The notes below the pieces were generated by a model that searched no databases, was not told the origin of the DNA, and saw only the letters and a program-made list of their open reading frames with translations. Below are positions 1-64,000 of a DNA stretch of 64,000 bases, piece by piece. The translations under genes were made by a program, and so were the position numbers. How positions within the stretch are numbered: position 1 is the first letter of the stretch; each line of letters starts with the position of its first letter. Source of the DNA: Botryosphaeria dothidea (Eukaryota > Ascomycota > Dothideomycetes > Botryosphaeriales > Botryosphaeriaceae); assembly GCA_011503125.2 (NCBI GenBank), contig WWBZ02000040.1, positions 2,666,001-2,730,000 on the forward strand. The letters run 5' to 3'.

Positions 1-2049
1 TCCACCCACAGAACCCCCGCTCGACACACCAACTGCCCAGCCCTCAGCCCACCCCCAACCCCTCCCCGATCCCCCCCGTCCTCCATCTTCTCCTGAACTC
101 CTCTCTTCACAACGTCTTCCCACCACGCTCCATGGTCCTTCCACCTCTTCACCGACCCTCTCTGCACCTCCGCCCACGACTCAGGCCTCCTCTTGCCGCC
201 TCCTGCCACGCTCTCCACGCAGCCCAACGCCATGGCGGCGTCAACGTACAACCTCGCCAGCGCGCCATCGAACCCAGACACGATGCCCGTGCTGCGCAGG
301 CGGCTCGGCCAGCCGGACACGAGCGCGTCGAAGGTGTCGACATCGCAGCGATCCCAGGCGGCCTGGTCGGGGGCGGGCGTGATGGGCTTGAGAGACGGGC
401 TGGCTCCCGCCGAAGATGCGGGAGGCGGCGCGACGAGGTACCACGCGACGAGGGAGGCGAAGATGCGGTTGCGGTCGACGATGGTGGAGGGGGTGGTGTA
501 GGTGATTTTCGTCGAGAGGCGCGTCCACGACCACGAGGGCAGGAGCAGCAGCGCGGTGTCGTCGTCGACGCGGCGGAGGGCTGGCGGAACGGAGGCGTCG
601 TGCGACCAGAGGAGGGCGCGGTCAAAATGCGGAGCGGGGAGGCTGGCTACGGAGGCGTCGAGGGTGCGGTAGAGCCGCTTGAAGATGCCGGCGAAGGCGT
701 TGTGCACGTCTGCCGGGTAGGTGAGCGAGCGGTGGTTGTAACTCGCGACATGCTCCATGTAGCTGTTGAAGGAGCTGCTGAACGTTCTGGTGGAGTGTTC
801 GGCCGCGTTGTTGTCTTCGCCATCGTCGCTGTTCAGGTCGTCGTCTGCCATTAATGGCATCCATTGGTCTGAGATGCCCTCGGCGAGGATCCCTTTGTCA
901 CATTGGAAGAATACTTGCCACGGGGTGAATAGCAGGACTCGCTTAGATAGCAAGTGTTCTTGATAGGTCCACCCTCTGCTTGCCCACTTAGTCACCTTGT
1001 AGTGCTCGAACGCCGGTAATATGGGGATCAGTTCCAAAGCACTGGTGAAATGTGGACGTTGACAGAACGTTCGTGGAGAAGTTTCCAGCCCCTTTAACCC
1101 AGCATCCGCATTATCACCGGCAGCGGCACATATAGTAAGGAGCGCGGAAGAATAAATGTCGTCCATGGAGTTGATCTGGGAATGCTTGTGGGTATCATCA
1201 TCCTGTAAGATGCAAAGACTATCCACCCAAAGGTACCGGACGTCGAGACGTGAGCAAAGTGCCATGGCGTCTTTGATGGTGGTTGGAATCCTTGTCCGGG
1301 AGAGGCTTCCGGGTTGTTCCAGTGTCTCAATGGCGGACTTCGTTGCTTGAATGTCATCCTGCCCCGGATGACCCCAGACATAACTTAAAGCAATGTATTG
1401 GCTTTCCCGATGGTGCAGCCACAACGCATTGCTTAAGTATATCCACGAGCTTGAAATCATAGGGCTGTCTTAGATGGCTTCTCAAACTTTTCTTGGTGTA
1501 GTGGTCATGATGCGATAGACAGTATGCTAACCAGCTCTTCACCTTGTTCCAGTCCAAACAATCACGCAAAAGATTCGCAGGATAACTTTGTTGTATTCCA
1601 TTGCTGGTTCCGTAGCAACGCCCCCGCGTCGTCGAACAAGTAGTGGGGTGGTGATTCCATTCTGATCTTCTTCGAAATGGACCTTAGCCCAAATGACAAA
1701 ATAACCTGCTTGAATCAGGTGGCCTTCGCGAGGCGTAAAGCGTGTAAGGTCAAGAAGAATAACGGATTCGGCTCGATTGTGGTAAGGCTTTCGACGCGCA
1801 ATGAGGGCAAACTCAATTGTCTGCTGAATTGTCAGACAAAAGGGAGCATTTATTGCGGATGCTTATTTCTTCCAGACTCCCAAGAGTCATTATGGGCCAT
1901 GATGACTTGGGTTCCAGGCATCTTAGTATATGGTTGATCCTAAGCTCCCGACAGAAAGGGCAAAGTTGAGGATCGCCGGAATCTCCTTCAACCAGTGAAC
2001 ATTCGAGACATTCAGAAGGAAGTAATGACTTGAACTCTTCTCGAGACAT
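1..2049 (-). CDS. HET-domain (heterokaryon incompatibility) protein, 3' partial, three frame breaks
   Basis: Fungal HET proteins mediate non-self recognition and cell death after hyphal fusion. The minus strand reads from ATG at 2049 (MSREEFKSLL) through Cys pairs near 1940-2020, then the HET core: YIALSYVWG near 1372-1398, RYLWVDSLCILQ near 1203-1238, RGWTYQEHLLS near 930-970. The typical C-terminal part follows (LTYPADVHNAF, FDRALLW, PSWSW) and stays open to the window edge. The frame must change three times: at the A4/T4 run 1838-1841 (one base too many), at a G/C5 run near 1630 (one too few; least certain) and near 1398-1402 just before YIALSYVWG (one too many). Between the breaks the family signature is intact, so these look recent or are sequence errors. 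It could also be a decaying copy, since HET genes are often pseudogenised. Family assignment is secure; gene integrity is not. Confidence 0.8.
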
Positions 2050-2582
2050 TTGAGCGTCTCGCGTATTTATCAGATTCGGCTGGTACTTATCTCCGTGACC
2101 AATAGGAATCTCAAGGTTGCGTGGAGCAGGTTGCCCCATGCCTTGTGGGTGCGTAAAGTGGCCAGTGGAAATGCTGGGAGCATTCACGGAAGCATGGCAG
2201 AGATAAGTGGGCGGTATCTCCCAAGACTTTAGCCAGCAAATCTTATGAGTTAGACCCACTTCTTGGCCGTATGTCAATCCTATTGGCTTACATGCCCGCG
2301 CTTCGTGCACCACTAAGAACGACCCGAAAAAGTCATTGCGGGGTTAGAACTTATATTTGGGTTGTTCACACATCATTCCATGAATCTGATTGTTACAGGG
2401 AGATTTCACGTACATTGATGTATAGACAGGATCTACAGTCATTCATCAAGAAATCTACACCGAAAAGCCCGTCTCTTGTAGGAGAACCGCCACATTCGCC
2501 CCTCTTTTCCAGTAAATGCCGTAAACCGTATGCTCTCATTACCGACTTCCCAAATGCATGTCCGTGAGGTCTTATATCTTCT
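2050..2582. other. intergenic, HET start to Oct1 end
   Basis: This holds the 5' flank of the HET gene and the 3' flank of Oct1. The minus frame stays open from 2049 back to 2313, but the upstream residues do not resemble a HET N-terminus. I see no separate gene. Confidence 0.5.
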
Positions 2583-4941
2583 CTAATCATGCACTCCCCA
2601 CTTACCCACCTCCTCATCGCCTCAGTGCCACCCTCTGCCAACTCTTCCCTGCCTAGAACACCAGCGACGCATCTCCATCCATCTCTACCACCGCCCCACC
2701 TCAAAACTTCATGTCTATACCTCGCGCCTGCCTCTCTATCGATGCTCTTCTTACCCTCCTGGAAAAACTTCCTTCCAGACCTTTCCTGCAATCGCGCGGT
2801 CAAACAGATACGAATAATACGTTGCGCCATACCCGAAGAGATGCCCGAAGAATCCCTGCCACGCCGTGCCTTGAGGCTCCGGAATGGTAGAGTGTGCGTT
2901 GTAGATGTCGTGATAAGTTGTCGTACTGTCGAAGCCAGATTCGAGTGGTAGCGCTGAGTGATACGCTTGATCAAGCATGGCGAGAAGGATTTGAGCCTCC
3001 GTCTCGGCGCCGCTCATCCGACGGTCGATGGCGACACGCTCCTCAACCATGCGATACGGCAACGGAGCGTCCGTTTCGAAGTGACGCGCGAAGAGTCCGA
3101 GCACTTCGGGAGCGGCAGCGAAGTGCTCCATCAATACCGACGGCAGCTCGGCAAAGTCGGTGGCGCAGCGAGTGCCGCTGACGTTCTGCATTTTCGTGCG
3201 GCCGCAGATGGAGTGGACGGGCGTGGCCCATTTCGTGGAAAAGAGTTTGAACTTCGCGGAAAGACAGGAGAGTTGGACGAGCACTGTGAGGGCTCTGGCC
3301 AGCGGTGTCGAAGTCGCAAATCAGAGCGATTGTTGGAAGTTGGTAATAGGACTGCCCAGTCTTGTCTGTAGGGTTGGCAGTTGATGCCATACCATCGGTG
3401 GCGGCGTCAACGGGTGAAGAGAAAGGATGCGATGTCTCAGCTGCCTCTGCGATTTCTTCGCCAGAGATCAGACGAGAGCAGCGCAGGGTGAAATGGGCAG
3501 GATTGGGATTCTTGCCAGGGCGCGAGAACAGATCGCAGTAAATCACAGCAATATGTCCTTCGTTCTCATCAATCACATCCAGCCGCCTGACATCGGAGTT
3601 CCATGTCTCTCCGGGCAGCGTCTCATGGGGAACGAGGCGAATACCATAAAGTCTGGTAAAAAGTCGAGAAAGTCCCTGGATGACAGTACCGAGAGAAAAG
3701 AAAGACGAAAGAAAATCCGGAGAGCGAATGCGGGTGCGCAGGGAAGATAGCAGACGCTGTGTATAATAGTCGCGGTCCCAAGCATTTAGACGACCGGGAA
3801 AGTTGTCACTCCTGGCATCAGATTTCTTCAACTCCAGAAGCTCCAGAAGCTCGTTGTTGACTTGAATGTGGTTGTCTTCAACTAAAGCACCAAGGAACTG
3901 GTTAACAGCTTCTGGGGTGCTTGCCATCTTGTCACTCAATGCCATATGCCCGAAAGTATCGTATCCGGATAGTTTTGCAAGCTCGGCTCTCTTCTTTAGC
4001 ATCTCCTCGAGCCTGGAAATGTTTGCTCTCGAAGCTGTTCGGTTCGCGACATAGATCTCACGTCGGACGTCTGGATCCTCAACAGTCCTCAGAGCCATCA
4101 TGGCAGGTAAGCCTACTGTTGGCATCGTAACCTTGCCCCACCTGGTCAAGCTCTTTGCCAGGTTTGGATCCATGCCCTGCAACTTGCTACTATCGAACTT
4201 GAGGTATGGTTTCTCTGGGGCCATGCCGTCGACAAAGTCGTTCCCGGTATGCGTGATTTCATTGGAAAGATCGACAAAGCGTTGTCGTGTCTCATCGGGC
4301 AGGTCGATAGCAGACTTGGAGAAGTCTCTCATCAGGATTTCAGCGACAACCTGCTCCTCTTCGCTCCAGGACTCCCAGACTTCCGGAATTGAAGCCGCCC
4401 TTTTCAGTTGGTCATTCAGTCCGGTTGTAGTATTCAGCCTGTTCATGTACTCGAACATGATGGCATAAGCCTGGGTGGCAGCGGCCTGGATCTTGGAATC
4501 GGGATGAGTGGAGCGTACAAAGTCTGAGAGGTCGATGACGCGGCAGAGCAAGTCGCTGAGACGGTCCAGATCCCTTGCGAGAGTGCGATACTCCTCGACA
4601 GTACTGGCGCTCAGCACTTTATCCACAATCTTCATACATTTTTGTAGCGTGACCTCGGCAAAGTGTTGGAAACCCTCCGGACGTGTAAGGTATCGGTTCT
4701 GGAAGAGGCCGGCGGAGTTGCCTTGGAGCTGGGGTTTGTTGCGGCCGGAGAAGTCCTTCCAGAATCGCGGCGAATCGAAGATTTGGCGGAGAACGCGATC
4801 GTCGTGAGAGGCGTCGGGAGCGGCGCGGCTTGGGGCGAGAGTTGAGCGGCGGTTGCGGCAATGGTGCTTTCCGCATCTCCGCTGCTGCAGGCGCAGACAC
4901 TGGGAGCAAGTCCATGCCTGTCGCCCGGATCGCCGCAGCAT
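2583..4941 (-). CDS. OCT1: mitochondrial intermediate peptidase (M3A metallopeptidase, Oct1), three frame breaks
   Basis: Oct1 removes an N-terminal octapeptide from imported matrix proteins after MPP cleavage. The start at 4941 gives a basic, Cys-containing presequence ([16 protein letters not shown]). A long M3-type helical region follows ([46 protein letters not shown]), then the zinc site HEMGHA near 3220-3237. There the frame breaks: a GGG run at 3219-3221 (CCC on the coding strand) has one base too many, and the next frame continues with [16 protein letters not shown] and [12 protein letters not shown] second break is the A5/T5 run 2763-2767 before [12 protein letters not shown] third, one base short, lies near 2605-2612; correcting it gives the usual C-terminus and a TAG at 2583. 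Everything else matches a full-length enzyme of about 780 residues. The start lies 215 bp from the divergent MICOS gene. Confidence 0.88.
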
Positions 4942-5156
4942 ATTGACGCGATTTGCGGCGCGAGAAAGGAGGGGAGGGGGAGAGGAGTTGCGGCGGCGAG
5001 GTGGAGAAGGTTGTTTGGGCGGGCTGGGCGAGTGGAGAGCAGATGACGCTGGCGGCTCTCGGCTTTGATTGCCAGCGGAAAGCGACGTCCGTCTTCAACA
5101 CCTCGCGTGCTTCTTCCGCCCGTTGTCAACCCATTGCCCCCAGCCCCTCGCTCCCA
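4942..5156. promoter_or_regulatory. shared promoter interval of OCT1 and the MICOS gene
   Basis: This 215-bp interval separates the ATGs of two divergent nuclear genes for mitochondrial proteins. It must contain both 5' UTRs and core promoters. I recognise no specific element. Confidence 0.45.
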
Positions 5157-6000
5157 ATGGCTTTCCGACCGCTCCTACGGCAGGTGAGCTCTGATACACC
5201 CCCCGCAACCTGATCGTCTCCGTGCTCATCAATGCTAGCGCGCCGTCGTGCCTGCGACGTCCGCAATTCTTGCCGCCGGCCTCTCGCTCTACCCGCTCCG
5301 CAACGTCCGCGCCGAAGCTCCCCAGAAGTCAGAAAGCCCATTCGAGAGGGTACGCCATCTTATAACCCGCAGCTGCGCTCGGCTAATGTCCGCTAGGACC
5401 TCCGCAACAAGCCCATCTACGACGACTTCGTCTCTGTGCCCGCCGAGCCCGTCAGCCCACCCAAGGCCGCCCCGAAGCCGTCTGCTCCCACCTATACCGA
5501 CCGTCTGGCCGCCGAGGTTGCCAAGGCCCGTCTTTTCCTCCATGGATACGCCGCCAAGACCGAGGACAAAGTCAACGATGGACTGACCGAGGCCCTGCGC
5601 CTTGAGAACTCCTTCACCAGCACTATAGCGTCGTTGGCTCCCCCCAGGAGTCGGGCGAGAAGGTCATGCCTGGTGCCATCTATGTGCTGGTCTCCGCTAT
5701 GGCCGGCAGCATTGTCACTCGCAACCGAAACATCCTCCTCCGCAGCACCGTGCCCGTCGCCGTCGGTATCGTCGCTCGTACGCTATTCTCCCCCTCACCA
5801 CCAGGAATGTCGGCGACTTGATCTGGACCTATGAGGAGCGCTACCCTGTCATTGCCGAGAACCATCTCAGGGCCAAGGAACGCGTGACCAGGTTCGTGCA
5901 GACGGGTATTGCCCACAGTAAGATGAGCGCCGCCATGCTGGAGGAGAAGATTGGCGAGGCGAGGGAAGCCATTGAGGATTGGGTGAAGAAGGGCAAATAG
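5157..6000 (+). CDS. MICOS complex subunit, MIC26/MIC27 (apolipoprotein O) type, two frame breaks
   Basis: MIC26/MIC27 proteins sit in the mitochondrial inner membrane and help form cristae junctions. Exons: 5157-5183, 5239-5349 and 5397-6000, with introns of 55 and 47 nt (GTGAGC, GTACGC donors). The protein starts MAFRPLLRQ, has a hydrophobic stretch (AILAAGLSLYPL), then the family core: YTDRLAAEVAKARLFLHGY, a membrane hairpin (PGAIYVLVSAMAGSIVTRN, then LTTRNVGDLIWTYEERYP) and an amphipathic C-terminus ending VKKGK. Exon 3 is two bases short of a whole frame. One base is missing in the C6 run 5640-5645 (before ESGEKVMPGAIYV), another near 5778-5785 (before LPLTTRNVGDL). The unbroken family signature on both sides makes sequence error the likely cause. 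Confidence 0.82.
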
Positions 6001-6518
6001 ACGGAGCAAAAGCGGTAAAATCTTTCAGGGGAGGCGTGCCGGTTGAGCAGACACCAGACACCATAAGGCATCCATATGTTTTCATTTGCTGCGCGCAAAA
6101 AAAATCTTTTGGCGTAGATTTTGGGTGTTCTAGAACAGTGTACCATCAGCTGAACTTTCGTAAATACAGTTCTCGGAAACATTCCATTATGAGTGTATCA
6201 TCCGCGGTCGTAATCACGGCACGGTAGTCAGATCTCACGTCACGCTAGAATACTGCCCAAATACCGAGGAAGGCAGGAGCGCATTAATCGGCTTGGACTG
6301 ATTCTCAGGTCTTAATAAGATGCATAACAGGAGACTTCAATTGAAAGCCCTCTGGTCTCACCATTCCTGGCCTAATACTCGCTAACCCGCATTCAACAAT
6401 CTGAGTCAGCATCCCTTAAGACCTTGCAAGGCGTCTATCATCCGGTCCATATTCCATCGCCCTTTTCCGCCAAAGTTCTCGATCTTCCCGCCAGGTCCAT
6501 TGCAGCTCGCATTTCACT
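6001..6518. other. convergent intergenic region
   Basis: 3' flanks of the MICOS gene and of the minus-strand gene ending at 6519. No coding signal or repeat recognised. Confidence 0.5.
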
Positions 6519-7278
6519 TCACAGTTGATGGCCTGTCCCATTTATCCACAGCCCATTCCCCTGTAGCCCATTCCCTTGCGACCCATTCACCTGCGACCCA
6601 TTACTGTGCCTTTTTTCTGGCAACTCATTTATAGACGTCCAGTTCATCTGGGTTCCATTCATCTGAGACCCATTCATCTGGGTTCCTTCCATCTGGAAAC
6701 CATCCATCGGCGGACTATTCAACATGGAACCACTGGTCCAGGACCCGCTCATCTGCGGATCAACCGACCCCAGTGTCGTCGTCCCCCACACGCTCGTCCC
6801 ATCCATGAGCCTGCGAACGTCTCCAAAATAATGGAAGGCCCCTGCCCACGACGAGTTGTTGATCGCCTCCAGCATCTTTCCTTGGACGTGGTTTCCTCAT
6901 GGCGTCGATCGCCGCTTCGCGCCCGCCCGCGTAGACCTGCACCACCCGCCTGTGCGAGCTGCAGAACGACATGGGCCCTCCGCCGTGGCCCTGCTCGCAA
7001 GGTGTGGTGCTGGTAGAGGATCGCCATGTAGCCGTTCGGATGGTCCCGGTTGGGGACTGGGAGCAGTTCGATGGCGTGGCGGGGTCGGCAGCCGGAGAGG
7101 AGGTTGGCAGTGCCTGTGAGAAGAGAGTGGGTGTCAGTGAGGGAGCTTTTGTGGTAGAGGCGCGAAGAAACCTATGATGACGCTGAAGTTGATGGCTGCG
7201 GTTTTGGTGGCTTGATCATTGACGGCTTGAGCATTGTTTGGGTTGAGTGCCGTTGGATTGGGTATTGTTGGCTTGCAT
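6519..7278 (-). CDS. unknown protein with Asn/Gln-rich repeat tail (tandem copy 2), three frame breaks
   Basis: No family recognised. Start ATG at 7278 (MQANNTQSNG). Exon 1 is 7172-7278, then a 58-nt intron (7114-7171, GTTTCT donor, CACAG acceptor), and exon 2 is 6519-7113. The readable segments are AINFSVIIGTANLLSGCR, VPNRDHPNGYMAILYQHH, CEQGHGGGPMSFCSS and MLEAINNSSWAGAFHYFGD, then a tail of short Asn/Gln-Gly repeats. Joining them needs three single-base removals: in the AAAC/GTTT stretch near 7240, a TT near 7000, and a CC near 6905. The 702 exon bases minus three give exactly 233 codons, which supports this model. It resembles the next gene upstream: the intron sits at the same place before a GxxxLLxG stretch, and both have a PNxxxPxxY motif. 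Confidence 0.5.
6533..6712 (-). repeat. degenerate short tandem repeat coding an Asn/Gln-Gly tail
   Basis: The plus strand repeats variants of CCCATTCACCTG and CATCTGGGTTCCATT in units of about 12-15 bp. On the minus strand these code for MNGSQMNGTQMNW and NGSQVNGSQGNGLQGNG. A slippage-grown coding repeat is the simplest reading. Confidence 0.6.
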
Positions 7279-7647
7279 TTTGGTGGAATCGCGGTCAAGA
7301 TATCGATAATGTGTCGATGTCACTACTTGATAATGATTGAATATGTGGGGTGGGAAATTAGGTGTGGAAGGTAAGCCAAACGCTTGCTTATAGACTTTGG
7401 CTGTCTTTTCCGCCTTCCAGTCTGGGAGACGGAAGGTGCAGGCTGCACCCGGGGTGAGCTTGCCCGCTGAACGTAGCGCAGGAAGGAAGTCAGATCCGCG
7501 CCACCGAGTCCATTTGAGGCAAGAGGGGTAGTATCTCAGACGACGTTGTGCTGAGAGTGTGCAGAACATCTTACAGTTCAAGGCAAATTGGGGTGTGGTG
7601 AAGTCCGACGCAATGATCACAGATGGGAAACAGAAGTGAGGTTGAAA
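7279..7647. other. intergenic between tandem unknown genes
   Basis: Promoter side of the 6.5-7.3 kb gene and 3' flank of the 7.6-8.2 kb gene. The minus frame is open back to 7620 but its residues show no family signature. Confidence 0.4.
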
Positions 7648-8242
7648 TCAGTTCGAATTTAAAATTGCCAGAAAGAATATTCTAGAGTCCGACTCCATCA
7701 GCTCCGTTTTCGCACCCTGTCCCAGCATCTTCGCTTCTATGCCATAAGTATCAGGATGGTGCCGAACATGTCCTCCCTCAAGCAGTCGGGCCGGCGCAGG
7801 GTGCCGTTGCATCCATTGCAACGGTGAACACCCGCCATGCGGCGGGTGTTGACGGTGGTGATACCGTTGTCGGTCTTCGTCATCGTTGACATCGTAACGT
7901 TGAGTTCGCGCTCGGCTTTTGTCGAGAAGCATGAACAAGGCGTTGTTGCGGCCGCCACCGCGACCGTGGATGATGGCGCGCGCCTCGTTCGGTCCGGTGT
8001 GCTCCAGGAGCTCCGCGACATAGTCGGGATCCTGGGAATTAGGGAGACGGTACGTGACGACATCGATGAAGCGGTTGGAGCCCAAAAGGCTCCGGCCAGC
8101 AGCTGTGGATAAAGTCAATGTCAAGTGTTGCGGTGCTGAAGTGGCTGTCAGACTTACCGAGGATGCGCTCGATGAGCATTTCCGCAGTACGGAGCTGCTG
8201 GAACTGCTCGCTTGAAGGCAGATGCAGTTCCGGGACGTCCAT
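7648..8242 (-). CDS. unknown small protein (tandem copy 1)
   Basis: No family recognised. Exon 1 is 8158-8242 (MDVPELHLPSSEQFQQLR...), with a 55-nt intron at 8103-8157 (GTAAGT donor, CACAG acceptor), then exon 2 at 7648-8102. The product is about 179 residues with a DPDYVAELLEHTGPNEAR segment and a Gly/Arg patch (HGRGGGRNNALFML). After about residue 115 it becomes His/Pro-rich and less protein-like, and another frame there reads HRCNGCNGTLRRPDCL, so a frame break like those in neighbouring genes is possible. The C-terminus is therefore doubtful. It looks like a diverged tandem copy of the 6.5-7.3 kb gene, with the same orientation and intron position. Confidence 0.5.
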
Positions 8243-10387
8243 GTTGTGGTTGCGATAAGTGATTTTATGACCGTTGTGTGGTCGTTGGTGAGGCTGGGTG
8301 ACTTCCTGAGGGACTGATTGAAGGTGGTGTTATCTAGCTTGTTTTATGTAGGAATGAATTGCTTACATGTTTTTCGTGTGGATGGGGACAGACTCTCTTA
8401 ATACACGAAGATCTGGAAGAAAAGGTGACAGGTGACAATGTAGAGGAAGAGACGCGGGCGTCGGTGGGACGTCTTCAAATAACCTGGTGGGTCTGTGCAA
8501 GCCGACTTTTAAGCTGGTCAGGTGGATACTTAGTGCAGGCTGTATACAGAAGGAAGGAAGGTGAAGTTAAAAGTGCTGGGTGAAGGTGGTGGTTGAGGTC
8601 CGGGGTGTGTTAAGGGGGTGAGCATCCAACCATCTCCAACAAGATATTTTAGAGTTCTTTGATCGCCATTCAATGACCAGCATATGTTTACCATGGGGCA
8701 CCATTGTCCATATGCAGGGTGCCGAAGGAGGACCAAAGGCTAAGCTGGGAAACTGTTATGATGCCATCTCCCTCGTCATCTCGGGATGACTTCAAAGAGC
8801 TTTAAATTAACTCTGCATGGAGACCCGAAGAACCAAACCGCTTGGGAGCAATTGGGTTTGTAGAAAGGGACAAATGTAGATACTCGTGCATGACAGATGA
8901 TAATGGTAGCGCCTGCAGATAGCCTCAAAGCCAAACCCAGATAGCGTGAAGATACGCAGGACAGAACGCACATATTAGTAAGACGTCCCGTGGATATTCG
9001 ATTTTTGAAGATTTATTCTGAGGAGCTTCATGAATGTTCAGGTGTCGTTTTGCTTTGGTGTTGAGACGCTCGGACGTTCCAATGACCACCGGGCCGCAAT
9101 TAAGGTTGGTGGAGCCCATGAAGTTATTGCCGCTTCGGAACCCAAAAATGAGGCGTAAAAGCTTGAAATGCGGCAAGCCTTATCTCTGGCCTGATTTCCT
9201 TCCAGCGTCTCTCAAGCCACAACCAATTTTCTTCCACGAACATGACTTACTTCTCACCTTCCAACTCAGCACTTGGAAAATCCCGCCACCTGAATATTTT
9301 TTGCCGCTCAAGTTTTTCTTGGCTTCCGTCAACACAGCCACGACCTCTCAGACAGCCTTTTCGTGTTACGCGTTCACTTTGCTGACGAGCTCGACGATCA
9401 ACTTTGATACGATGGGTCCATGATGATTCTTGCCTTCTCCGCATCTGCTACCGAGTCGTCTCGGTCGCTTTTCCTCTCCCCGCTCCCTTGCCGGTCTCCG
9501 AAGACCCTTTCCGACGGTTAAGGCAAGATCAGCTCGCGTGGTTTTGATAAGTCCGCTGGCCCATGCGGATGAAGATCATGCACGCCTTATAGCGGATGAA
9601 TCATTAAACTTCCGCATGAGCTCGGAAAGGGGCGCCTCTTGACGTATGAGATACCTTGTTTCATGGATATCCGGCCCAAAAATGCGGCACAAGGCCATGG
9701 GAAAAGTGCGTATTTTTCCTTCTGGAGTAGTCAAGCACAAAAGACAACACCATGGAGCCTCGGGCCCTCGCGCGACAAAAGTTCCAATGAACCGAATCTC
9801 CTGAACTACTCATGATCACCCTTGCCTTGGCTGTGCAAATCCACCAGGCAGTCACCGTGACCAACAGAAGGAATCATGCTGGCACCAATCACGGACTGAC
9901 CAACCCAAAGTGCAAAACAAGCGCGACAACATCAGCCCCGTGCTACGCCGCAGGGACCCGTACACCCACCGCATAGCCATCGAAACAACATGACAACGTT
10001 TGCCAACAGATAGCGCGCTTCGTGAAGAAATGCTATTCGACCGGAATGTCGCTTTCCTGCAGAACGCACAGAAATGCAGCATCCAAAACTGGAGTAGTGC
10101 GAACTCCAACCTACAAAGTCAGCCTTGTGCATACTGTGATCCGATGTTCATTGTCTCAGATAGGGGCCAAAATTAAATAACCCCACACCATGATTTCCCG
10201 AAGAAGATCTGAATACTTTGCCCAGGACAACGCCGCAGCCCTGCGCAAGTAGTCAGACAATGGTGTTTCATGAATATATTTGCCCCGCCGCGGTGGGACT
10301 TTCGTAGCTTTTGAGTTGGGCCTTTCAACGCCGTGCTGGTTCTCGACCATCGTCACTCTTTTATCGTCGCTCTTTTCACCCAGCACT
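8243..10387. other. 2.1 kb intergenic region
   Basis: Both strands have only short, unrelated open frames with no family signature or plausible exon joining. It contains the upstream regions of the minus-strand unknown gene and of the plus-strand secreted-protein gene. Confidence 0.45.
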
Positions 10388-12533
10388 ATGGTTCATTCAC
10401 TCCCTCTCTGAAATTCTATGCCGTTTGGCTCCTTGCTTCTCTTCCGCAAGGAGTCGTCCCCGCGGCCTCATCGCGGACTCTCGGAAATGCACCCTTGTTG
10501 GATTTGAAGGCCGCTACCAAGCGTTCCGACACTCTTCGCCGTAGTGACAAGATTCAGACCACGAAGTTTGCTGACCTTCTCTATGCTGATGGTGAGCTCG
10601 CTTCTCTGGAATTCCATAGATGTCTGCTAAAATCATACAGCCGACAACACTGGCAGCCAGAATTCCGTTTTCTACTCTAGAGTTCAAGCTCAGTCAAACA
10701 AACAGGTGCTCATGCTTGAAGATATCGAGGACCAGCTGGATCACATTGAGTGCACGAAGTCTGGCATTGAGCTTGGTTTCCCCAATGAGGACATCTTCAC
10801 GGACGCAGAGGATGTGATTTCCAACTTGGAGGGTGGATATGTTATTGTCGCTCATGCTGGATGCAACCAGGAGGGTTCTCGCTCGGTGTTCCAGTAAGCC
10901 ACTTCAGTCAAACTTGGATCCCAGAAGCTCACAATTCAGGGTCGACGACGTCACCGCATCCGAAGACAACATGACTATCACCCTTGTTACAACGAAGAAG
11001 CAGTGGAAGGAAGCCTTCAACCACTTCAGCCTTGACTACGGATACTCTCAGGAACACCATGAGTTGAGGAGGCATCAGTATCAGCGCAGGCAGGCAGCGG
11101 CCACGTCCCAAGCTCCTGCTTCCACTCAAGCGCCTGACACCCCTGGAAGCAGCACTGCCGCAACCTCGACCTCTGCTTTCTTGAGCCACACTACTATCTT
11201 GCCTTCCAACGCTTCCCAAGCCACCGCGACCTCGGTTGCTCTCAACCTGTTCCACGAAGAAGCAAACACGACCTTCACTCTGCCTCCTGGCCTTGTAATG
11301 ACCTTGCCCAACACTCATTTCACCCTTGGATGCAGGCACTGCAAGACTACTGGAAACCTTAACCTTACTCAGGGTGGTTGGGAGCTCGACTGGCCCGATA
11401 TGGACGATATTGTTGAGATGGACTCTGTTGCTGATGTCTTCAAGATGGGATTCGTCCAGCTTGCTCTGAACGACTTCTCTGCTTACATCGAGCTTCAGGC
11501 TTCTCCGGCTGAGTCTGGTGGTTTGGTCATTCCGCTTTTCACTGCTCCTGCTGTTGGTTTCAGGGTGAGGAAATCAATTGTTGCGGTATCACAGAATTCG
11601 ACATGCTAATTATCCGGTCCAGATCCCCGAACTCGGTACTGCTGGTATCATGTTCGAGCCTGCGCTTACCTTCAACTGGGCCCTGACCGGCGGTATCCGC
11701 ATGTCTTACGGATTCAACTTGACGGTAGCACCGCTGGTCCTTTCAAAACAAACCGCCAATGACTGACATGTACCAGATCCCCAGCGCCATTGCCACTCTC
11801 AACTTCACTGACCTTGACTCGTCCGACATCAAGGGCTTGTCAGTGCTCTCCATCAACCCTTCTTCAGAGTCCATACTTACCACCCCGATCCAGGGAAAAC
11901 TACACCATGGAAGCCCTCCCCTTCCAGGCCAACATCTCCGACATCAACCTGCAGCTGCACGTCGCCCTGCGCCCGCGCATCGAACTCGCCTTCGGCCTCT
12001 TCGACAACGACCTCCTCGCCGAAGCGGGCACCTATCTGGATTTGCCCATCGCCAACATCAACATCACGCAGCTGGCGTCGTCGCACCACAACAGCAACTG
12101 CGAGAACGTCGAGGAGCCGCCCGCCGACGAGGCCGACTTCCACTCGACCTTCTCGAACCTGACCCACATCGCCGCCGGCGTCGACGTCGGCGCGGGCGTG
12201 GACGTGCGCATGCAGGCGCAGCTGCCCGTCCTGCGCGACCCGGCCTTTGCGACCTCCTGGAGCATCGCGTCCATGCCGGCGACCACGCTGCCGACGGCCT
12301 GTCTGGTGTACCAGACGGGCGCGCCGGCCGGCGCCGCGTTCACGCCCGCGGCGACGAAGCTGGCGGCGATGAAGAAGGAGAAGCAGCAGAGCGGCGGGGT
12401 GCTCGGCGAGGGCAGCGACAGCGGTGCATCGGATTCTGGAGTCGGTATGGTGTTGAGTCTCGTTGTGAATGTTGTCGCTTTTTGGGGATGTGTGCTAACG
12501 GTTGCAGCTTTGAACTTGACCATTGGGTTGTAA
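10388..12533 (+). CDS. secreted fungal protein, DUF7029-like N-terminal region, seven exons
   Basis: Exons: 10388-10591, 10641-10893, 10940-11564, 11623-11724, 11777-11838, 11894-12444, 12508-12533. All six introns are GT-AG, 46-63 nt, and their phases fit. The N-terminus is secretory (KFYAVWLLASLP...). A region with LMLEDIEDQLDHIEC, GGYVIVAHAGCNQEG and LVTTKKQWKEAF recalls the DUF7029 family of extracellular fungal proteins; I assign it from memory of that pattern. A Ser/Thr/Ala linker follows, then a beta-rich C-terminal half with several N-x-S/T sites and a short hydrophobic end (ALNLTIGL). From ATG 10388 the frame closes after seven codons unless one base is added in the CCC at 10402-10404; with it, exon 1 ends in the needed phase. 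Function unknown; extracellular or wall location inferred. Confidence 0.72.
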
Positions 12534-13001
12534 GAATGTTTGCAGGTTGCCTTTTTTCGCGATTTCTTCTGGACCTTTCGCAGATGATGCCGGATGGTTC
12601 GCGGGTGTTGACGTTGGTGGATTGAGTTCTTTGTGGGATGGTTACATCCGGACTGTTGGAGAAGACGCCCATTTCGCGGCATCGATTGGTGTTGGGCGAC
12701 CAGGAATTATTTGAGCATGGCTGCACGCGCCCGCGTATCAGAGCGGGGGTGGCAGCATAGGGAAACCGTGACATCATTGGTGGTTAATTCGATTAGCGAG
12801 GTTCGGAGATAGAAGAAGAGCGGACGCGGCAGAGAGAGTCACAAGCAAACCAACCAACATACGATACCTCTCTTCAGGCGAACACCTGTTCGGTTTGGGG
12901 GCCGCCTGCCTAGCTCTTTCTCGCGCCTCCAGCGTCTCAAAATTGAGAACTCCAACTCTGACTTGCCAAAACCATCTCCCATACTATCGCCTGTGTAACG
13001 T
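12534..13001. other. intergenic
   Basis: 3' flank of the secreted-protein gene and promoter side of the next plus-strand gene. The minus-strand frames here are shadows of the preceding gene. Nothing else recognised. Confidence 0.45.
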
Positions 13002-13730
13002 GTGATGGACGAACCCCCACCGCTGTCGCATGCGACGACGACAACAACGGCGCCCACCAGCGACGACGCCAACAATGACGAGCCCACCACCAGCCCACCA
13101 GCCGAGGCACCAAGCGAGCCCGCCGCGGACAAGCCACTCGAACACGAACCAACCTCCACCGCACCGAAGCGCACGTCCAAGTCGAAGAAGCCCGCCCGCC
13201 TCACCCTCTCGTCCGACGAGCTGCTCGAGTCCCTCCGCGCCGGCAATCTGCCCGAAGACGTCAACAGCGAGAAGGCCGACATGCCCAGCCGCAGCGCGCT
13301 GAGGCGCCGCACCCGCAGGTCCATGGCTTCGTCCGCCAGCGCCGTCAGCCCGCCGCCGCATCCGTGGCCGCAGCAGCCGCCGGCGGCGGTGACGACGACG
13401 ACGACGACGATGTATTTTGGCGGGGTGCAGCATGATGCGGGGTCGGCTGGGGAGGGTGGGGCGCAGCGGGAAGGGGAGAGGAGTAGAGGTGGTGGTGAGG
13501 TTTCGGCGAGCGAGTCGGATTTGGAGAGTCATGGGGAGAAGGGGGAGAGCGAGGCTGAAGGGGAGGGCGAAGGCGGGAAGGCGGAGGGGATTGAGCGGTG
13601 GATGCGGGATCAGCAGCCGCCGGGTGCTGCGGAGGGCGGCGGGAAGCCTGCGGATGAAGGGTATGGGTCCGAGGAGTTGGATGAAGGAGCACGGAGAACG
13701 CTGGAGGAGGAGCCGGTGAAGGTTCGGTAA
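13002..13730 (+). CDS. disordered, low-complexity protein of unknown function
   Basis: A single uninterrupted frame of 242 residues from ATG 13002. The N-terminal third is Thr/Pro/Ala-rich. A basic block follows (APKRTSKSKKPARL), then the most conserved-looking segment (LTLSSDELLESLRAGNLPE and PSRSALRRRTRRS). A Gly/Glu-rich acidic tail with several SE/ESD stretches completes it. There is no signal peptide or membrane segment. The basic blocks could be nuclear localisation signals, which is inference. High GC means overlapping frames are open on both strands, so I chose this frame for its start, length and SSDELLESLRAGNLPE segment. Confidence 0.55.
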   Translation: MMDEPPPLSHATTTTTAPTSDDANNDEPTTSPPAEAPSEPAADKPLEHEPTSTAPKRTSKSKKPARLTLSSDELLESLRAGNLPEDVNSEKADMPSRSALRRRTRRSMASSASAVSPPPHPWPQQPPAAVTTTTTTMYFGGVQHDAGSAGEGGAQREGERSRGGGEVSASESDLESHGEKGESEAEGEGEGGKAEGIERWMRDQQPPGAAEGGGKPADEGYGSEELDEGARRTLEEEPVKVR

Positions 13731-14112
13731 CTTGGCATGGTGGTCTACCTCAGGCGCATGGAGTTTGGGTTGCATTGGAGATTATCAAAGATTTTGGATG
13801 CGGACGTCAGGTCGGCATTTTGGGAGTACTTAAACCGGGCTGTTGGACATAGGCTGGAGACTGCGGTGTGTTGTAGATGGTAAAGAGCGCATAATATGGG
13901 AGCAAATATGCTGAACTTAGCGATGGAAGAGTTTTGGATAACAGTGGAAAGATGGTACATCCCAAAAAGCTCTGTCCGTCTCCTACCTACGTTGACTATT
14001 GGCTCGTGCCTTTCGTAGGATTTCTTCGCGGCCTGATTCTCGCGCTTTTGCCTGCTTGACATGTCGTGTGATTTGTGGGCATTCTATGACGTGGTATTTC
14101 ATTGCTTCTACG
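13731..14112. other. intergenic
   Basis: Nothing recognised beyond the expected 3' and 5' flanks. The start of the next gene may lie at 14086 instead of 14113, both ATGs in the same frame. Confidence 0.4.
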
Positions 14113-14959
14113 ATGTCCATGCCTACTTCAAACTTTCGGCGTCCATTCTCCTCCTTTGCTTGCTTTCCTTTGCCACTGCACGAAACGATGTCGACTTCAC
14201 CACCAACCTCTATCCGCTGGAAAACTACTCTGCAAATGAAAAAAAATCACTTCTGAGAAGGACGCCAAGGCATCTAGCAAAGACGCTGGTCCTTCATCCC
14301 CTCGCCTTGCTGCTGACAATTATGGTGCACCGAAGCACTTTCGCAAAAGCAGCCTGGAGATTTCTATTCCCAAGTCTTCACTGCTCTCTTCAGCAGAGAC
14401 CAAGCAGCCCGCCAGAGTTGAGGACGATGAGCACCAAGCCGAGACAGAGACAGAGGAAGGAGATGAGTCAGTGCCGCCCACCGATGCGGAGGAAGCGGGC
14501 TTTACTCCATGGTTGAGTAACACTGCCCGCTACTTCTGGTCAACTTTGGACAGGGTAATTATGTCTACACACTTCAGTGGAAAAATCGCTGACCATTGTA
14601 TGAAGGCCTACGAACTGCACGTGGATGATCGGAACGAGGAGAGCCGTGGGCTTATCCTTGAAACGTTGATGCGCGGTTCAGTCCCTATTGCATGCAGATG
14701 CCAGCTACTCCAGCTGCTTGCCTGTCTCATGCCATGGGAACAGGGACAGGACTGCCTGAATGAGGCCGAGGAGTTGTGTCAAGAGATGGACAGGCTTGTA
14801 CCGTACAGCGAGCAAGTCACAGAGCTAAGGACCAAGAACGCCGACCTCCGAAGTGCACTTCAAGAGGAACACGCAATCCCAGACGATGATGATGAACCCA
14901 AGGAAGGGGATGAAAAGACAGCCGTTCTCGCTGAGGAGAACGAGGAGACCGAAGAGTAG
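14113..14959 (+). CDS. unknown protein with acidic C-terminus, one frame break at A8
   Basis: No family recognised. From ATG 14113 (an in-frame ATG also lies at 14086) the frame runs through a Ser/Pro-rich N-terminus to the A8 run at 14239-14246. With one A removed it continues as TSEKDAKASSKDAG, PKSSLLSSAETKQPARVEDD and GFTPWLSNTARYFWSTLDR. A 51-nt intron (14555-14605, GTAATT to ATGAAG) follows; it has no stop and keeps frame, so it could be retained. The second part has a Leu/Cys-rich segment (CRCQLLQLLACLMPWEQG), a possible short coiled coil and an acidic tail to the stop at 14957-14959. Without the extra A the two exons give exactly 265 codons. Confidence 0.5.
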
Positions 14960-15774
14960 CTCCTAATCGCAGATGCTGTGCAGCAGAGCATGAGCTGGGG
15001 CAACCGAGGGCGCTCGTTGGGAGTCAAGTTCAGGAACAGCCCACCTACCCCTGGGATGTGCCATTCAGCGCAACTCTAGAGAAGACGGGTGCACAGGGGA
15101 TGCAGGATGTTGTGTATTGGAGCTGGGCACATGGGAACAAACGATGATGCCACTTGGGATCTTAGTCTCTTCTTGACGAGAGTGGACATCCACTAAACGC
15201 TTCGGCATTTTTCTTTCGGTTCACCAGTTACTACATCAAAAGGCCTCTTGACGACTAATAAGGTACAAGTCTGCAGTGCCTCAAAGCGAAAGCTATGTAG
15301 AGAGCATAGTGTAATTTGATGGTATCTAGGTCGACTTGTGTTTGTTGATAAATTGTGATTCGGCCACGGAATTCGGTGATCTGTGGGAGTTTTGAAAGTT
15401 CGATATGTAAATTAGTAGAGAGATGAGATAAGGTGAAGTGTATCACAGCGAGTGTTGTTGAATAGCAAGAAAAATTGACTCCGCACGAAGGCTGCTTTTG
15501 AGCAGCTCGTGTCAAGTGTAGAGAGGAGACTGTCTGACTCACTTGTACCCTATCACTGCGTCTGGCCAAAAGCACAATCTAATCATATCCGAGGGAAATT
15601 GAAAGCGAACAGCGCAAATGTGCGTCTATCTGATAGCCGGTAAATCGCGTCATCGAGCAGACCAGGCCGACGTACTCGCTGTCCGTCGGCTTGGACCATC
15701 CTACACTTTGCCCGAATCTGACACGCTCTTCCTCCTGTAGCATTTGGTCTTCTCTCTCGTTCATCTTCTACTGA
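14960..15774. other. intergenic
   Basis: No supported gene. An AT-rich stretch near 15230-15570 has only chance frames. The 5' exon of the next gene may be hidden at its right end. Confidence 0.4.
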
Positions 15775-16271
15775 CATCGATCCACCACGTCTTCACCAAC
15801 TTCGCCCCCACCACCCTGGCCGAGGTCACACATTGCCAAGGCACTCCCCGACGGACCACCGAAGGCATCTGGCCAGAAACTCGTCAAGGCCAAAAAGACC
15901 GCCCAAAACAATGTGACGCCCCTGAAAACGGTCAAGAAGAGCTGGAAGAAAATATTCGACAAGCTGAAGGTAAGAGTCCAGCACATAATGCGAAACTGGA
16001 GTTTTCCAGTGAGGATCGGATATTGGGTATCACCAGGAGAATGGTAGAGCAACATATTGACTAACAAGAGCAGGGCAAGAACACTGGTATTGTTATCTCC
16101 AAGGAGAAAAGGCAGGCAAATAAAAGGCGCAAAGAGATCCGACAACACATGAAGGAATTGCGTGACAAGCTGGACAAACTCGCCGCTCAACTCAGAGACA
16201 TATTGGATGAGCTGGACCGCTGCACAAAGGAGGAGCAGGAACTGACTGATTTTATTGAGGAGCTACTCTAA
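15775..16271 (+). CDS. small basic coiled-coil protein, start unresolved
   Basis: No family recognised. The clear coding part is 15775-15969 (IAKALPDGPPKASGQKLV, LKTVKKSWKKIFDKLK), joined across a 104-nt intron (15970-16073, GTAAGA donor, AGCAG acceptor) to 16074-16271. Exon 2 codes a Lys/Glu-rich helix (RRKEIRQHMKELRDKLDKL, LRDILDELDRCTKEEQEL) ending IEELL. The heptad-like Leu spacing suggests a coiled coil. The frame has a stop at 15772-15774 and no ATG after it. The true start must therefore lie in an unseen upstream exon or across a frame break near 15770-15820, where a neighbouring frame reads FTNFAPTTLAEV. Confidence 0.42.
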
Positions 16272-16367
16272 TCGCTACACCAGCGGCAGTCAGGTTCAGT
16301 CTCGTCCATGAGACATTGACGCAGAAAACAAAGTTGTCCGTTGGGGGAAGGACAGGGATTGAGGCTG

Positions 16368-16601
16368 TTACTTGTAGATTTGCTCTTTTGTTTCTTCAAA
16401 ATTGCCGTCTGGGTCACTCACTCTACTGGTTTCTCGGATTTCGAGGTGAAAAAGCACTCCATAACTTTCTGGCCTTCCGTTCAACGGCTTAGGTGGCGTG
16501 ATTTTCTCCAATTCTGATCGCGAAAACGTCCTTTCCATAGAGCCAATCCACTCCCTCAGCATATCTCTTCCTCTCTGAAAATTTTTCATTTCAGGGGTCA
16601 C
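16368..16601 (-). CDS. small unknown ORF, possibly the last exon of a longer gene
   Basis: A 77-residue frame (KNFQRGRDMLREWIGSMER, PPKPLNGRPESYGVLFHLE) with a protein-like, charged composition. The open frame extends upstream through WLNSDPFVTPEM, and a further segment at about 16640-16710 reads AAYKYSLHEVLIEG in a joinable phase. The gap between them would be an unusually short 34-nt GT-AG intron, so I do not assert it. No family recognised. Orientation is convergent with the coiled-coil gene ending at 16271. Confidence 0.35.
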   Translation of the reverse strand: MTPEMKNFQRGRDMLREWIGSMERTFSRSELEKITPPKPLNGRPESYGVLFHLEIRETSRVSDPDGNFEETKEQIYK

Positions 16602-18618
16602 AAAAGGGTCACTGTTGAGCCACCCTATCGAGCAAAGAGAAAATGATAATGCAGCTACCTTCTATAAGCACTTCGTGAAGGGAATATTTGTATGCTGCTC
16701 GGGTGTGTGTTCTGAGCTGTTAAGTGGTCGAGGGGGAGATGGTACGTGGGACAGAAAGATCCCGGAGCTGTGTACCGGCGAAAGACAAGGATAAATGCAC
16801 ATTTGACGTCAGCACCACGCCCTTTCGATGCTGAGCGTGACTGCCTGGAGGGAGAGATCGATCTCGGCTATTTTTAAGGTTCGGCCGACAGGGTCGGGGT
16901 AGCGGGGTCCACGTGAGCGCTAAAAATGCTTACCTAACTTTCACCCACACCAACACCTATAAAAACCTCTCCTCCCTCGCGCTCCTCCTTCCAGAAAACA
17001 TTCTGGTGCAAGGGCATGAGCTGCGCAAGTGAAGGGTAACCTGATGCCAGCTTTTTGCTAGTTGAAAACTACAACTAATGACCGCTTTTGTTGGCCTTCG
17101 GGTCGGCAAGGAATATTTGGAAACCCAAGGTTCTGGTATAAAACCAATCTTTTCGTTGCGTTGTTCGCCTTGCGCGGGCCCGCGAGGAAGAGACCAGGCT
17201 CATTTTCACACAATAAATGGAAGAATACGGTAGACATTTGGAAGTGTAGGGGTGGGCTGCTCGCGCGTGAGGAGTGAAAAGTTATAGCATCGTTTGCTGC
17301 TCATGTAGACACTCTTTGAAAGCCAAAATTTTCATCGCGGAAGATCAAGTTGTACAGATGTGCGCAGGTCTCAACGGATTCAACGTCCGTGATATGGTTT
17401 GCATTTCAGTCCGCTCTCCGGCCCCTGATTTGCGCTTGCATCAAACGGAACATGCCCAGTGCACCGTTTCCAAGCTTCTACGTTGCGTCCAGACATCTCT
17501 GACGCGGCAACGCAGAGCTCGACGCGTTTTCTGTTGTTTTGCTGTTCAGCCTCGCCTCCTGCGCCCGCACCCCTCCCTTTGCGACCGCAACCTCCCCCAA
17601 CGTGCCTACGCCGTGGCATATCCCATCCGCAGCTTTCCGTTATCGATGAGGCCATAATCCGCAACGATTGCGGACGATATCCTGCAACTCCACTGCTGAT
17701 CTGAAGATCTTGCAACGACCTCCGCGATCCGAGTTGATGGTTGGGCCAACGGCGAAACTGCGACGCGTAGGCAGCAACCAAACCCACGTCTCGACGCCCT
17801 GCAAAATGCCACATCCTATATCCCCATAACTACCTCTCGTCCATCGTCGCCTACGGTTACATAAATGCGCGTGTCGAACCAGAGGATGCTGGGGAATGGA
17901 TGATGCGCGAGGGGGTGAAACGCGGGTGGATGACACGCGACGACATCGTCGTGGCAGGTAGCAGTGCATGCTGCTCATGACAGAGTTTACATTCTGCTTC
18001 TCTATTGAACGGAATCTGTCTGTCACATCTGCTCAATACTGTCAAAGCTGTGGGGTGGCCGAGGCGTGCTGGCCGGGCAGATTGTCGCCACAACCGCAGG
18101 CAACAGGCATAAGCGGGCTGGCCACAGTGGCGCCCCCAAGAGATGCTCGGGCATCCGCTACCGCACGAGTGCTTCCAGCCAGCGGGCTCTTGTCGCGGTC
18201 TTTGCGGTCTTTCTCTGCCGCGAATGCGTCTGTTGTAGGTCTGTCGACTGACGGAGGGCAAGCACAACACCCAAAGCTCCCATTATTAAATAACACAAGC
18301 ACCCGGTGAAGAGCTAAGCCTAGAAATAAGCATATCGCGAAAGAGGTGACAATATCCATGTTGTTTGGAACATTTCTGGGACCTGGGTTGCCTCCGCTCC
18401 TTCTACAACGGCATCTGAGCTGCTACTTGGTGATTATGTAATACATTGGAGAACAGCCTACCTATGCGCTTCTGAACTATTATCGTGAAGAGTTGCCATT
18501 CGTAATTTAAAGCAAAGAAGCAGAGCAGAGTAAATACCAGGCGCTTGCACCTCCGTCTTTTAGCGATTAAACAGAACGTAGAAACCCCCACCATCAGCCC
18601 TCCGGCCCAAAACACCAT
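16602..18618. other. 2 kb region without a well-supported gene
   Basis: Contains a TATA-like TATAAAAA near 16959 and several short frames on both strands. The best candidate is the 105-codon minus frame at 18042-18359, listed separately. Nothing else shows family features. Confidence 0.4.
18042..18359 (-). CDS. possible small membrane protein (weak)
   Basis: A 105-residue frame begins with a hydrophobic stretch (SFAICLFLGLALHRVLVLF), then a Cys/Pro patch (GCCACPPSVDRP), an Ala/Ser-rich hydrophilic part and CGCGDNLPGQH near the end. The hydrophobic start suggests a signal or anchor. There is no family match and no exon structure, and the region is GC-rich, so it may be a chance frame. Confidence 0.22.
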   Translation of the reverse strand: MDIVTSFAICLFLGLALHRVLVLFNNGSFGCCACPPSVDRPTTDAFAAEKDRKDRDKSPLAGSTRAVADARASLGGATVASPLMPVACGCGDNLPGQHASATPQL

Positions 18619-20273
18619 TCACGCCTTCGCCACCCTCAACTTCACCTTCACGCCCTCACCGGGGCAGCTCGTCAACGTCAGTCCATGCTTCACGGCCCCG
18701 TCCATACCAATCCCTTCCAGCGAATCGAACCGCTGCAGCAGCCGCACAACCACATAACTCGCCTCCGTCAACGCGAACTGCTGGCCGATGCAAATGCGCG
18801 GGCCGCCGTTGAACGGCAGATACTCCCAGCCGACCTTCTTGCCCTCCCACCTCTCGGGCCTGAACTCGGCCGCGTCCGCGCCCCAGATGTCGGTGCGGCG
18901 CTGCATGACGTGCACGCTGTAGCCGACCTCGGTGCCGGCCCTGATGAAGACGGGGCTCCTGCCGTCGGGCCCGCCGCCGAGCGGCAGGGTGGTGTCGACC
19001 TCGGCGCGGCGGCCGTTCATGGGGACGACGGGGTAGAGGCGGAGCGTCTCGCTGAGGGTGTGCTGCAGGTACGAGCAGCCCTTGAGGCGCGCGAACGAGA
19101 TGTCGCTCGGGTCGGACTCGTAGGGGCCGAACTCCTGGAGGACGGCGTTGCGGAGCTTGTCGAGCTTGTCCGGGTGCTGGGCCAGCAGGCGGAACAGCCA
19201 GGAGAGCAGCGAGGCGGTGGTGTCGCGGCCGGCGAGCAGGATGTTGAGCAGCTGGTCGCGCAGCTGGATGGGGTCGCGCGTCTGCGCGGCGAGCGCGTTG
19301 AGGAAGACGTACTTCTCCTTGCCGCCGGCCGTCCGCTCGAGCTCCTTCTTCTCCTTGGTCAGGGCGAGCTGGACGAAGTGGTCGATGAAGGCGTGGACCT
19401 CGCGGCACTGCTTCTTGAAGTCGGGCGTGTGGGCGAGCCAGTACTTGCTTCCGAATCGGCTGGCGCGGGCGAGGTACCATTGCGACTTGTCGAAGGCGTA
19501 GGCGAAGAGGCGCTCGTCGCGCTCCGGTGGGACTTCTCCGCGGCCGCTCGAGTAATTGGGGAGGGCGTTAAGCTGGCTGTCGACACTCTCTCCAAAGAGG
19601 AATTCGGTCGCGGAATCGATGGTGAGACGGAAGAAGAGCGTTTGAATGTCAAAGATATCCGTCCAGCCATCTGCATTGAGTGGAATGGCTTTCAGCATGT
19701 TCTGAACATGCTCCTCTTCCAGCTTCAGGTCGCTGATCTGCTCGCGGGCGAATTGTGGACGAAGAAGAGCACGCGAATGCTCCCATTGCTTGCCGTCCGA
19801 GGCAAACTGAGCAGCACCTGTTAGATACCCGCCAGGGTACGCTCCGGAAAGGAAATGCTTACAATTCCATGGCCCAGCAACGGTTCAAAGTTACCATTCC
19901 TTCTCGGACCAAAGCCAAAGTCCTTGAACTGCGTTGCCAGCACCGCTTGGATGTTCTTGGGCTCAATGGTAAAGAAACTCTCTTCGCCAGCAATGGTGTT
20001 CCTCATGGTAGTCACAAGGCGGCCCTCGGACTGGCTGAGATCGGCAACACGTTCCTGGCTGTAGTCGGGAAGGCGTTTCTCCTTGTCGGCTTTCAAAAGC
20101 ATTCGCACGTTATAGATACCGAAGCGATCTCCGCGGTTGAAATTGGGGGCAGGCTTGCAACCCCAATCTCTGGCTTTGCGAGCGGCATTCCGGGAAGCTA
20201 CGAAACTCGAGATGGCAAGGTAGATGATGTAGGCAGCAACGGCCCAGAGGGCAAGGAAGACGGTAGGTTGCAT
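18619..20273 (-). CDS. cytochrome P450, CYP52-like (n-alkane/fatty-acid hydroxylase type)
   Basis: CYP52-type enzymes of the ER omega-hydroxylate alkanes and fatty acids with NADPH-P450 reductase. Exon 1 is 19863-20273 and exon 2 is 18619-19806, separated by a 56-nt intron (GTAAGC donor, CTCAG acceptor), giving 532 residues, full P450 length. The N-terminal anchor is TVFLALWAVAAYIIYLA. The I-helix oxygen-binding motif is AGRDTTAS, the ExxR motif lies in SETLRLYP, the PERF-like motif is FRPERW, and the heme loop FNGGPRICIG carries the Cys ligand. FASDGKQWEHSRALLRPQF after the intron is typical of the CYP52 clan. The frame is intact. Substrate is inferred from the family; other fungal CYP52-clan roles are possible. 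Confidence 0.92.
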
Positions 20274-21818
20274 TTCTCCTCTTCTGTTTGAATGATAAAG
20301 GCAGGGAGTAAGATCGAGGCAAGACTACTTTCAAGCAGATGTGAAAAAGCAGGGAAACTGGGTTTGGGAAGCAGCGTATTAATCGATGAGACGGATTTGG
20401 CGCTGTTTGCATGCAAGATATAAAACAGAATTTCTTCGGGCTGACATTTGCCGGCGGGGCATCACATGGGGCCGGGCGGGTAGAGCAAGAAGAAGGGAGC
20501 TAGAATCTCGGAAGACGAGGAACAAAAACGAAAGCAAAACAAGCCTGCGAGGAAACGAAACGAGGCGCAGTTGGGTCTGTAAGAACGACGCTGATGGCTA
20601 GGCTAAGAAAGGCAACAAAGGCGCGGCGGTAGGAGTGCGGTGGGGGCAAGAAAAGCGCCACGGGAGGGCGGCAGGTAGACACGACGAAACGGCGGCAGAA
20701 ACCTGAGTGCGGGCTGACGCGACGTGGATTTGTGGAACCCGTGATTCGCAGAGACGAGCACACGAGCAAGAGGACGAGAAGCGGCGGAGGGATGGCAAGT
20801 TTGTGGCAGGCAGCCTCGGTCGCACTGGAAAGGCGGGCATGAGACTCCGCGGACTCGGTATCTTCTGTCTCCCCGCCGCACCGTCCCCCGGCAGCCGGTC
20901 CAATGTGTTCGTCCGCCAGCCGCTTACATTTTAGTGCTTGCACCTTGCACTGTACCTTCAGTGCCTCGTGCTGCCCACCCTGTGCCACGATGCCTCGTTT
21001 CTCGTTCTTGCCCGTTCTGGGTCTGCTTTTATGAAATTGGGCGTCTTGTCACGCTATCACCTACACGCGCAAGAAGCCTAACCAAAGTAAGCCCGGATCT
21101 AACTTTGTGATATGGCCGGGGTGAAATATTCTCTTTCATCAAGATGAACATAAATCCATCATTGGCGCAAAGTCAGCTCGCTATTTCGGCAAAGCCGAAA
21201 CTTTCTTCTCGAAGCTTTGCCATGCCTCGTTAGTAAACAGTCTATACTGATTGTCTCTGAAAGTTTATATAGGCTTTTCTGTACGTTTTGAAGCCCTCGG
21301 CAACGATGCATAACCCATCTGTTTCACGACCATCTTACTCAGCTGGAGATTCTTGGTGGAACCTCTCCTGTTCGCTCGGCTTTCACCGCATAGCCGCCTT
21401 TCACCCCTGCAGCCGGGCAATTGTAAGCGCAAGGAGCACCAGTGGCTGCATATGAAGGAACAACAGCTGGCATTGTGCCACCCACGCCGCCAAGCCATGC
21501 ATCTGTAGTCTGATTGAACCGCCGCTCATCCGGCCATGCTGATCACTCTGAACGCCTTCGTAAGCACGCCGTGGCTTGCACGTCTCAAATTCCAATGAAA
21601 AGAGGACAACCCCCCCCCCACGATTGAGCTGGCAAGATAAATGGATAAGTACTGGTAAACAATCCTTCAATTAATGACTCGTCAGGTTGACCAGCAACAT
21701 TAGGATAATAGGTTATTGGAGACTCCGAACCAACAGTGATGCGCAATTTTGAATCAAGCAATCGTTCCTCGAAACCCCACCCTGCTTTCTCCTCGACCTC
21801 CATGACCACTACCAAAAA
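20274..21818. other. intergenic, P450 promoter side
   Basis: GC-rich at 20450-20950 with overlapping chance frames on both strands, then more AT-rich. Contains a C10 run at 21610-21619. No gene supported. Confidence 0.45.
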
Positions 21819-23462
<1,644 letters not shown>

Positions 23463-24031
23463 CGTAACAACTGTGGCGCAGCAGCTTGTCGAGGGACCCC
23501 TCCGAGCGCAAACTGAAACAGGTTTAACGGGTCAAGGCTGATGATCTCACTCGCTGGCGCCACTCGAAGGTGTCGTCGAAGCGCTGCATCGACTCATGCT
23601 CCATTAACCATGTTAGGAGTAAGGTAGCATTCGGGATAGGTTTTGCTGATGGGATCGTGATTATTGTTGCCTTGTGAACGCCGTTGTTGCCGGTTGAAAT
23701 AGGAATGACGTTGAGTTCAGCGACAACAAGTAATTCGTCATGCTCGCTCGCATCCAAGACCGCAATGTGGTCAGTGGTCATATGTGGCAACGATTAGCAC
23801 GGAGGCTTGAGCGGGGTGACCGGTCACTGTCGCATTCAACAGATTGATACAATTGCCTCAGCATTGGTCTGCCATATTTACTAGGTATAACATTGAATAA
23901 ACACCCTACAGCGCCGTAATTCTTAGCCCTTGCTCGGCCAGCCATCAAAACGCCTTCTACTCATGCCAAGAAGCCCGTCGTAGGTCAGGCATGACCGGCG
24001 AAGTCATGTCGAGCTCCGCCGCGGTAGTGGA
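23463..24031. other. intergenic
   Basis: Chitinase promoter side and J-protein 3' flank. A minus frame at 23524-23790 (88 codons) is somewhat protein-like but has no family signature. Confidence 0.4.
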
Positions 24032-24952
24032 TCACGAGGGAGAGGTCCCACGAATGCCAGCTACATCAGTGCGGTTGACGTCCTCGCTAGAGCAGACATC
24101 TTTGTACGGCAATAACCTCCGATAGGCCTCCTCGCCATGCGTGGCTGCGTCCCTGTGACGCAGGAAACTCTGGATTCTCTGCTCGCGATCTCCGCACGCC
24201 ATGGCAGCCTGCCTGACCCGTCTCAGTTCCCTGCTTGTCTCAGCATGTACAATGTCCCTCTGCTCGATCATGGTGTTCCCCCATTGCCCTGCACGACTTG
24301 CCTGTCCGTAGCCACCTAGGGCTGCGACGAGGACGATCAGCCCTACGAATGCGCCATTGGAGACGAAGATCGGATGCTGGTCGCTTTTCTGATCCCGGTT
24401 ATACCACCGCTCCCAGTCTTCCCACGTCGCATTCGCCGTTGGGTCTTGCCCGGGCTTCCACTGATAGGCACGCTCGTATGAAGGCGCGTTTATCTCTCTG
24501 GCACTCCCCCAACCAGCACCGTAGCGGTCATATGCGGTGCGCTTCGTCGGGTCAGACAGGATGGTATGGGCGGCAACGATGAGACGGTAGCGCTCAAGAC
24601 GGACAGCGTGAGGACAGAGGTCGGAGCGGATGTCCGCGGGAAGATTGCGATCCGGGTGGTATATCTTCACAAGTTCATAGAATGCGCGCTTGTTGTAAGG
24701 CGAACCCTTCTTTAAGTCGAATATCTCGTACGGAGTCGGTAGCTTGCCGGCTACCGTGCTCTCCGGCCACGGAAAATGTTCACCATTGCAAGGGCCGTTT
24801 GATGCGGCAACATCGGCGTATGTTCTGAGCTGCGTGGGGTATGGTCGAGTGCGTCGGGAAGTCGATGACGCACTAGAGGGTGGCGTCGGGTTGCAGGCGC
24901 ATTGGAAGCCTTGGTAGGAGCAAAGGAGGAAGCCGGGCTTCTTGAGGAGCAT
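24032..24952 (-). CDS. J-domain (DnaJ/Hsp40) protein, probably mitochondrial and membrane-anchored
   Basis: J-proteins stimulate the ATPase of Hsp70 partners. This is a 306-residue intact frame. The N-terminus has few acidic residues and looks like a presequence (LLCSYQGFQCACNPT..., SRRTRPYPTQLRTYADV). The J domain is at about residues 72-145: PYEIFDLKKGSPYNKRAF, the HPD triad in KIYHPDRNLP, and ILSDPTKRTAYDRYGAGW. A WEDWERWY segment follows, then one membrane helix (NGAFVGLIVLVAALGGYG) and a charged helical tail. The order presequence, J domain, one helix fits fungal mitochondrial inner-membrane J-proteins; compartment is inferred. The divergent neighbour starts 322 bp away. Confidence 0.85.
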   Translation of the reverse strand: MLLKKPGFLLCSYQGFQCACNPTPPSSASSTSRRTRPYPTQLRTYADVAASNGPCNGEHFPWPESTVAGKLPTPYEIFDLKKGSPYNKRAFYELVKIYHPDRNLPADIRSDLCPHAVRLERYRLIVAAHTILSDPTKRTAYDRYGAGWGSAREINAPSYERAYQWKPGQDPTANATWEDWERWYNRDQKSDQHPIFVSNGAFVGLIVLVAALGGYGQASRAGQWGNTMIEQRDIVHAETSRELRRVRQAAMACGDREQRIQSFLRHRDAATHGEEAYRRLLPYKDVCSSEDVNRTDVAGIRGTSPS

Positions 24953-25274
24953 CTTCTCTGACGGTTACTGCGGGGCACATGGCTCCAGCAGCATATGGAA
25001 ACGAGAGGGGAGGGAGTAGGAGAGGGGGTGGTTTTGAGAGAGCGATTGCGGAGTCAAGTCAATGGCGCGGCAGCATCGGCGGCGGGCGCGGAAGCGGGTA
25101 TCGATAAGCAAGCCGCGTGCGCAAATATGAGGCTGTTCTCCTGACCACTTACTTCCCATGCACACCATCCAAGGGTCTGGTATTCAACATTCTCTTATGT
25201 TCTCAATGTGCAGCTGATGCATCCTCCCCCGTTCGCTCGCCCCGCCCGCCTCGTGCGCGACCGCAGTCGACGAA
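24953..25274. promoter_or_regulatory. divergent promoter interval
   Basis: Lies between the ATGs of the J-protein and the 406-residue gene. No specific element recognised. Confidence 0.35.
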
Positions 25275-26495
25275 ATGCAAGGACGACCGGATGCATTTGT
25301 GTTGCGCCTCATTTCGCGCCGTCGCGTCCATCGCGCTCGCGAGGCTTTCAACCCGCAAAGCGGTCAAGTGTTTTCTGAGACTTACTCCGTCATGCATTCG
25401 ATGGCTCCCTCCTGGGTCACGGCTACCACCGGGAGCGTCTCCGATCTTGTCAATTTTCGGAACTTCGAATCAGTCGGAGCAGCATGCCTTGAGCAAATTG
25501 CCCTTCGCTCTGTGCTTCTGCAACTCGACAATCTAGATCATCAAACCCTCGCTTGTGTTCCTTGGGTAATTGGGAAGAAGATATGGGCCCATGTTCGACA
25601 TTTTCGCTTGGATTCTTTGCGCACCTGGCGCCTTTTCGTCAGGGCATATCCTGAAGAACGCGATGCCTTCCAGGAGACTCGCAAAGTCCCTTTGCTGAAT
25701 TCCCAAGCCCAATACAAGTTTGATGAGATCGTCAAACAAATCACTGCCCCCAAATTCGAGTGGATCACCAACCTAGTATTGCAGGATCCCGATCTTTCCA
25801 AGGCTGATTGGGGCAAGCTGGTGCATGTTCAGAACTTGGGCGTTCTCTTCATAATAGGTCCTGAATCCACCGCTTCCAGCCTGGATGATCGCGTCGTGAG
25901 AGGCTGGGGTGGGGCGGCAGAGGAGAACAATGCTTTTCCAAGGCTACGCGCCACCTTTTTCATTTGCCAAATGTGGATCACCGAGCGCTCGTTGCACCAT
26001 CTTCGCAAACTTCCAGCTCTGACGCTCTGTAACCTGACTGGATGTGATGTTGATTTGATAGAAGCGCGGGATTCAGGGTGGAGACATCGTAGCGGGTTAG
26101 TAGTAGTCGAAGGGAGGAAGAAAAGCGGACAGCAAAACATTGACTATGCAATCAGGGACGAGGTTAGCCATGAGCTGAACATCGAATGGGCATTCTCAGC
26201 CAATCCACACGACGCCATGCGCGCTTATTATCGACGCGCAACATCTCCAAGCCTTTCCCCCAAAAAGGCGGAACTCAACGAAGAGCCAGTACTGTCGGTG
26301 TACAAGCGGACAACAGAATCTCCGATTACGTCGAAATGCAACACGAATTGGTTCTTGCGCAACGTTCACCCGACTAACCACGGCCAAGTAATGAAGGAAG
26401 CGCAAGCGACTACAAAGCCACCAAAGAAGAAGCGAAAGCTGCGTACAGCGAAAGAGAGGAACCTGGAAAATGTGCTGGGCGGGTTCGGGATGTGA
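25275..26495 (+). CDS. conserved-looking fungal protein of unknown function
   Basis: An intact 406-residue frame from ATG 25275; later in-frame ATGs near 25392-25404 (MHSMAPSW) could be the true start. I recognise no named domain. Its order of segments, LEQIALRSVLLQLDNLDH, VPWVIGKKIWAHVRHF, SLRTWRLFVRAY, then WITNLVLQDPDLSKADW and LRKLPALTLCNLTGCDVDL, looks like a leucine-rich, F-box-associated-like fold. The C-terminus has a basic nuclear-localisation-like cluster (TKPPKKKRKLRTAKERN) followed by NLENVLGGFGM. Nuclear location is inferred. Strand and reading frame are secure because of length, composition and end motif. Confidence 0.75.
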   Translation: MQGRPDAFVLRLISRRRVHRAREAFNPQSGQVFSETYSVMHSMAPSWVTATTGSVSDLVNFRNFESVGAACLEQIALRSVLLQLDNLDHQTLACVPWVIGKKIWAHVRHFRLDSLRTWRLFVRAYPEERDAFQETRKVPLLNSQAQYKFDEIVKQITAPKFEWITNLVLQDPDLSKADWGKLVHVQNLGVLFIIGPESTASSLDDRVVRGWGGAAEENNAFPRLRATFFICQMWITERSLHHLRKLPALTLCNLTGCDVDLIEARDSGWRHRSGLVVVEGRKKSGQQNIDYAIRDEVSHELNIEWAFSANPHDAMRAYYRRATSPSLSPKKAELNEEPVLSVYKRTTESPITSKCNTNWFLRNVHPTNHGQVMKEAQATTKPPKKKRKLRTAKERNLENVLGGFGM

Positions 26496-27008
26496 TCGCA
26501 TATCCTCGAAATGACAAACTTTGTCTTGGTGATTCATCGTAGTCAGGAGCCCTTAGGATACCCATATCCTATTTATGATTGCACATAGCATTTGCAATCC
26601 AACCCCACAATGATACCACACTGTTTTCGTCCAAGCCATGAAACTCTATGGTCTGCGCTTCATGAGGAAATAGATCTCATTCCCCTTCAAATCCACCCCA
26701 GTCCATGCTAACTGATATATTATTTGACGCCCATCAGATTTTAGTGGTGTGGCTCAGTCAACGAAGGATGATGGAGTGTTCGTTTAGAGGCCTCACGCTT
26801 TTCCATTTTGGGCAATGCTGCCTGATTGCCGCCTACGCTAGCAGCAATGCCACAGGTGACAATCATGGTACACATGCATATATAAGAGCACCTGATAACG
26901 CGACGAGAGAACGCGTCTTCAGACTACAGACGCGTCATCCTTTCTACGCGTTCCAGCCGACTCCAGCCTTGGATTTTACGAGAAAGGAAACGCCGCCATA
27001 TCGCAATC
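26496..27008. other. intergenic
   Basis: AT-richer spacer between two plus-strand genes. A TATA-like TATATAAG lies at about 26878-26885, roughly 125 bp before the next ATG. No gene supported. Confidence 0.45.
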
Positions 27009-28255
27009 ATGACCGGCAGAGGACGTCGCGGCAAGAACGGCGGGAAGAGGGCAAACCCAGTCGAACCTTTCAAGCTCTTTACGCCCTTGGATTCCAGCCC
27101 ATTTTCACATTTCTTACCTAAATCAATGACTAAGCCTGAATGGCCAACGATGACCCCCGAGCAACCACCAGAGAAACCTTCCCCACCGCCCAAAAAACGC
27201 AAACGCGCTGAGATCCCACAATGGCGGGAATATCCCAAGCGCTCACGCAGGGAAATCACGTATGCCGACGCCGAAGACTCTGACGACAGTGCCTTCTATG
27301 GCTCCGATGACAACGACGAGGACGTCGCAGCACTGAAGGTGCGCTTTAGTCAACATCCCCAATCTTTAACTCCAACTAAACGTATTCCACCAACCAGCAG
27401 AAAGCAAAAGCCGACCGACCCCTTCCAAAAAGGAAAATCTTCCCCTTCCTATCGCTTCCCCGCGAGCTCCGCGACATGATCTACGAGCACGCCGTCGGCA
27501 CCCCAGCAATCATCGTCGAACGCCCCCCGGCCTCCCAAGACGAGTCACCAACGAGCGGCGACGAAAACAGCACCCAGCCCTCTCCACCCCCTCCCCCACC
27601 CACCGCCTACGTCTCAAAGGTCATCCAAATCGCCTCGGACGAGTTCCGCTACCGCCGCCGGGCCGTCCGCCGCCAAAGGTACCAGGAGGCCCCCATCGTG
27701 ACGGCGCTGCTGGGCGTCTGCCGCCAGATCCACGCCGAGGCGGCGCCCGTCCTGTACAGCGCGACCCGCTTCGAGTTTTACGATCCGGCGGCGCTGCACA
27801 CCTTCGTCGCCGGTCTTTCGCGGCCCACGCGCGCGCTGTTGCGGGATGTGAAGCTGAAGGAGTGGTTCTATAGGCGGAGTTATTGTCGCGCGTACAACCA
27901 CGCTGCGTTTGCTGTCATGGCCGAGGGCTGTACGGGCGTGCGGTCGTTCAGGTTTTGCACGGGGACGTGGGAGAAGCAGCCGAAGTGGGAGGCCCGAAGG
28001 ATATACCGATACGCGTATCCGTGGTTGGACAGTTTGGTGGCGGCGAAGGAAGGTGGAGTGGCGGAGGTCTTGGGGTTGTTGGCGGCCGGAGTAGAGAGAT
28101 GGGGTGAGGAGTGGAGGGTCGGTAATGAGAAGTGGGAGCTGTTTAGTCAGGAGTTCGTAAGACTGATGGCGTTGGGTACGGCTGAAGAGGAGGGTGAGGA
28201 AGAGGAGGAAGAAGAACCGAAGGAAGCAGAGGAAGACGAGGAGTATTCGGGATGA
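27009..28255 (+). CDS. F-box-like / DUF7730-type protein
   Basis: Exon 1 is 27009-27338, with a 59-nt intron (27339-27397, GTGCGC donor, ACCAG acceptor), and exon 2 is 27398-28255, giving 395 residues. The N-terminus is basic and disordered with a nuclear-localisation-like PPKKRKRAEI. At about residues 121-140 comes KIFPFLSLPRELRDMIYEHA, the form seen in many fungal F-box-like or DUF7730 proteins. Later VTALLGVCRQIHAEAAPVLY and FYDPAALHTFVAGLSRPTR follow, the usual second half of that family. The C-terminus is a long Glu-rich tract. F-box proteins recruit substrates to SCF ubiquitin ligases; whether this one binds Skp1 is unknown. Confidence 0.82.
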
Positions 28256-28587
28256 TTTAGATTTTGTTTTTTAGCGGCATCTCAAGGCGTAGGGGTTTCT
28301 CAAGGTTTTGAGCGTTCATTTAACATCATGTACTGCATACTTGAAACAAGTGAATCGTCTGATTCAAGATTATCGTCTTTGTGATGTGCTTCCTGCCACC
28401 ACATAAGATGATCAAGCCCGAAAGACATCCAGGAAAATCAAAGATAATTTCTCATCGAACGAGCTGAGAGGGGTATCGAAAATTGCCAGATTACGCTGAA
28501 CGCCAGTTGACATGCCAGAAACAGTTTTTAGTACAGACCTAATACTTCCCATAGGTCCAAGCTATAGTGGCCTTGGGTCACAAAGGC
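28256..28587. other. convergent intergenic region
   Basis: 3' flanks of the F-box-like and RMD1-like genes. Nothing recognised. Confidence 0.45.
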
Positions 28588-29968
28588 TCAAGAAGCTCGT
28601 TCGTCGTTCCTCGTCTCTTTCGCAAGCTCCTCTTCCAAGTACAGCCTCAGCAGATTGGCTGTGCTTTCCGGATCGGATGCTTCTTCCCATTCCTTGAAAA
28701 GTCTATTGATCTCCAGAAGAATCTCAAACGCAATGAGATAAATGATTATCCATTCAAGGAAGTGGCCGTGCTTTTCTTCCAAACGATCACTCAAAACTTG
28801 AGCAATCTCTTGAGCGTAGGTGAGTTTGTCGTTTAGTGCTTTGATGCGCACGGATACATCAAGGGCGCGTCCAACCTTGGTATAATAGTCCTCTAGGCCG
28901 AGTTCGTGTCTGCTGTCCCAGAAAATGTCCGGGAGAGCATCAGTCAATTCGGAGTAGAGATTGAGTTGAGCTCGGATGTTCAGAAGCTCGCCAGTCTTCA
29001 TCAGGATGAACTTGCGGCTAAATCTCAGGCGCTCGCCTTTGGAGAGGACTGTAGGGATGGAACGAGTTGAGTCAAAGTACTTGTCGAGCAATTCTTCCAG
29101 TACTGCAAGTTTCGTTGAGCGCGCCAGTCCAGAGGAGAAAGCAATCTTGGCCAAGACGGTATCGACTTCGTGATTAGGGGGGTCCTGACCATCTGATGAG
29201 CCAAGTTGCCTGGAATCATCTTCATTAGGGCTACCAGTGCCGAGAATGATAGTATCTCCTGACACATCGCTAGAGCTCCTTGCAGGATCCTCGACATATG
29301 TCAGATCTTCTGTTTCAAGGTTCGCAAGATGAGGTCCCTCGGTGGCGGCAACGAGCGTTTTATGAACCAGTCGAAAAGAGAGCTTTTCTGGGACGTTCCA
29401 AGCTACCAATGTGCCCGATGGGAAGATAAGAATGTCACCGGTTTCTTTGCTCTCGAGTGCATTGTTGACCTGGATATGGACTACCTGCGGGTATAAGCCG
29501 GTGCCGTATGGGTCGACCTCGAAGCCTTCGGCGCGAACTAGACGAGCAACTTCGAAGATGTTGTATCTCTCAGCGGCGCAGTACGCGGTGATTTTCTAGT
29601 TCCAAGTAAGCCCAAGCACAACAACACAAGATACATAGACCAACCTTCAGTTCATCCGGGTTGGGGATAGCAGTTTTTGCCCTCATTCTCTTACGCTGTG
29701 CCTCCACGGCGACCTTCCTCAGTGTTGGTGATGTAGCCGCCGAGGCACGCACGCGCTTCACTTCCTCCCCGGGCGTACTGTCCGCTTGGTCTTCATCTTT
29801 AGCCTGGCTGCGTAGTCTCCAGGCAGAATTAGACAAGCGCCGGGTGCCGCGGAGGCGTGTTGATGGCGCGGGGTGAGCGGACGGGATTCGGGAAAAAGGC
29901 AGCGCAGAAGGCTTTGGACGCGCGATCAGAGCGCCGAGAGGTAAAGCATGGTAGCGAAGGGGATTCAT
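28588..29968 (-). CDS. RMD1/DUF155 family mitochondrial protein
   Basis: Fungal DUF155 proteins (Rmd1, Rmd8, Sif2 relatives) include mitochondrial inner-membrane proteins linked to mitoribosome or cytoskeleton functions. Exon 1 is 29645-29968, with a 49-nt intron (29596-29644, GTTGGT donor, ACTAG acceptor), and exon 2 is 28588-29595. The total is 443 residues; an in-frame ATG at 30235 would add 89. The N-terminus is Arg/Ser/Ala-rich like a presequence (RLRGTRRLSNSAWRLRSQ). Core motifs: ITAYCAAERYNIFEVAR, ILIFPSGTLVAWNVP and the C-terminal HFLEWIIIYLIAFEILLE membrane helix, the family hallmark. The divergent Vps41 gene starts 306 bp upstream. Confidence 0.88.
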
Positions 29969-30274
29969 CGCCGGGCCGGTTGGACGGGATGCATAGGGTG
30001 TGAAGAGAGAGGCGCGCCTCGAGAACACGACGATTCCGGTAGATCCAGAGAGAATTGGCGAGCAGAGAGTTGCCGATGTATGAAGTGGTTGCCGAGCATG
30101 ATGTCTGGCGGGCAGCTCGGGCAGCTCGGGGCCTGTCGACTTGGCTGCAGCCGGGATCAGCGGCCAAGCGCCGGCGCCCGCCATGAGCTGTCCGTCAACA
30201 TCCACATCTGCACGCGCGCACGACAGCTCATCCATCTCGCGTCAGCTCTCCCCGCCGCGGACCATGCCCTCAGC
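29969..30274. promoter_or_regulatory. short divergent promoter between RMD1-like gene and VPS41
   Basis: A 306-bp interval, or only 39 bp if the RMD1-like protein starts at 30235. Contains a tandem GCAGCTCGG duplication near 30112-30129. No other element recognised. Confidence 0.4.
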
Positions 30275-33200
30275 ATGGCTGCGCAACCAAATGGACTCCG
30301 CGACGATGCTCTCGCCCTCCCCCACGACGGCCACAGCACCACCGACGAGCCCAGCACCGTCGGCGACCCAGACACGGACCGCGACGAGGATGAGGACGAT
30401 GACGACGAGGAAGATGAGGAGCCCAAGCTGAAGTACGATCGCCTCACCAGCGTCCTGGGCTCAGTCTACCGCAATGGCGATGCCACAAGCAGTTTCGTTG
30501 TCGGAGGGGACAAGATGGTATGCTCTGAGTGCGCAATGCCGCCGCGCTTGTTGAGGTTTGCTAAGCTTGTATAGATCATAGGCACCCACAATGGAAACAT
30601 TGTAAGCTTGCCCATCCTCCCAACTGTATCAGCCCAGCTAACGTGCAGCAGAATGTGCTCTCTTTGCCATCATTTCAATCCCTGCGCTTCTACCATGCCC
30701 ACTCGGCCTCGGTCACCTCTGTGTCCATGTCTCCATTCCCACCACCTCTGCCTGATTCAAAACTGGATGCTGTGACGAGGACTGCCACTGAGCCTGTCCA
30801 CTCGCCAGAAAGACGCAGCACCGCCGCCTCGACCGTTTCGACCCCACCCTCCAGAGCACCGAGACAGCCGCCGCTCCTAGCCACTCCATCCAATTCGATT
30901 TACATCGCAACTTCCTCAATCGATGGCCATGTCTGTGTCTCCTCTCTGGTTGACCAGAAGGACGTCACCCTTAGGAATTTCCGCAGGCCCATCAATTCAG
31001 TCGCCTTGTCACCAGAATACAAGAGTGACAGAAGTTACATTTCTGGAGGGCTGGCTGGAAATCTCATCTTGACGCAGGGTGGCCGTGCTGGTGTCAGTTC
31101 CGAGGCCAACACAAATAGTGCCGCCGCCGCCGCGTCTGGATGGCTGGGTTCCATTGGCCTTGGCTCAAACACTGGTAAAGATACTATTTTGCACTCGGGT
31201 GAGGGTAGTATCAGCACTATCAAGTGGTCACTTTCTGGCAGATATGTGGCTTGGGTCAATGAGCAAGGAATCAAAATCATGAGATCAAATCTCAAACTTG
31301 AAAACGTGGACTCAGAGTTCGCTTGGAAACGGATAGCCCACGTGGACCGACCTTTTCATGGTCAGTGGGAAGACATGGCATCAGTGTGGAAAACTCGCAT
31401 TGAATGGATCGATGAGAACAATCTTGAGCCGGACGATGATGCTCCCGCAAAGAACGGTATAAATCGATCCGGAACGGACATCTCGGATGTTCAAAGCTCA
31501 CCGAGCAAAAATGGCTCGAGACGCCTCAAGCCTAAGAAGGAGAAGCTTCTAGTTGGCTGGGGTGACACAGCATGGGTCATACAAGTTGACCCAGGCGGTG
31601 CCGGCGTAGGCAAGAACGTTGGAGAGAGATCTGCTGGACGCGCAGACATTGTTCATAAGTGAGTAAGGATGCGCCTCTAGGTGGACGATACATTGACTAG
31701 TGGACCAGGCTTCGATTCGACGACTGTATTATTTCTGGTTTATCGCTTTATACCCCTTCCATACTTCTTGTTCTAGCATATCGCACTCGCGACGACGACG
31801 ATAATCCCATCAATCCTGGTACGGATACGACCAAACGCGGAATCCATCATCGGTCCAACGGAATCGAGCCCGAAGTCCGCCTGATCAATGCGGAAACATC
31901 GGAAGAGGTTGATGTGGATACTTTGACCGTCAGCCGATTCGAGACTCTGTCCGCAGCCGATTACCACCTCAGCACACTCTATGTGCCAGCGCTACAACCT
32001 AGCACCCCGGCAACCCAGCGCGGAGCTCTCGAAACGATCAGCGAGGGTATTTGGGGGGCAGGCTTAAGTGCCCAGAGAATTTTCAGCTCAGGTGCTTCCA
32101 TAGCCAGTTTGGGGAGCAGCACCGAGAATGGCAAAGGCAGTTTACCACGCAGCATGACTAGTCATTCGACAATGGCAAGGCATGCATTGACAAAAGGAGC
32201 ACACCCTCTGGCATTTTCAGCTGGGCTGAAAATCTTCATCCACAGTCCCTACGACTGCGTCATTAGCGTGAAGCGTGATCTTACAGACCATCTCTCATGG
32301 CTCCTAGACCACCAGAACTACGAAGATGCATGGGAGCTTGTCAATAACCACCCTGAAATCGTGGCATCTTCCCTCCCTGGCGAAGAACCTACGTCTCCTA
32401 CTGTCAGCACACCTTCATCCACGCTTAGGCGGAAGCCGAGTATCGCCGAGTTCTTTGCCGATGATGCTTCACAAACGACCATCTCCGCTGAGAAGCAACA
32501 CAATTCTGCTATTGAGAAGGAGAAGCGTCGGATAGGAGACTTGTGGCTCCAACAACTTGTCTCTGCCAAGGATTGGGCAGCTGCTGGCAAAGTGGCCGGT
32601 AGAGTCTTGGGGACATCCTCGAGATGGGAGCATTGGGTGTGGACGTTTGCGCAGGCGGGTCAATTCGATGCCATCACTCCATACATACCCATCAAGCAAC
32701 TTCATCCGCCACTTCCTTCGCTCGTATACGAGGTTGTGCTTGGCAATTATATCATTCGTGACCGCGTTAGGTTGAAAGAGCTTTTGGATATCTGGGATCC
32801 GGAGTTGTTCAACGTCAACAGCGTCATCGATGCATTGGAGAGCAAATTGGATTCTGGCGACGTCACAGAGGATACCGTCGAAGGAGGCGAAAGAGGCCGA
32901 GACTGGCGCATCCTTTTGGAAGCACTCGCCAAGCTTTACATCGCCGACGGTCGTCCTAAACAGGCCTTGCAGTGCTACATCCGTGTGCAAAATGCAGATG
33001 CAGCTATGGCGCTCATTCGCGACTACCGTCTCATGGCTGAAGTCGCTGAAGATATCCCCGGTTTCATCATGGTACGGATTTCAAAAGAACAGATGAAGAC
33101 GGCACAATTGGAGGAACTTGAAGAAGCCTCTTCAGAAGCGGTGCAATTGCTGGTCGAGAATACCTATCAGGGACTAATCAACCCCCATCCCGTCGTCGAC

Positions 33201-34367
33201 CAGCTTCAAGCAAAAGGAGGATCCTTCAAGCCCTTCCTGTTTTTCTACATGCGGGCGCTGTGGAAGGGTGATGGGAACGAGAGCGCACTTCGCTCCACTC
33301 ATGAACGCATAGCAGCTCAGGGCAGGACTTTGGTTGAAGACTTCGGGGATCTCGCTGTCGATCTTTTCGCTGAGTATGACAGGACTCTTTTCATGGAGTT
33401 CCTGAAGTTATCGCAGAGCTATGACTATGAGAAGGCTTGTGCCGTCTGTGACGCGAGACAGTACATCCCAGAGCTTGTGTAAGTGGTTGTACTGCCCCCG
33501 TCAAGGTATTTTGAACTAACCGACTCGCAGCTACATCCTTTCGAAGACAGGCGAAGTGAAGAAAGCCCTCTTCCTCATCATTGATAAGATGGGTGATGTC
33601 TCCTACGCCATCTCCTTCGCCAAGGAGCAAGATGATCCCGACCTCTGGAATGACCTACTCGACTACAGCATGGACAAACCGCGTTTCATCCGAGGTCTCC
33701 TTGAGGAAGTCGGAACAGCTATCGACCCCATCACGTTGGTCCGCCGCATTCCCGAGGGTCTCGAGATCGAAGGTCTCCGGGATGGTATCAGACGCATGGT
33801 CAGGGAGTACGAAATTCAATTCAGCATCAGCGACGGCGTTGCCAAGGTTTTGCGGAGCGAGGTCGCTTCGGCGATGGAGACTTTGCGATCTGGGAGGAAA
33901 AGAGGCGTCAAGTTCGAGGTTGTAGATAAGGAGCCCGAGCACGTGGACGTGTTTGTCGAACCGCTGCCAGAAGCACAGGAGACGGCCGACCCGTCGGTTG
34001 CTGACAAGAACGTCGATCCTCCAAGCGGTATCAAGCCTGGTCACTGCGTGGGCTGCAACAAGGCGTTCACAGAAGACGGTACGTATCACAAGAGGACATT
34101 CTCATGTATCTTGCTCGTGACTGACTCGGATTTCCAGAGAAGGAAACTCTCCTCGGCTTTGCTTGCGGCCACGTGTACCACTTGTCTTGCCTTCTCGAAT
34201 CTGCCGGCTCCGGCTCCAGCGCCTCCGCCGCTTCGATGCTGCAGGCCCAGTTCGCGGAAGATCCAGACACGTCGAGCCACAACGTGGGCGCCAAGGTTGC
34301 CCACGCGCATCTTATTCGGAATGCCCTCAGTGGCGGTTGCTCTGTGTGTGCGGAAATCGCAGAGTAG
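30275..34367 (+). CDS. VPS41: Vps41, HOPS vacuole-tethering complex subunit
   Basis: Vps41 is the HOPS effector subunit that binds the Rab7 homologue Ypt7 and tethers membranes for vacuole fusion. Exons: 30275-30517, 30575-30601, 30649-31658, 31709-33478, 33531-34078, 34138-34367. The introns are 47-59 nt and all phases fit, giving about 1275 residues, usual for filamentous fungi. Domain order is an acidic N-terminus, a beta-propeller (LKYDRLTSVLGSVYRN, IIGTHNGNI, NSIYIATSSIDGHVCVSS), the clathrin-heavy-chain-like repeat region (HPLAFSAGLKIFIHSPYDC, LEALAKLYIADGRPKQALQ, LFLIIDKMGDVSYAISFA) and a C-terminal RING-H2 (CVGCNKAF ... CGHVYHLSC ... CSVC). The acceptor of exon 3 could be 3 nt later (CAGCAG). 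No frame break. Confidence 0.95.
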
Positions 34368-37300
34368 TAGGTGGATATGATGCGAGGATGTCGTTGTGCA
34401 AGTACATAAAGGGGGAAGGGATAGTGGCAACTTTTTGGAAGCATTTTTGCGGTACGAAGCATTCTGCACAGAGGTTTGTTTGGTGCCATTCAAAAAGCTT
34501 GGTTAATCGCGTCTGCTGCGACTGCGTAGCGAGTCTGCGGTTGAGAATCGTGTAAGTGTTGTGCTCGAGCAAGTATTGTGAATTGGAAGAGGTATATAAA
34601 CGAACAAAACCAATATAAGTTGTCCAGCACGTTCTCATTTCGGCATCGTGCACCGTCCTTCTGTTTTACTTTTATCACGAAATCACTTTGCTTTTCTTGC
34701 TGCTGTGCAAGCGCCTATATGTTCTTGTCTGATATGCTGTCTCAAAACTGCAGGTGCTATATGCTAAATGCCACGAGCCCAATGAGATGAGGTGATTCAG
34801 ACGCAGCGAGATGCCAGGGGTTCTGACGACTTGTAAGACAGAACGAATGTAATCGCTCGACAGGCGCATGCTGCTACCGTCTCGCTCAGACTGAGATACA
34901 ATTTTTCGGTGCGTCCACACATGTATTTCTTTCGCCTGACATATTTCAGAAAGGAACTTGCAGAGTTATATGAACGACTTATTTGGGCAATGTGCTCTAG
35001 ATCATTTATTGCGGTCGTTCAAATATTGCTCGATGCTACTCTCATGACACTAATCACAAGATTTGGTGGTGGTGGCATAGCGGAAGATCGGATAGCGATC
35101 AAGATGACGACAGTCTGACTTCGTGATGCCCTTGATCTTCGGCCCCCTTGCTGACCCTGTGTGGCGATGCGGGAATGCAACAGGGAGTTATGAAGACAGG
35201 AGGCGAGGTGAGGTGGTGGAGCGATTAGGAAATTTTCAAGAGTATTAAGGGTCGAAACGCAAGAATGGCATCGCGGGGTAGGACGCTTCTTTGACGTCAG
35301 GGTGCTTCGATATGTGTGATCCCGGGAGTGGAGGATCGGGCGATAAGCTTATGGCATGAGATCAAAGAGGGTTATTGTAGTCTCGTGTGCTTAAATTTGG
35401 TTTGTCCTCATCACATTCACATGGCTGGTGAAAAGGTGCAAGCCGTAGCAGTCATTGTGTTTCCGAGTCTAAACGGAGGCTCACTTTTGTCAAAGAGAAA
35501 GGGAACACGATGTTCGGGCGACTGTGACACGCACGTCTTGCAACAAGAGGGTATATCGGTGCGTGCAGGGATTTTGGAGAGATCTACTCCACACATTTGA
35601 TTTTCCCAAGCCACCACGACGCGAGATGCACGACACAAATCTTTGCTTCTAGAGCCAATCAATTCAGCCGCAGAAAGAGCAACGAGGTAACATCCGATGA
35701 CCATGTGCGCACTCTTCTGGGAAAGAAGAAATGCAGTTCCAATGTCCCGTAATCTTGAGCTCCATAAGCAGACCACAGACTACTTCCACCTGTTAGCGCA
35801 CCGCAAGTCCACTTCGACTTCCCCAAAGCACCTGGAAGGGCGTCAAAAATCGAGGGTCCCAAGAAAGTGTAATGAGAGCGGACCCTCCAGCAAGTCCAGC
35901 TGGGAGATCAACGTGCACATGAGCCAGGAACATCCTCGCGTCACACTACTATCCCTACAGTATCTCGTCCAAAGCTGGGCCGGGGCAAGGACGGGTCGAA
36001 GCAACCTTCTACTATTAGCAGCCGAGAAAAAAAAGATTGGGCTCAGCTGCGCGCGTTTTCAGCATCACACCATGCCGCGACCGATCGGTCTCTACAGAGA
36101 CAGCATCCCAACAAACGCGCAAGCGTATCCAACTAAGCTCTGCACACCACACATCTTCCATGCAAAGACGGTTCCAGGACCGGGGGAAACCCCGGGGTAT
36201 AATCCATTCTCCAAGCTTGGCAGCCTGCTCCGAACGGTCGTTTCCGCGAAGGCGGCCGTGGGCGCCAAATGATAAAAAACAATTTCCAAGGAAATAATAA
36301 CGGGCTACTTTGGACCAACTTGAACCGGCCCGGTAGCCGACGTCGGTTAGCAGATACATGGGTTTGGGAGGAACCAGGGCCGGATTGTCGCAAGCAGCTG
36401 AAAGAAGGGCCCCTGGTTCAAGCCATGATTGGCAGACACAGTTGCCGACGCGCACGTATGCAGGTACGGGGATCGTTATCACACCCACCATGACGCGTTG
36501 CGATAGAAAGCTTGCTTTGCATACCAAAGAGCAGTTCAGAGTGGGGATGGGAAAACGGATACAGCTTGGCTGGGATGTCTTACTTTCTTGCCTCACGCGA
36601 TGTTGAATCAGTCTCAGCTGGCGAGAGAGCATTGCGATAAGGCACATGGTAACGGTCGCCAGGTGCCAAGCGCCGGCTGTTGGGTATGGGTTGGGTGATG
36701 TTTGGTTGTTGGCTGATTCGCTTATGATATGGCGCAGCGCCTATCATCAAGCCACCGCGTTTCAGTTGCGCTGGACTGGGGTAAAGTCAAGGTTTTTTTG
36801 ATTGTGGCTGGAAAGCTGTTCGAGACGATAAGCCGTGGAGCCTCAGCACGTTTTGGCGGAGGAATTTTGTTAGCGAAACGGAAAAATGGCAAAATGATGG
36901 TCCATGATTTCGGCTGGGGTTTGATGGTTTGTTGGTGTAGACGCAAGCAGGAACAACAGCTGAAAAGAGTGATCGGCTAAAGGTGCGAGGACGCCGTTCT
37001 GTTGAATGCGGCGGCGTTGAGCGCCACAGTAGTTGTAGATTTTCCATGAAGAGACGAAATCGGAGAAAGGAAGGGAGGAGCTGTGCGTAGCACAATGGCA
37101 GCAGTGGGTCACCATTTTCAACCATCTGCTGGAATTTCCCGCAGAGGGCGAGGGATGGAGAGAATGGCATGGAATCGCGTGGGTTCATGTGGTCTTCCGC
37201 ATCTCCTCATTTGCGATTGCATATCCACCATACCATGAATGGACAGTGCAGCCGCCCAGCGGCTGCTTCTGTCGCCCAGGATGGATGGCCTTTTTGACGT

Positions 37301-39211
37301 ATTGTCAGATGGTTCGCTCATACGACGCATCCATAAGGAGCGGCTGTTAATTGTATAGGTTTCCAGGATTACCAAGGCTCTAGTGTTGTTGCACAGGGCA
37401 ATAAAAAGCCGAGACAATCAGAAGCACCACAGGCCAAATGGCCCAAGTCATGGCACAGCTGGGTGGGATAATAGCAAGGATCGAAGATGCCATAATACCT
37501 GACTCAGGTATCATGATGGACGGTCGGCTGTTGCTCATGATCGGTCAACTAGCGATCGGCGTTGATGATGACAATGAGGTTGATCCGCCACACAAGCGGT
37601 AACCACTCCCGTCGTGGTGCAACGCTCCAAACATGTCGCCCGTCGCACGACGCGGGCGTCACATTTTACGCGCTGTGCCCTTGGTCCTCTTCGCCGGAAC
37701 AAGAACCAGAGCGTGCGGGGACAGCAGTGCTGGCAGTCAATGGCGGCCATTGGGCCGTCAGCTGTCCATGTCCACTTCTCCGTCCGCATCCTCAATGGCG
37801 GGTGACCGGTGATGGGTTGTGCGGCGCAGTAAGTGGCTGGTATGATACAACAAAACCGGGCGTCCATTCACACACACCCATGCAATGCTCCATGTGGATG
37901 ATCGCGTACACGATGTACACAGGAGGCGGAACGAAGGGATGAAGTACACGAGAAAAAATCGCCGGTGGCGGGAAGCACAGGCTACGGGAACGTGGGAACG
38001 GCCGCCGCGCCGTTGCTTTCTCTGGCGTGAGGGGAGCCGCGTCGACGCGGTGTCGCGCCGTCGTGACGCGCTTCTCCTCTGCTTCCTCGTTTTCGCCGCG
38101 GCATCGATTGCAGACTCCATTATCGCCGCGCGCGTCGCTGGCACTCCTTCGCTGGTGCCATTTCTGTCTGCCGCGTGCGACGAATAGGGCATTGCAGAGA
38201 GACTACCGATTGCCGCTGCACTCAATTGCTCGTCGAAGGTGCTGAGACCGATGCGGGCGAGAAACGGCGTTGGACCAATACACCGTGCCGCGTGCCTTGC
38301 TCCAGGGCGATCCCAGGTTTCGCAGGCGGACCAACGCACGAAAGAGGTGGTGTGGTTCGAATGGCATCCCTGTCCTTGGAGCTGGCTGCCGAAGCTGGCA
38401 GCGATAGCAGCGAAACGGCGGCTTCGCCGATAGCTTGTTGGAATGAAGAAGAAAGCTTGGTCGGGCGTCCCTCGAAGCATTCTCCCCGGACATTCTGCCA
38501 GCTTCGACGTGTCGTTCCGCTATCGTCGCGCGTCATGGCTGAGATGGCTGGCGGTGGCTGGAAGGCAGGCTTGTTGGCTGGCACGCCGCCTAAGTGACGG
38601 CGGTGGCTGGGCGGCTGGCTGGCCTGGGCTTTGCCTGTTCCTTATCTACAGCATCCGTGCGCCGGCGCCATGGCCGCTGATAGGCCCCGCCGCTGCTTAC
38701 GGACCCCAGCGCGGCCTGACTCGCCGGCGCGGGACACCGGGCGCTAGTGAATCAGCGATCAATGCGGGCAGGGATGCTCATCAAGATTCGTGGAGTGTTT
38801 CATTGCACCAAGTGCTCAACTGGAAGTTGCTCCGCCTTTTGCGACCCTGTGCGACACGTAGCCGTCCGTGGGCGTGGCAGGTCACAGCAAATCATGGCAC
38901 CATCAGTCGGTAGAGGAAACCAGAGTGAGGTCAATGGTGACTCTTGTTGTTCAATGCCTGGGAAACTACGAACGAGAAAAGAGTCCACCAAATGTGACCT
39001 CCACGCTATGCTAGAGTTCAATTACAGTCCCTTGTTTTGATAGTCAAGATCTTCGCGCCTGCCATTATCATCCATCCCCCCGTGCCGTGCCAGTGATAAG
39101 TCATCCCGCCCTTAGACGTGACTCCATAAACCCATATCGGTCGTTACGAAAAGAAATGAAGGGAAAAGTCCAAAAAGCCAGCTGACATTGGACGTGCCGT
39201 GAGTCCAGTGC
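34368..39211. other. 4.8 kb gene-poor region
   Basis: No frame on either strand has family features or a sensible exon chain. The part at 37600-38750 is GC-rich with long overlapping chance frames (up to 240 codons) and a GGCTGG-rich stretch near 38540-38630. An unannotated non-coding RNA gene cannot be excluded. Confidence 0.4.
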
Positions 39212-39857
39212 TTAGGCGAGGGCGACGAAGATACCAGCAGCGAAGAGAGCTGCCATGGCGTTGTCGAGCTTGATGGCCGAGGCACCGCTAGAAGGAGCAG
39301 CCGTCGACGAGGCAGCGGCCGAGGTAGCAGAAGACTCGCTGGCAGTGGCGGAGCTCTCGACAGCACTAGACTCAGCAGCGGAGGTAGAGGCAGCCGGAGT
39401 AGTCGAGGCGCCACCGGACACACCAGAAGAGGGAGCCGCGGTCTCAGTGCCGGAAGCGGGAGCGGAACCAGTGCCAGTAGCGGGAGCAGAGCCAGTGCCA
39501 GTGGCAGGAGCAGAGCCGGTGCCGGTAGCAGGAGCAGAACCGGTGCCAGAGGGAGCGGGAGACTCAGGACCACCGGGGACGGACGAAGCGGGAGTGGTCT
39601 CGGGGGAAGAGGCGGTGGTACCAGGAACGACGGCGGTAGTGGTTCCGGGAGCAGCGCCGCAAGAGGCAGCGGTGACGGTGACGGTGACGGGGGCAGGGCA
39701 CTCATCACGAGGGATGAGGTCCTTCATGCCGTGAAGGTTGCCTGAGAAGATCTGGTGTTATCATTGGTGCTCGAAAGCGAAGTGAGGTGAGGCGCAACTT
39801 ACCAGCCGAAGCCATGGCGACCAGACCGAGAGAGAGGAAGATCTTGAGACCGAGCAT
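39212..39857 (-). CDS. small GPI-type cell-wall protein with 8-residue repeats
   Basis: Exon 1 is 39803-39857 and exon 2 is 39212-39741, separated by a 61-nt intron (GTAAGT donor, CTCAG acceptor), giving 194 residues. A classical signal peptide (LGLKIFLSLGLVAMASA) is followed by a short mature start with DECPAPVTVTVTAASCG. Then comes a Pro/Ser/Thr/Ala region with four copies of an 8-residue SAPATGTG-type unit, a Ser/Ala/Glu-rich part, and a C-terminal hydrophobic tail (NAMAALFAAGIFVALA) after small residues (SSGASA), as in GPI-anchor signals. Expected to be heavily O-mannosylated on the wall or membrane. No enzymatic domain. Confidence 0.82.
39456..39551 (-). repeat. four tandem 24-bp coding repeats
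   Basis: Four adjacent 24-bp units (39456, 39480, 39504, 39528) each code for eight residues of the SAPATGTG type. They differ at a few, mostly third-codon, positions. Such in-frame arrays in wall proteins readily change copy number. Confidence 0.85.
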
Positions 39858-41281
39858 CTTGTTGATTGTCGTAGTGATTTGATAAAGTCTATGCGCAAAG
39901 CAATTGGGATTGAGGCTGAGAAGCGAGATGTTCGTGGATCGATGTCTGTGGTGAGAGAGAGTGAGCAGGTTGACGGACCAGGTGGGGTGGTGAGCTTGGA
40001 GCTGGGGCGCTGCGCGCTGCGATGTAGATCAGGTGGAGCTCAAGGCGGGGATGCGATGAGGCTCAATTGAAACTGCAGCGCGAGCGCCAGGCCCAGGAAA
40101 GCGAGACGGGCTTACCTGACGCTTAGCGATGCCTTGCGAAGGTGTTCGGTGGAGGAGGAAGGGGGAGGACACTGGAGGGTAGGATGGCTTTTAAGAACAG
40201 CAGCGGGCGCTAAGCGAGCGCACGGGCCATTGGTGACCAGCAGGGCGGGCCGCGGCCGTGTGCCCTGCCCTTTTTGCGCCTTGGACGGGCTGCGCGCAGA
40301 TGCAGCCTGGTCTGAGTGGGTGTCCGCAGAAGCCTGGCCGCGCTCTTGTGCAACGCCTAAAGCTGAAACGCCCTGTGCGGCCGCCGCTGCAAATCGCCAT
40401 CCACTGCCGTACCTCTTGCAGCCCGCCATCATTTCCAATCTGCAGCTTGCAGGCATCTTGGAAAGCCCGCACTGAACCCCTCTGTGTTTGCTTTCTGCGC
40501 CGCCCCTGCTGTCGACAGTCAGAGGAACGAAGATTCACGCCCCTTTGCCGTCACTGTGCTCGGCGCAAGTGGCGATCTGGGCAATCCCATGGGCGCGCAT
40601 GACGGCACTTGTGCCTGCCTGGTATGCAGCGCTGCACCAGCACGTGAGAGGACATCATGTACTGCCCACTAATGAGCTGCTGTGACGGCGGCGTGCTCGG
40701 CAGTGCAACAACGTTCTTCGGGTCTGAGGCAAACATCAGCTGTCATGGCAACGGCAGCGCGCCGAGAATTGGCGATGCCGAACCCATTGGAAAATCCGAG
40801 AAGCAGTACTGCCATGCTGCGCAGCCATTCTAACTGCCTCGCCATTGAGCACTCTCACTCTCTCCCGGAAGTATCCCACGTTGAGTACGAAGACCTGATG
40901 CCATTGCCACCTGCACTCTGCGCTGCGTGATGTCGTGTAAACCCATGCCATTTGAGTTGCTCGTGACTCTCTTAGCTCCTCGCGAGGCCTGATCGCGACT
41001 TCCTCGCTGAGTGAATGCCACTCTCGACGGCGGCGGCGGCGGCGGACGCCCAATTTCCAGCTTCGCGCCTTCCTCGCTCACATCAAGCTTCAGCTGGTAT
41101 TTCAGTCGAGCTTCGTGTCTTCTTCCTCCTCTTCCTCTTCCTTTCTCTACCAGCTACAGCCCGTCGTTCTTCGTCTCCCTCAAGCTCGCTGATTTGCTTC
41201 AGTGCTTGGTGCTCCCGTCTCTTTCTGCCTTCCGGCTCTCTGTTCCCATTGCTCATCTCTGCCTCATTGACATCTCGCAAC
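39858..41281. other. intergenic between divergent wall-protein genes
   Basis: 1.4 kb containing the divergent promoters of two GPI-type protein genes. A (GGC)n-like run lies near 41029-41046 and pyrimidine-rich tracts at 41120-41180 precede the plus-strand ATG, as in many fungal promoters. Frames here are chance. Confidence 0.45.
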
Positions 41282-42842
41282 ATGCAGTTCCTCAAGCTTG
41301 CTGCGGCCTTGGCCGCTCTCGTGTCTGCAACTCTGGCTCTCGAGCATGGAAGTTGTAAGACTCACGAGCTGACTTTCCCGTCAGAGCTTGGTTGAGTGCT
41401 CACTGGATCGCAGATGTCTTGCTTGGTGGCATGGCTCTGGCCGAACGTCAGTGTAAGTCGATTTTCCCGAAGACGTCTCCAACTCACCTGCGCACGAGAT
41501 GCTGACCCTCACTGGAGATGAACCTGAATATACCACCAGCATCGTCATCGTCGATGTCATTCCGGCCATCACCACTTCTGTTGTCTTTTCCACCTACGAG
41601 GTTACTGTTACGAGCTGCCCTAGCACCGTTTCAAACTGCCCGACGCTGTCTGCCTCAGTCATCACCTCCTTCGTCCCGGTTTCCACCACTGTGTGCCCGG
41701 TTACTTTGACTTCATCCCACATCAGTGAAGTCACGACCTCCTGGACCTACTCTACGGAATACCCTACGGAATCTTCAATTTCTTTGCCTTCGGTACCCAC
41801 CTTCACTATACCCAGTGACACAGCTCTCCCGTGGGCGACTGACGCAAGCTCTTCGTCTTCAACCTTCACCCTGTTGCCGCCTTCGCCTACCTCGCCGATT
41901 GCTGGCACAACCTTCACCTCTTCAGTCACTTCTGCCCCTGACTTCACATCGATCTCGCTCTTTTGGCCTCCTGTTACTGCGTCCTTTGGCTTGCCTCCGA
42001 CCATCATTTCCACCCACTCGGATACCATCACCTTGGGAGGTCCTTCGACGCTGGCCACATCAACTACCACTTACACGCTGTCTGTTGTGTATTCCTCGGG
42101 CTTCACCACATACTACGCTCCGACCTCGGTGATTCCTCTTGCCTCCTCGGGACTCCCAGCGTCCGGCGTGTCACTCTCGGACTACACCACTTCCTATCCT
42201 TTATCTACGGCTCTTCCAGAATCGACTGATTACGCCACCTCCTCTCTCGATTCGGCGCTTCCGGAGTCGTCCTTCTATCCATTGACGTCGACGTCAATTC
42301 CTCTGGAGATCTCGAGCACCTTGGTAGTCAACTCTACTACCTGGCTCTCTAGCTTTTTTCCATCGATCACTGGCTCTTACTCTGATGCAACCACTGTACT
42401 TCCTACCGACGCATCCACCGCTCTGCCAGCTTCCAGCGGCTTAGATACGACTGAGGTGAGCTCGTACACCCCGGTGACGGTGATCACCATCGGCACCTTG
42501 ACATCTAGCGCTCTGATTCCAGAGACTGGTACTGGAGACAGTAGTGCCGCGCTTCCGGCCTCCACCGATGCTTCTTCTACCTCGACTTGGACGACTCCCA
42601 TCATTCCGCCTTATGTTCCCACAATCGGAAATGGCACGACGCTTTTGATAACTGTCACCAACTCCTTGGGTTCAACTGCCAGCTCCACTGCAGCGCCGGT
42701 CACCACTGGCTACGGCAATGTCAGCAGCGCTCTTCCTGTCCCGACGGCTCCGATGTCTATCTTTCAAGGAGTCGGCATCAAGCACACAGTGGAAGCCTCC
42801 GCTGTGACTATCATTCTTGCTCTTATGGCCGCTTTCCTCTAA
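41282..42842 (+). CDS. large Ser/Thr-rich GPI-type cell-wall protein
   Basis: Exon 1 is 41282-41354, exon 2 is 41414-41452 and exon 3 is 41518-42842, with introns of 59 and 65 nt (both GTAAG donors), giving 478 residues. The signal peptide is FLKLAAALAALVSATLAL. The mature protein starts with an Ala/Leu-rich stretch, then PEYTTSIVIVDVIPAITTS with VTSCPSTVSNCPT, a motif common in GPI-type fungal surface proteins. About 350 residues of Ser/Thr/Pro-rich, N-glycosylation-site-bearing sequence follow, ending in a hydrophobic C-terminus (VEASAVTIILALMAAFL) typical of a GPI signal. A structural or adhesin-like wall role is inferred. I chose the CTGGAG acceptor at 41517 because it alone keeps frame; another AG 21 nt earlier does not. 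Confidence 0.78.
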
Positions 42843-43624
42843 TTCTCTGGCCATTCACTCCTTTCGAGTATTTGCGGAATATGTGGGATCATGCGTCGGT
42901 ATCGTTTGACTGGCTGATAATTGTGCTTTGCTTTCTTCATGTCAACAATTTCTTGTCTCATGCATCATCGACGCACCACTCACCAACTGCATTTGTTGTT
43001 GCTTCCACTCTACATGCTCATATCATCCAACATCCAATGTATGCATCCAAAAGGTAGATTCTGATGTAGTACAAACCAAACAATGAGACTCGCATTACCA
43101 AATCTTTCTCTTTTGCCATGCTGAATTTGAATTTCTGGGGTTGCGCAAACGACACAACATAAAGGTGGCATGGACTGTTTCCGCAAGCTGTCGGCCGGTC
43201 GCATGGATGTACCGAGGTTGTCATTGATGCCGTGCTACGAATGATCTTATCGGAGAGGAGCAACAATGTTCGATTGGAGCCAATGTTGCAGCGATGCAGT
43301 AGCGAAATAGAGAAGAGAGAGTGGGAGGTAAGGTACATGAGTAGTGAAGACAAGCTTTTTACCACCCAATCACCCTAATGTCGCGAATACGAAGCAGCGA
43401 CGGGGATCGCGGTTGTGCGGATCGAAGATGCACCTGGCCAGCGGCGGCTCAAAGCTTCGGTCTCGTTCCGACCATGTGGGGAAAATGGTGAGAGAAAGCG
43501 ATGAGGAGGCTGGTGTTTCATCCCGCCATGCTTGACCCGCCTTTTTTCCTTTTCCTTCCGCTCTCGCTTCTACACATGAATGGGGACGCGGAAGTCCATT
43601 TTTAGCCTTGGATCTTTGGTGGAC

Positions 43625-43641
43625 CCTCTCTCTCTCTCTCA
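43625..43641. repeat. CT microsatellite
   Basis: A short run of CT dinucleotides in an intergenic region. Confidence 0.7.
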
Positions 43642-44210
43642 CCTGCTATGAGTTCCCCTGCATTTCTCAGAAAAGGCCCACCACTTCCCCGACACATGCT
43701 CAGACAATGCATGAGGTTGTTGCGACGGGCTGAGTTGGGGCCAATAGATTGCATGCTTAATTAAATCTTCGGCCTTAAATAAACGTCTTTTCAAAAGGTG
43801 CTGCTCTTCGTCTCTCATGATCATTCCAGCCTTCGCCTTTCCCTACCTCTCCTCACGCAACGATTTCTCTCGGGATTCAACGTATATGCGGCTGTGTTGC
43901 GCAACGGTGGTGCGAAGACGTGACTGCAGCTGGATTGCTGTCGGTTCCACTTTCTCAGCTTTCACGTCAGGGAAACAGGCGCATGCGCGACCTCAGGCTG
44001 TCGACAAGCTACCGTCAGCTGGGCGTTCCCAACAGAGGCTCGAGTCAATGGCAGAATTATGAGAACGAAGATGGCAGCTCCGCCGGGCCAAATGCTGTTG
44101 ACCGCTCAGCAGAAAACGTTCACAGAGATGGGGAATATCAGGGTTGATGAATTACTAGAGTTGAGATTTTACTTATTCATGTCTTCCGCTGGAACTGAGC
44201 GTCGAGCGGT

Positions 44211-44257
44211 GCTATCACTATAGCTCTGTTACCATACAGCGAGTGGTAAGTGATAGC
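44211..44257. repeat. inverted repeat / stem-loop candidate
   Basis: GCTATCACT at 44211-44219 is the exact reverse complement of AGTGATAGC at 44249-44257. An inner ACCA/TGGT pair sits at 44230-44233 and 44243-44246. It lies about 230 bp past the rvt stop codon, so it could fold in the rvt 3' UTR, or be chance. Confidence 0.5.
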
Positions 44258-44489
44258 TATCGTACACCTGCCAGTCTTATTTCTCCGCTTGTCCTCTCCT
44301 CGTCCTTTTTTCCCCTTTGTTCTCAGGAGCCAGTCCTGTTTCCCTCTCGTGTCAATTTCCTTTTTCTTGATGCTCACAAAGAGCTATTTGTGGTATCGTT
44401 CCCTTGATGCAAGTAAAAAACAAAAAAACGCCATATCGATGCTGATCACACGCTCTCGTCCCGCTCTCTCATCATTTCACCACCCTCTC

Positions 44490-47327
44490 TTATCCCTGCC
44501 ACCTGACTTTCTCACTGCGCAGAATGCTGATGAGTCCCAACGGCAGCAGACCCTTCTCGCAGATGGCCAGACCACCGAACCGCTTTTCCGTCTCGCCAAA
44601 GTAGAGCGAAACTATCCACCGCCAATACGGCTTCAGATCACCCCAGGTGACACCAAAGCCGGCGGTATTGTACGTTCCGGTAGGAAGCCTCCTCATCGCC
44701 GAGACGACCATGTGGGTGGAGTCGACCATGGCTTCTTCCGTCGGCTCGAGGAGCTGCGAGTACGCGACGCTCAGTTGGTCGGACGTCTGCTCGGAGAAGC
44801 GCATGTACTCGTCCAAGCTCATGAACGACTCGCCCTCGAGATTCTTTGGCGTCGTCTCGTCAACTGGCACCTCTCCAGCCTCGAAACTCTCCTTGGCCTC
44901 ATCGTAAGCTTCCTTCTCATGCAAAAGGGCCTGTTCGAGATCTTTTGCTGGGTTCTTACGCGAGGACTCTCGCATCGCGTACAGCCGGATGAACGGGTTC
45001 AACAAGCCAAGGCCACCCAGCTCGACCGGGAAGTAGAAGAAGGCATCCGGAATGGGACGTCCGCAACTGATGGCCGTGGCTCCAGCGAAACGCTCAGTGA
45101 TGATTCCGCGAAGGTGCTCAGCAACATTTTCAGCGCCCGACTCAGTAAAGAGGGAGCGCTGGATACGTTCGAATGTCTCGATGCACATGTCGAGGTGTTT
45201 GCGGCCAAGGCAAGAAGCTGGCTGTCCGAAGTTGGTCGTGAAGAAGCGTGCAACGTAGCTATTCCAAGCTTGCACCCAGGCAAAGACGCTGCGGCACGCC
45301 TCTAACTGGCGCTTGAGCTCCTTGATGTGCTCAACGACCTGCTCCTGGTCGATGACCCAACGACGCTCTTTGGTATCGAGCTTCAAGAAGCCCCATCGAA
45401 TCGTACCCCGTGGGAGCGACTTGTGCAAGGGCGCTAGAGCCTGCTTCTCGGAACTCACCACTTTCGCAGCCGCCGTTTTGTCCTCATTCAACTGCAAACC
45501 CGTAACCTTCGTGAACTCCTGCAGTGTCTGCCACGCTTTTACGCAAGTGCTCTCCTGACCCCAAAACCACAAGTCGTCATGGAAACGGTACATCACAGCC
45601 CCACCAGTCTTGCGGTGAACAGCAAAGTCCAGACAGAAGAGGACCGACTCTCCCAGAGCATCTGCGAGCACATGACCCATGGGGATGCCATTCTTGCGGA
45701 CCTTGGGCTCGGCGCCAGGGCCATCCTGAGTGAAGACAAGTGGAGCTGCTAGGAACTTCTTGATGAAATCCAGCCAGCGCTTGTCGAGATTGAAGTACTC
45801 GAGGACGGTGTACATAGTGTCATGTGGAATGGAAGGGCCGAACCACTTGAAATCACTGGTAAAAACCGTGAAGTCGCCGTAGAGCTTCGTATTGACGAGC
45901 ATTTCGGTTGTGACCAGGCGGAGCAATGACTGCTTGATTTCAAGAGGATGCTTGGTATTGTCATCTGCGTCCGAGGCGTCATCCCCGTACTCGCGATTTC
46001 CTTCTTCCACTGTCGTAGGCATCTGCGTCATGAACCAATCATCCCGGAAGGTCGACCTCCGGAGCTCACGCACAGACTGCCCATGAGCCTGCACATTCTT
46101 CTTGCCGAGGAAGTAGTGACGTCGCTGCCTGTCCACTCTGGTCATTGCGCGGTAAGGAGCTTGAACCCAGGCGCCGGAGTTGAAATGTGCATGAAAAGCG
46201 TTTCTTAGCATGACAGCTAGATGGGCACCGATAACGTGGATCAGAATTGCCGTGTGGATTTCCTCGTCCATGTAGGCCCGATACTTGCCATTCAGCTGAC
46301 GGCGCAACAGGACGGGTACGGGGCCAGGCCAATCCCAGCTCTTCAAGGAGTCGAGGTCCATACGTAGAACATCAACCATCTCCTTGATCACCTCTGAACG
46401 TGACTGGAGATCGACGAGTACTTCACGTTTAGGTCCGGTGAAGAGATCAGCCTTCAAGATACCCTTGATGGCTGAGTGGATAGTATCCTCAGTCACCGTG
46501 ATGACTCCGTCCCAGTGTCCAATGTTGTAACGAAGCTGCTCCAAAGGAGTCTTCTGCGAACCCCTGGCCTTGGGGACGGGAATAAGAAGGTCGTCCAGAT
46601 ACTTCTTGATGGTGGCAGTGTCAATGGTGGGCTCGTCGAAGATGAACTGTTCCAGAGTCTTGCGTTGCTCATGCATCTCCTCGCGTCCGATCATGTCAAA
46701 CGAATCCAGATCGTCGCTCGGAGAGCGAGATTGAGTCTCGCGGACATCATCTTGAGCTTCTTCACTATGAGCATTCAGCTCCTTCATGGCATCGCTGGGC
46801 TTCTCGATCCACTCGGTGACCAGCCTTCCGAAGAGGTCGGCATAGTTGTACTTGTCGGTCTGCATGTCCAGATTCTGTTCCAGCCAGGCGCGCCAATCGT
46901 TGAGAAGGGTCGTCGACACAGAAGGGTCATGACGAGCCTGCTCAAGAAACCTTTCGATATTCTTGACAGAGGACTCGCCTTGGTTGTACTGGATGCCATT
47001 CTTCTTGAATCCGGACATCAGTATGCGGACCTTCTCGGCGGCATTGGGCTCCTTCTCGCAATCATGGAGGAGTCGGGCCTTCTGAGACTCAAACGACTGC
47101 TGGTGCTCGGCAAGCTTGGCGAGCTTGCGATCGGTAACATGACGCAGGGTGGAAGTAACCGCGCCTCCTGACATTTTGTTGGACTTTGTGACACCGGAGA
47201 GGGACTGGGTTGAGCGCGTCGCAGGAAGAGGAATGAAAGGGGTGGGAGCAAAAGCACGACCTCTTCCGCGAAATAGACCTCTTGCTCTGGAGCTGGCCCT
47301 TCCTCTTCCGTTTCCTCTGAAGTCCAT
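44490..47327 (-). CDS. rvt: RVT: cellular reverse-transcriptase-related polymerase, intact, intronless
   Basis: The rvt genes described by Gladyshev and Arkhipova are single-copy cellular RT relatives, not retrotransposons; purified Neurospora RVT is multimeric and prefers NTPs with Mn2+. This is one intact 945-residue frame. Residues 1-30 are Arg/Gly-rich (RGRASSRARGLFRGRGRAF). A unique helical N-terminal part (about 60-330) follows. The polymerase core comprises a thumb-facing LRRQLNGKYRAYMDEE region, an extended spacer before motif A (about 390-485), motif A FTSDFKWFG (Asp492), an RT4-like NGIPMGHVLADALGES (547-561), motif C MYRFHDDLWFWG (Asp584, Asp585), motif D-like GLQLNEDKT (610-618), and motif E-like WGFLKLD. 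A C-terminal helical extension follows. No endonuclease, RNase H, gag, LTR or poly(A) repeat is seen, which argues against a transposon. Confidence 0.9.
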   Translation of the reverse strand: MDFRGNGRGRASSRARGLFRGRGRAFAPTPFIPLPATRSTQSLSGVTKSNKMSGGAVTSTLRHVTDRKLAKLAEHQQSFESQKARLLHDCEKEPNAAEKVRILMSGFKKNGIQYNQGESSVKNIERFLEQARHDPSVSTTLLNDWRAWLEQNLDMQTDKYNYADLFGRLVTEWIEKPSDAMKELNAHSEEAQDDVRETQSRSPSDDLDSFDMIGREEMHEQRKTLEQFIFDEPTIDTATIKKYLDDLLIPVPKARGSQKTPLEQLRYNIGHWDGVITVTEDTIHSAIKGILKADLFTGPKREVLVDLQSRSEVIKEMVDVLRMDLDSLKSWDWPGPVPVLLRRQLNGKYRAYMDEEIHTAILIHVIGAHLAVMLRNAFHAHFNSGAWVQAPYRAMTRVDRQRRHYFLGKKNVQAHGQSVRELRRSTFRDDWFMTQMPTTVEEGNREYGDDASDADDNTKHPLEIKQSLLRLVTTEMLVNTKLYGDFTVFTSDFKWFGPSIPHDTMYTVLEYFNLDKRWLDFIKKFLAAPLVFTQDGPGAEPKVRKNGIPMGHVLADALGESVLFCLDFAVHRKTGGAVMYRFHDDLWFWGQESTCVKAWQTLQEFTKVTGLQLNEDKTAAAKVVSSEKQALAPLHKSLPRGTIRWGFLKLDTKERRWVIDQEQVVEHIKELKRQLEACRSVFAWVQAWNSYVARFFTTNFGQPASCLGRKHLDMCIETFERIQRSLFTESGAENVAEHLRGIITERFAGATAISCGRPIPDAFFYFPVELGGLGLLNPFIRLYAMRESSRKNPAKDLEQALLHEKEAYDEAKESFEAGEVPVDETTPKNLEGESFMSLDEYMRFSEQTSDQLSVAYSQLLEPTEEAMVDSTHMVVSAMRRLPTGTYNTAGFGVTWGDLKPYWRWIVSLYFGETEKRFGGLAICEKGLLPLGLISILRSEKVRWQG

Positions 47328-48139
47328 GTTAATGGCTGGGCGTGGCGGAGTCGCAGGAAGGGGGGTTCACCTTAGAGTCTGTGGGGAGAGCGAAGAAGAG
47401 ATGAAGGTGTGATGGTGAGAGGGCAAGAAGATGCGGACGTTGGGCGGCTTATATGCTGGAGAAGCTGCGAGCTTGCTGCAGAGAAGCGGCGGCGCCGACA
47501 AACGGCGGAAAACTAAAGCGGACACCATGGAAGGATCGCCGTGAGTCAATGCGCAACAGGTGCCTTCCCCACAGTTGCCTGCTGCCTGCCTGGGGGTGCA
47601 GAGGCGATCTCCGCCGCAAATGGCTAGAAGCTGGAAGCAAACTCACAAATTGCCCACGCCCGAAGTTGTCTGGCAGATGAGAAAAAAAGGGCAATCCGCA
47701 GAATAGGGTGGAAGGCAGATGCAGGATGAATACTTTGAGGTGCGTGTCATTGGGCTGTGGATCCCTGCGCCGATCGCCTGCTAGCGCGGCGTGAGTGGGT
47801 GTCAAACCAACACCGCCGCCGCCGTCGTCTTGTTCCTCTGACACCTCCCTCTTCGGTGTCACCTCTCAACCCACCCGGCCCTGTGCAAATCTTTTAGGCA
47901 GCTTCACGCCCGTGAGATAGAGAGGCTGCCTGGAGGTAATTTCTCGTCGATGGCGTCATACCTGATACCACGTCCTTGAGTTCTGCAGTTAGACCAGGTG
48001 TGTGTACGATTCAACGGGTATTCCGGCCAATAGCTTCGAATGTGGCCTTTCGGGAATTGGGGCTAATGTTTCTTTTATCTCCTGTTCCTCTTATGGTCTG
48101 GTACTGACTGTCTGAGGCTGAAATTCTGGACACGGCAGA
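47328..48139. other. rvt promoter side / divergent intergenic
   Basis: An 812-bp interval between the divergent rvt and unknown plus-strand genes. A minus frame at 47449-47862 has only low-complexity chance character. No element recognised. Confidence 0.4.
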
Positions 48140-49111
48140 ATGAAGTCATCGTCAGGCCTCTTTTCGAAATGCTGCTCTTTTCCTGGTATACGAAGAGTAC
48201 CAATTGGAGCATATCTAACAGAGTGTACACCAGAAGTACATCGTCGTGCAGCTATTGCATGCTACTCCGCACCAAATCCGCGGCCTGGTGTGCCATTTAC
48301 TCGTGAGAGACTCAACATTCAACCGACCATCCGACCCATACAATTGCGCGCCTATGCTTCGCTCAGTGGCACCATCGCTCTCAGTCTTGATGAAGCCGCG
48401 CGTTCGGTAGCTGAACCACAAACCCTTGCCGGATGTCGCAGTGTACAGCTCAGCTTCTCGGACTGGCAAAGATGGAATGGAGCTACAAGCCGTCATGATC
48501 AAAGGTGCCACTCAAAACTATCACACGTCCTGGGTGCTCTTGATTCAAGCCCATATGTCGACAGTGTTTTCCTGGCCCTGTCTGACATACTTGCCCTGCC
48601 ACTTGAGAGCCGGGTCCTCCCCAATCGCCGAGACCGGACACCTGTTACTATTCTCGCTTCACTTGCCATCGAGGTTGAGCCCAGTGATCTCGGAGTATGG
48701 GGTCTCCCTCACTATCCGTCTTTCAGTATTCGGGAACCAGCTGTTATGAAAATTGTGCAGGAGGCGAGGAAATACAACGGAAATGCAAGTGCATGGCATC
48801 GGGTCATTGCAAGATCGGGCCCAACTTACCAGGCATTTGATTTCACGGCTTCCTTCCACTCCCGCTCCAGGATTGACAGCACAACACAGTCCACGGCTCT
48901 CGTCGACTTTGGTCCTTACGGCTCGGAAAGGTACAGAACCGAAGACCTGGACATTCTCAGCATCTGTTTCGCCGATGATATGGCTCACAACGCGAAATGC
49001 TTCAAGCATGGTCACAAGTGGCACCCTTACTTGTATGAAGAGCTCAAGAGGCGGAATCGTGGGGTCGTGAGCTCAAAGCTCGACAATTCCACAGGCAAAG
49101 GCGGAAATTAA
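48140..49111 (+). CDS. unknown 323-residue protein
   Basis: A single intact frame from ATG 48140, longer than expected by chance at this base composition. The N-terminus is basic and Cys-containing (LFSKCCSFPGIRRVPIG). Recognisable segments include VQLSFSDWQRWNG, SSPYVDSVFLALSDILALP, PAVMKIVQEARKYNGNASA and a C-terminus with DILSICFADDMAHNA, then HGHKWHPYLYEELKRRNRG. I know no domain with this pattern. There is no membrane segment. It ends about 500 bp before the tRNA-Trp gene. Confidence 0.55.
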   Translation: MKSSSGLFSKCCSFPGIRRVPIGAYLTECTPEVHRRAAIACYSAPNPRPGVPFTRERLNIQPTIRPIQLRAYASLSGTIALSLDEAARSVAEPQTLAGCRSVQLSFSDWQRWNGATSRHDQRCHSKLSHVLGALDSSPYVDSVFLALSDILALPLESRVLPNRRDRTPVTILASLAIEVEPSDLGVWGLPHYPSFSIREPAVMKIVQEARKYNGNASAWHRVIARSGPTYQAFDFTASFHSRSRIDSTTQSTALVDFGPYGSERYRTEDLDILSICFADDMAHNAKCFKHGHKWHPYLYEELKRRNRGVVSSKLDNSTGKGGN

Positions 49112-49612
49112 TTCTTTGCTCACAAGACAAGACCCCGTTCTTCACCAGCTTTACAAATATTTCATCTGAGTGGAGAAGAACCAACATCCATCTGCGCTTC
49201 GCCTTTTTTTCAAGTCGGAACTCGTACGGTTAATGCCACTGGTTTAAAAAAATTCTGTGAACCGTTTCCTAAATAGCCTATCAGATCGCATGACGATCAC
49301 TACACGGAGGTCTACTATATACATAGCAAGAGTCTTCCACATCAAAATCCGAGGACATGACCGGGCTGAATTACAGTGAGGCTTCGGTTTCTTCAAGAGT
49401 GGGAAAACTGCGGCAGGCTTGATGCTCTCGGCTAAAGAGGGCCGCACAGAACGCTCGGGCCAGTCTGTCCGAGAAGCTTCCCCACTGTCTCTCTCAAAGC
49501 CCCTCGCGCGCAATTCTTCACGCCATGAAGACGCTGGTATTCTGTAGTGCAAACTTGCAATGGTTTGGACACGGTACAATTGGGAAACAGGCGACATTCA
49601 CCATCAGGTTAC
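49112..49612. other. intergenic before tRNA-Trp
   Basis: No gene or repeat recognised. The short minus frame at 49244-49597 has no family features. Confidence 0.45.
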
Positions 49613-49619
49613 GGGGGCG

Positions 49620-49630
49620 TGGCGCAACGG
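49620..49630 (+). promoter_or_regulatory. tRNA internal promoter A box
   Basis: TGGCGCAACGG matches the TFIIIC A-box consensus TGGCNNAGTGG with two differences. It lies wholly in the first exon. Confidence 0.75.
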
Positions 49631-49635
49631 TAGCG

Positions 49636-49693
49636 GTAAGTTTCCAATAGGTCGTCCAATCGGCACAACTCAACGTACTAATTCTCCTCATAG
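49636..49693 (+). other. 58-nt spliceosomal-type intron in the tRNA-Trp D arm
   Basis: Starts GTAAGT and ends CATAG, with TACTAAT ending about a dozen bases before the acceptor. Length and signals match this genome's mRNA introns. Its exact removal restores the fourth base of the 3' D-stem strand (GCG+C), giving a perfect GCGC/GCGC stem. I see no bulge-helix-bulge fold that would suit the tRNA splicing endonuclease. Confidence 0.75.
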
Positions 49694-49706
49694 CGTCAGA
49701 TTCCAG

Positions 49707-49722
49707 ATCCATTCTTGGAGTA
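49707..49722 (+). other. 16-nt canonical tRNA intron after position 37
   Basis: Lies one base 3' of the anticodon, the universal eukaryotic tRNA intron site. Its TGGA (49717-49719 region) can pair with the anticodon-loop TCCA, the usual anticodon-intron helix. Exact ends could shift by a base or two. Confidence 0.75.
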
Positions 49723-49736
49723 TCCTGAAGGTTATG

Positions 49737-49747
49737 CGTTCAAATCG
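49737..49747 (+). promoter_or_regulatory. tRNA internal promoter B box
   Basis: CGTTCAAATCG spans the T loop and matches the core of GGTTCRANTCC. The two introns put it about 107 bp from the A box, within the range TFIIIC tolerates. Confidence 0.75.
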
Positions 49748-49758
49748 CATCGTCCTCA

Positions 49759-49777
49759 TTTTCTTTTTGTTCTTTTT
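49759..49777 (+). terminator. Pol III terminator
   Basis: T runs of 4, 5 and 6 directly follow the tRNA discriminator base, as at Pol III terminators. Confidence 0.8.
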
Positions 49778-51351
49778 TGCTCGTAAGTTGCATGCTCTCC
49801 GTGGGTTGCAAATGACTCTCCTCCGCGGTCCCAAGTGGAGACCAGCCGGTCTAGGCTCGAATGCTCCGTTAGCTCGTGGCCAAGCGAAGGACAATAGGCC
49901 GAGGGCAGTGGCTTTTGGAACCCGTCTCGTGGCACGTGAGGCAGGAAAGAAAGGGTAGAAGAATTGCGATGCATGCTCAGTCGAAGCATTGTTCGGGATG
50001 CAAGTCTGTGAAGAACTGAGGACATCGATATCCGGACAAATTGGTGCTTGAAAACCCCCGCGTGCATATTTACACTAACTGCCGCAGCATCTTCTTTTGG
50101 ACATTGAACGGATCTCATAAACAGCACAGTTGCCTCCGAAGCGCACGGAATTCCTAGGGGCTCCACTGATGAGGGGCTACGCCGTCTGATCTTTGTCGTA
50201 TGTTGACCGAAGAATGTGAGAAGAATGGAACCACTCTGAAGGCTGATAGCGAGCCTGAACCCGAAACCTCATCATTGGCGCTGACGTAGCATCGAGATCA
50301 GGGGACTGAGATGCAAAAGGAGAATCGGAGACCCAGGCGTCCACGTCGGAACCCAAACCAAGCCCCGCATGACTAAGCCGCCCACATCCACTTGCACCCG
50401 TCTCTCCACAGATCAGACGACCAACCAGAATCATCAAGCAATCAACACCAGTACATTATCATTGCTGGCAAGCTCCTCTTTCAAGTTGGGAGTGTCCTCC
50501 AACGGTAGCGCGTTAGATCGGGCCCATCTGCACAGAATCCCGCTCGGCATGCCTCACAATCCATAAGCACAATGCCCCTGTTGCCATTGACGAAGTTTGA
50601 GAGCATATAGTTCATGAGGAATAGAGATTGATGTGATCCTCTTGAAGTGGTCTCGTGCAATACTCGGAGTGCGTTGGGTGACCAGCCTAAAGAGTGTCTT
50701 TTTTTTCTCCTTTGAAACATTACAGTTGGACTACATTTTTGTAGGCGGTGGGATCTTGCATCTTGATAGTCTGCAGCAACTGGGTGATTGCGTGGATACG
50801 ACTTTTGGACTTTGCCAGCATCCAACGAAGACGTGTAGGAAGAGCAGGGGACTACTAAGAATGTGCACGATATGAGCAGGTATCTGCGGATATTTCGTTC
50901 CTCGTGACATTTGAAGAAATCCGAAGGTGGCGTAATTGATGAGCAGAATAGGTATACAAGTGCGGTGAAGTGAAGGCAAGCTACTACGGCCTTTGACCGT
51001 TCCGTTCCTTTAAGTTCCGCATCCAACGGGTACAAGAAACGGGGACATTTCCCACAGTAAAGTGGCATTCAGTATCAGATTACTCCTCCGGATAGAGCTG
51101 GCTCCAACTGATCAAATTGACGCTTGAAAAATAAGTTAGGAGGAACACACAGGTCTTGCATTCGCAGGCAGACCCGGGGTGCGACACTACACTTTTAGCT
51201 ATGGCTACCCTTGAAAACTTCTAGTATTATCTGTAACAATGCCTCTTTGGGCGTATTATAGCAGCGGCTTTGTCTTATAACTGGTTCTTGAATTAACTCA
51301 TGCATAGCAAGATCTACAAACTACAAAGACGACTGTCAATCGAGACTGAAG
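49778..51351. other. intergenic after tRNA-Trp
   Basis: No supported protein gene; frames on both strands are short. Contains the tRNA-Trp-like fragment at 50500-50519. Confidence 0.4.
50500..50519 (+). repeat. fragment resembling spliced tRNA-Trp D arm
   Basis: CAACGGTAGCGCGTTAGAT matches the tRNA-Trp sequence across the D-arm splice junction with one mismatch over 19 bases and lacks the 58-nt intron. Flanking bases do not complete a tRNA. Confidence 0.35.
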
Positions 51352-52715
51352 TTAAAATTCATCAACCATACTCTTCTCCCCATCCTTGAACAAATCAATA
51401 TAATCCGTCCGCCCATCCACCAGCTTTGGAAAATTCAACCGCGTACTCCACCGAATGTTCTTCGTGTATGCCCGTTCGTTGTACCCGTCGCCGTGATCCG
51501 AGATGTCGCTGTACGCCAGCTTGGAGCCGACCGGGCGGTGGTGCTGGAACAGCTGCGGCTGGACGGTCAGACATGTGCGGATGGGCCGGTCGTCCACGCC
51601 GTCGCAGATGGAGCGGAACATCATGTCCGTGTTGCCGCTCATGCGCCGCACGCCCAGCTCGTAGAGGAAGCGGCGCGCGCCCGGCTGCGAGATGCCGTAC
51701 GCCAGCGTGCAGATGCCTACGCGCGCCCGCGACACCACCCGCGTGTGCGCCGGGTACTCGCGCTGCAGCTCGTCCGTGCCGTACTGCTTGTCGATGTGCT
51801 GCGGCTCCGGCACCGTCGCGTCGTCTGGGATGACGACGCGGCCGAGAGGAGCGTTCTCGTCGCTAGCGCGGGGGAAGCGGACGCCGCAGTGGCCTAGCCA
51901 GAGAATGTCTCATCTGTCGAGGTCTCCGTAGGGAGAGGTTGAAGGAACTGTTGTGCGGTCCTCTCCAAGGATGAAATTTTCAGGCACTTGACCCGCGGCT
52001 GGCCGGGGGTACGTAGGATCTAAAAATCGTTCTGGAGTTCCGGGAAGAGGTTGGAGAAGCAGGCGCGATGCTCTTGCAAAGTCGTGCATCTGTGATTTGA
52101 TGCGAACGTCCCAGTCCGAGTCATCTTCAAGGACCAATGCTGAAGTGATATTTTCTTCCACGATTCTGTTGCTTGTCAGTCTTTGCTCAGTATTTGAATT
52201 CCGGGGTGTCCATAACAGAGACAGCCTCTTGGAGAAGATAGTCTCATCATAACAGCATGCTTTTCGATCACTTACTTCCTGATAACATTAATATGAGCAC
52301 GCCAGGCGCCCAAATTTCCTTTCTTGAGACCCACCTCCTTGGCGCCAGGGGGAAGTGTCTTCTCCTCAACCTCGGTGACGCCATCCACATACTCGATTTG
52401 TAGATCCGAAAAAGAAGCAGCTAATGACATTGAATCACGATGATCCGTACGTGAGGGGAGGTTAATGACAAAGATTTTTTGGAACTACAGGATCAGTCAG
52501 TTTACAGGGCCTGGATCACGACATGATATACATACACCAAGTGTCTTATTGTGTACAATTTGAAGAATTTCAGAATGACTCGGCTTAGACGACGTCTTTG
52601 CGAAGGGTGGAGGTGGTAAAGTAGTCTGACTGAAGGTAAAGAAGAGAAAGGTGAGGATAGCAATGCTGCCTGCGCCAGCCAACGCACTGCGGATGTGAAA
52701 GGGATGGACAGACAT
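51352..52715 (-). CDS. GT25-like glycosyltransferase with an in-frame TGA
   Basis: Fungal GT25-like proteins are type II Golgi or secretory-pathway glycosyltransferases. Exon 1 is 52536-52715, exon 2 is 52276-52484 and exon 3 is 51352-52165; introns are 51 nt (GTATGT) and 110 nt (GTAAGT), and phases fit. The N-terminal anchor is AGAGSIAILTFLFFTFS. Family motifs: KIFVINLPSRTDHRDSM, EVGLKKGNLGAWRAHINVI and SALVLEDDSDWDVR, whose DDSDWD is the usual acidic site. Then comes ILWLGHCGVRFPR, ending in a conserved LAYGISQPGARRFLYELG region. Codon 51910-51912 is TGA, just before DILWLGHCG, where relatives usually have Trp. The frame on both sides is unbroken, so this is a single nonsense change: pseudogene, sequence error or read-through. 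Confidence 0.8.
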
Positions 52716-53291
52716 TTGGTTGGCCGTACACCTAATTCTCCAAGCGCCACATGAGTCTACTTAAATGGACGGCTCTGTAAGTTAAATATAAACTGGTGGG
52801 GGATCTCGGCTCTGTGGGGACAACGGAATCAGCTAATTGGGCTGTCAGCTGGTTGTAGCCGCCCAACCCTGTCGTTCCAGCAAGCGACGACTACGCCGCA
52901 CAAGAGGAAAACCGGAAGTCTCGGACAACGCTCGAAGAGAAATAATGGACAAGACATGCTAACTTGTTCAGAAATGGCATGTCGTTTTTATTGAAACTTT
53001 GAAACAAACCAAACGGGCTTGCCTCAAGATATGGATTCCTGGAAATTTACCAGGTCCGTGAATGCTGCATCTCTCACCTTTAGCGGACAGTATAGGAAAG
53101 CTAGTAGGATATTAAATATCGATTGTTTGTACTCAGCCGTTCGCATCAATAGGGAAATGCGCTTGCTTCCTCAGCTTTCACTCCTCACATCCTTTCTACT
53201 GATCCTCACAGGCCACCCAACGTACCCTCTTAATTACTTTGTCTTCTCACTTTCTCACTCCTCCTATTCCCTTCTCTTCACTAGTGATTTT
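52716..53291. other. intergenic
   Basis: GT25 promoter side and GNAT 3' flank. No gene or repeat recognised. Confidence 0.45.
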
Positions 53292-53975
53292 CTACTTTCT
53301 TTCCTCCCACTCGCTTCTCAAAAGCCCATACAAGACCAAATCGCGCCACACTCCCCACTTCCAAACGCTCTTCCTCAAAGCACCCTCCTTCGTGAATCCG
53401 ACCTTCTCCAATACCCTTTGACTTCCCAAGTTCCCACTGTACACAAATCCACTCAGGCGCTCCAGATGCGGCACGTTCTCGAACACCCATGCCACATAGG
53501 CCGTCGCTGCCTCGGTCGCGACGCCGCGCCCCCACACGGTCTCGCCCAACCAGTAGCCGAGCTCGGCGGAGCGGGCATGTTCGCCGATACCTGGCTTGAG
53601 GCCGATGCCGCCGACGCACTCGTCGTCAATGCAGATGGCGTAGTTCATGGTTGCCGGCCAGACGACAGGCAGTTCGCCGGAAGATAACGCGGCGGTCGGA
53701 GGAGTTGAGGTTGGTTGCTGAGCAGCGGGCTCCAGGCTGGCCACAGGCTTGTTGATGTTTTCAGGTTTGGGAGCATTCATGGCGATCCACTCGTGGGCCT
53801 TTTCCAAGGTGTAGGGGTGAGGGAAGAAGTTGGTCATCCACTGGGCGATATGGGGACTGTTGGCATGTCTTGTGCTCGATTCCGCATCTTTGACGTGGTA
53901 GGGGCGTATGGTGCAGGTTTTCAGAGTGAGGAGAGGAGTTGGTGGGAAGGGAGAGGTGCTCTCGTTGTTTTCCAT
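53292..53975 (-). CDS. GNAT acetyltransferase, RimJ/RimL type
   Basis: GNAT enzymes move acetyl from acetyl-CoA to an amine; this subfamily acts on protein N-termini, antibiotics or small amines. A 227-residue intronless frame. It opens with CTIRPYHVKDAES, then SPHIAQWMTNFFPHPYT and HEWIA, and has a 25-residue Pro/Thr-rich insert. CIDDECVGGIGLKPG, SAELGYWLGETVWGRGVAT (acetyl-CoA-binding R/Q-x-x-G-x-G/A-like loop), YSGNLGSQRVLEKVGFTKEG (the Asn-x-x-Ser motif of the family) and a short C-terminal strand (VLYGLLRSEWEERK) follow. Substrate unknown. Divergent from Eco1 across 516 bp. Confidence 0.88.
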   Translation of the reverse strand: MENNESTSPFPPTPLLTLKTCTIRPYHVKDAESSTRHANSPHIAQWMTNFFPHPYTLEKAHEWIAMNAPKPENINKPVASLEPAAQQPTSTPPTAALSSGELPVVWPATMNYAICIDDECVGGIGLKPGIGEHARSAELGYWLGETVWGRGVATEAATAYVAWVFENVPHLERLSGFVYSGNLGSQRVLEKVGFTKEGALRKSVWKWGVWRDLVLYGLLRSEWEERK

Positions 53976-54491
53976 TGCTTTGATATGAACCAGGCTGCTA
54001 AGCTATGTTGGCTGGTCGTTTTGCGGAAAGTCCCAGGCGGGAACTATGAAACGGCTAAGTGGCCAGGTATTCAGAAAGGTATTCGAAGACTCCAGATGAG
54101 AAGCTGAAGGCGGTTGTCAGCAGAGAATGAGACCGAATTTATCCTCAGCTGAAGCAGGCGGTTAGTCATTCAGCCGAGTCACAACTTTCGCGTCATTGCT
54201 GATTGCAAGGATGTTGGCTCATTAGGATTCGCGTGTGTCTGATATCGTCAGCTCCCGGAGCTTATCGCAGTGAAGGTGTTGACTCTGAAGCCCACAGGGA
54301 GCTTCTGGAGTTGAAGGGTGATGGTTGGGAAGGCACCTCGGCCTGGTCGCGACTGCGGACCCACCTTCCCTCTGCGCGTTTTCCGTCACACCCTCGACGC
54401 GTCTTCCATCCCGACGCGTCTCCTTCCACAATCAACAGCCTGCAGTTCGAATCAAACCCCGGCGCACCGCGCCCCCACCAAACCACCCACG
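53976..54491. promoter_or_regulatory. divergent promoter interval, GNAT and ECO1
   Basis: The 516 bp between the two ATGs. The ECO1 frame is open back to 54318, but the residues there are not Eco1-like. No specific element seen. Confidence 0.35.
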
Positions 54492-55907
54492 ATGAAAACC
54501 TATTCACGGCTCAAAAAGACCACATACCTCTCCACCGGGCCGCCCGCCAAACGCCGCCGCATTCTCTCCGACAACGACGACGACGCGCTCCAACTATCCA
54601 GCGACGCCGCCTTCCTCCGCAATGATGCCCCATCACCACCGCGCTCCAGCCTCCCCCGCGAAACCAGCGACGCCGTGCTCCCCTCATCCACGCCTCCCTC
54701 ATCCCCTCCGCCAGCACCCCCACCAGTGACCTCAACATCCCCGCTCGCGCTGCCAAAGCGCCGTCCCACATTCTCATTCTTCGCGCGCAAAGCGGCCACG
54801 GCCGCGCGATCCACCGACAGCAACAACAACGCAACAAAACCTTCTCCACGGCCCCCGGCCGAGCAGCCCAATGACAGCGTAAAAGAAGAACCACCGGCGC
54901 CCGCGGCGACGGAGAACAAGAAGAGGCCCCAGCAGCGCCGCTTCACGCAGCTCCAGCTCGACCTCGGCAGCGCGCCCGTGCAGCGCACCTGCAAGACGTG
55001 CGGCATGGCGTTCGTGCCGTCGAACGCCGAGGACGCGGCCCTGCACAAGCGCTTCCACGCCATGCACGTCGGGGGCGTGGAGGTGGGGAGGGCGTTTGGG
55101 CGAGGTGGTGGTGGCGGCGGCGGCCCGGTGAAAGGGAGCGGCGAGGTTGTCTGGGAGAAGGGCGTCGATGGGGATGTGGTGGTAGCGGTGGGGCGGAGGG
55201 ATAGGGCGGCGGCGAAGACGCGGGTGAAGAGGGTGTTGGAGGTTGTGGAGAGGGAGTTGGGGGCGGTGGAGATTCCGGAGACGGAGCTGTGGAGTGAGTT
55301 TTTAAAGGACGGAGGAGACAAGAGTAAAGAGGGATCCGCATCGGGAACCAAGGAGAAGGAGATCGGGCTGAAGCCGCAGAGGTCTGGTACAGCCAATGGC
55401 ACAGGTCCGAAGAAGGTGTGGGAGAACACGATGTTGCGGACAGATCGCTTCAAGGCGTATCTCTACGTCAGAAGCTCAAAGTGTATTGGTCTCTGCCTTG
55501 CAGAACGTATCTGCAAGGCCTATGAGGTCACTGCTACCCCTCAGGACAGCGAGAACTCTTTGAAAAGGTCCCATGCGAAAACCGACAAGGCATCACCAGA
55601 TAAGTTTCACAAATCAGCGCCATCTGCACTTGAATCCAGCATCTCCACCGCAATCACAACCTCTCCTACGCCTCAAGGAGCCCACACCGGTATCTCACGT
55701 ATCTGGGTCTCATCCTCGCACCGTCGCCAGGGCGTTGCGACCGCCCTTCTCGACGCCGTTAACCGCGATTTCTGCTGCTCATACTTTCACGAAGTCGAAA
55801 AGCGCACCTCCAAAGAAGGGGTCGCTTTCAGCCAGCCAACGGAGAGTGGAGCGCGGTTAGCAAGAAGGTGGTTCGGTTCAGAGACGGGATGGGCTGTGTA
55901 TTGGTAG
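54492..55907 (+). CDS. ECO1: Eco1/Ctf7 cohesin acetyltransferase
   Basis: Eco1 acetylates Smc3 at replication forks to establish sister-chromatid cohesion. I start at 54492 (MKTYSRLKKTTYL), a typical Eco1 N-terminus; the open frame from 54318 is not Eco1-like. The product has 471 residues and no intron. A long Pro/Ser-rich N-terminal part includes a basic RRPTFSFFARK segment. The C2H2-type zinc finger (TCKTCGMAFVPSNAEDAALH, then KRFH) follows at about 165-190. A Gly-rich spacer leads to the GNAT-like acetyltransferase core: YVRSSKCIGLCLAERI, TGISRIWVSSSHRRQGVAT (acetyl-CoA loop RRQGVA), LLDAVNRDFCCSYF, then FSQPTESGARLARRWFG. It is longer than yeast Eco1 through low-complexity inserts, normal for filamentous fungi. 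Confidence 0.93.
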   Translation: MKTYSRLKKTTYLSTGPPAKRRRILSDNDDDALQLSSDAAFLRNDAPSPPRSSLPRETSDAVLPSSTPPSSPPPAPPPVTSTSPLALPKRRPTFSFFARKAATAARSTDSNNNATKPSPRPPAEQPNDSVKEEPPAPAATENKKRPQQRRFTQLQLDLGSAPVQRTCKTCGMAFVPSNAEDAALHKRFHAMHVGGVEVGRAFGRGGGGGGGPVKGSGEVVWEKGVDGDVVVAVGRRDRAAAKTRVKRVLEVVERELGAVEIPETELWSEFLKDGGDKSKEGSASGTKEKEIGLKPQRSGTANGTGPKKVWENTMLRTDRFKAYLYVRSSKCIGLCLAERICKAYEVTATPQDSENSLKRSHAKTDKASPDKFHKSAPSALESSISTAITTSPTPQGAHTGISRIWVSSSHRRQGVATALLDAVNRDFCCSYFHEVEKRTSKEGVAFSQPTESGARLARRWFGSETGWAVYW

Positions 55908-56736
55908 AGCGACCATTGCCTGGCATCGTCTTGGAGGAGAAAGGAGCTTTTTGTATAACATGTCTGAGTACTGTTGGAAAAGAAGAGCGGTTATGTGCGT
56001 CCGGAAGGCGGTTTCGCGTCTTAATTGTGTCATTCCAGAGCGTACGCACAGGAGTTTACAGGTTCTCAAAGAAACGAAAAGGATGATAGATGTAGAGATA
56101 CGAGTCACGGGCACGATTGAATGTAAGCGCGCGTCAATCAGAAGAAATCACCGATATCATTAATCCTCACTCCCATACAACACGCTGGGCCGTGATTTAT
56201 CCCGACTAGGTCAAAATGCAGGAAAGAGCATGCATACTATTGTTCGAGATCTCATCACTATACACAACCACCCCCCCTGCCAATATATGAATGCGGAACT
56301 TCACTCAATGATGAAAAAAGACGATGTGATGAGATGAGATGAGAGGATGATGAGAGACAAAGACTTCCCTTCAGGAGACCTCAGGTACGGTGGGAAGGAA
56401 AAAGCTGCCCAGGAAAGTGGCGAGAAAGAAGTGATGTGAAACTCCCTTCCCTGGCTTGTCCACAATACTCCTCAACGCCCAATGAAACATCCAAGCCAAT
56501 CCAATGCATCTACTTTCCTTCGACGAGAACAAAACCAAGAGAGAGAGCCCCAAAGAGAAGCGGGATGTAAGAGCAGAAAGTCAGACATGGATAAGAAGAG
56601 GTGAAACGTACCGAGAAAGATGTAAATAAGGCATACGATATGAGTTGTATATGAACTTCAACAACTGTACTAGCCAAGCAAAAAACAAGGTGACGACGAG
56701 CGCCACCTCATGATTTACAACAAACCCTTCAAGCCT
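55908..56736. other. convergent intergenic region
   Basis: 3' flanks of ECO1 and of the proline-rich gene. Contains GATGAGATGAGATGAGA-type repeats at about 56326-56356. No gene supported. Confidence 0.45.
56326..56356. repeat. short GATGA tandem repeat
   Basis: Tandem GATGA-like units (GTGATGAGATGAGATGAGAG) in the intergenic region. Confidence 0.6.
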
Positions 56737-58626
56737 CTACGCCTTTGTGACAGACTTCTGCCGCAGCGCCTCGACCTCCTGCTGCAGTTTATCCAACTCG
56801 CTCAAAAGATCCACGCCTCCTTCTGCTCCGCCTTCCATCCCATTCGGGCTCACCACCGCGCTCTCATCAGCCTCCGCGTACTCGGTCAACACGCGCTCGC
56901 TCGCCCCGCTCGCCGTCCGGCTCCTCCGCTTAAATTCTCCGCTCTCGCGCCTGTTGTCCCCGCCCACGCCCGCGGCGGCCAGAACGCTAGCACTAGGCCG
57001 CTGCATCTCAAAGCTGCTCTTGCTGCTCCCGCGCCTCGGAGGAGGCGGCGGGGGTCCTCCTACCGCCACGGTAGCCGACGGACTGGTCATGTCGAGCGCG
57101 GAGCCCGACAGACGGTGTGACGAGCGCCGCGGGTTCTGCATGGAGCTCGCCGTGGAGCGGCGTGATGAGGATCGGCTGATGGCGCTCGCACTAACGTCCG
57201 CGGTCGACGACGCGGCACCGGAACGGCGGGTGGGCGGAGGGGGCGGAGGCTTATTGAGCGACGGGGGAGGGGGAGGGGACGTGGTCGGTGTTTGCTCGGC
57301 AGATGGGAAAGAGCCCTCCGGTTGGGATGACAGCGTTGCGGCTGAATTGCTACGCGAGCGAGAATCGGACGACTTCAGTTGGCTGTGCCGCCGGGAGATT
57401 GGCGGGGTTGGAGGTTTGCGCCGCTGTGGCGCAGCGGGGGCCTGTTCCGGGGTCTTGGTGGGTGGGAGATTATCCGCCGGCTCATCCGCAGAATGGAAAT
57501 CGGACGGGTCTTTAGGAGGAACGGGCTCGGCTGGTGGTGGTGATGGGAGATCTTTTTGTTTAGGGCCTGATGATCCTCGGGGTCGCGGGGGTAGCGGTTT
57601 ATGAACATCCGACGCTGTCCGCTTTGGACCTTCAGGCCTCGCGCCGGGAGATTCAAATGATGGAGAGAAATCGGAAAACGACACAACCTGCGGGGCTCTC
57701 GTGATAGACTTCCCATGTCGGTGTTTCGGAGGGGGTGGCTTCTTCTTCCCTAGTTTCCGCTCTCCGCCGATGAGGGTGGACTGATCATCGTCGTTACCAC
57801 CGTCAAATGAGGTTCTCTCATAAGAGCTCCGGGGAGAGTCCTCGTGTACTTGGAGAACCGACTCGAACAGAGAGTTCCTTGAGGCGGATGATGCCTCAGT
57901 GCCGCTACTGGTATCGCCTCCTATGGTAATATGCGCCCTGGGTTGGATATCCGCAGTAGGAGAAGTACTAGAAGGAGGCGGAGCAGCATTCCCAGTCATG
58001 AGAAGCCTCTTGAACGAGTCCACATCCATCGAGCCCTTCGCCTTGTGACCAGCCGACCTATCCGCCGCCGTTTGTACACCTGAACTGGTCTTCTCCGAAT
58101 CAAATGCGTTCTGCTGCTCTGCGGGCTCGATATTTGCCAGGGTTCTTTCGAAAGGATTGGGCACTCCTGAAGTTCGTGAGAGGGTATCCATCTTGGCGGG
58201 GTATCCGGAAGCGGCAGGCTTCAGCGGCGCGTCATCATCCTGGTCGTCTTGGTTGATGGGACTGTCCTCAGACGGCTCGTCGGCGGTATCGTCAGAGGAG
58301 GCGTCGCTGAGGTCAGCGAGCGGCGGGGGAGAGCCAGCATGGCGGGCAGCGCTCAGTCGCCTGGCTAGGTTGTCGTCTACTTCCGGACTCGACGGTTCCG
58401 GCGGAGAGGCCGGAGGAGAGGCTAGACGAACATGCTTCTTTGTCCGCACGGGCACTGCGGCATTGGGTCAACGTCTGCTCAAATGGCACAGCGCTTGGAC
58501 AGGACTGCGTCTACCCTTCTGGTCGGCTGGCGGCCAGTCGTCGGCGAGCTCGTGGGATCCGTCAAGTCCGGCGGTGCTGGCGGGCTGCAGCGCGGGCTGG
58601 GAGCGGCGGAAAGGGTTGCCTGACAT
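56737..58626 (-). CDS. proline-rich disordered scaffold-like protein with C-terminal coiled coil
   Basis: Exon 1 is 58515-58626 (MSGNPFRRSQPALQ...), with a 60-nt intron (58455-58514, GTAGAC donor, CGCAG acceptor), and exon 2 is 56737-58454, about 609 residues. Almost all of it is disordered: acidic Ser/Asp clusters (DLSDASSDDTADEPSEDSP), a conserved-looking VDSFKRLLMTGNAA segment, and many polyproline motifs (KKKPPPPKHRHGK, PPPPPSLNKPPPPPPTRR, VGGPPPPPPRRG) that could bind SH3, WW or profilin domains. The C-terminus is a short coiled coil (LLSELDKLQQEVEALRQK). An actin-cortex scaffold is plausible by analogy with proline-rich fungal proteins, but unproven. No frame break. Confidence 0.8.
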
Positions 58627-59321
58627 GGCGGGGCAGCGGAGGGTTCAGGATTCAACAGAGCATTATAAGTACAGCAGCAGGCGCGTGGACATGGTGGGCG
58701 CGGTGGATCGGAGAGTGAGAGAAGCTCGGTGAGGCTTGGAGTGCTCGCTGATTATCAAGTCGATCTCTCGGGTGTCGTCCATCCCACGTCACATCCCTGC
58801 CCATCCTGCGACCCCACCACGGAACTACTCTCCACACCTCCGGAGAACTCGGCCTTTGCTCAATCCTCCCATACGCTCCAGACACTTGGCCCGCCTGCTG
58901 CCCAACTGCTTGCTGCTCTGTCTCGGCTGCTCCGGCCTGCTTCATGATCCAGAACATATAGTTGCCGCCCACCTCACGCCAGGCCTTGCCCAAAGCGGCA
59001 ACAGCCGTCAGGTACCATCAGACAAAGTTCTTCTGTCCAAGCACAAGCAGTTTTAACGCCTCGTGTATGCTTGGCCCGCCAATCAGCTTTGCAGGAATTG
59101 ATTCAATAACACAATTGACGCTTTGTCGAATACTGATGCCATTAAAGCCCCGGACAAGCCGCCGTCTCCCCATGCAGCTCAATTCTCACCGGTGTTGGAA
59201 GTCTCGACCTCTTGTGCATCTCCATCCCTGCAGCTCAATGTGAGCGAGAACGCGGCATCTTTTGCGATATTTACGAATGACTGCAGACCTCAACCTTACC
59301 TCGTGCAGGCCATGACCAGAT
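58627..59321. other. intergenic
   Basis: Promoter side of the proline-rich gene and 3' flank of the hydratase gene. Nothing recognised. Confidence 0.45.
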
Positions 59322-60289
59322 CTACCTGCCCTTAAAGACCGGCTTCCTCTTTTCCCTGAAAGCCGCGAGAGCCTCGTACCTGTCCTCAGTATCCACAACG
59401 GCCTCGTACATCTGGTTCTCCACTGCCTCGCCACCAGCGCAACCCTCAACGGCTGCCAATCCCGCGCGAATCGCTATCGGCGCGCCCTCGCAAATTTCCA
59501 TGGCCACTCTGACGGCCTCGTCAAGCACCCTCTTCCGCGCGACACCCTCTTGCCTAATCTCCTCCGGCAGGACCTGCACCAGCCTGTCGCACAGCCCCAG
59601 GAAGTATGCCTCCGGCCCCGCAACGCGACGGCCGGTCAGGACGAGGTCGCGCGCCCGGCCCAGGCCGATCAGCGCGGGCAGGCGATAAGTGCCGCCGGCT
59701 CCGGGTATGATGCCCAAGCGCGTCTCCGGAAGCGCGACGACGGCGTTGCTGCTGAAGACGCGCAGGTGCGTGGTCAGGGCGAGCTCGAGGCCGCCGCCGA
59801 ACGCGAGCGAGGATACGGCGGAGATGGTCGGGACGGGGAGGTTGGAGATGGAGGTGAAGGCGCCGCGAAGCTTGGAGAGGAATTCGGCCGTGCTGGCGAG
59901 TGTCAACATGTCTCTGTTCCATTTTGTACGTGCGTGAGGGCTGCGAACTCTTCCTGGGTGAAGGTCGCGCGCTCCTTCAGATCAGCGCCGGCGCAGAAGC
60001 TCGTGTCGATCTCGCTGGCGATGATGAGAGCGCGCGTGCTGGGCTTGTTGCCCTCATGGTGGATGTCATTGACGTGCTGGATCAACTCCGAAAGGAGAGC
60101 CTTTGAGATGGCATTGCGGGCGGCGGGCCGGTTCAGCGAAAGCACACGAATAGTGCCGCTATGAGGTGCGGGGATATTGGTGAGCTTGACTAGAGGCTGC
60201 GAAGAGCTGGAGCTCGCCCGGCAGGTGACGGGCACATTGCGTAGAATTACACGCGCAAGAAGCGGGACGCGATTGAGTGCTGGAGGCAT
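59322..60289 (-). CDS. mitochondrial enoyl-CoA hydratase/isomerase, AUH-like
   Basis: AUH-type enzymes hydrate 3-methylglutaconyl-CoA in leucine breakdown. Exon 1 is 59930-60289, then a 59-nt intron (59871-59929, GTACAA donor, CCAAG acceptor), and exon 2 is 59322-59870, giving 302 residues. The N-terminus is a presequence (NRVPLLARVILRNVPVTCRA). Crotonase motifs: LSLNRPAARNAISKALL, CAGADLKERATFTQEEF (oxyanion-hole loop), LPVPTISAVSSLAFGGGLEL (second oxyanion-hole stretch), ALPETRLGIIPGAGGTYRLP (catalytic Glu region) and a C-terminal FREKRKPVFKGR as in AUH. The acceptor at CCAAG keeps frame; a cryptic CCAG 22 nt earlier does not, though the bases between would code EFLSK in another frame. The start could also be 60367. 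Confidence 0.9.
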
Positions 60290-61394
60290 GTTGTGAAGGT
60301 GTCGGAAGCTTAAGCTCGGCTGAAGCTCTGATGTCTTGTCACGCAGTGTGGGGAACCTGCCGAGCAACCAAGGCCGTCGTTTTCCGCTCCCGCCAACCGA
60401 TCCAAAACTCGGAACATCACAAGCTTCATCTCAGTCATTATTCATAATCTTATTCTTATTATTTTTTGCTGACATTGGGAAGAGTTCTTGGTGAAGACTT
60501 CACTGATCAGACGTTGTTCCGTCAATGTAACAAGCCAAGCATCCTGACCTTCCGTACACTGTGATTCTTCTGAGTTCATGGAAAGCATATTTACATTATC
60601 AGCCGGAAATCTCACGTCGTGACTGTTCCGGGACAGTGTCCTGTAAAGAAGGCTTGAAGCTTCTCACAATAAAAAATGATCCGGCAGTGTTCAATCCATG
60701 ATGCCGGATCTAGAACGGAAACATTTAGGAAGCGAATAGTCTTATGCGGTTTGCGGTAGATCAGATAGACGAGATGAAAGGGAAAAATAAACTACAGCTG
60801 AAAAGACTGAATTCGCGTCAGACCAAGAGAAACTCCTCCATTGAAAGGAAACCAACGAGGCACCATAGACTGTAGTAATTACCGACTGAGGAGATCTAAA
60901 ATAAAGAAATATCATCAAGTAGATCGTTATATCGTGAATAAGAGGAGCCCGAGTAGCAGGGATCCATCTGGATTGAAGACTAGCACGTAGCACGCCACGT
61001 GGGGATCTTCAGTGGCGGACGACTTTGATTCTCGCAGTCCTACAAAAGGAAATAGGCCAAGACGAACAATGGCCCCACGGCGTCGTGTTGCGCGTCAGCC
61101 CACGTCCAATCACAGGCAAGATATTCGTAGAATGCATTGCGTTATACTTACCTATCGGTACGTAGCTTGAACGCCACTGTCTCAAACAGACCGGGACCAC
61201 CGGTCATGACGTGTATCCTTATTCCCCTTCGCTTCGGCGAAACGCGGGATGATATGCGTAAAAGTCACAATTGCATTCCGCGCATTTAGAAGAGAAAAGG
61301 AATCAACGGATGCATTTCCCACAGAGGCTATCTACTCAAGTCAAAAGCTATTCGGCGAGCATGGAGCAAATCAGGAAAGGAGCACGGGCAAACT
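60290..61394. other. intergenic
   Basis: AT-rich stretch at 60420-60700 and no supported gene. Holds the hydratase promoter and the AcrB-like 3' flank. Confidence 0.45.
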
Positions 61395-64000
61395 CTATGG
61401 ACCACCAACGAAACCAGGATCCACAGGCACGGTCGCGGAACCAACCGGACTTGACGTCTTGTTGACCGGACTCGTCGGATCTCTCTGGCTACCTGGAGCA
61501 CTGCCACTGCCTGAGCCGGTACCGCTGCCACCACTGCTGCCGCTGCTGCCCTTGCGTGCCTTCGTACCGTTCATTATCGGTGCGTTAAACTGGCCGAACT
61601 GTCCGTTGCCAAAAGAACCGGGGGCAAATGAAAAATTCGGGGCAGCAATGGGAGCATACGCAGGCGGTGGGTCAACGTTGTGGTCAGTAAAGCCAGACAT
61701 ATCTGAGAGCATTGAGCTGGACCGACCGCGACCCTCCCGGGTAAGAGAGCCAGGTGTGCCATTGATCTGACCTGCAAGTGGCGGAAAATGGAATACCGGA
61801 GTAAAGTTATGAGCAGCATTTCCAGTCGTGCCAGGAAGAGGGCCTTCGGGAGTGGTCGGGACGGCCGGCGGACTAGGGTTCTGCGGCTGCTGAAGCAAAG
61901 CCTGCAGGTGCTGGATCTGCTGGTTGATGTACATAGTCTTGTTTTGGATCTCCATAGCATTGTGCTCGTTGTTGAGGATCTGACTAAGGTACTGTGACTC
62001 GTGCTGAGCCCGTGTAGCCATCAGAGCTGCACGTTCATTCAGCTTCCGGGTCTGCGCATCCTGGTCCTGGGCGTTAAGCGAACTCAGGCGTTCATGCTGC
62101 TCGTTAAGCTTCGCTTGCCTTGCCTGAAGACGTTCGCGTTTCTTGACGATTGAAGCGTATTCAGATTCAGCATTGGTGACTTCCTTGTCGGCCTCGGCCT
62201 TGCAGCGATCAAGCTCCTCGGTAGCAGCAGTCAAGCGGTCCTTCTCCTTGCGCCAATTGCGTTCCTCGGCCTTGAACTCGGCCAGATCCTCCTCCGGGAT
62301 GTTTGCCAGGCTTGAATTTTGAGTAGACATGTCCGAGGCCGCTTCTTCTGCTTGACGAATCGCCTCAGACAGCTGCCTTTTCTTCTGCTTCAGCCTGTCG
62401 TCGTTGCCACCCGATGTCTGGATCTTGCCTTCCACAGCATCAACCTCTTTCTTTGCTGCGGCGAGGGCCTTGCCATGGGATCTCTGGTTACGCTTTTGCT
62501 GCATCTTCAACTCCTGGAGCTCATGTTCGAGATTGGTGACATTGTTCCGGAGTAGAGTGCGAGGAGATTGTGGTCGCAACGTCTGGTGGGCTGGCGGGGA
62601 AACGGCTGAAGCTATCAAAAAGGGATCAGAAGGACCAGTTGCAAACAGGGATGGAAAGACATACCTTGCTCAGCACTCGGAGCAGCCTGGGTGATGAGAC
62701 TAGTAGAATGGATGGTGATCCGGTCGTCCGTCCGAACAAACTCACACTTGTAGTTCTGTTGAGAGGTAAGACCAAAAATCTTCCCTGACCATTTGCTCAT
62801 TGCCCCATCGCCCGACTTTTGATCCTGGCATGCCGAAGTAATATACGTGGACGCCCAATTGGTACCATTGAGACGAACGTAGAAAGGCTTCGACTTGTCA
62901 ATGCCTGCTCCAAGACTCGATTCCTGCTCTTCCCCTCCATTTTCCTTCGCAGTACTCTTTTCCACCACACTAGCGCCGAACGTGATTTCCGTTGCACCAA
63001 CGTCCAAAACCCATACCCTATCCTCGCCTGCCTTGAAATGAACGTTGCCAATGTGATTAACATCCGTTGAATTAGCCTCATGGCTGTCAGCAGACTCGCT
63101 ACTCTGCTGCACCTCCTTCCAAAAAGTAACTTTTGTGCTCGCAATAGCGGCCCAAAAAGGTTGTTGACTCCGAACCTGAGTCGCCTGCCTTTTCTTTTTC
63201 TTAGAAACAGAACTGAAAGATCTCTCTCGACCATCGACACCTGCCGGGGATGGCCCTGGATGCCGGCCATCGGCTGCCGCCCCGGTACTGCTGTCTATTC
63301 CAGAATCTGGAATTGAGCGGGGCAGTTGGGGAGCTGCCGGTGTGTCGACATCCGTCCTCCTACTCGATGTTGCAGTCGGTAGTCGATCTTGCTTGGCTAT
63401 GAACCAACGCCGGCCAAGCCGAAGTATTCCCTGCGATAGAATATGTAAGCCCAGCACGGAGCGGGGCCAGCCGTGGGAGACGTGTGGGGATTCTGGGTAG
63501 ATTGAATCGGAGGGTGGAGGGGTGAAGATGTCGAATCCGCCCCTGGAAAGCACGAAATGGAGGTAACGGAGAACATAGTGGCGGATCGAGCGGTGACGAT
63601 ATGCGTGGGAAAAGAAGATGATGCCTCCGCAGACGAGCACGCTCTGCGAAACGCCACCTTTCCCGGCGGCGGCGCCCCCGAGAGAAATTGCGATGACGGC
63701 CTGGGCGAGGTCAAAGGCGACGCCCTGAGCAAACATGGGAAGGAAACCCCAGATGATCAAGGCAAACAGGTCGCACAGGACAATGGTGCCCAACGAGGGC
63801 ATGCCCTGGGAGCCCTTGAAGACCTCGCTGAAGCTCGGGAGGCTGGAGAGCGAAGCGGTGCTGCTCGGAGGCACGAATGTGAGGGTAGCGAACAATAGAT
63901 GAATGACGGTGAGAACGGTCGACGGTAGCTGCAGAAGAATAATGAGGATGGCGACGACATCCCAGACGGGGCACGAGGAAATGATGGTCATGGCCGTCGA
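61395..64000 (-). CDS. AcrB-like ubiquitination-network membrane protein, 5' partial
   Basis: A. nidulans AcrB is a membrane and coiled-coil protein genetically tied to ubiquitin-dependent carbon catabolite control. Exon 62665-64000 stays open to the edge. It is joined across a 53-nt intron (62612-62664, GTATGT donor, GATAG acceptor) to 61395-62611. The first part holds three hydrophobic segments (WDVVAILIILLQLPSTVLTV, TIVLCDLFALIIWGFLPMF, VSQSVLVCGGIIFFSH), then a Ser-rich linker and a beta-like region (VWVLDVGATEITFGASVV, PFYVRLNGTNWASTYITSA). The second part is a long coiled coil (LEHELQELKMQQKRNQRS to about ALLQQPQNP), then a Gly/Pro/Ser-rich tail. About 850 residues are visible; relatives are near 1000, so the N-terminus lies beyond the window. 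The ATG at 63991 is probably internal. Confidence 0.85.

Follow-up and report, generated by a model that had tools for sequence, protein, structure and literature searches.

Can a nuclear tRNA gene carry an intron of the kind that the spliceosome removes from mRNA, in addition to the small intron that tRNA genes ordinarily have next to the anticodon? The question is raised by a tRNA-Trp(CCA) gene of Botryosphaeria dothidea that is split twice (positions 49613-49758, plus strand, read directly and placed by script). Positions are those of the window, by which we mean the whole 64-kb stretch of DNA analysed. We conclude from sequence comparison that among the three distinct tRNA-Trp sequences of this genome, two very probably contain a genuine U2-type spliceosomal intron between nucleotides 24 and 25, together with a canonical anticodon intron.

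Results

Anatomy of the split gene

The 5' exon (49613-49635) covers nucleotides 1-24 of the tRNA, which has no nucleotide 17, and contains the A box (TGGCGCAACGG) starting at 49620. The exon ends three bases into the 3' strand of the D stem, and there the strand is interrupted by a 58-nt mRNA-type intron (49636-49693) which begins with GTAAGT, carries TACTAAT at 49676-49682 and ends in CATAG, its 3' terminus reading TACTAATTCTCCTCATAG; its longest run of T is 3. The middle exon (49694-49706) supplies nucleotides 25-37 with the anticodon CCA. A canonical 16-nt anticodon intron follows between nucleotides 37 and 38 (49707-49722), and its pairing is as expected of a SEN substrate, with 4/4 pairs in the central helix and 4/5 in the outer helix. 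The 3' exon (49723-49758) provides nucleotides 38-73 and the B box (CGTTCAAATCG, from 49737). Terminator-like T runs for Pol III occupy 49759-49778 (T4 at 49759, T5 at 49764 and T6 at 49773). All these features are on the plus strand. The sequence-only reading had described a D stem split by 58 nt with these termini and this heptamer, and it proved exact to the base both by direct reading and by script; the two boxes and the three T runs that it listed were likewise located by script.

Taking out both inserts left a 72-nt tRNA with the CCA anticodon, U8, A14, G18-G19, the T-loop sequence TTCAA and the discriminator A73. Standard pairing was found in 20 of 21 stem pairs, the exception being A31-C39. 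This mismatch was common to all three distinct tRNA-Trp sequences and is thus no sign of decay in the window copy. It sits where the stem meets the anticodon loop and may reflect either a trait of the lineage or RNA modification or editing at this site. The earlier proposal that excision of GT...AG and of the anticodon intron restores the cloverleaf therefore holds, with GT-AG as one of two placements. The preceding exon and the insert share a final G, which leaves two placements of the excised stretch, offset by one base: GT-AG and GG-TA. No third was seen by eye.

Two neighbours in the window are recorded as separate observations. A U4 spliceosomal RNA gene lies at 17000-17137 on the plus strand (RF00015, 90.7 bits), and its sharing a window with the split tRNA is probably a coincidence. 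Some 2.2 kb away from the tRNA gene, the minus strand has an open frame of 958 aa (44493-47366) in which a reverse-transcriptase domain was recognised (PF00078, 35.7 bits).

tRNA-Trp genes across the genome

The genome searched comprised 51.68 Mb in 78 contigs, with the window on contig C36; a published B. dothidea assembly is given as 46.34 Mb with 137 tRNA genes, in a paper that also describes RNA-seq and small-RNA libraries (PMC7325678). A P450 reading frame within the window had 99% identity over 95% to a protein of B. dothidea, in accord with that source. Five tRNA-Trp places were found, which fall into three distinct gene sequences: that of the window, also on C78; that of C7; and that of C12, also on C67. 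Around the gene, 3241 bases of C78 were identical to the window, as were three of the four ten-kb stretches compared; the fourth stretch was 99.5% identical, differing mostly by indels. Given this near-complete identity, C78 was counted as a duplicate and not as an independent locus. The C12 gene has no D insert and has a 16-nt anticodon intron, and an identical gene lies on C67, a contig of 11.7 kb. Here 2344 bases matched C12 at 99.5% (0 mismatches, 12 gaps), and the rest of the 10-kb C67 stretch (7.66 kb) had no match in the 10-kb stretch of C12 used. C67 may represent a duplicated piece, a variant or a genuine second locus. Duplicated or variant pieces such as C78 against C36 and C67 against C12 mean that numbers of copies may be overestimated in this genome.

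The sequence-only reading had listed, among findings that would speak against it, other intact tRNA-Trp genes without the insert and with reads from these alone. The first half of this was observed: such a gene is present on C12 and identically on C67. The locus on C7 bears a D insert as well. Since the genome has one tRNA-Trp sequence that lacks the D intron, the genes with it may not be essential. The cell may tolerate the D intron without needing it, with the C12/C67-type gene as a backup; the intron may have been lost in C12, for example via a half-spliced RNA intermediate, or gained in the other two genes.

Pattern searches for further Trp genes showed none beyond these among the places read. 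The Trp A-box pattern (at most one mismatch) occurred at 11 places, five of them the known genes and the other six not Trp by eye; the Trp anticodon-arm pattern occurred at six places, five of them the known ones. The RF00005 search scored 63 of 1497 candidates, so that it is not a full tRNA list, and a very divergent tRNA-Trp could be missed.

A 5S rRNA gene lies near the C7 tRNA-Trp gene (L003:709-828, minus strand). The 5S stretch had 28 other places of 79-94% similarity, on many contigs and both strands; 5S-like genes therefore seem scattered and diverged in this genome.

Exons and splice signals are kept while the rest drifts

The C7 gene allowed us to ask what has been kept between two D-intron genes. 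Its insert is 62 nt long, sits at the same 24/25 point and reads GTACGC...TACTAATCCCCCTCATAG, and the gene has its own anticodon intron of 19 nt. The flanks of the two genes are unrelated: when 10 kb round the C7 gene were compared with the 64-kb window by blastn, the gene alone was aligned (167 aligned columns). The exons differed at 4/72 positions, namely 16, 47 and the pair 49-65, which has changed in a compensated manner from A-U to G-C in the T stem. By comparison, the exons of the window gene and the C67/C12 gene differed at 3/72 positions, two of which form the compensated pair 6-67, and those of C7 and C67/C12 at 7/72. The gene sequences are distinguishable at nucleotides 6, 16, 47, 49, 57, 65 and 67, the bases of C7 being T16, C47, G49 and C65.

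Within the D inserts, both copies start with GTANG(Y), and the last 18 nt, counted from TACTAAT, were identical at 16/18 positions, with 11 nt between TACTAAT and the intron end in both. By contrast, the interiors (34 and 38 nt) were saturated, since 1775 of 2000 shuffles aligned as well or better. Near-frozen exons and splice signals alongside drifting interiors and flanks form the picture expected when a functional tRNA gene carries an intron that is spliced. This pattern indicates that selection is acting on the mature tRNA and on the splice signals, an argument drawn from a single diverged paralog pair, which is a small sample from one genome. If gene conversion has acted between the exons, their identity would be overstated, and this is the main way in which the conservation argument might be weakened.

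How often such splice signals arise by chance

We quantified how readily such signals arise by chance. A strong grammar, with GTRNGY at the start and TACTAAY followed by 6-14 nt and YAG at the end, was found in none of 1,000,000 shuffles of either insert. A weak grammar (GTR, CTRAY, YAG) was met in 41 and 9 per 1,000,000 shuffles of the two inserts. Across the 64-kb window, the strong TACTAAY grammar occurred once, at the tRNA-Trp D insert, and not at all in the reversed control. The weak form GTRNGY-CTRAY-YAG occurred 18 times in the window versus 21 times in the reversed sequence, and without an excess over the reversed sequence it is meaningless alone.

Genome-wide, TACTAAY was followed by a B box at 4 + 17 places. 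The reversed-pattern controls gave 10 and 15, a similar frequency, so most of these places are chance occurrences. A removable GT-AG piece was present at 9 of the 21 places, and none was found at the other 12 under the limits used. Removal of the piece gave a tRNA in ARAGORN at three of the 21 places: C7, the window gene on C36 and its duplicate on C78. At each of the three, the exact GT-AG junction received the top ARAGORN score among nine choices of donor and acceptor. Within a scan limited to TACTAAY plus GTTCRANTC, no tRNA other than those at the tRNA-Trp places had a GT-AG intron of this type.

We also considered a dispersed family of introns with the same 3' end and rejected it, as 3'-end matches with at most two mismatches were found at 7 places against 17 in the reversed control. 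Exact matches to the intron 3' end numbered three in the genome, all of them in Trp genes (C78 included). Pattern scans of contig collections from viruses, bacteria and archaea gave 0 occurrences of the same gene, and since these were the groups scanned, the absence there says nothing on fungi.

A dispersed family of a different kind was seen, with an exact B box, a 3' end reading GGTTCGAATCCGGGTGGGGACTGTTGC and T tails whose length ranges from 4 to at least 18; among the matches listed many contigs are represented, for example C6:859675-859705, C8:205499-205529 and C12:945450-945480, all on the minus strand. The family resembles a SINE derived from a tRNA, its poly-T end being of variable length.

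The D introns resemble an mRNA intron

The extended consensus of U2-type donors is GTRNGY. The donors of the window gene (GTAAGT) and of the C7 gene (GTACGC) both fit it, and both acceptors are AG, the placement being ambiguous by one base. For comparison we used one mRNA intron of the same window, in a Vps41-like gene (33479-33530, 52 nt). It begins with GTAAGT and has ACTAAC followed by 10 nt to CAG, and the reading frame is open across the join. As the sole mRNA intron compared, it shares a similar grammar with the D introns, with 10 nt after ACTAAC versus 11 nt after TACTAAT. The mRNA intron contains TTTT, which is absent from both D introns, so that Pol III could read through them.

Taken together, a paralog that keeps only the splice signals of its insert, apparent selection of the tRNA type on the exons, a fit to the strict bulge-helix-bulge (BHB) geometry described below that is far poorer than that of the anticodon junctions, and likeness to an mRNA intron support the spliceosomal reading that had been proposed from the window alone.

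How tRNA finders see these genes

Once the D insert was removed, ARAGORN labelled the C7 gene Trp, as it did the C67 gene. The window gene without its D insert was labelled Arg(CCT) and not Trp because the anticodon intron was slid by two bases; the pairing of that intron supports CCA. On the unspliced window gene, with introns of up to 200 nt permitted, ARAGORN reported an 82-base tRNA-Trp with a wrong intron. On the unspliced C7 gene, with introns permitted, it reported no tRNA, and in bacterial mode it did not find the window gene. A comparison of Rfam models with 49300-50000 at E up to 1 gave no match, and the Rfam tRNA model thus misses the gene. Minimum-energy folds of the mature tRNAs by ViennaRNA gave no cloverleaf, including for the tRNA of the D-intron-free gene, and carry no information here. 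According to the description of tRNAscan-SE 2.0, a eukaryotic tRNA gene has at most one intron (PMC8450103).

Discussion

Alternatives to a spliceosomal intron

The D-insert genes might be dead or silent, either as pseudogenes or as TFIIIC-only sites, with the C12 gene (and that on C67) supplying all tRNA-Trp and the insert doing no harm. An intact gene without the insert does exist, and in eukaryotes, according to a review, insertions in the D or T arm mostly occur in one of many synonymous genes and are supposed to mark pseudogenes (PMC4090602). Nevertheless, neutral decay should strike the exons as it strikes the inserts, and here 68/72 exon positions are identical, with a compensated pair among the differences, next to interiors that are saturated; such frozen exons around a drifting interior are hard to obtain from a dead gene. 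Both D-intron genes have also retained the pairing of their anticodon intron, and the donor, branch site and acceptor are kept at two loci, which is unexpected for a dead insertion. We therefore regard silent genes as improbable. A further possibility is an mRNA or lncRNA made by Pol II that runs through the tRNA gene and to which the intron would belong, with the tRNA as a passenger. A 329-aa frame on the same strand (48122-49111, no Pfam match) ends 500 bases upstream and could be taken to favour such a transcript. Yet the C7 gene, in unrelated flanks, carries its intron between the same two tRNA nucleotides, the insertion point fits the cloverleaf exactly, and A and B boxes and T runs are found in both genes, leaving this explanation only the slimmest chance.

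Instead, SEN might cut out the D insert and tRNA ligase join the exons, as for non-canonical tRNA introns of archaea, Cyanidioschyzon merolae or nucleomorphs, with GT-AG and TACTAAT being coincidental. Strict BHB geometry can be tested in the form hBHBh'. At the D junction this form had 3/4 central and 1/5 outer pairs in both genes, and the GG-TA placement gave 1 and 1, versus 4/4 central and 4/5 outer pairs for the anticodon introns, which served as the positive control, in all three gene sequences. A relaxed search that took the best of 18 offsets permitted 3/4 central pairs in the window gene and 4/4 in C7, in a search uncalibrated by shuffles. As far as pairing in the genes can tell, the BHB test weakens the SEN reading of the D insert. 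Its lack of a BHB is not decisive, because many nucleomorph introns of Guillardia form no defined BHB (PMC3978253). Non-canonical tRNA introns in the D arm are known (PMC3978253; PMC4090602). The stronger argument, judged from the two inserts, is that their best-kept part is the branch-site heptamer and the acceptor, a pattern that SEN would leave unexplained. We consider SEN cleavage of the D insert highly unlikely and retain the spliceosomal intron as our reading.

Proposed maturation of the tRNA

If the D insert is a spliceosomal intron, its removal may be pictured as follows. The A and B boxes and the T runs suggest that Pol III would transcribe the gene. The nuclear spliceosome would then recognise GTAAGT or GTACGC, the TACTAAT branch site and CATAG, and join nucleotide 24 to 25, which would restore the D stem. 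After this the tRNA could fold, and SEN and tRNA ligase would excise the anticodon intron, as its canonical anatomy implies. Sen54 reportedly brings SEN into contact with the D arm (PMC4090602; PMC3978253), and for this reason the D intron probably leaves before the anticodon intron.

Comparison with known systems

The U6 snRNA of Schizosaccharomyces pombe and other fungi offers a close likeness, an mRNA-type intron in a short structured Pol III RNA. By contrast with a tRNA, U6 is itself part of the spliceosome, and its intron is attributed to reverse splicing near the catalytic nucleotides (PMC10484740). That explanation is not directly transferable to a tRNA. Repeated insertion of U6 introns in fungi has reportedly been found in one study. 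Fungal U3 snoRNA genes also have mRNA-type introns in a small structured RNA, and the literature on them describes eight genomes with both intron-bearing and intronless copies. U3 differs in that it is not a tRNA, involves no second splicing system and has no cloverleaf to be rebuilt.

With respect to position, the tRNAs of archaea, of Cyanidioschyzon merolae and of nucleomorphs are similar, as these are described as having an intron in the D arm and sometimes a second intron (PMC3978253; PMC4090602). The archaeal and C. merolae D-arm introns differ from ours in being tied to a BHB-type structure, and those of the Guillardia nucleomorph in being 3-24 nt long, with a splicing route reported as unknown, according to one of these papers (PMC4090602). 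The portions of both texts that treat non-canonical tRNA introns do not mention GT-AG or a branch site (PMC3978253; PMC4090602). The canonical anticodon intron at 37/38, handled by SEN, is present in the same B. dothidea genes, and the D insert sits elsewhere. Searches of the open-licence literature showed no earlier description of a tRNA interrupted by a spliceosomal intron, which is no proof of absence from print.

Significance

If the spliceosomal reading is true, a tRNA would join U6 as a Pol III transcript regularly handled by the spliceosome, and one small RNA would have to pass through two unrelated splicing machines in a fixed order. The D-intron tRNA-Trp would then be a clean case for asking how essential structured RNAs gain introns, and tRNA censuses would be suggested to miss a class of genes. 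More tentatively, as a real possibility which we hold short of an expectation, this may be the first nuclear tRNA that requires both the spliceosome and SEN. The D intron may then act as a checkpoint that ties the supply of tRNA-Trp to the spliceosome, and such genes could perhaps be widespread in the Botryosphaeriaceae or beyond, hidden from tRNA finders.
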